Virus record (IMG/VR): IMGVR_UViG_3300025769_000767
Span: 1-25,345 of that record
DNA: 25,345 nucleotides
Direction: 5' to 3' (one strand)
From: a virus
Shown here piece by piece: positions 1-25,345 of the stretch. Made by a program: the position numbers and the translations under genes. Within the stretch, counting starts at the first letter, position 1; each line of letters begins with the position of its first letter. The notes beneath the pieces are model-generated. The model was given only the letters and a program-made list of their open reading frames with translations, was not told the origin of the DNA and did not search any database.

Positions 1-2
1 AT

Positions 3-353
3 GTGCTAGACGCCGCACTGTCCAAGCTGGACTTAGAGGCAGATCGCATAGACATTTGCTCACAGGAGCCTACGACTTACACAGAGGCGACAAGCACCTA
101 CACGCTAGGCAATAGCACCTCAGTATCTTTTGGTGCGCCAGAGGACGGTGACACGTCAGGCCGCAAGACAGCCTGCGCAGCAATATCAGACGGATCAGTG
201 ACAGGCTCAGGTACTGCAACGCATTACGCAATCACAGACGTATCTGAGAGCCGCCTGCTTTGCACAGGTTCGCTTACAACATCACAGGCAGTTGTGTCTG
301 GTAATACTTTTACCGTAGCCACGTTTGACGTAGAAATCCCTGATCCAGCATAA
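3..353 (+). CDS. Hypothetical virion-associated protein (5' end probably cut by window edge)
   Basis: The reading frame is open to the left edge. The first in-window start codon is a GTG at position 3, so the true start may lie outside. The 116 visible residues are rich in Thr, Ser, Ala and Gly and end in strand-like segments ([14 protein letters not shown]), as in beta-structured phage tail or adhesion proteins. Three Cys residues (CSQEP, TACAAI, LLCTGS) are unusual for such a protein. It lies 8 bp before the next gene and in the same direction as the fibre genes, so a virion role is likely by context. I recognise no catalytic motif and no named family. Confidence 0.6.
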
Positions 354-361
354 GGTGCAGC

Positions 362-814
362 ATGGTCGTACTAGCCAATCGCGTTAAAGTCTCAACGGCG
401 ACAACAGGCACAGGCACTGTAACGCTTGGCGCGGCCTCTACAGGCTATCAGACATTTGCAGATGGCGGTGTAGCTGATGGCGATACTGTGCGCTACACGA
501 TTGAGGATGGTAGCGATTGGGAGATCGGCTACGGTCTTTACAACTCTGCTGGGCCAACTCTGACGCGCACGTTGATGGAAAGCTCTACTGGATCGCTGTT
601 GAACTTATCTGGCAGCGCAGAGTTGTTTATTACTGCTGGCGTTGAGGAAGTTTATGGCTACGTCACAAGCACACTAAACGCAGATCGCACGTTAGACAGC
701 GGTGTTGAGTTTGACACGGGTAAAGGTTTTACTATTGCAGATGGCGTTACCTTGACGATCCCGACAGACGCGCAGCTTGTGATTAATGGATACACTGAGA
801 AAAGGCCATTTTAG
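362..814 (+). CDS. Hypothetical beta-rich virion protein
   Basis: 150 residues beginning [16 protein letters not shown]. The N-terminal part ([16 protein letters not shown], then [16 protein letters not shown]) resembles a short domain I know from many phage tail and neck-region hypothetical proteins, which usually precede fibre genes. The C-terminal part ([20 protein letters not shown]) looks like a beta-strand module similar to those at the start of fibres and tail spikes. There is no signal peptide, membrane segment or enzymatic motif. It follows the previous gene by 8 bp and precedes the first fibre paralogue by 10 bp. A role as an adaptor or fibre-base protein is inference from position and composition. 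Confidence 0.65.
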
Positions 815-824
815 GAGATAGGAA

Positions 825-1295
825 ATGCCCCTTAAAATTAACTCAACAAATGGCTCAGTAACACTCACGCCAGAGGATGGTGTGGGTAATGTTGATATTA
901 CGGTTCCTCGCTCACAATTTGTCGGGCAAGACCACGCTGGAGAGTTTATTGCTGACAGCTACAATGAGCGTTATGCAGCGGTTACATCCACATCGAACGC
1001 AACAACCGTTGACTGTGAGAGCGCAAACTCGTTCAGCCACACGCTGACTGAGAATACGACGTTTACGTTTAGCAACCCGCCAGCATCTGGCACGGCTTAC
1101 ACGTTTAGCATCGAGATTATTCAAGACGTTTCCGCGTCTGGCTTTACTGTTACTTGGCCTGCGTCTGTTGACTGGCCAAGTGCGGCAACGCCAGCGCTAA
1201 CTGTTGATGCGTCGGCAAAGGATTTATTTGTATTTTACACCCGTGATGGCGGCACGACTTGGCTTGGTTTTGTCGCTGGTTATTCATTGGGGTAA
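825..1295 (+). CDS. Small tail-fibre-like protein, paralogue of the 4221-4898 product
   Basis: 156 residues. The start MPLKINSTNGSVTLTPEDG and the C-terminal half (EFIADSYNERYAA, TTFTFSNPPASGTAY, WPASVDWPS, DGGTTWLGFVAG) match the 4221-4898 protein segment by segment. The C-terminal domain is a beta-sandwich-like module that I know from many phage fibre proteins; its hallmark is the closing Asp-Gly-Gly-x-Thr-Trp-x-Gly-Phe motif. This copy has no long stalk between the N-terminal piece and the C-terminal domain, unlike its paralogue. A clear AGGAG-type ribosome site (from ttaggagatagg) precedes the ATG. It probably forms or decorates an adsorption appendage; the ligand is unknown. Confidence 0.75.
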   Translation: MPLKINSTNGSVTLTPEDGVGNVDITVPRSQFVGQDHAGEFIADSYNERYAAVTSTSNATTVDCESANSFSHTLTENTTFTFSNPPASGTAYTFSIEIIQDVSASGFTVTWPASVDWPSAATPALTVDASAKDLFVFYTRDGGTTWLGFVAGYSLG

Positions 1296-1298
1296 ATT

Positions 1299-3737
1299 AT
1301 GGCAACTAAGAAAAAACTACTGCAAGCAATAAAGGGCGGTTTTAGGTCTGGTAGAATTAAAACGCTGGACAACCCAAACCCTTTTTCAGCTTATAATCAA
1401 AACGATTATTTCGGCTATAGCGTATCTGTCTCAGACAGTTATGTAATAGTAGGAGCTTATTTAGAAGATGACGTTAGCGGATCTAGCGGAAAAGCGTATA
1501 TATTTAACGCATCCACTGGCGCTCTGCTTCATACGTTAGACAACCCTAGTGCGTATGACACAGGCGCAAGCGATAATTTCGGCTTTAGCGTATCTATTTC
1601 AGACAGCTACGCCATAGTAGGAGCTTATCAAGAAGATGACGCTGGCGGAAGTAATAGCGGCAAAGCCTACATATTTGACCCGTCTACTGGCGTTCTACTT
1701 CATACGTTAGACAACCCTAATGATTACAGCACAAGCCAAGATGATTATTTTGGCTATAGCGTATCTGTCTCAGACAGTTATGCCATAGTAGGTGCTTTTT
1801 TAGAAGATGACGCTAGCGGATCGTCTAGCGGCAAAGCCTACATATTCAACCCGTCCACTGGCTCTCTGCTTCATACGCTAGACAACCCTAATGCTTATAG
1901 TACAAGCGCAAGCGATTATTTTGGCCGCAACGTATCCATCTCAGACAGTTATGCCATAGTTGGTGCTTATTTAGAAGATGACGCTGGCGGATCGTCTAGC
2001 GGAAAAGCCTACATATTCAACCCGTCTACTGGCGCTTTGCTTCATACGTTAGACAACCCTAATGCTTATAGTACAAGCGCAAATGACCAATTTGGCATTA
2101 GCGTATCTATATCAGACAGTTATGCCATAGTTGGTGCTTATCAAGAAGATGACGCTGGCGGAAGTGATAGCGGAAAAGCCTACATATTCAACCCGTCTAC
2201 TGGCGCTTTGCTTCATACGTTAGACAACCCTAGCGCCTATAGTACAAGCTCAGGCGATAATTTCGGCGCTAGCGTATCCATCTCAGACAGTTATGCTATA
2301 GTAGGAGCGTATTTAGAAGATGACGCTGGCGGATCGTCTAGCGGAAAAGCCTACATATTTAACGCATCCACTGGCTCTCTGCTTCATACGTTAGACAACC
2401 CTAATGCTTACAGCACAAGCCAAGATGATTATTTTGGCTTTAGCGTATCTATCTCAGACAGTTGTGCAATAGTTGGTGCTTATCAAGAAGATGACGTTTT
2501 GGGAACTTCTAGCGGCAAGGCTTATGTATATGATAGCTCATTCAATTACAAATACACATTAAACAATGTAACAAACTCTCAATATGGAGGCTCACAGGAT
2601 GATTCATTTGGCCGCAGCGTATCCATCTCAGACAGTTATGCAATAGTTGGCGCTCATGCGGAAGATGAAGCTGGCAGTACGTCTAGCGGAAAAGCCTACA
2701 TATTTGATCCGTCCACTGGCGCTTTGCTTCATACGCTAGACAACCCTAATGATTACAGCACAAGCGCGAACGATGTATTTGGCTTTAGCGTATCCATCTC
2801 AGACAGTTATGCAATAGTTGGCGCGTATCAAGAAGATGACGCTGGCGGAAGTGATAGCGGCAAAGCCTACATATTCAACCCGTCTACTGGCGCTTTGCTT
2901 CATACGTTAGACAACCCTAACGCTTACGGCGCGAGCGCAGACGACAGGTTTGGCTATAGCGTATCCATCTCAGACAGTTATGCTATAGTAGGAGCGTATT
3001 TAGAAGATGACGCTGGCGGAAGTAATAGCGGAAAAGCCTACATATTCAACCCGTCTACTGGCGCTTTGCTTCATACGCTAGACAACCCTAATGCTTACAG
3101 CACAAGCGCAAACGATTTATTTGGCATCAGCGTTTCCATCTCAGACAGTTATGCAATAGTTGGTGCTTATTTTGAAGATGACGCTGGCGGATCGTCTAGC
3201 GGAAAAGCTTACATATTCAACCCGTCTACTGGCGCTCTGCTTCATACGCTAGATAACCCTAATGCCTATAGTACAAGCTTAAACGACCGATTTGGCTTTA
3301 GCGTATCCATCTCAGACAGTTATGCAATAGTTGGTGCTTATCAAGAAGATGACGCTAGCGGAGGTAATAGCGGAAAAGCCTACATATTTGATCCGTCTAC
3401 TGGCTCTCTGCTTCATACGTTAGATAACCCTAGTGCTTATGACACAGGCGCAAGCGATAATTTCGGCTATAGCGTATCTATCTCAGATACCCATGCAATA
3501 GTTGGTGCTTATTTTGAAGATGACGCTGGCGGATCGGCTAGCGGAAAAGCCTACATATTTAACGCATCCACTGGCTCTCTGCTTCATACGCTAGACAACC
3601 CTAGCGCCTATAGTACAAGCTCAGGCGATTTATTTGGCCGCAGCGTATCCATCTCAGACAGTTATGCCATAGTTGGTGCTTATGCGGAAGATGACGCTGG
3701 CAGTACGTCTAGCGGAAAAGCGTATATATTTAGGTAA
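1299..3737 (+). CDS. FG-GAP-type beta-propeller repeat protein (14 repeats)
   Basis: 812 residues: a 22-residue leader (basic; MATKKKLLQAIKGGFRSGR) followed by 14 near-identical repeats of 57 residues. Each repeat carries D-x-FG-x-SVSISDSYAIVGA, then EDDAGGSSSGKAYIF, then STGALLHTLDNP, the pattern of the FG-GAP_2 family whose repeats form blades of beta-propellers. The only degenerate stretch (residues about 410-431) lies between repeats 7 and 8, so the protein reads as two sets of seven. The last repeat stops after KAYIFR and lacks the STG..LHTLDNP strand, while the leader runs straight into such a strand, suggesting propeller closure. It lies among fibre genes, so a receptor-binding or virion-surface role is inferred. 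The ribosome site is weak (ggggtaaatt). Confidence 0.85.
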   Translation: MATKKKLLQAIKGGFRSGRIKTLDNPNPFSAYNQNDYFGYSVSVSDSYVIVGAYLEDDVSGSSGKAYIFNASTGALLHTLDNPSAYDTGASDNFGFSVSISDSYAIVGAYQEDDAGGSNSGKAYIFDPSTGVLLHTLDNPNDYSTSQDDYFGYSVSVSDSYAIVGAFLEDDASGSSSGKAYIFNPSTGSLLHTLDNPNAYSTSASDYFGRNVSISDSYAIVGAYLEDDAGGSSSGKAYIFNPSTGALLHTLDNPNAYSTSANDQFGISVSISDSYAIVGAYQEDDAGGSDSGKAYIFNPSTGALLHTLDNPSAYSTSSGDNFGASVSISDSYAIVGAYLEDDAGGSSSGKAYIFNASTGSLLHTLDNPNAYSTSQDDYFGFSVSISDSCAIVGAYQEDDVLGTSSGKAYVYDSSFNYKYTLNNVTNSQYGGSQDDSFGRSVSISDSYAIVGAHAEDEAGSTSSGKAYIFDPSTGALLHTLDNPNDYSTSANDVFGFSVSISDSYAIVGAYQEDDAGGSDSGKAYIFNPSTGALLHTLDNPNAYGASADDRFGYSVSISDSYAIVGAYLEDDAGGSNSGKAYIFNPSTGALLHTLDNPNAYSTSANDLFGISVSISDSYAIVGAYFEDDAGGSSSGKAYIFNPSTGALLHTLDNPNAYSTSLNDRFGFSVSISDSYAIVGAYQEDDASGGNSGKAYIFDPSTGSLLHTLDNPSAYDTGASDNFGYSVSISDTHAIVGAYFEDDAGGSASGKAYIFNASTGSLLHTLDNPSAYSTSSGDLFGRSVSISDSYAIVGAYAEDDAGSTSSGKAYIFR
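1365..3734 (+). repeat. 14 tandem 171-bp coding repeats in the propeller gene
   Basis: In-frame tandem repeats, period 171 bp (57 codons), starting at 1365. Repeat 7 is 56 codons, repeat 8 is 59, and repeat 14 is cut to 48. Long blocks are almost identical in DNA between copies (for example catctcagacagttatgc and cttcatacg), while three codons vary strongly: the residue before FG, the residue after FG, and the residue before EDD. The unit boundary between repeats 7 and 8 (2526-2591) is the only strongly diverged segment. Sub-blocks are shared in a mosaic way: repeats 2 and 13 share SAYDTGASDNFG, and repeats 6 and 14 share SAYSTSSGD. This suggests recombination between copies. Confidence 0.95.
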
Positions 3738-3749
3738 GAAAGGAACACC

Positions 3750-4211
3750 ATGCAGTTCATAAAGGTAAATCAAGATAGCAGTGTTGTGTACCCGCTATCA
3801 ATCGTCAATCTTAAAAACGAGTTCCCCCGCACAAGTTTCCCCAAAAAGATGCCAGAGGCTGGATTGCCTGACTTTGGTGTTTACCCAGTGACAGAGGAAG
3901 CCGCGCCAGAGTTTGACATTAGGACGCAAAAAATTGAACGTCAGCAGCCAGTGCTTGAAAATGGCGCTTGGGTGTCAAAGTGCGTTGCCGTGAATAAATC
4001 TCAAGATGAAATAGACCAGTACGATCAGCGCATGGCCGATAAGAATAGGTTTAAGCGCAATGAATTGCTGGCCGCAACAGATTACTTTGCGTTGACCGAC
4101 GTCACTATGGATGCGGCAATGACTAGCTATCGACAGGCGCTGCGTGATATAACCAATCATGCAAATTGGCCGCATCTAAATGACGAAGATTGGCCTGTAA
4201 AACCAGAATAG
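3750..4211 (+). CDS. Tail fibre assembly chaperone-like protein
   Basis: 153 residues. The C-terminal third (residues about 97-153) has the signature of phage tail assembly chaperones of the Phage_tail_APC type: a basic RFKRNELLAATDYFAL segment, then YRQALRDIT, then a WP pair (NWPHL, DWPVKPE). The N-terminal part (INLKNEFPRTSFP, then DFGVYPV) matches the substrate-side region often seen before this domain. In characterised systems such proteins help fold or trimerise fibres and need not be part of the mature virion. Its place between the propeller gene and the second fibre gene suggests one of these is its client. AAAGGAA lies upstream of the ATG. The family assignment is from motif recognition only. 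Confidence 0.75.
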   Translation: MQFIKVNQDSSVVYPLSIVNLKNEFPRTSFPKKMPEAGLPDFGVYPVTEEAAPEFDIRTQKIERQQPVLENGAWVSKCVAVNKSQDEIDQYDQRMADKNRFKRNELLAATDYFALTDVTMDAAMTSYRQALRDITNHANWPHLNDEDWPVKPE

Positions 4212-4220
4212 GGGCTAGAT

Positions 4221-4898
4221 ATGCCACTAAAACTTGAGACGCCAAACGGCGCAATCATTGTAACTGGAGAAGATGGTAGCGGCGATGCAGCTGTCACGTT
4301 TCCGCGCAGCGGTATTGTTCAACCCACACATACTGGCGATGTCAGCATAACTGGTGATTTAACGACAGTAGGCACGTTCGACCACACTGGGCAGGTAGTT
4401 GTTTCCAATAATATTACAATGGCAAGCGCGATTGTCTCAGGCACAGTCAATGTGTCTGGTGTTGCTACGCTTGCTAGTGCGGTGGTTTCAGGCTCTGCGT
4501 CTATTTCAGGCTCTGCGTCTATCTCTGGTGCGGCCAGCATGGGAAGCGCAACTGTTAATGGTGAGTTTATTGCCGACAGCGTTAATGAAACTTACAGCGC
4601 ACTATCTGGCGCAACAGTTGCTATTGATTGCGAAACTGGAAATTTCTTTGCGCTAACAACATCCGCTAACACCACATTTACATTCAGTAACCCACCAGCG
4701 ACAAACACTGCGTATAGCTTTACACTCAAGCTAACCGCTGGCGGCACACATACAATCACCTATCCTGCATCTGTCGACTGGGCAGGCGGCACAGCGCCTG
4801 ACGCGCCAGCCTCTGGCGAAACTGACTTGCTTGCATTTGCCACACACGACGGTGGCATTACTTGGTACGGCTTCTTGGCTGGGGATGCAATGGCATGA
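4221..4898 (+). CDS. Tail fibre-like protein with hexapeptide stalk
   Basis: 225 residues in three parts. Residues 1-35 match the start of the 825-1295 product (MPLKLETPNGAIIVTGEDGS). Residues about 45-112 form a stalk with short repeats (TVNVSGVATLASAVV, SGSASISGSASI), which suits a triple or left-handed beta-helix. Residues about 113-225 are the shared C-terminal domain (EFIADSVNETYSAL, TTFTFSNPPATNTAY, YPASVDWAG, DGGITWYGFLAG). It therefore looks like a longer, stalked version of the earlier paralogue. Its stop overlaps the start of the next gene (ATGA). It is likely a host-recognition or structural fibre; the receptor is unknown. Confidence 0.75.
   Translation: MPLKLETPNGAIIVTGEDGSGDAAVTFPRSGIVQPTHTGDVSITGDLTTVGTFDHTGQVVVSNNITMASAIVSGTVNVSGVATLASAVVSGSASISGSASISGAASMGSATVNGEFIADSVNETYSALSGATVAIDCETGNFFALTTSANTTFTFSNPPATNTAYSFTLKLTAGGTHTITYPASVDWAGGTAPDAPASGETDLLAFATHDGGITWYGFLAGDAMA
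4491..4526 (+). repeat. 18-bp tandem repeat in fibre stalk
   Basis: Two adjacent copies of an 18-bp unit (ggctctgcgtctatttca, then ggctctgcgtctatctct) differing at two or three bases. Together they encode two hexapeptides SGSASI inside the stalk. Such units can slip during replication and so change stalk length in steps of six residues. Confidence 0.85.
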
Positions 4899-5542
4899 GC
4901 ATGACCGCGCGAAGAATGAGCATGGCGGCTGGCGCGGGAGCCCCTCAATCGTTTACGTTTGTCGGCGTAAGCTACGCCACAACAAACCTTAACATACAAG
5001 TCCCATCTGGAACTCAGGAGGGAGATATTGCCATAGCATACTCATCAACTGCTACTGGCCCTGCGCCGACTGTATATTCTGGCTTTACGCAGATAGCATC
5101 AGTCAATAGTACATTTGAGGATATGTTTCAGTACAAGCTATTATCAGCGTCAGACTTAACAACAACATTTACGCGCAGCGCTGACAGCTATGACGCAGCA
5201 ATAATGTTTACATTTAGACCCACCAATCCCGTGACAACTATACAAGTTTCTTCAATAAACAATAGCAATCAAACAAGTGGAACTCCCTCAACTCAAACGT
5301 TGACAACAAGCACCTATGACCCGCCAAACATACTAATTGCAACCTACTCGTCATATACAGCAGAGCCATCAATCAATGGTACTTTCTGGGATGGGAATTA
5401 CTTAGAAACTGGCGAAAATAATAATAGAATTAAAATGTATTATGAAATCCAAAATGACGTAAATACAAACAGGTCTGTTCAGGCCAGCGGAGATTATGGA
5501 AGCTATAACATTATGATGAGTTGTGTTATAAATGCTTCATAG
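4895..5542 (+). CDS. Hypothetical beta-sandwich virion protein
   Basis: The start at 4895 (MSMTARRMSMAAGAG) is chosen because it gives the ATGA overlap with the preceding stop; an upstream start at 4862 would lie deep inside the fibre gene. This gives 215 residues. After a Met/Ala-rich N-terminus, the body alternates short strands and Ser/Thr/Asn loops (SFTFVGVSYATTNLNI, GDIAIAYSSTA, YSGFTQIASV, FQYKLLSASD, NILIATYSSY), typical of jelly-roll or Ig-like sandwich domains in phage adsorption proteins. There are no enzymatic residues that I can recognise. The gene sits between two fibre-type genes and is probably part of the tail or head surface. Confidence 0.6.
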   Translation: MSMTARRMSMAAGAGAPQSFTFVGVSYATTNLNIQVPSGTQEGDIAIAYSSTATGPAPTVYSGFTQIASVNSTFEDMFQYKLLSASDLTTTFTRSADSYDAAIMFTFRPTNPVTTIQVSSINNSNQTSGTPSTQTLTTSTYDPPNILIATYSSYTAEPSINGTFWDGNYLETGENNNRIKMYYEIQNDVNTNRSVQASGDYGSYNIMMSCVINAS

Positions 5543-5560
5543 TATTGATCGGTTGCCAAT

Positions 5561-6265
5561 ATGCTAGGTTTTAACGCACTCTCAAAAACGCCTCTGGCAG
5601 ACGATAATGTAAATCTAAGTCTGCCAGTATCTATTGTCGTGGATAGCATTACGGCAGGAATACCTGTCGTTGATACTGCCTCTGTATTTGAAGATGAAAC
5701 AATCCCAGCGATTGATATTACTTCTGGCACTCCTGTTGTAGATAGCGCAAGCGTAACAGTTGTTTATAACTTTAGCGCAGGTGGCATAAGCACAACGCCT
5801 GTTGTTGACAGCATTGCTGCGTCAATCATCAGCAACTTTGCGCCGCAAGAAATAACATCAGGCACCCCAGTTGTTGATGATATTACAGCAGCGGTTATAT
5901 CTAACTTTGCCCCAGTTGAGATTACGCTTTCTGAACCTACGGTAGACAGCGCGACTGTTTCTGTCATCTCTAACTTTGCGCCAGTTGATATTGCTGCAAG
6001 CGCACCACAAGTGGATGCTCTGCCGTTCTTCCAAGAATACGCGCTAACAATGGTAGAAATAACCGCTGGCATACCTACGCTACCAGCGCGATTTACTTGG
6101 GATTATCAGGAGCCTGTCGCTGACAGTTGGACAGAACAAGCAGATGATGATAGTGTATGGGCAACTCAAACGGCAAGTAGCGACACTTGGACAGAAGCTG
6201 CGGAGCCAACAGATATATGGACTGATGTTACTGACCCAACCGACACATGGTCAGAAGCTGCATAG
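5561..6265 (+). CDS. Hypothetical repeat protein: 23-residue repeats then Trp decapeptide tail
   Basis: 234 residues starting MLGFNALSKTPLADD. Residues 30-167 carry six units of 22-23 residues, beginning at residues 30, 53, 76, 98, 121 and 144 with a partial one at 167; the core is ITSGTPVVDS, and several units end ISNFAPVE. Residues 180-234 carry Trp at 180, 190, 200, 210, 220 and 230, a strict ten-residue period with a D/P-T-D-x-W-T-E/D-A pattern. The protein is strongly acidic and has no membrane segment or catalytic motif. The ribosome site is poor, so translation may depend on the upstream gene. An elongated virion or adsorption component is the best guess from context. Confidence 0.65.
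   Translation: MLGFNALSKTPLADDNVNLSLPVSIVVDSITAGIPVVDTASVFEDETIPAIDITSGTPVVDSASVTVVYNFSAGGISTTPVVDSIAASIISNFAPQEITSGTPVVDDITAAVISNFAPVEITLSEPTVDSATVSVISNFAPVDIAASAPQVDALPFFQEYALTMVEITAGIPTLPARFTWDYQEPVADSWTEQADDDSVWATQTASSDTWTEAAEPTDIWTDVTDPTDTWSEAA
5648..6058 (+). repeat. Six 23-codon repeats
   Basis: In-frame degenerate repeats of 22-23 codons in the 5561-6265 gene. The core is I-T-S-G-T-P-V-V-D, followed by a variable segment and then ISNFAP in the central copies. The best-conserved pair is the units starting at residues 98 and 121. Confidence 0.8.
6098..6262 (+). repeat. Decapeptide Trp repeats at C-terminus
   Basis: Six Trp codons spaced exactly 30 bp apart (first at 6098), separated by acidic and Thr-rich nonapeptides (for example TEAAEPTDI and TDVTDPTDT). 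The repeat reaches the C-terminus (SEAA). Confidence 0.85.
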
Positions 6266-6274
6266 GAGACTTAG

Positions 6275-7477
6275 ATGGCTGACACAACGACAACAACATT
6301 CGGCTTAACGAAGCCAGAGGTGGGCGCATCAGCCGATAGCTGGGGTACTAAGCTCAATACAAACCTAGACACCCTTGACGATCTTCTTGATGGGACAACG
6401 GCTATCCAGCCTAACCTCACTGAAGGGTCATGGCAGGTTGGCGGTACTGCAATTGTAGCTACGGCTGCTGAGATTAATAGGTTAGACGGCGTTACTTCTA
6501 ATGTTCAAACGCAGCTAAACAATTTGAGTGACGATATTGTTAGCTTTCCCACAAGTGAAGATATTGTTGTCAATGGAGTTACAGTAGGGCGCGGCGGGCA
6601 TACGTCTAATGTTATCTTGCAGGGCGGGACAACTGGAATACATGGTGGCTTACTTGGTGTTATCATTGGTGAAGATGCTGGTGAAAATTTAACAAGCACT
6701 GCATATTGGAATACTGCTGTAGGGGCGTATGCTTTGCAGGGGGAAACTGGTTCTTGGAGTTGCACTGCGATTGGGGAAAGCGCACTGAAGGGTGACGTTG
6801 CAACTGGAGGAACTAGCAACACGGCTGTTGGCGCAAATGCTATTGAGCATGGCTCATCTGGCACAGACAATACCGCTGTGGGCGTAGATGCAATGAAAGG
6901 CGATGGAACAACTGGTGTAACAGGGGATGGAAACACGTCAATTGGCAATTTAGCGTTAGCTGACCTATCTTCAGGTGATAATAATATTGGAATTGGACGA
7001 TATGCTGGGTATGGGAGTTCAAGCCCATTCCAAGTAACCACTGAAAGCAATCGCATTGTTATGGGAAATAACAGCATAACAAACGCCTATATACAGGTGT
7101 CTTGGACTGTTACATCTGACGAAAGGGACAAGACTGATGTTGTTCCAGTTAGTCATGGGCTTGACTTTATATCGCAGTTAAACCCTGTTCACTTTAAATG
7201 GGATAAGCGTCATAAATATTTTGAGTATGATGACGATGGCAATATAACAAGCAAGCCTGCCCCTGATGGCACTCATAAAGAAGATCAGCCTTTTGTTGGG
7301 TTCTTAGCTCAAGAAGTTCAGCAGGTAGTGAATGGCACAGGCTTTGCAGACAATGTGATCGTAGATCACGAGCAAGACGATCTGTGGAAGATCAAGGAAA
7401 CTGCGCTTATCCCACTGTTGGTAAATGCAATCAAAGAATTAAAACAACGTGTAGAAGTTCTTGAAGCAGGGGCATAA
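6275..7477 (+). CDS. Tail fibre/spike with C-terminal S74 intramolecular chaperone
   Basis: 400 residues. The N-terminus ([17 protein letters not shown], then [12 protein letters not shown]) is a common fibre attachment motif. Residues about 125-260 hold YadA-head-like short repeats ([46 protein letters not shown]), a pattern of trimeric beta-structures. Residues 281-400 match the Peptidase S74 domain: SDERDK (Ser281, Lys286), [21 protein letters not shown] and a closing helix ([19 protein letters not shown]). In characterised members the domain trimerises the fibre, then cleaves itself off at the conserved Ser. It is most likely the main trimeric fibre. A good ribosome site (taggagac) precedes the ATG. 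Confidence 0.85.
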
Positions 7478-7479
7478 AG

Positions 7480-8973
7480 ATGGCTCTAATACCGCTTAAA
7501 CTCCCAGCAGGGTTTTACAGAACAGGCACTGACCTTGACGCTGCGGGGCGCTGGCGTGATGGTTCTCTTGTGCGTTGGCGCAATGGGTCGCTTAGACCAA
7601 TTGGTGGATGGACTGTAAACACAGACTTTGGAACATCTGGAGACTTAACCACAAGTGTCCCAAGGTCAATGCACACATGGCAGTCAATAGATGGCACAAG
7701 ATATGTTGCGGTTGGAACCCACAATGAACTTTATGCTGCAATAGGAAGTAATACGACTTACGACATTACCCCCACTGATTTGACCGCTGGCTATGTGAGC
7801 GCAACGACTGAAACGGGCTATGGCTACGGTTTTTATGGTCAGGAAACATACGGAACACCACGCTCCGATACTGGCAACCTAACAGAAGCAACAACTTGGT
7901 CGCTAGATAACTGGGGAGAATACCTTGTAGCCTGCTCCACTGCTGATGGCCGTTTACTAGAGTGGCAACTTGGTTCTGGCTCAGATGCAGTAGCGATCAC
8001 AAACGCGCCAGTGGACAATGTTGGGCTTATTGTAACTGAGGAGCGTTTCTTGTTTGCACTTGGCGCTGGGGGCAATCCTCGCAAGGTGCAATGGTGTGAC
8101 CGCGAAGATAATACAACTTGGACAGCGGCAAGCACAAATGAAGCTGGTGATATTGAGTTGCAAACTTCAGGAGAAATACAGGCGGCTATTAGAACCAGAG
8201 GTCAAACTCTAATCCTAACAACCACATCAGCGCACACTGCTCGTTATATCGGGCCACCCTATGTTTATGGCTTTGAAAGAGTGGGAACGTCTTGCGGGCT
8301 GATTGCTAGAAAAGCTGTGGCTGATGTTGACGCGGGTACGTTCTGGATGGGTCAGCGTGGCTTCTTTGCATTCAATGGTAACACAGTCACAGAGATACCG
8401 TGCGAAGTGCATGACCATGTTTTTAACGATATAAATACATCACAAGTTAGTAAGACATGGGCAATGGCAAACGGTCAGTTTGGCGAGATATGGTGGTTCT
8501 ACTGCTCATCTGGGTCAAACGAGGTGGATCGGTATGTTGCCTATGATTACAAGGAGAACCACTGGCTTATAGGTAGCCTTTCACGCACATGCGGCACAGA
8601 AAGAAATGTATTTACATATCCCATGCTGTTTGACGTTGATGGATATATCTATGACCATGAGCGTGGGTTGGCTCACTCAAGTCAATCTGTTTATGCGGAG
8701 AGTGGCCCGATCAGCATAGGTAGCGGCGATAATATAATGCAAATTACTGATCTCATTACAGATGAGCAGACGCAGGGTGACGTAAACGTAACCTTTAAGA
8801 GCCGTTACTATCCCAATGACACAGAATACACGCATGGCCCATATACTCCATCTGACCCAACATCTGTGCGGTTTTCTGGTCGTCAGGTGCGCATGAAGGT
8901 AGAAGGTCAAACGCTTTCTAACTGGAAGGTTGGAACAATGCGCATAGACGCAAAGGCGGGTGGGCGTAGGTAA
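7480..8973 (+). CDS. P22 gp10-like tail hub / packaged-DNA stabilisation protein
   Basis: 497 residues. The opening (MALIPLKLPAGFYRTGTDL, then WRDGSLVRWRNGSLRPIGGW) and the body (LIVTEERFLFALG, VQWCDREDNTTW, ELQTSGEIQAAIRTRGQTL, TWWFYC-like strands, YDYKENHWLIG) follow the layout of P22 gp10: an N-terminal path-entry segment, a propeller-like centre with a repeated D/N-x-W-x-x-A pattern, and a C-terminal strand-rich end. P22 gp10 closes the portal-tail junction after packaging. P22 gp10 is about 470 residues, a similar length. The assignment is by remembered architecture, not by alignment; a generic tail tubular protein is the alternative. Its stop overlaps the next start (TAATG). Confidence 0.6.
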   Translation: MALIPLKLPAGFYRTGTDLDAAGRWRDGSLVRWRNGSLRPIGGWTVNTDFGTSGDLTTSVPRSMHTWQSIDGTRYVAVGTHNELYAAIGSNTTYDITPTDLTAGYVSATTETGYGYGFYGQETYGTPRSDTGNLTEATTWSLDNWGEYLVACSTADGRLLEWQLGSGSDAVAITNAPVDNVGLIVTEERFLFALGAGGNPRKVQWCDREDNTTWTAASTNEAGDIELQTSGEIQAAIRTRGQTLILTTTSAHTARYIGPPYVYGFERVGTSCGLIARKAVADVDAGTFWMGQRGFFAFNGNTVTEIPCEVHDHVFNDINTSQVSKTWAMANGQFGEIWWFYCSSGSNEVDRYVAYDYKENHWLIGSLSRTCGTERNVFTYPMLFDVDGYIYDHERGLAHSSQSVYAESGPISIGSGDNIMQITDLITDEQTQGDVNVTFKSRYYPNDTEYTHGPYTPSDPTSVRFSGRQVRMKVEGQTLSNWKVGTMRIDAKAGGRR

Positions 8974-9632
8974 TGGCAGCACCTGTATTACCGCCAATAA
9001 CCGACAACCTTAAAGCGTGGGGGCGTGAGCTTACAACGTACTTGCAACGTCAGTTGCCGCGCCTGTATTTTAAGTCCGCTGGCGATAATCCATCGGAGAA
9101 CGGCATCATCTTGTGGGATGAGGTAAATGGCTACCCTGTTGTCTCAAAGGGCAACGAGTTTGTGCAGATTATCTTAGAAGATGGTCACGCCAACTTGATC
9201 CGCACAACAGATGTAACGGCTGCTGCAATCAACACAGCATACGCAATCCAGTACGACACGCCAACAGGCAACGTAGGCATCAGCTTAGACGGCACTGATC
9301 CAACGAAGATCGTCTTTGCGGAGGCGGGTGAATACTTGCTAATGTTCTCAGCGCAGATTAGTTCAACGTCATCTAGTACGGTGAACTTCTATTTCTGGCC
9401 CAGATTAAACGGTACAGACGCGGAAGGATCAACCATGAAGAACGCCTTGCATCAAAACGGCGCAACGCTTGTTGTGTCACGCGCGGCAAAGTTTGACGTT
9501 TCGGCTGGCGATTACTTGCAGGTTATGTGGGCAGTGGATAGTACATCAGGCTTTTTGGATGCGTCTGCGGCGACTGCGTTTAGCCCAGCGGCACCCGCAA
9601 CAACGCTTGCGATTACGAGGATGCACGGATGA
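8973..9632 (+). CDS. Hypothetical virion protein with C1q/TNF-like jelly-roll C-terminus
   Basis: 219 residues. The N-terminal 30 residues look helical (TDNLKAWGRELTTYLQRQLP) and may dock onto a virion partner. A short segment follows (GDNPSENGIILWDEVNGYPVV), then a beta-rich domain with the pattern of jelly-roll sandwiches (AYAIQYDTPTGNVGIS, TKIVFAEAGEYLLMFSAQI, SSTVNFYFWPRLNG, FDVSAGDYLQVMWAVD). Similar domains occur on phage necks, tails and capsid fibres. It overlaps both neighbours (TAATG at its start, ATGA at its end), so it is translationally coupled to the tail hub and the GNAT-like gene. Confidence 0.7.
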   Translation: MAAPVLPPITDNLKAWGRELTTYLQRQLPRLYFKSAGDNPSENGIILWDEVNGYPVVSKGNEFVQIILEDGHANLIRTTDVTAAAINTAYAIQYDTPTGNVGISLDGTDPTKIVFAEAGEYLLMFSAQISSTSSSTVNFYFWPRLNGTDAEGSTMKNALHQNGATLVVSRAAKFDVSAGDYLQVMWAVDSTSGFLDASAATAFSPAAPATTLAITRMHG

Positions 9633-10012
9633 ATGCGCATAATCCTATAAGTGAATTAGAGCGTTGCCGGGGGTGGATCGAGGCGGCGTTGGAATATTCT
9701 GGTGGCACCCATGATTTTGAGGATGTAGCGCGCTCACTGTATTCGGGAGCGATGCAGTTGTGGCCTGCGCCAAAGGGGTGCATAATAACGGAAATTGTGG
9801 TATATCCTAAAAAAAAGGTACTACACGTTTTTCTAGGTGGTGGCGAATTGCAGCAAATTATGGAAATGCATAAAGATGTGATAGCATGGGCCAAGACGCA
9901 AGGTTGTGAGGCTTTAACTATGACGGGGCGCCACGGCTGGAAGAAACCATTAGCGGAGCATGGATGGCAGGCCGTGCACACGTCATACATTAAGGAGTTT
10001 GAGAATGTCTAA
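9629..10012 (+). CDS. GNAT-fold-like small virion protein (T7 gp13-like position)
   Basis: 127 residues. The pattern fits a reduced GNAT acetyltransferase fold: an N-terminal helix pair (ERCRGWIEAALEY, DFEDVARSLYSG), strands (GCIITEIVVYPKKKVLHVFL), then a turn (GGGEL), a helix (EMHKDVIAWAKTQG) and a final strand/turn (CEALTMTGRHGWKKPLAEHG). Related small proteins occur beside the ejection proteins in podoviruses, and T7 gp13 is the best-known example. The acetyl-CoA loop (Q/R-x-x-G-x-G/A) is not convincing, so enzymatic activity is doubtful and a structural or assembly role is more likely. It starts in an ATGA overlap and its 3' end overlaps the next gene by 8 bp. Confidence 0.6.
   Translation: MNAHNPISELERCRGWIEAALEYSGGTHDFEDVARSLYSGAMQLWPAPKGCIITEIVVYPKKKVLHVFLGGGELQQIMEMHKDVIAWAKTQGCEALTMTGRHGWKKPLAEHGWQAVHTSYIKEFENV
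9992..9997 (+). promoter_or_regulatory. Ribosome binding site deciding the 10005 start
   Basis: AAGGAG, seven bases before ATG 10005. The open frame extends to an ATG at 9960, but that would overlap the upstream gene by more than 50 bp with no comparable site; the 10005 start is therefore preferred. Confidence 0.7.
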
Positions 10013-11183
10013 AGGCGGCTCAACATCAACAAGCGTTGAAATCCCAAAATATATTGAGGATGCAGCGAAACGTAATTTGAATCGCGCTGAAGGTATCGCC
10101 GGGCTTGGATATGTTCCATATTACGGCGCGGATGTGGCTGCGTTCACGCCTATGCAAGAGGCTGCTTTTGGTTCAACTAACCTGGCTGCGGGTGCGTTTG
10201 GCATGCCAACAGTTGGCGCGTCAGAGCTAACCGGGATGCCAGAGGCTGAGACTTTTGCTGGCGGTATGCGTGGTTATTCATCAGCGCCAATGTACGAGCA
10301 GAGTTTGCAGGAGCTGCAAGCAAGGCGCCCAGGTCAATATGAATATATGCAAGGTTTCTTCATTGACCCAATTACTGGGGAGCGCGGTGCGATGATGGGA
10401 GATCCGATTGACTACACTGAAGGGGCGACGACAGCGCAGCGCCGCATCCCAGAGGGAGAAGGTTTTGATGGCTATGGTAATAATGATATGCCTGGAATGC
10501 CTGGAGGTTCTGGTTTCACAACATACGGCGGTAGCCAAGATATTGCGCATGGAATGCTAGACGACGCTTACTCTGATTACGGCGCACAGATCACTGCGGG
10601 GACAGCAAGTCCGGAGGATAATCCGTCATACAATGAGGGACTAGCTAACGCGAATTCTGATTATGCAGGAATAACATCTGACGACTTTACCGGTCTAAGT
10701 CAAGCAGAGCAATATGGATTGATGGGTCAATCTATGGGCGCCGCTGGGGTAAGCGGTGTTGGCGGAGGTTACGCTCAAGACGATCCCACAACGGGGATTT
10801 TTGGCGCCGCACAAGACGTAGTCGGTTCAGTTGCTTCAGCGGTTGATGATGTAGTCGGTGAAGGCGGTGAAGGCGGAGATGGCTGCGTAATCGCAACGCA
10901 CGCTGTTTCTTCTGGAGGCTTTACACCGCAAATGAAACGTGAGGCAGTTGTTTGGTGTATGCATAACCTACATGACAAGTGGTGGGGTGAGGCAATCCGC
11001 CGGGGCTACCGTTACCTTGGTAATCAAAAGATTGAGCAAGGCAAAGCACACGAACATTACCAGGAATTCCGCGATTACATCGCATTTGCGAACGGCAAGA
11101 AGCGCACTCTACTTAGCGCTATTAAATTCACATTGCGCACCGCTCAATTCTTTGCGGTGGGTATGATAAAGAAGGACGCGTAA
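10005..11183 (+). CDS. Probable ejection/tail-associated protein with Cys-box C-terminus
   Basis: 392 residues from MSKGGSTSTSVEIPKYIED. The N-terminal part (DAAKRNLNRAEGIAGLGYVP, then YYGADVAAFTPMQEAA) is a pattern found in phage internal or tail-tip proteins. The middle (about 80-290) is low-complexity Gly/Ser/Asp/Met-rich, likely disordered. Residues 294-392 form a separate domain: CVIATHAVSSGG, REAVVWCMHNLHDKWWGEA, GYRYLGNQKIEQ, HYQEFRDYI and a hydrophobic basic tail (TLRTAQFFAVGMIKKDA). The C-x-I-A-T start and EFRD motif recall the CFI-box C-terminal domain found in bacterial and phage proteins. The next gene ends in a related domain. Role: probably ejected or internal virion protein, from context. 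Confidence 0.65.
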   Translation: MSKGGSTSTSVEIPKYIEDAAKRNLNRAEGIAGLGYVPYYGADVAAFTPMQEAAFGSTNLAAGAFGMPTVGASELTGMPEAETFAGGMRGYSSAPMYEQSLQELQARRPGQYEYMQGFFIDPITGERGAMMGDPIDYTEGATTAQRRIPEGEGFDGYGNNDMPGMPGGSGFTTYGGSQDIAHGMLDDAYSDYGAQITAGTASPEDNPSYNEGLANANSDYAGITSDDFTGLSQAEQYGLMGQSMGAAGVSGVGGGYAQDDPTTGIFGAAQDVVGSVASAVDDVVGEGGEGGDGCVIATHAVSSGGFTPQMKREAVVWCMHNLHDKWWGEAIRRGYRYLGNQKIEQGKAHEHYQEFRDYIAFANGKKRTLLSAIKFTLRTAQFFAVGMIKKDA

Positions 11184-11184
11184 A

Positions 11185-12132
11185 ATGGGTGCAGCAGCAG
11201 GAGCAGGCGGAGGCAACATCTTTGGGCAAGCCGCTGGGGCAATGGGGCAGGCTAAAAGTGCTTATGGTGATTTAGCAAACTTCCAGCCAGCAAATATGCA
11301 AGCAGCCCAACTTGCAACGGCAGACATAAATCAATACATGAACCCATACACGCAGCAGGTTATTGAGCGTGGTCAGCGGGATATTGCTCGCCAGCAGGAG
11401 ATGGGGATGAACCAGCTTGGTGCGCAAGCTAGTGCGGCTGGCGCATTTGGCGGATCGCGCCATGGTGTGGCAGAGGGCGTTGCGGCTGGTGAATATGGCC
11501 GCACCGCTGCCGACTTTGCTGCGCAGCAGCGTCAACAGGCGTTTAATCAGGCACAACAGCAAGCCCTACAACAAGCTCAGTTTGAGCAAGCGGCAAACTT
11601 AGCTAATTACCAAGGTCAATTTACTGGTGCTGGGATCCAGCAGGCTGCGGCTAGTGGCTTGGGGGGATTAGGCCAGCAAGGCTTCAATATAGGCTCACAG
11701 ATTCAACAACAACAAGCGCAGCAGGGTTTACTACAGCAAGGTGTCCAGCAAGCTCTTATTGACGCAGCGAAGGGTCAGTACGCTGGGTTTACTGGTGCAC
11801 CGGGCGCGTCACTATCAGCACCACTGGCTGCACTAGGCGCAATGCCAAACCAAAGCACAACGACACAATCACAAACACCTGGTCTATTTAACTACCTACA
11901 GACTTTGGCGATGATGAAGATGTGTTGGGTGGCGCGTGAGGTTTACGGCGAGGATGATCCACGTTGGCTTGAGTTCCGCGATTGGGTTGTTGGTCACTCA
12001 CCAGATTGGTTCTTTAATGCATACGATAAATATGGCGCTCGTATCGCTAAGATTGTTAAGAAAGTGCCAATTCTTAAATCAATCATTAAGCCGTTTATGG
12101 ACGCGAAACGTAAGTCGATTGGGTATGAATAA
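11185..12132 (+). CDS. Ala/Gln-rich internal virion (ejection) protein with Cys-box C-terminus
   Basis: 315 residues. The body (about 20-235) is Ala/Gln/Gly-rich and helix-forming (MNPYTQQVIERGQRDIARQQ, AFGGSRHGVAEGVAAGEYG, then QQRQQAFNQAQQQALQQAQF), as in podovirus ejection proteins and many small tail or internal proteins. The AGAFGGSRH motif recurs in that class. Residues 247-315 are a compact domain: CWVAREVYGEDDP, WLEFRDWVVGHSP, NAYDKYGARIAKIV, then a basic amphipathic tail. This matches the CFI-box layout (Cys, A-x-x-x-YG, FRD, P, Y-x-x-x-A). It follows the previous gene by one base and its stop abuts the next start, so it is coupled to the transglycosylase. Confidence 0.65.
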   Translation: MGAAAGAGGGNIFGQAAGAMGQAKSAYGDLANFQPANMQAAQLATADINQYMNPYTQQVIERGQRDIARQQEMGMNQLGAQASAAGAFGGSRHGVAEGVAAGEYGRTAADFAAQQRQQAFNQAQQQALQQAQFEQAANLANYQGQFTGAGIQQAAASGLGGLGQQGFNIGSQIQQQQAQQGLLQQGVQQALIDAAKGQYAGFTGAPGASLSAPLAALGAMPNQSTTTQSQTPGLFNYLQTLAMMKMCWVAREVYGEDDPRWLEFRDWVVGHSPDWFFNAYDKYGARIAKIVKKVPILKSIIKPFMDAKRKSIGYE

Positions 12133-13560
12133 ATGGATTACCGCGCAGAGGCACGCCGGATAGCACAAGAGATCGGGATTGACCCCGATCTATTCGTGCG
12201 CATGATTAACCGGGAAAGCGCGTTTGATCCTACGGCGGTTAGCCCAAAGGGCGCTATCGGCTTAGGCCAGCTTATGCCAGGCACGGCGTCTGATTTGGGT
12301 GTAGACCCAAACGATCCAATCCAGAACCTCACTGGCGCAGCGCGTTACTATAAACAGCAACTTGAGGCTTTTGGAAACCCAATGATTGCGTTGGCGGCTT
12401 ACAACGCAGGGCCGGGTAATGTTCGCAAGTACGGCGGTATTCCTCCGTTCAGTGAAACGAAGAAATACGTGCAAGACATTATGAAAGGCTATGTAGGGAA
12501 TAACACAATGACACCGACATCAGCACCACTAGGCGCGTCAGCAACGACGACAACGCAAAAACCGGGCAAGGGTATGCTGCGCGGTCTGTTAGACTACGCA
12601 AGCGAGAAAAGCCCGGACACAGGCTTAACAAGGTTCCAGAGCTTTGCCGCAGCACTGGATCCACTGATTATGCCGGAGATGCGGGCTGGTACGGCTATTC
12701 GTCAAATGGGGCAAACTCAACTTGACCAAGGTAAGGTTAATAAAACCGTCGAGTGGTTAAAGAAAAACGGTTACGCTGAAATTGCGGCGGTTGTTGAAAA
12801 AAACCCTGAGATGGCGGCAACCGTCATGGGTAGCATCGTGCAGGAGAAAATTAAATCTCCAGGCGTCAAGGTTATTGGCGATAAGTTGGTGGATGAGACT
12901 GGTAAGGTGCTTTATGAGGGCGATCCTGAAGCCTTAAAGAAACTTGATGAAAAGCAGGTTACGATTGTCCGTAATTTAAGTAACGACTTAGTAAACAGAA
13001 GTTACAAGATTTACGATGAGATCGCAAATGGCTATCGCTTAATCCAAGAGGCTGTAGAAAATAAAACAGGCGTTTCGGATTACGTTTTAACTATTGCGTT
13101 TTCGAAAATACTAGATCCTGAAAGTGTTGTTAGAACTGAAGAGCAAAAAGCGGTTGCTGGCGCTGGTAGTGGGATTCAAGCGTTAGTTTCAAGCGTGCAG
13201 AATTTTATAGGGGGAACAGGTAGTTTACCTGAGCCAGTACGGCAGCAGATATTAGGCACAGCGCAGAGAAACGCTAAGTTTTATTTTGACAAGGCGCAAG
13301 GCGAATATAACAGAGCAAAAGCTACAGCTCAGTATGCAGGTATAGCTGATGAAATTATTAATGATGTAATTCCTAAGCCTACACCTCTACCGACATTTAC
13401 AAAAATTGAACCGCCAACTGAGAACGGTAATGTTGAGATCGGCGCGAACGGGCCAGTGCCTGAGGATTTAAAAGACATATACACGCAAGAACAGTGGAAC
13501 GGCTTATCAGCGGATCAAGTAAGACAACTCCTAGAAGCGAGCGACAACAATGGCGACTGA
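12133..13560 (+). CDS. Virion-associated lytic transglycosylase (SLT domain)
   Basis: 475 residues. Residues 1-120 are a GH23 soluble-lytic-transglycosylase domain: catalytic Glu28 in MINRESAFDP, then SPKGAIGLGQLMPGTA (Gly43-Pro49) and ALAAYNAGPGNV (89-97). This domain cuts the glycan backbone of peptidoglycan to give 1,6-anhydroMurNAc ends. Residues 120-475 are a helical extension without a recognised family, rich in charged coiled-coil segments, ending in a Pro-rich stretch. An enzyme fused to a long virion-type tail next to ejection genes points to local wall opening during DNA entry, rather than to final lysis. Start: ATG immediately follows the upstream stop. The 3' end overlaps the next gene by 11 bp. 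Confidence 0.85.
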   Translation: MDYRAEARRIAQEIGIDPDLFVRMINRESAFDPTAVSPKGAIGLGQLMPGTASDLGVDPNDPIQNLTGAARYYKQQLEAFGNPMIALAAYNAGPGNVRKYGGIPPFSETKKYVQDIMKGYVGNNTMTPTSAPLGASATTTTQKPGKGMLRGLLDYASEKSPDTGLTRFQSFAAALDPLIMPEMRAGTAIRQMGQTQLDQGKVNKTVEWLKKNGYAEIAAVVEKNPEMAATVMGSIVQEKIKSPGVKVIGDKLVDETGKVLYEGDPEALKKLDEKQVTIVRNLSNDLVNRSYKIYDEIANGYRLIQEAVENKTGVSDYVLTIAFSKILDPESVVRTEEQKAVAGAGSGIQALVSSVQNFIGGTGSLPEPVRQQILGTAQRNAKFYFDKAQGEYNRAKATAQYAGIADEIINDVIPKPTPLPTFTKIEPPTENGNVEIGANGPVPEDLKDIYTQEQWNGLSADQVRQLLEASDNNGD

Positions 13561-15484
13561 AGAACAGAAACGACTAAAAGCACAGTTTGACCAGGAAAAC
13601 CAAGTTGGCGTTGTCGGCGGTGTAGCAAGGGCAGCGGCGCAAGGTTTAACCTTTGGCGGGGCAGATGAAGCTGAGGCGTATATACGCAGCATTCTGGGTA
13701 CACGCGAATACGACGAGATACTTGAGGAGGTACGCGGTCAGGTTAAGCAGTTTGGCACTGAGCGCCCCGGTCTTTCACTAGGGTCAGAAATTGGCGGCGC
13801 TGTACTGCCCGCTATCATTGCATCGCTTTTCACAGGTGGGACAGGCGGTATAGCAACTATGGCTGCGCGTTACCCTAACTTGGTGAGGTTAGGTAAAGCC
13901 ACTGGGATTGTAGCGCCAGAGACATTAGCTGGCGGCGTAGGCTACGGCGCTCTACAAGGTGCGGCAACGGGCTTTTTATCCGCAGAGGAAACTGAGGACA
14001 GAATCAAGGGTTTAGTCTCTGGTGCGGGCTTAGGTGGCGCGACAGGGCTAGGTGCGGATCTATTTAGCCGTGCGCTACAAGGCACTGTCGGAAACTTCAT
14101 GGATTTTGCGCGCCGCAAGTTTGGGAATAAAGCCGGCAGCGCGGTAGAGCAGGAACTACAGCGTATCGCCAAGGAAGCTGGGATTACACCTGAGGAAGCA
14201 TATATTCAAGTTGCTGAAGGTAAGTTGATGGCGGAGAACGCCACGTTGCGTGAGGTGGTTCGCGGATATTTCGATGCGGGCGGGCCTGGCGCAACATTAT
14301 TACAAAAGGCAGCAAAACAGCGTCCGGGTGAACTACGCGGCGATCTGGTTGAGGATATGCAGCAATACCTGACAGACGTTGCCCCCGGCGGTAACGTATT
14401 GGCGGGTCAAGCTAAGAAAATGGAAGATCTGAAGAAAACAGCTCAGGACTTGTATTCATCCCCGGCGATGCAGCGTCCAATTTCGCCAAATGCTATGCCG
14501 ATGTTCCAAGACATTTTCCGACGAATTCCTGAAGCGTTTGGCGCGGTAAGGCGTGAGCTTGGCGTTGAAGGACGCGATATGTTCTTTGAGATTGGCGAAG
14601 ATGGGGCGGTTCAGTTATTGCGTGCGCCAACGATTGAGGAAGCTGAAATTGTACGTCGCGCCTTAGCCGATCTGCGGAGCAAGTATTACAAAGCTGGCGA
14701 GGGCGGTACTGCCCAGGCTTACGGTAGAGCTGAAAACGAGCTGCGCCAAACAATTGATATGTTGAGCGACGAAACACAACAAGCCCGCGCAACATACAAC
14801 AAGATGATGGATCAAGACCGCGCGTTCCAGGCGGGTCAGAAAGCGTTTAAGGCTAACCCAGACGTTGACCAAATTGAGCTAGACGTTGATCGCTTTGCCG
14901 CACTTGGCGACGACGCACTTGCAGCATACCGCACAGGTATCTGGCAGAAAATGCGTATTGCCATGACAGGTAAGCGTTCTGCGGCTATCGTTGCGGATCT
15001 AGCAAGTGAGGAATCACCGTTAGGTAATATGTTGCGCATTATCTTCCCCGGCGAAGATATTGCAGACTTGGCGACAAAACTACAAACCCAAGAAGGTGCA
15101 GACGCATTTGCTAAGTCTATCCTGAGCAAATCGCCAACAGCGTCGTCTGCGGCGCAGCAAGCGCGTCAGGGTATGGATATTGGAGTTGAGGATGTACTTG
15201 AGGCGGGTACAACCTTGGGCTTGGTGCGCATCCTGCGGAAAATCGCAGGGCGCACCCGCCCAGACTTAACGGACAAGCAGCGTGAAGAAGTCGTGCAGGC
15301 GCTACTGTCTAGGGATCCAGAGTTTATCAAAAACATGCTGCGCGACGAGAGCGGAGCTGCACAATTGCAAAACGTGATTCAAAGAGCGTCGGAAGCGTTG
15401 TATGCTGGCGGTAGATCAGGTGCTATTTATGGCGCATCACAAAATCCAGAGGGCGTGCTAGGCTTATTTGGCGGTCAACAGTAA
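13550..15484 (+). CDS. Large Gly/Ala-rich ejection protein
   Basis: 644 residues. An acidic helical N-terminus (QFDQENQVGVVGGVARAAAQ) is followed by a motif I know from many phage ejection or internal proteins (GTREYDEILEEVRGQVKQF, then RPGLSLGSEIGGAV). Three Gly/Ala-rich hydrophobic stretches follow: residues about 75-110 (GGAVLPAIIASLFTGGTGGI), about 125-145 (LAGGVGYGALQGAATGF) and about 155-175 (GLVSGAGLGGATGLGADLF). They resemble glycine-zipper membrane segments. The rest is helical and charged. Ejected podovirus proteins that form the trans-envelope conduit show similar composition, so this is a candidate pore component. No family is recognised. Overlaps the transglycosylase by 11 bp. 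Confidence 0.6.
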   Translation: MATEEQKRLKAQFDQENQVGVVGGVARAAAQGLTFGGADEAEAYIRSILGTREYDEILEEVRGQVKQFGTERPGLSLGSEIGGAVLPAIIASLFTGGTGGIATMAARYPNLVRLGKATGIVAPETLAGGVGYGALQGAATGFLSAEETEDRIKGLVSGAGLGGATGLGADLFSRALQGTVGNFMDFARRKFGNKAGSAVEQELQRIAKEAGITPEEAYIQVAEGKLMAENATLREVVRGYFDAGGPGATLLQKAAKQRPGELRGDLVEDMQQYLTDVAPGGNVLAGQAKKMEDLKKTAQDLYSSPAMQRPISPNAMPMFQDIFRRIPEAFGAVRRELGVEGRDMFFEIGEDGAVQLLRAPTIEEAEIVRRALADLRSKYYKAGEGGTAQAYGRAENELRQTIDMLSDETQQARATYNKMMDQDRAFQAGQKAFKANPDVDQIELDVDRFAALGDDALAAYRTGIWQKMRIAMTGKRSAAIVADLASEESPLGNMLRIIFPGEDIADLATKLQTQEGADAFAKSILSKSPTASSAAQQARQGMDIGVEDVLEAGTTLGLVRILRKIAGRTRPDLTDKQREEVVQALLSRDPEFIKNMLRDESGAAQLQNVIQRASEALYAGGRSGAIYGASQNPEGVLGLFGGQQ

Positions 15485-15493
15485 GGATAAAAC

Positions 15494-17575
15494 ATGGAAC
15501 CTAAAGAAAAGAGTTTCACCGAAATTGAGGGTATCGTGCAAGACGCGATTGCCCAGGCTGTTGATTTTGTTGAAAGCGAAATAACGCACGAACGTATCAA
15601 GGCCCAGCGCTACTTTGACGGCGAAGTTGATATTGGGTACGAGAATGGAAGATCCAGCGTTGTCGCCACAAAAGTACGTGATGTTGTACGTGCGGTAAAA
15701 CCAAGTCTGATGCGTGTGTTTATGTCTACTGCGCGCCCGGTGGAGTTTATCCCGAAAGGCCCAGAGGATGTAGCGTTTGCGGAGCAGGCGTCAGATTACA
15801 TGCACTACGTGTTCCAAAAGAACAACGGGTTCCGAGTTCTTAATGACGCATTCCACGACGCTCTTATCAAAAAGCAGGGCGTCGTAAAGGCGTACTGGGA
15901 AACAAGATATAACAGCGAAACTTACACGATCACCGGGCTAACTCAGGAGGAGCGTGACGCACTTCTGAACGAGCTAGATATTTCGCTGATTGAAGAGACA
16001 ATGACATCGAGCATCACCGTTGACCAAACTGGCGCGGAGGTGGAGCTGCCGTCATATGACTTGAAAGTTAGCCGGGTTACCCCGGAGGGTGCGTTGCGTA
16101 TTGAAAGCGTACCACCGGAAGAATTCTTTGTTAATTCTCAGGCGCGCACTTTACAGGACGCCTATGTGGTGGCGCACCGTACAGAAATGCGCGTTGGCGA
16201 CTTGGTGGCGATGGGTTACCCGTTCGAGCAGGTTTACGACTTAGACAGCTTATACGGCGCGTCAGACATCAGCGAGGCAGAAGAAATAGAGCGCCGGGGC
16301 TACAGCCAAGACGATTACGAGGATCAGTCCGGTGATCCCGCAATGCGCAACGTGGCGATCACCGAAGCCTACATGCGTTTAGATGTAGAGGGTACAGGCG
16401 TGCCAACTTTGCATAAATTTATCTGCGGCGGCAGTAAGTACAAATTGCTGGACTACGAGTTGGTTGACGAGATTCCGTTTGCGGTGTTCGAGGTAGACCC
16501 GGAGCCACACACAATCTACGGGCGTTCGCTTGCAGAGTTAATCATGGATGACCAGGACGCAAGCACAGCGATTATTCGTGGGATCCTCGATAACGTCGCC
16601 ATGACGAATAACCCACGTATCGGGATCGTTGACGGCGCGGTTAATATTGACGACGTGCTTAACAACGAAATTGGCGCAATCGTGCGTATGCGTCAGGCTG
16701 GCGCGATCCAAGACTTAGCCGTGCCATTTACGGCGGGCCAAACACTTGGCGCATTACAGTACATGGACGCCCTAGTTGAGCAGAAAACAGGTGTATCACA
16801 AAACGTGGCACTCAACCCGAATGCGATGCAGTCCACCACTGCGGCGGGCGTACAGGCGACGGTAGACGCAGCGGCTGCGCAAGTTGAGGTGATGGTTCGT
16901 AACCTGGCGGAAGGTATGCGCCAACTATTTGCGTTGATGTTAAAATTGCACGTCAAGAATGTAGACGAAGAGCAGTTGATGCAGCTCAACGGTCAGTACA
17001 TCCCAGTTCGCCCTGACGTGTGGAATTCTGAAATGGACGTGCAAATTAATGTCGGGTTAGGCACCGGACGTGAGCAGGAGAAAGCCGCAGCGCTAAACGG
17101 TATGTTGCAAATCCAGCAGCAAGTTTACCAGCAGTACGGCGCGACAAACGGTTTGGTTTCACTTACAAACATCCGTAACACTTTGGCGGATATTTTGGCA
17201 GCGTCAGGTATCAGAAACGCGGAACGCTACTTTGCGCCAATGACGCCTGAGGCAGAACAGCAGATGATGCAGCAAGCGCAACAGGCACAAGCGCAGGCAC
17301 AACAGCAGCCAATGCCTGATCCTAACGCGGCGATCTTGCAGGCAGAGCAAATGAAGGCTCAGGCTAAAATGCAGACAGACATGGCGAAGCTGCAATTTGA
17401 AGCACAGAAAGCAGCGGCAGACAACGATCTAAAACGTGACCAGATGGCACAGGATCTCTTGGTGGATGCAGCTAAAATTGCGGGTCAGTACGGAACTAAT
17501 GTTGACGTGGCGCGCATCAAGGCAGAACAAGATAAAGTACGTCAGGTCGCAAACATCGCGCAGGGTAGACAATGA
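15494..17575 (+). CDS. Portal protein, P22 type
   Basis: 693 residues, close to P22 gp1 (725). The dodecameric portal is the channel through which DNA enters the capsid and leaves. Recognisable parts: an N-terminal helix bundle (YFDGEVDIGYENGRSSVV, VRDVVRAVKPSLMRVF, ARPVEFIPKGP), a wing region (VKAYWE, then SRVTPEGALRIESVPPEEFF at about 195-215), a motif typical of this family (VVAHRTEMRVGDLVAMGYPF), a stem and crown (YGRSLAELIMDDQDAS, IIRGILDNVAMTNNPRIGI), and a long Ala/Gln-rich helical C-terminus (EQQMMQQAQQAQAQAQ) like the P22 portal barrel. A good ribosome site (aaggataaaac) precedes the ATG. Confidence 0.88.
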   Translation: MEPKEKSFTEIEGIVQDAIAQAVDFVESEITHERIKAQRYFDGEVDIGYENGRSSVVATKVRDVVRAVKPSLMRVFMSTARPVEFIPKGPEDVAFAEQASDYMHYVFQKNNGFRVLNDAFHDALIKKQGVVKAYWETRYNSETYTITGLTQEERDALLNELDISLIEETMTSSITVDQTGAEVELPSYDLKVSRVTPEGALRIESVPPEEFFVNSQARTLQDAYVVAHRTEMRVGDLVAMGYPFEQVYDLDSLYGASDISEAEEIERRGYSQDDYEDQSGDPAMRNVAITEAYMRLDVEGTGVPTLHKFICGGSKYKLLDYELVDEIPFAVFEVDPEPHTIYGRSLAELIMDDQDASTAIIRGILDNVAMTNNPRIGIVDGAVNIDDVLNNEIGAIVRMRQAGAIQDLAVPFTAGQTLGALQYMDALVEQKTGVSQNVALNPNAMQSTTAAGVQATVDAAAAQVEVMVRNLAEGMRQLFALMLKLHVKNVDEEQLMQLNGQYIPVRPDVWNSEMDVQINVGLGTGREQEKAAALNGMLQIQQQVYQQYGATNGLVSLTNIRNTLADILAASGIRNAERYFAPMTPEAEQQMMQQAQQAQAQAQQQPMPDPNAAILQAEQMKAQAKMQTDMAKLQFEAQKAAADNDLKRDQMAQDLLVDAAKIAGQYGTNVDVARIKAEQDKVRQVANIAQGRQ

Positions 17576-17814
17576 GTACATCAGTACGCGTCAAAGCGGA
17601 TGACGCAAAAAGGTTAAAAGAAGATACTGCGTTCACGCAGTTTTTCGAAGAGGTTCGGCAAGCTCAAATGAGCATATTTGCCAGCAGCACCAAGGAGCAA
17701 TCTGAGGTGCGAGAAGAGGCGCACGCAATCCTGCGCGCGTTAAACGCGGTCGAAGTGTACCTCGACGCCGTAATAGCGGCAGAGACACTGTTAGACCGAA
17801 AACAAAGGAAGTAG
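17572..17814 (+). CDS. Small hypothetical protein between portal and scaffold
   Basis: 80 residues, ATGA overlap with the portal. It is mostly helical and charged (ADDAKRLKEDTAFTQFFEEV, then REEAHAILRALNAVEVYLDA), with no hydrophobic segment. Small helical proteins in this position occur in other portal-scaffold-capsid modules, but I know no function. The end of the gene (aacaaaggaag) also supplies the ribosome site for the scaffold gene, so the two are linked in translation. A head assembly co-factor is a guess from position alone. Confidence 0.7.
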   Translation: MSTSVRVKADDAKRLKEDTAFTQFFEEVRQAQMSIFASSTKEQSEVREEAHAILRALNAVEVYLDAVIAAETLLDRKQRK

Positions 17815-17818
17815 CACC

Positions 17819-18790
17819 GTGGAAAATGCGACTACTATTGAGGAAGCGGTAAAGTTAATGACTGCACCGCAAGAGCAGCCGGAAGCAGAACCCGAAGCCG
17901 TTGAGGCCGAGGCGGAAGCTGAAGAGGTTGTTATTGAGGACACTGAATCAGAAGAGCCAACTCTGGAAGCAGAGAGCTATGACGATGACGTGGACTACGA
18001 CGACGTTGAATTAGATGACACTGAAATCGAAGCAGAGGTTCCTGAGGAAACCAATCTCATCCCCGTTAAAGTTAACGGCAAAGAAGAGATGTGGACACTT
18101 GACCAGTTGAAACAATCTGCCGCCGGACAGGGGTACATCAATCAGCGTATGCAGGAGATTGCTCAAGTTGAAAAGCAGTATAAAGAGCAAGCCCAGCAAC
18201 TAGCGCAGCAACAACAGCAAGTTTTGCGCATGTACCAGCAAGCACAACAAGTTGGCGTCACGCCGCCTGTACCCCCGACGACTGAGCTGTTCGATAAAGA
18301 CCCAATTGGGTATATGGAACAGAAGATTAAGTACGACGAGGCCAAGCAGCAATACGATGCCCAGGTTCAACAAGTGCAGCAACTTCAACGCCAACAGCAG
18401 GCGGCGACAGAGCAGCAGAGAATGCAGTTCCTAGCGCAGCAAGCTGAAGTTTTAAAACAGCACATCCCTGACATCGCGGATCCTGAGAAGGGCGCGGCGA
18501 TCAAGGCTGATCTGGTTAAAACTGGCACTCACTACGGTTTCAGTGAAGCTGAAATTCAAGGTGTGACTGACGCCCGGTATGTACGGGCTTTGAACGACGC
18601 TATGAAGTGGCGCCGTTTGCAGGATAAGAAGCGTGCGGCAACTAGAGGTGAACCAGCAAAGACAGTTGTAAAAGCTGGCGCCAAGCGTAGGGCAAGCGAA
18701 GGTCAGTCTGCGACTAGAAAGAAGCAGGAGCAGAAGCTCCGTAAATCTGGTCGGATTGAGGACGCCCTCAGTCTAATGTTAAAGCCTTAG
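17819..18790 (+). CDS. Scaffolding protein
   Basis: 323 residues from a GTG start; AAAGGAAG lies seven bases upstream and no better ATG is near. Composition is classic for a podovirus scaffold: a very acidic N-terminus (residues about 15-85; EPEAVEAEAEAEEVVIEDTE), a Gln-rich coiled coil (about 105-215; QQLAQQQQQVLRMYQQAQQV), and a basic helical C-terminus (about 260-323; KKRAATRGEPAKTVVKAGAK) that would bind capsid subunits, as the C-terminal helix-turn-helix does in P22 and phi29. It guides procapsid assembly and is removed before or during packaging. Location between portal and capsid genes supports the call. Confidence 0.85.
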   Translation: MENATTIEEAVKLMTAPQEQPEAEPEAVEAEAEAEEVVIEDTESEEPTLEAESYDDDVDYDDVELDDTEIEAEVPEETNLIPVKVNGKEEMWTLDQLKQSAAGQGYINQRMQEIAQVEKQYKEQAQQLAQQQQQVLRMYQQAQQVGVTPPVPPTTELFDKDPIGYMEQKIKYDEAKQQYDAQVQQVQQLQRQQQAATEQQRMQFLAQQAEVLKQHIPDIADPEKGAAIKADLVKTGTHYGFSEAEIQGVTDARYVRALNDAMKWRRLQDKKRAATRGEPAKTVVKAGAKRRASEGQSATRKKQEQKLRKSGRIEDALSLMLKP

Positions 18791-18799
18791 GAGTAAATC

Positions 18800-19753
18800 A
18801 TGGCACAAGTATCCGGAACATTTGACAGTTACGATGCAGTAGGCATTCGTGAAGATTTGTCAGATATCATCACAAATATTTCACCTGAATCCACCCCATT
18901 TTACACGAAGTGTCGCAAGACAACTGCGCGCAATACTTTGGTAGAATGGCAGACTGATTCCTTACGCGCTAGTGGCGCAAATGCCCACTTGGAGGGGGAT
19001 GAAACTTCATTCGATAGCGTCACTGCGACAGTACGTTTGAACAATGCAACCCAGATTTTCAAGAACGCTGTGGTTATTGCAGACACCGACGAAGGATTGG
19101 ACAAAGCTGGGCGTTCGCAAGAGATTGCCTACCAAACGCTAAAAATCGCCAAAGAGCAAAAGCTCGATATTGAAAAGGCGCTTTTTGACAATAACGCAAA
19201 AGTGAACACAAACGGTTCAGCGCGTGAATTGGCGGGTGTTCCAGCGTGGCTGACATCAAACACTGACTTTGGTGACAACGAAGGTGCAGACCCAACTGGT
19301 GATGGTACAGACGCGCGTACTGACGAGACAACAACTCTTCAAGCGTTTGACCAAACACGTTTTGACACAGTCATGCAGTCAATCTGGGAAAATGGTGGCA
19401 ACCCTGACACTGTTTACCTATCAGCGTTCCAAATGAACAAGGCGTTGTCCTTCACAGGTAACAACAACCAGCGTTCAAATGTACAAGCTGGTGACGAGCG
19501 TGTGATCAAATCACTGGCGGTGTACGTCACTCCGTGGGGTACAGTCGAGATGTTGCCAAGTCGTGAGAACCGTTCGCGGGACGTTCTAATAATCCAAGAC
19601 GATATGTGGGAAGTTGCGACACTACGTCCAACTAAAAACATTGAGTTGGCGAAAACAGGCGACGCGACAAAACGTCAAGTCGTAACAGAACTGACATTGT
19701 GCGCGAAAAACGAAGCTGCAAACGGCGGCGTTTTCGACAACACAACGTCATAA
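18800..19753 (+). CDS. Major capsid protein (SU10/DUF5309 type, HK97 fold)
   Basis: 317 residues. The N-terminus (DLSDIITNISPESTPFYTKC, then LVEWQTDSLRASG, then HLEGDETSF) and the following E-loop and spine elements (VRLNNATQIFKNAVVIADT, AYQTLKIAKEQKLDIEKALF, RELAGVPAWL) match the SU10-like major capsid family. The C-terminal part (VYLSAFQMNKALSF, VIKSLAVYVTPWGTVEMLPS, VLIIQDDMWEVATLRP) fits the A-domain of the HK97 fold. No head protease is present and no cleavage site is obvious, so the full-length protein probably assembles. Its ribosome site (ttaggagtaaatc) is strong, fitting high expression, and a probable terminator follows. Confidence 0.92.
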   Translation: MAQVSGTFDSYDAVGIREDLSDIITNISPESTPFYTKCRKTTARNTLVEWQTDSLRASGANAHLEGDETSFDSVTATVRLNNATQIFKNAVVIADTDEGLDKAGRSQEIAYQTLKIAKEQKLDIEKALFDNNAKVNTNGSARELAGVPAWLTSNTDFGDNEGADPTGDGTDARTDETTTLQAFDQTRFDTVMQSIWENGGNPDTVYLSAFQMNKALSFTGNNNQRSNVQAGDERVIKSLAVYVTPWGTVEMLPSRENRSRDVLIIQDDMWEVATLRPTKNIELAKTGDATKRQVVTELTLCAKNEAANGGVFDNTTS

Positions 19754-19771
19754 CGTCATAACGCTACAGGT

Positions 19772-19801
19772 GGGGGCGGCTAACGCCCTCACTCTCTTTT
19801 T
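19772..19801 (+). terminator. Probable intrinsic terminator after the capsid gene
   Basis: Stem GGGCG (19774-19778) / CGCCC (19784-19788), extended by a G-U and a G-C pair (19772-19773 with 19789-19790), loop GCTAA, then a T-rich run (tctcttttt, 19793-19801). It lies in a 63-bp gap, the largest on the + strand in the late cluster. A T tract offset by a few bases makes partial read-through plausible. Confidence 0.55.
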
Positions 19802-19816
19802 ATATGAGGGAGCAAA

Positions 19817-20098
19817 ATGAGAGTTTTAGTTACATACCGCAGCATGTCTACATGCGTAGGTCGCGTCAGAGCTGGTGATATTGTGGATCTGCCGGAAGAG
19901 GAAGTGCGCCGCATCCTAACGACTAAGCCACGCGCACTAGAAATTTTACCTGAGTTACCGCTGGAAAAACCTGCGCCAAAGAAAAAAGCGCCTGTGAAGC
20001 GCAAGCGCGCACGTAAGGCAGATGGCACTCTGAAAGCTGACGATCCATCAACACCTGACATCAACGAGGCTTGGGAAGATGGTAAACACCTCAACTAA
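19817..20098 (+). CDS. Small head-region protein, conserved hypothetical
   Basis: 93 residues. The N-terminal half (RSMSTCVGRVRAGDIVDLPE, then EEVRRILTTKPRALEIL) is a small strand-helix module often found next to capsid genes. The C-terminal half is a Lys/Arg-rich linker (KKKAPVKRKRARKADGTLKA) followed by DDPSTPDINEAWE, a tail I recognise from such proteins in marine phages. Nucleic-acid contact is plausible from the basic stretch, but no function is known. GAGGGAG (19806-19812) precedes the ATG by four bases. It is the first gene after the terminator and overlaps the next by 20 bp. Confidence 0.65.
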   Translation: MRVLVTYRSMSTCVGRVRAGDIVDLPEEEVRRILTTKPRALEILPELPLEKPAPKKKAPVKRKRARKADGTLKADDPSTPDINEAWEDGKHLN

Positions 20099-20381
20099 GA
20101 TTAAAGAAACCATCAAGTTTGAAGATGATAAAATTATCATCAAGAAAACACACGACGCGTCAGTTGCGCTAAAAGACGCGCAGCAAGCGCGTGAGCTTGC
20201 GCCAAACTCTTTTGGATCAGATTACAAGCACGTCGGAAATGTAGATATGGCGATGCTGGGTAACTGGTTAAAAGAGGCTGGAGTCGCCTGGACGGATACA
20301 CAAGCCGTCAAAGATGTGATAAAAAAGAAGCTAATGAGTAGCGAGTTTTCAGCCTTACGAGTATGGGAAGGTAAATACTGA
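20079..20381 (+). CDS. Conserved hypothetical protein, head/neck region
   Basis: 100 residues. Shape: a beta hairpin (IKFEDDKIIIKKTHDASVAL), a short charged linker, and a C-terminal helix-turn-helix-like block (VDMAMLGNWLKEAGVAWTDT, then AVKDVIKKKLMSSEFSALRV, ending WEGKY). Proteins of this shape sit just after capsid genes in many uncultured podovirus genomes; their function is unknown to me. The first codons overlap the preceding gene by 20 bp, and the ribosome site is poorly spaced, which suggests translational coupling. The stop codon forms a TGATG overlap with the next start. Confidence 0.65.
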   Translation: MVNTSTKIKETIKFEDDKIIIKKTHDASVALKDAQQARELAPNSFGSDYKHVGNVDMAMLGNWLKEAGVAWTDTQAVKDVIKKKLMSSEFSALRVWEGKY

Positions 20382-20611
20382 TGGAAAAGATTGGCGTTGT
20401 TTTTGCAGTGTTCGCTCAAGCTGTAGGTGTCGTGTGGTATGTGTCCACTATGGCGTCAGGTGTAGATGAAAACACCCGCAACATAGCGCGCCATGAAATT
20501 ATGATCCAAAAGTTAGAAGATACAACACAAACTCAGGCGATCATGTCAGCCCGTATAGATGAAAACATCCAACAAATCCGCCTGACGTTAGAGAAGATGG
20601 CGGAAAAATGA
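20381..20611 (+). CDS. Small membrane protein with coiled coil
   Basis: 76 residues. A hydrophobic segment at residues about 5-27 (VVFAVFAQAVGVVWYVSTMA) is followed by a soluble coiled coil (residues about 30-76; ENTRNIARHEIMIQKLEDTT, then ENIQQIRLTLEKMAEK). This single-pass N-in/C-out or reverse layout occurs in phage proteins near holins, including inner-membrane spanin-like and antiholin-like proteins. No sequence motif fixes the role. It begins the run of five membrane or lysis genes and is coupled to the previous gene by TGATG. Confidence 0.6.
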   Translation: MEKIGVVFAVFAQAVGVVWYVSTMASGVDENTRNIARHEIMIQKLEDTTQTQAIMSARIDENIQQIRLTLEKMAEK

Positions 20612-20612
20612 C

Positions 20613-21080
20613 ATGGCTATACTCGAGAGCATTGCTGCTGCGAATGCCGCTTATTCGATTATCAAAACTGCTATTGGTAATGGCAAAGAAACTGCGGGCG
20701 TTATTGGGGCTGTAGGTAAGTTTCTCACCGCCGAAGAAGATATAAAACAAGCCGTACAAAAGAAGAAAAACAGCCCGCTCACGGCAATAACTGGGGGTGA
20801 AGAGGGCGATTGGGAAGAGTTCCAAGCCCTTGAAAACATTAGAGAAAAACGCAAGGAATTAGAGTCACATATCCGTTTGTATGGGCAACCTGGCCAATGG
20901 GATAGGTGGATCCAGTGGCAAAATGAGGCGCGTAAACAGCGTCAAGCTGCGCGTAAGGCAGCAGAAAAAAGACAAGAAGAAATGATGGAGAAAATCCAGA
21001 TCGCGCTGGGCGTTATCTTTGGCGTGTCTGGGGTCTGTTTAGCCATCTATTATTTAGGCGTTTACATGGGGAAGTGGTGA
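20613..21080 (+). CDS. C-terminally anchored membrane protein, lysis-region
   Basis: 155 residues. A helical N-terminus (ESIAAANAAYSIIKTAIGNG, then GAVGKFLTAEEDIKQAVQKK) is followed by a charged helical middle with a recognisable block (QALENIREKRKELESHIRLY, then GQPGQWDRWIQWQNEARKQR), and a C-terminal membrane segment at about 129-150 (IQIALGVIFGVSGVCLAIYY). I know related proteins from tailed marine phages next to holin genes, without a function. A spanin-like or holin-regulating role is possible. It overlaps a possible 32-residue gene by GTGA. Confidence 0.65.
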   Translation: MAILESIAAANAAYSIIKTAIGNGKETAGVIGAVGKFLTAEEDIKQAVQKKKNSPLTAITGGEEGDWEEFQALENIREKRKELESHIRLYGQPGQWDRWIQWQNEARKQRQAARKAAEKRQEEMMEKIQIALGVIFGVSGVCLAIYYLGVYMGKW

Positions 21081-21175
21081 ACAAGTACGTTGTGTATGAT
21101 TCAAAAGGGAAAATCATAATCATAACGTCCAACAAGAGGATAGCAGAACACTATGCCAGCAACAGTAATCGATGA
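21077..21175 (+). CDS. Possible 32-residue peptide gene
   Basis: GTG start overlapping the upstream stop (GTGA). The translation MNKYVVYDSKGKIIIITSN followed by KRIAEHYASNSNR has a plausible strand-turn-strand-helix shape rather than random composition. It bridges the 72-bp gap between two certain genes and overlaps the next by 23 bp. No family recognised. It may equally be a non-coding spacer. Confidence 0.45.
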   Translation: MNKYVVYDSKGKIIIITSNKRIAEHYASNSNR

Positions 21176-21377
21176 ATACAAAATCTTTCCGCGACTGATG
21201 ATGTTGGTCGTGACAATCTTAACTTACCAGGCAGTGCATTGGTATATGTCTTTGCCGCCAGACTTTCCAAACATAACGCAAGCAGCGGGACTTGTTAGTG
21301 TTTGCATGGGTGCATTGACCGGGTGTTTCGGCATCTGGATGAATAAGGAAGCAAAGACAGATAGGGGGTCTGTATGA
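21153..21377 (+). CDS. Putative holin, two membrane segments
   Basis: 74 residues with a charged N-terminus (IDEYKIFPRL), a first hydrophobic segment (about 14-34; LMMLVVTILTYQAVHWYMSL), a short loop with Pro (PPDFPNITQ), a second hydrophobic segment (about 44-63; AGLVSVCMGALTGCFGIW) and a charged C-terminus (KEAKTDRGSV). This is the class II holin layout; the D-E-x-K-x-F-P-R-L motif recurs in small phage membrane proteins of lysis regions. It would form holes in the inner membrane. It ends in an ATGA overlap with the next membrane gene, which is a second holin candidate. Confidence 0.65.
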   Translation: MPATVIDEYKIFPRLMMLVVTILTYQAVHWYMSLPPDFPNITQAAGLVSVCMGALTGCFGIWMNKEAKTDRGSV

Positions 21378-21724
21378 TTGGTCAGATTATATCTAGCCTT
21401 GGCGGTTTGGCGACTGCTTGGGTTGACGGAAAAACGGCGGTACAAAAAGCCAATGCAGAAATCAAACTCAAACAGGCCACTGGCGAGATTGATTGGGAGC
21501 TGGAAGCTATACGTTCAGCTCAGAATAGCTGGAAGGATGAGCTATGGACGGTTGTTTTCGTTCTTATCCTTGCTGCTAATTTCGTGCCTTCTTTACAAGA
21601 AACTATGGCACGAGGATTTGCCAACCTTGAGACTACCCCCCTCTGGGTACAGTGGGGGATGTATGCGTCCATTGCCGCCTCGTTTGGCATAAGAACTATG
21701 AGAGGCTTAGGAGGTAAGAAATGA
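21374..21724 (+). CDS. Putative holin, GTA_holin_3TM-like
   Basis: 116 residues. An amphipathic N-terminal helix (MIGQIISSLGGLATAWVDG) is followed by a charged helix (KANAEIKLKQATGEIDWELE) and a W-K-D-E motif (NSWKDELWTVVFVLILAANF), then two hydrophobic segments at about 58-72 and 93-107 (WVQWGMYASIAASFGIRT). The order matches holins of the gene-transfer-agent 3TM type, in which W-K-D-E precedes the first clear membrane helix. It lies directly upstream of the endolysin with an ATGA overlap, the usual holin-endolysin pair. Confidence 0.7.
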   Translation: MIGQIISSLGGLATAWVDGKTAVQKANAEIKLKQATGEIDWELEAIRSAQNSWKDELWTVVFVLILAANFVPSLQETMARGFANLETTPLWVQWGMYASIAASFGIRTMRGLGGKK

Positions 21725-22197
21725 GCTTTAAATTAGGAAAACGCAGCTTGTCACGCCTGGAAGGTGTAGACGAGCGTTTGGTTGCTGTCGTCAAGTATGC
21801 AATCGGCATATCGAAAACCGACTTCACAGTGCTGGAAGGTTTGAGATCCATCGAGCGCCAGAGAGAGCTGGTGGAGAAGGGTAACAGCCAAACCATGAAG
21901 TCCAAGCACATTGACGGTCTAGCCGTTGACCTAGGCGCATATGACAGTGTTACGGGGATCCGCTGGGAGGAGGCTGCGTACTTCCCCATTGCCGACGCCA
22001 TGCAGCAAGCGGCAAAGGTGTGCGACGTGTCGCTGTGCTGGGGTGCAGCTTGGGCAGTGCCGGATCACAAATACCCATACGACTGCCGTATGTGGGAAGG
22101 TGACATGGAATCATGCTGGGAAGCATACCACCAGCTACGGCGTGACCAGGGCCGCAAAGGCTTCAACGACATGCCACACTTTGAGTTAATCGTTTAG
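21721..22197 (+). CDS. Endolysin, M15 family L-alanyl-D-glutamate peptidase-like
   Basis: 158 residues. The VanY/M15 zinc site is visible: His63 and Asp70 (SKHIDGLAVDLGAYD) and His153 (NDMPHFELIV), with Asp150 as catalytic residue. The spacings (H+7 to D; D+3 to H) equal those of T5 endolysin (His66, Asp73, Asp130, His133). The N-terminal part (FTVLEGLRSIERQRELVEKG) is the usual substrate-side helix of this family. It cuts the peptide stem of peptidoglycan. There is no signal peptide, so export depends on the holin genes just upstream (ATGA overlap). Its last 12 bp overlap the end of the convergent HNH gene. Confidence 0.88.
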   Translation: MSFKLGKRSLSRLEGVDERLVAVVKYAIGISKTDFTVLEGLRSIERQRELVEKGNSQTMKSKHIDGLAVDLGAYDSVTGIRWEEAAYFPIADAMQQAAKVCDVSLCWGAAWAVPDHKYPYDCRMWEGDMESCWEAYHQLRRDQGRKGFNDMPHFELIV

Positions 22198-22539
22198 CGC
22201 GTGATGGCGCCGATGGCAGTTTGAGCAAAGCACAACGCACTTGTTCATTTCATCATTGGCGCGACTAAAATAACCGCCCCGGATAAGCACGTTAACGCGT
22301 TCGTTGTCCGGGTGCTTCACAACGTGGTGAAAATCTAACGCGTCGGGATGTTCATTATAGCCACATCGCTCACACTCCAGTGAGGCTTTGTAGTCACGGT
22401 AATCCTGTACTTTCCGACGCTTGCGCGCGTAGACCCTCTTATTTACTTTCTCTCTGTTCTTTTTATAGTATTCTTTTCGGTACTGTTTATTGTACTCTTG
22501 TTGTTTCTTCTTATCGGCATATGGCATGGCTAACTCCAT
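22186..22539 (-). CDS. HNH endonuclease (homing-type)
   Basis: 117 residues on the minus strand, the only gene in this direction. A basic, Lys/Tyr-rich N-terminus (KKKQQEYNKQYRKEYYKKNR) resembles a DNA-binding extension. The HNH zinc-finger nuclease follows: Cys56-x-x-Cys59 (ECERCGYN), DALDFHH (His71, His72), then CVVLCSNCHRRHH with Cys105-x-x-Cys108. The metal-binding and catalytic pattern is complete, so it is probably active. Two starts are possible: 22539 (shown; GGAGGGGGG precedes it) or an inner ATG at 22527 (MPYADKKKQQ), the usual start of similar proteins. It converges on the endolysin and lies at the border of the late and small-gene clusters, suggesting insertion as a mobile gene. 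Confidence 0.85.
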   Translation of the reverse strand: MELAMPYADKKKQQEYNKQYRKEYYKKNREKVNKRVYARKRRKVQDYRDYKASLECERCGYNEHPDALDFHHVVKHPDNERVNVLIRGGYFSRANDEMNKCVVLCSNCHRRHHALND

Positions 22540-22559
22540 TTGCCCCCCTCCGAATCTTA

Positions 22560-22573
22560 TACAAAATTATGTA
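22560..22573. promoter_or_regulatory. Candidate operator palindrome
   Basis: TACAAAATTATGTA is a 14-bp near-perfect dyad (six of seven base pairs match). It sits between the two divergent candidate promoters, where a repressor or activator could act. AT-rich sequence produces such dyads by chance, so support is weak. Confidence 0.3.
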
Positions 22574-22632
22574 ACTTTTTTGTAGACATGCCTTGTATAT
22601 GATTATATAGGTTTTTATATATTAGTTATCGT

Positions 22633-22640
22633 TAAGGAGG
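22633..22640 (+). promoter_or_regulatory. Strong ribosome binding site for the first small gene
   Basis: TAAGGAGG, a near-complete match to the 16S anti-Shine-Dalgarno, eight bases before ATG 22649. It is the strongest site in the window and suggests high translation of the first gene of this cluster. Confidence 0.8.
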
Positions 22641-22648
22641 AACGCGAT

Positions 22649-22732
22649 ATGACACAATTTGTATATGAAGCACCAGAGTTTGAAGAGATTGAAGATGGCG
22701 CATGGCGCATTCCAGACTCTAATATTAGCATT
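22649..22732 (+). repeat. Exact 84-bp direct repeat, copy 1
   Basis: Bases 22649-22732 are identical to 22903-22986, 254 bp downstream. The identity begins exactly at the start codon of both genes and ends after codon 28; upstream and downstream bases differ at once. Confidence 0.95.
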
Positions 22733-22906
22733 GTGGAATTAATAACCTTTGATAACCTTTGCAACAAATGGGCGGCATTTCTTGACCGCGAGAACTTGCC
22801 CGCGGAATGGGATGCACAAGAAGCCATATTGCACGATGATTTAACCGCCGCGCAACGACAATTCGTCACTGAGTTTATCACAGATTGGGAAGGTTTAGAC
22901 ACATGA
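22649..22906 (+). CDS. Small acidic protein, N-terminal duplicate module
   Basis: 85 residues. The first 28 residues (MTQFVYEAPEFEEIEDGAWR, then IPDSNISI) are identical to those of the next gene, at the DNA level as well. The remainder (VELITFDNLCNKWAAFLDRE, then NLPAEWDAQEAILHDDLTAA, then QRQFVTEFITDWEGLDT) is a Trp-rich helical domain of a kind I know as a conserved phage hypothetical. The protein is strongly acidic. The strong ribosome site and promoter-proximal position suggest early, high expression, as in host take-over proteins. Function unknown. Its stop overlaps the next start (ATGA). Confidence 0.7.
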   Translation: MTQFVYEAPEFEEIEDGAWRIPDSNISIVELITFDNLCNKWAAFLDRENLPAEWDAQEAILHDDLTAAQRQFVTEFITDWEGLDT

Positions 22907-22986
22907 CACAATTTGTATATGAAGCACCAGAGTTTGAAGAGATTGAAGATGGCGCATGGCGCATTCCAGACTCTAATATTAGCATT
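22903..22986 (+). repeat. Exact 84-bp direct repeat, copy 2
   Basis: Second copy of the 28-codon module, starting at the ATG of the second gene inside an ATGA overlap. Confidence 0.95.
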
Positions 22987-23118
22987 CAAGACTGTAAGCA
23001 TTATTGCGGATTTTACGCAGTCACTGAAGATTTAGGAGATGTAGTTAAAGACTTAGCTTTCCCAAAAACTCTTGCGGAGGCAAAGAAGATTGCGCTTGCC
23101 GCAGCGTTTAACTCATAG
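22903..23118 (+). CDS. Small protein sharing the duplicated N-terminal module
   Basis: 71 residues from the ATG at 22903, chosen over an upstream in-frame ATG at 22885 because it forms ATGA with the previous stop and matches the paralogue start. Residues 1-28 equal those of the preceding protein; residues 29-71 are a different domain (IQDCKHYCGFYAVTEDLGDV, then VKDLAFPKTLAEAKKIALAA). The shared piece may be a common interaction tag with different effector ends. Alternatively, it is the residue of a recent recombination. No known family for either half. Confidence 0.65.
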   Translation: MTQFVYEAPEFEEIEDGAWRIPDSNISIQDCKHYCGFYAVTEDLGDVVKDLAFPKTLAEAKKIALAAAFNS

Positions 23119-23175
23119 AATGTGGCCCAGTAACATCGCTTATGCTGAAACAGTTGCAGAGGGAGAAAACACAAA

Positions 23176-23391
23176 ATGAAAACAACAGACGAATTGAAAA
23201 GCGACATCGCATCTGAGGAGCGGTTCATCACCAAGCAGCGCGAGAAGATGGATCGCATGCGCAGCTTGGAAACAGGCGTTAGATCAAGTGACATCAGCAC
23301 TGATCTCGCAATGTTTCAAATATCAATTAACAACGCAAACGAGCGCATTGCCGCATTGCAGGCCAAACTGGAGGCGTTGGGTAATGAATAG
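23176..23391 (+). CDS. Small coiled-coil protein
   Basis: 71 residues, almost entirely helical and charged (DELKSDIASEERFITKQREK, then NANERIAALQAKLEALGNE at the end), with heptad-like spacing. GAGGGAG (23159-23165) is ten bases before the ATG. The 57 bp before it hold this site and nothing else that I can support. It is the start of a run of overlapping mini-genes. Function unknown; oligomerisation through the coil is likely. Confidence 0.65.
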   Translation: MKTTDELKSDIASEERFITKQREKMDRMRSLETGVRSSDISTDLAMFQISINNANERIAALQAKLEALGNE

Positions 23392-23482
23392 CTGGCGCGA
23401 GGACGTTTGGATTTTCATTATCGCCGCTGTAGTTTTATACGTGGCGGCACACAACATAGATCATTTAATGGTGGTACAATGA
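23384..23482 (+). CDS. Single-pass membrane peptide, 32 residues
   Basis: Starts at the ATG at 23384, which overlaps the end of the coiled-coil gene, and ends in ATGA with the next gene. The translation MNSWREDVWIFIIAAVVLYV followed by AAHNIDHLMVVQ has one clear membrane segment (residues about 8-22) with a short acidic/basic N-terminus. The placement and coupling on both sides argue for a real gene despite its size. Function unknown. Confidence 0.6.
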   Translation: MNSWREDVWIFIIAAVVLYVAAHNIDHLMVVQ

Positions 23483-23667
23483 CGAGCGGGCATAAAGCAG
23501 CAATTGCAGAATTAAAGGATAGCATCCGAATCCTACGCATGGAATTGGAGCAAAAAGAACAGGCGTTAGAGGTAATGCAGCGCGAGTACGAGGTGCATGT
23601 TGCCAAGCAAAACCTCAATAAGATTTACGACATGGTGCAGGGCGTCTGGATAGAGGGGCAGAAGTGA
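23479..23667 (+). CDS. Small coiled-coil protein
   Basis: 62 residues from ATG 23479 (ATGA overlap), chosen over an in-frame ATG at 23407 that would lie inside the membrane peptide gene. The sequence is one long charged helix (AAIAELKDSIRILRMELEQK, then EQALEVMQREYEVHVAKQNL), ending KIYDMVQGVWIEGQK. It resembles the coiled coil two genes upstream in style but not in sequence. Together with the membrane peptide it could form a small complex, which is speculation. Confidence 0.6.
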   Translation: MTSGHKAAIAELKDSIRILRMELEQKEQALEVMQREYEVHVAKQNLNKIYDMVQGVWIEGQK

Positions 23668-23879
23668 TGGAAACATTCTATGTCTTGCTATTCAGCTACA
23701 CACTACAAGGCTACCCAGTGGAGCGCACGTTGCTTCTGGAAAGCTCTGCGCAGTGTAATACTGCAATACGCGCCAATGAAGGTGTGGCAACGATGTTAGG
23801 CGCGGATCTGTTCTGCATCGACACTGGGCGTATCTCAAAGTCGATCAGGCCACGCCTGCGTCCGGAGGCAACGCAATGA
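23667..23879 (+). CDS. Small hypothetical protein, possibly exported
   Basis: 70 residues. ATG 23667 gives TGATG coupling; a GTG at 23664 in frame is the alternative. A hydrophobic N-terminus (METFYVLLFSYTLQGYPV) could be a weak membrane or export signal. Two Cys residues (AQCNTAIRANEG and LFCIDTG) could pair outside the cytoplasm. The C-terminus is basic (SKSIRPRLRPEATQ). I recognise the general look from uncharacterised phage mini-proteins but no function. Its stop overlaps the methyltransferase start (ATGA). Confidence 0.6.
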   Translation: METFYVLLFSYTLQGYPVERTLLLESSAQCNTAIRANEGVATMLGADLFCIDTGRISKSIRPRLRPEATQ

Positions 23880-24730
23880 AGTACGGCAGCGTATGCTCAG
23901 GCGTCGAAGCCGCGACAGTTGCGTGGCACCCGATTGGGTGGGCGCCGCAGTGGTTTAGTGAAATTGAGAAATTCCCTTCAGAGGTGTTGCAACATCACTA
24001 CCCAGACGTGCCTAACTTTGGCGATATGACAAAATTTAAGGAGTGGAGCGATGACCCAATTGACCTTCTTGTCGGAGGAACCCCATGCCAATCATTCAGC
24101 GTCGCAGGGTTGCGAAAAGGATTGGATGACCCGCGTGGTAACCTCATGCTTACCTATCTTGGAATTGCTGACAGATATAAGCCCAAATGGCTTGTCTGGG
24201 AAAACGTCCCCGGTGTCTTGTCAAGTAACAAAGGACGGGACTTTGGAACCTTCCTCGGGGCGCTGGGGGCGCTCGGGTATGGGTTCGCCTACAGAGTGCT
24301 TGACGCTCAATATTTCGGAGTGGCCCAGAGACGCAGACGTGTGTTTGTTGTCGGATACCTTGGAGACTGGAGACGTGCCGCAGCGGTTCTATTTGAGCGC
24401 GAAAGCCTGTCAGGGCATCCTGCGCCGAGCAGAGAAGCGTGGGAAAGAATTGCCGACACAATTACGGTCGGCGCTAATCAGTACAGCGGGTTTATCGGAG
24501 AGCCAGTAGATACTGTTTATAGTAGGTCAATTAGACGCCTGACACCCATTGAGTGCGAGCGCCTGCAAGGCTTCCCCGACAATTACACGCAAATCCCGTG
24601 GCGCAACAAAGCACCAGAGAATTGCCCTGACGGGCCTCGATACAAGGCGATGGGCAACTCCATGGCGGTGCCAGTGATGCGGTGGATCGGGGAGAAAATA
24701 CAGATGGTAGAGGATATTACAGATGGGTAA
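23876..24730 (+). CDS. DNA (cytosine-5) methyltransferase
   Basis: 284 residues with all main C5-methyltransferase motifs: SAM site SVCSGVEAATVAW (5-17), catalytic Cys71 in GGTPCQSFS, ENV at 110-112 (WENVPG), QRRRRVF (151-157), LTPIECERLQGFPD (222-235) and GNSMAVPV (260-267). It transfers methyl from S-adenosylmethionine to C5 of cytosine. The target-recognition region (about 160-215) is short, so the recognised sequence cannot be predicted. No restriction enzyme gene is nearby, so this is an orphan enzyme, most likely protecting phage DNA from host restriction or modulating gene expression. It is embedded in the overlapping mini-gene operon. Confidence 0.92.
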   Translation: MKYGSVCSGVEAATVAWHPIGWAPQWFSEIEKFPSEVLQHHYPDVPNFGDMTKFKEWSDDPIDLLVGGTPCQSFSVAGLRKGLDDPRGNLMLTYLGIADRYKPKWLVWENVPGVLSSNKGRDFGTFLGALGALGYGFAYRVLDAQYFGVAQRRRRVFVVGYLGDWRRAAAVLFERESLSGHPAPSREAWERIADTITVGANQYSGFIGEPVDTVYSRSIRRLTPIECERLQGFPDNYTQIPWRNKAPENCPDGPRYKAMGNSMAVPVMRWIGEKIQMVEDITDG

Positions 24731-25097
24731 CTTAGAATGGCCTGAGGGGTTAACACCCACAGAAGATTTTTGGCTACAGTGCATCGACTACATCAAAGCT
24801 GACGCTAAAGAATGTAACCGCAGGTTATTCCCACGCATTGGCGGTGCAAGCGCAATCGGTGCGCAAGCAGCTAAGAAAAATAGATTGGGTTTAACAAAGG
24901 CGGAGCAAAGACGCGTCGCCTGGAAAAAGGCGGTCGAGGTTAGGGCAGAGGCACGCCAGAAAAGGGTACTTAGGATCATTGACCTAGCGGGTAAAGGCTA
25001 CACCAAAAAGCAGGTTTCGGTGATCCTTGGGTTGAGTATGCAAACAACCCTAAAGTTTATCAACAACCACGGATTAGGTGAGTTATGGGAGAAGTAG
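24723..25097 (+). CDS. Basic helix-turn-helix protein
   Basis: 124 residues. N-terminal part: LEWPEGLTPTEDFWLQCIDY, then a basic middle (KKNRLGLTKAEQRRVAWKKA, then VEVRAEARQKRVLRI). The C-terminal part is a compact helix-turn-helix (about 85-120; LAGKGYTKKQVSVILGLSM, then QTTLKFINNHG), of the kind found in invertase/resolvase and sigma-like DNA-binding ends. High net positive charge supports DNA binding. It may be a regulator of the small-gene operon or a packaging/replication accessory factor. It overlaps the methyltransferase by 8 bp. Confidence 0.65.
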   Translation: MGNLEWPEGLTPTEDFWLQCIDYIKADAKECNRRLFPRIGGASAIGAQAAKKNRLGLTKAEQRRVAWKKAVEVRAEARQKRVLRIIDLAGKGYTKKQVSVILGLSMQTTLKFINNHGLGELWEK

Positions 25098-25294
25098 AGT
25101 TGAAAAAATTATTGGTAGAAATCACGGAGCCACTATCCAGCGCGCTCACAGTGTATAAGGATACGACAGGCGTTAGTAAGCGCCACGCCGTTGAGATCGC
25201 ACTACGCGACTTTATGGTGAAAAAGGGCATTCACATTGAGGAACCAAAAACATGGCTAATGGCAGACAAAAAGGCGCCGCATTTGAACGATTAG
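25085..25294 (+). CDS. Possible ribbon-helix-helix protein
   Basis: 69 residues, overlapping the previous gene by 13 bp. A strand-like segment (LKKLLVEITEPLSSALTVYK) precedes two helices (TGVSKRHAVEIALRDFMVKK), which fits the ribbon-helix-helix fold of small repressors; the rest (HIEEPKTWLMADKKAPHL) is a tail. No ligand or operator is known. The assignment is by shape only; a small replication factor is an alternative. AGGTGAG lies just before the ATG. Confidence 0.55.
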   Translation: MGEVELKKLLVEITEPLSSALTVYKDTTGVSKRHAVEIALRDFMVKKGIHIEEPKTWLMADKKAPHLND

Positions 25295-25345
25295 TGTGCA
25301 AGATGTTGCACGACGATCTGGGAGACTACAACTGGCGCCGGGACT
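25252..25345 (+). CDS. Start of a nuclease-like gene (3' end outside window)
   Basis: ATG at 25252, eight bases after GAGGAA (25238-25243), overlapping the previous gene by 43 bp. The 31 visible residues (MANGRQKGAAFERLVCKMLH, then DDLGDYNWRRD) recall the N-terminus of Holliday-junction-resolvase-like PDDEXK nucleases in phages, in which an R-x-K-G-x-x-F-E-R helix precedes the active site. The catalytic residues lie beyond the right edge, so this is a tentative call. Confidence 0.5.
   Translation, partial: MANGRQKGAAFERLVCKMLHDDLGDYNWRRD

What the first reader, a model, noticed from the sequence alone, without database searches (positions are those of the whole stretch)
10884..12129. Related Cys-box C-terminal domains on two adjacent ejection-region proteins
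The 10005 and 11185 genes have different low-complexity bodies, but both end in a compact domain starting C-x-x-A and containing E-F-R-D plus a basic amphipathic tail. The second closely follows the CFI-box layout known from bacterial proteins of unknown function. Sharing by neighbouring structural genes suggests a common targeting or assembly tag, for example docking to the portal barrel or to the host envelope during ejection.
Basis: partly seen in the sequence, partly recalled or inferred. Interest (0 to 1): 0.5.

Follow-up and report, generated by a model that had tools for sequence, protein, structure and literature searches.

The report
Swappable caps on phage ejection proteins
Two neighbouring genes of a marine phage look like the two halves of one DNA-ejection protein, each ending in its own small helical domain that begins with a near-unvarying cysteine; such domains are traded among phage proteins, and one of them sits where related phages carry a folding helper of a self-cleaving family.

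Summary
Both C-terminal domains are real, at the stated coordinates, and conserved. The second (B, 11923-12129) is a divergent relative of the bacterial CFI-box: profile-profile probability 95%, but below NCBI's cut-off. The first (A, 10884-11180) is a separate phage module. Profiles do not link A to B, and the shared "EFRD" lies in different predicted helices. They share a leading Cys, the box C-x-[IV]-A and the order of four predicted helices, so common descent is possible, not shown.

Beyond the finding: genes 10005 and 11185 correspond to the N- and C-terminal halves of one ejection protein that is a single gene in other phages. The single-gene form ends in an S74 chaperone in 42 of 45 distinct C-termini. 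On separate C-halves the same slot, about 10 residues after GLFxY, holds S74, B or nothing. A and B come and go independently: of 94 gene pairs, 17 have both, 55 A only, 20 B only, 2 neither.

Best reading: linker-tethered, exchangeable assembly caps on virion proteins. Partner and chemistry are unknown; docking to portal or envelope is untested.

The parts
10005..11183 (+). N-half ejection-protein gene (392 aa) ending in Cys-box domain A
   Evidence: ORF (longest ORF starts at 9960; start 10005 fits the relatives). 18 of 30 N-terminal relatives hit phrog_4287, the window's own does not at E 0.01; L120 homologue residues 2-83 match phrog_4287 6-96, E 4e-4.
10005..10214 (+). conserved N-terminal core of the N-half (about 70 aa)
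   Evidence: Profile of this stretch (30 sequences) hits residues 2-82 of the single-gene protein of MW202496, E 2e-7.
10215..10883 (+). variable low-complexity stretch before domain A (boundary by eye)
   Evidence: Composition of the 30 residues before A over 118 contexts: G 0.23, S 0.19, D 0.12.
10884..11180 (+). domain A: Cys-box, predicted four-helix core plus fifth helix
   Evidence: AlphaFold2 pLDDT 85.7; 223 of 229 IMG/VR pattern stretches encode a relative; no tblastn match in 50,697 phage records with two A queries; C-terminal in all 326 hits.
11185..12132 (+). C-half ejection-protein gene (315 aa) ending in Cys-box domain B
   Evidence: phrog_4287 'DNA ejection protein' E 1.3e-12, residues 12-232 on profile 82-293.
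11881..11922 (+). GLFNY motif and 9-residue junction: slot where B, S74 or nothing is attached in relatives
   Evidence: Residues from GLFxY to B: median 9 (n 15, range 7-17); to S74: 10 (n 6, 9-11); to bare C-terminus: 10 (n 42, 7-88).
11923..12129 (+). domain B: divergent CFI-box relative, predicted four-helix bundle
   Evidence: AlphaFold2 pLDDT 92.5; hhalign to CFI-box 95%, E 3e-8; NF041770 11.7-16 bits, under cut-off 40.
12133..13560 (+). neighbour: SLT lytic transglycosylase (ejection-region marker)
   Evidence: PF01464 E 1.3e-21.
15494..17575 (+). nearby portal protein
   Evidence: PF23899 SU10_portal E 8.2e-187.

Best explanation
Genes 10005 and 11185 encode the N- and C-terminal halves of a podophage ejection protein that is one polypeptide in other phages (supported by profiles; which state is older is not shown). 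Each half carries an exchangeable C-terminal cap: domain A on the N-half, and domain B, a CFI-box relative, on the C-half (shown by comparison of relatives). B sits where related proteins carry an S74 chaperone domain (shown). From that I infer that the caps are assembly modules: small helical bundles that self-associate or bind a common partner, so that several copies of an otherwise low-complexity ejection protein are gathered during virion assembly, or again in the host envelope after ejection. The gathering role, the partner and the role of the leading Cys are inferred.
For: Split: the L120 N-half matches phrog_4287 6-96 and the window's C-half 82-293. Profiles of the two halves both hit the single 412-aa protein of MW202496 (E 2e-7 and 1.9e-24) and one ORF in each of 67 of the 80 loci (thresholds 1e-2 and 1e-3). 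The window genes lie 1 base apart. Slot: single-gene proteins end in S74 in 42 of 45 distinct complete C-termini, in nothing recognised in 3; separate C-halves in the loci up to L520 end in nothing recognised 56, B 40, S74 6, of 102 (those loci were mostly fetched by A or B, so the shares are biased); junction length is alike in all three. S74 is PF13884 over its cut-off in L055 and L057. The cultured phage OANV2 has the split pair with S74 and no A. Modularity: A on many bodies, at the very end in 326 of 326 hits; B on phage proteins of 262 to 1370 aa, incl. HMO-2011 gp25, and in bacteria at the end of a Poly_export protein and twice in VWA proteins. B is CFI-box-like. Four-helix models; top VIA-align match of both is 7o6v, a head-to-tail polymerising four-helix domain (PMC7614096, passages read).
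Against: The 7o6v match is weak (Foldseek E 6.5 for B, 5.7 and only tenth for A; Z 4.4 and 6.4, which the tool calls common), and the paper says that two close relatives of that fold do not polymerise. 56 of 102 separate C-halves show no cap, so a cap is not essential. I found no oligomerisation, virion proteomics or partner data for any member. Four of ten bacterial CFI-box proteins looked at have a transmembrane-like segment after the box, others have weak TPR or Zn-ribbon hits: no single role suggests itself. In L136, L141-L144, L147 and L150 a B-ending protein seems to hold both halves, but the N-half match is marginal (E 0.007 to 16).
Confidence: 0.45

Rival explanations
1. Envelope docking: the caps bind or insert into the host envelope after ejection, a use taken over from bacterial envelope proteins.
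For: Bacterial members on a Poly_export protein and VWA proteins with an N-terminal hydrophobic segment (L255, L262, L263, L245); a transmembrane-like segment after the CFI-box in 4 of 10 proteins examined (L525, L530, L532, L541; L531 has a shorter one by eye); B helices 3 and 4 amphipathic with net charge +3 and +4, A helix 5 +4.
Against: Neither window domain has a transmembrane-like segment (best 19-residue hydropathy 1.16 and 0.93). Other CFI-box proteins have weak TPR or Zn-ribbon hits or, by eye, a TIR domain (L522), so membrane proximity is not general.
Confidence: 0.25
2. Self-cleaving cap: the leading Cys acts as the Ser of S74 does and releases the cap after assembly.
For: B stands at the same junction as S74. 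The S74 modules there begin SD...K, the spacing of the Ser-Lys dyad of endosialidases and MYRF (S578, K583; one passage of PMC3742443; my pattern required it, so 67 of 67 is by definition). Cys is likewise the first residue of A and B; Cys1 72 of 72 in A.
Against: By eye no His, Asp or Lys is kept across A, B and CFI-box as a partner; residue -1 is F/M/L/I in 133 of 159 B contexts but G/S/D in 114 of 118 A contexts; B also occurs inside bacterial proteins; no solved self-cleaving fold was matched.
Confidence: 0.08
3. A and B are one homologous family, diverged beyond profile detection. This can be true together with any of the functional readings.
For: Both begin C-x-[IV]-A after a linker; same order of the first four helices; same top VIA-align match over those helices; hhalign of A to CFI-box runs from Cys1 when forced and 194 of 200 shuffles score lower.
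Against: A vs B is at noise (50 of 200 shuffles); A vs CFI with Cys held is reached by 35 of 300 shuffles, and without the box z is about 0 for both; the EFRD motifs are not equivalent.
Confidence: 0.4

Closest known systems
CFI-box-CTERM domain (NCBIfam NF041770)
   Same: B aligns from Cys1 over 64 columns and is C-terminal; profile-profile probability 95%.
   Different: B has CWVAREVYG, a shorter stretch around helix 2, and scores far below the cut-off; the A protein does not hit the model.
S74 chaperone of endosialidase (PF13884)
   Same: Occupies the same C-terminal slot, about 10 residues after GLFxY, in homologous ejection proteins.
   Different: No PF13884 hit for the window protein; starts with Cys instead of Ser-Asp; predicted small helical bundle.
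phrog_4287 'DNA ejection protein'
   Same: The 11185 body matches at E 1.3e-12; relatives of the 10005 N-terminus match its first 96 positions.
   Different: Two genes in the window, one in MW202496 and in 67 loci; caps A and B instead of S74.
MYXO-CTERM / myxosortase substrates
   Same: C-terminal tag with an invariant Cys (PMC11980579, abstract and outline seen).
   Different: No transmembrane-like segment in A or B; longer, folded domains.
VEL polymerising domain (PDB 7o6v/7o6w)
   Same: Top VIA-align match of both models (A Z 6.4, rmsd 2.8, 68 aligned; B Z 4.4, rmsd 3.5, 67 aligned).
   Different: Plant protein, 8-12% identity, weak scores; may be only a common four-helix arrangement.

Membership tests
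CFI-box-CTERM (NF041770), domain B | score at or above NCBI's curated cut-off of 40 bits | tested here: not met
   11.7 bits in the whole protein, 16 bits for the domain alone
CFI-box-CTERM (NF041770), domain B | homology over the whole domain from the leading Cys | tested here: met
   hhalign 95%, E 3e-8, columns 1-64 to 1-70; 200 shuffles max 20.9 vs 42.3; 28 of 75 aligned members hit NF041770 at E 0.01 (the 75 include 9 canonical CFI-box rows; the call does not say which rows hit)
CFI-box-CTERM (NF041770), domain A | hit to the model or significant profile similarity | tested here: not met
   no hit for the window protein; hhalign 0.5-2.2%, 6 of 200 shuffles as good
A and B as one family | significant profile-profile similarity | tested here: not met
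   0.7%, 50 of 200 shuffles as good
A and B as one family | same fold | tested here: inconclusive
   same predicted helix order and same top VIA-align match, but no solved structure and no direct superposition
S74 chaperone | PF13884 match | tested here: not met
   no Pfam hit for either window protein at E up to 10
phrog_4287 DNA ejection protein | profile match, C-half (gene 11185) | tested here: met
   E 1.3e-12
phrog_4287 DNA ejection protein | profile match, N-half (gene 10005) | tested here: inconclusive
   window protein no hit; 18 of 30 relatives hit at E 0.01
MYXO-CTERM-type sorting tag | Cys motif followed by transmembrane helix and Arg-rich tail | tested here: not met
   no transmembrane-like segment in A or B by a hydropathy window
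VEL polymerising domain | head-to-tail polymerisation | not testable with these tools
   structural match only, Z 4.4 and 6.4

The most novel reading that the evidence does not exclude
The Cys-box domains are a second kind of self-processing virion cap: a small helical counterpart of the S74 chaperone in which the leading Cys takes the part of the S74 Ser, oligomerising the ejection protein and then cutting itself off, with the bacterial CFI-box the cellular version of the same chemistry.
Probability: 0.06. Interest if true: 0.8.

Novelty: new variant of a known kind. Interest (0 to 1): 0.5.

Why it matters
It ties a bacterial domain named only for its motif (the CFI-box) to a concrete machine, phage DNA ejection, where a relative of it stands in for a domain of known function at a defined position. 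That gives a handle on what CFI-boxes do. It also shows an ejection protein split into two genes with each half capped separately, a further case of the domain swapping described for ejection proteins (PMC8954989, passages read). Domain A marks proteins in at least 223 IMG/VR stretches although two A queries found nothing in 50,697 deposited phage records.

Tried and rejected
Rejected: EFRD as a shared motif (different helices, not kept in distant A). Rejected: A and B as obligate partners (17 of 94 pairs have both). Rejected: B as a plain member of NF041770 (score). PDB sequence searches gave nothing for A and two chains at E 0.3 (SufB, partial) for B; Foldseek against the PDB gave nothing under E 2.5 for A and 6.5 for B. 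A was not found in 199 genomes of the phylum of G002 (a record titled Candidatus Kuenenia, so Planctomycetota; the tool warns that without a positive control an empty answer shows nothing). No paper in the held library contains 'CFI-box' or any of five box peptides; nothing more was searched for prior reports of this domain. Term searches of the OANV2 and HMO-2011-type papers showed no proteomics of these proteins (passages only).

Cap types used a narrower S74 pattern, so the A/S74 against A/none split may shift by a few; one search gave, with a different rule for duplicates, A 70 and none 24 for N-halves, none 53, B 48, S74 9 for C-halves. In one search ORFs cut at the 3' end and duplicate C-termini were dropped (N-halves: 296 ORFs gave 86; C-halves: 293 gave 102; single-gene: 68 gave 45).

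Full report
What is there. Gene 10005-11183 (392 aa) ends in a 99-residue domain A at 10884-11180, gene 11185-12132 (315 aa) in a 69-residue domain B at 11923-12129; both start at a Cys. They are followed by an SLT transglycosylase gene (12133-13560), one more gene, and a portal gene (15494-17575); the 11185 body matches phrog_4287, DNA ejection protein, at E 1.3e-12. The window is a virus record classed by IMG/VR.

Domain B. NF041770 (CFI-box) is the only NCBIfam model it touches: 11.7 bits in the whole protein, 16 bits alone, against a cut-off of 40. Against a profile of 16 CFI-box sequences from bacterial genomes and viral contigs, a profile of 99 B sequences gives 95% probability, E 3e-8, over the whole domain from Cys1; 200 column shuffles reach at most 20.9 against 42.3. 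A mixed profile then matched 18 of 199 genomes of the phylum of G002; of the 30 matches printed (three of them B-type), 27 begin at Cys1 and three match only from position 17 on, without the box. I read B as a divergent branch of a CFI-box superfamily. Some of these, such as L249 and probably L229, look like phage contigs by eye. In bacteria it ends a Poly_export protein (L255) and appears twice, internally and at the end, in VWA proteins of about 1,570-1,600 aa (L263, L245).

Domain A. 223 of 229 IMG/VR pattern stretches encode it, a wider pattern gave 235 of 285, and two A queries matched none of 50,697 phage records. It was terminal in all 326 hits (duplicates included) and the bodies of the diverse members printed differ widely; the preceding 30 residues are G/S/D-rich. 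Cys1, Cys25, His30 and the WWGEA core are present in 72 of 72 distinct sequences (the core was part of the fetching pattern, the Cys and His were not); one sequence outside that set, L081, has Phe at 25. dN/dS is 0.04-0.07 in four of six pairs, two are saturated; for B 0.04, 0.07, 0.18 and 0.41 with growing distance.

Are A and B related? A against the CFI-box is a little better (0.5-2.2%, 6 of 200 shuffles), but 35 of 300 shuffles do as well when Cys is held, and with the Cys box removed nothing is left. Predicted structures: B has helices at 7-13, 19-29, 33-52, 55-70 (pLDDT 92.5); A at 7-14, 20-33, 38-56, 60-74, 81-103 (pLDDT 85.7), Cys at residue 6 in both. B's FRD is in helix 2, A's EFRD in helix 4. 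7o6v is the top VIA-align match of both over their first four helices (A Z 6.4 among 101 chains aligned, B Z 4.4 among 4); Foldseek ranks it first for B and tenth for A with E above 5. I keep common descent as possible, not shown.

Two genes, one protein. The L120 homologue of 10005 matches phrog_4287 positions 6-96, and 18 of 30 N-terminal relatives match that family and no other at E 0.01 (the window's own does not). Profiles of the two halves hit consecutive parts of the single 412-aa protein of MW202496 and one ORF in each of 67 of the 80 loci. Single-gene forms ending in B: L249 (C-half profile E 3e-11, N-half likeness by eye) and, marginally, L136, L141-L144, L147 and L150 (N-half E 0.007 to 16). 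In the 77 A genes listed with a downstream gene, that gene starts 1 base after the stop codon or overlaps it by 1 base. OANV2, an Octadecabacter podophage assigned a P22-type neck (PMC9239159, passages read), has the split pair, without A and with S74.

The slot. Single-gene proteins end in S74 in 42 of 45 distinct complete C-termini, in nothing recognised in 3. Separate C-halves (loci up to L520 and the window) end in B (40), nothing recognised (56) or S74 (6) of 102. The cap begins, or the chain ends, a median of 9-10 residues after GLFxY in all three cases (B n 15, S74 n 6, none n 42). N-halves end in A (62) or nothing (24) of 86. Over 94 distinct neighbouring pairs: A+B 17, A+none 47, A+S74 8, none+B 20, none+none 2. 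A and B thus occur independently of each other.

How it may work. In endosialidases and MYRF the S74/ICA domain cuts itself off by a Ser-Lys dyad (one passage of PMC3742443); that it is an intramolecular chaperone acting as a trimer is from abstracts in a search listing. A domain that stands in for it at the same junction most likely serves assembly. In P22 the ejection protein gp7 affects packaging of the others (PMC4992974, passages read); whether the window's protein is a gp7 counterpart was not tested. I commit to exchangeable assembly caps (0.45). Envelope docking (0.25) rests on the bacterial relatives: four of ten CFI-box proteins looked at have a transmembrane-like segment after the box, but A and B do not. 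Self-cleavage by Cys1 (0.06-0.08) is the boldest reading that is not excluded.

Limits. Retrieval was by A, B or relatives, so shares are biased; no coordinates of the models were available for superposition; the host of the window phage is unknown.

Noticed in passing
window 1299-3737: 812-aa protein made of more than ten near-identical repeats of about 55 residues (DNPNAYSTS...SISDSYAIVGAYLEDDAGGSSSGKAYIFNPSTGALLHTL), FG-GAP-like by eye.
   Followed up: no
window 6275-7477: Tail-fibre-like protein ending in an S74-type chaperone (SDERDKTDV...) by eye, so the phage seems to have an S74 module elsewhere while its ejection protein carries B.
   Followed up: no
window 22649-22906 and 22885-23118: Two adjacent small ORFs share the stretch MTQFVYEAPEFEEIEDGAWRIPDSNISI: a local duplication.
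   Followed up: no
window 23876-24730: C5 cytosine methyltransferase by eye (GGTPCQSFS).
   Followed up: no
L537, L538, L545: Proteins matching the CFI-box profile only from position 17 on: the Cys box is missing but the RxFRD...YY...SP part is kept.
   Followed up: partly
L522: CFI-box at the end of a protein that by eye has a TIR domain and Sel1-like repeats.
   Followed up: no
L309, L313, L315, L316, L317 (one genome, G102): A CFITTA[VI]C variant of the CFI-box in several proteins of one genome, one (L316) with ankyrin-like repeats by eye.
   Followed up: no
L263, L245, L231, L238 and others: Planctomycete proteins of about 1,600 aa carry two copies of domain B, one internal and one terminal, preceded by Gly/Met-rich stretches.
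   Followed up: partly
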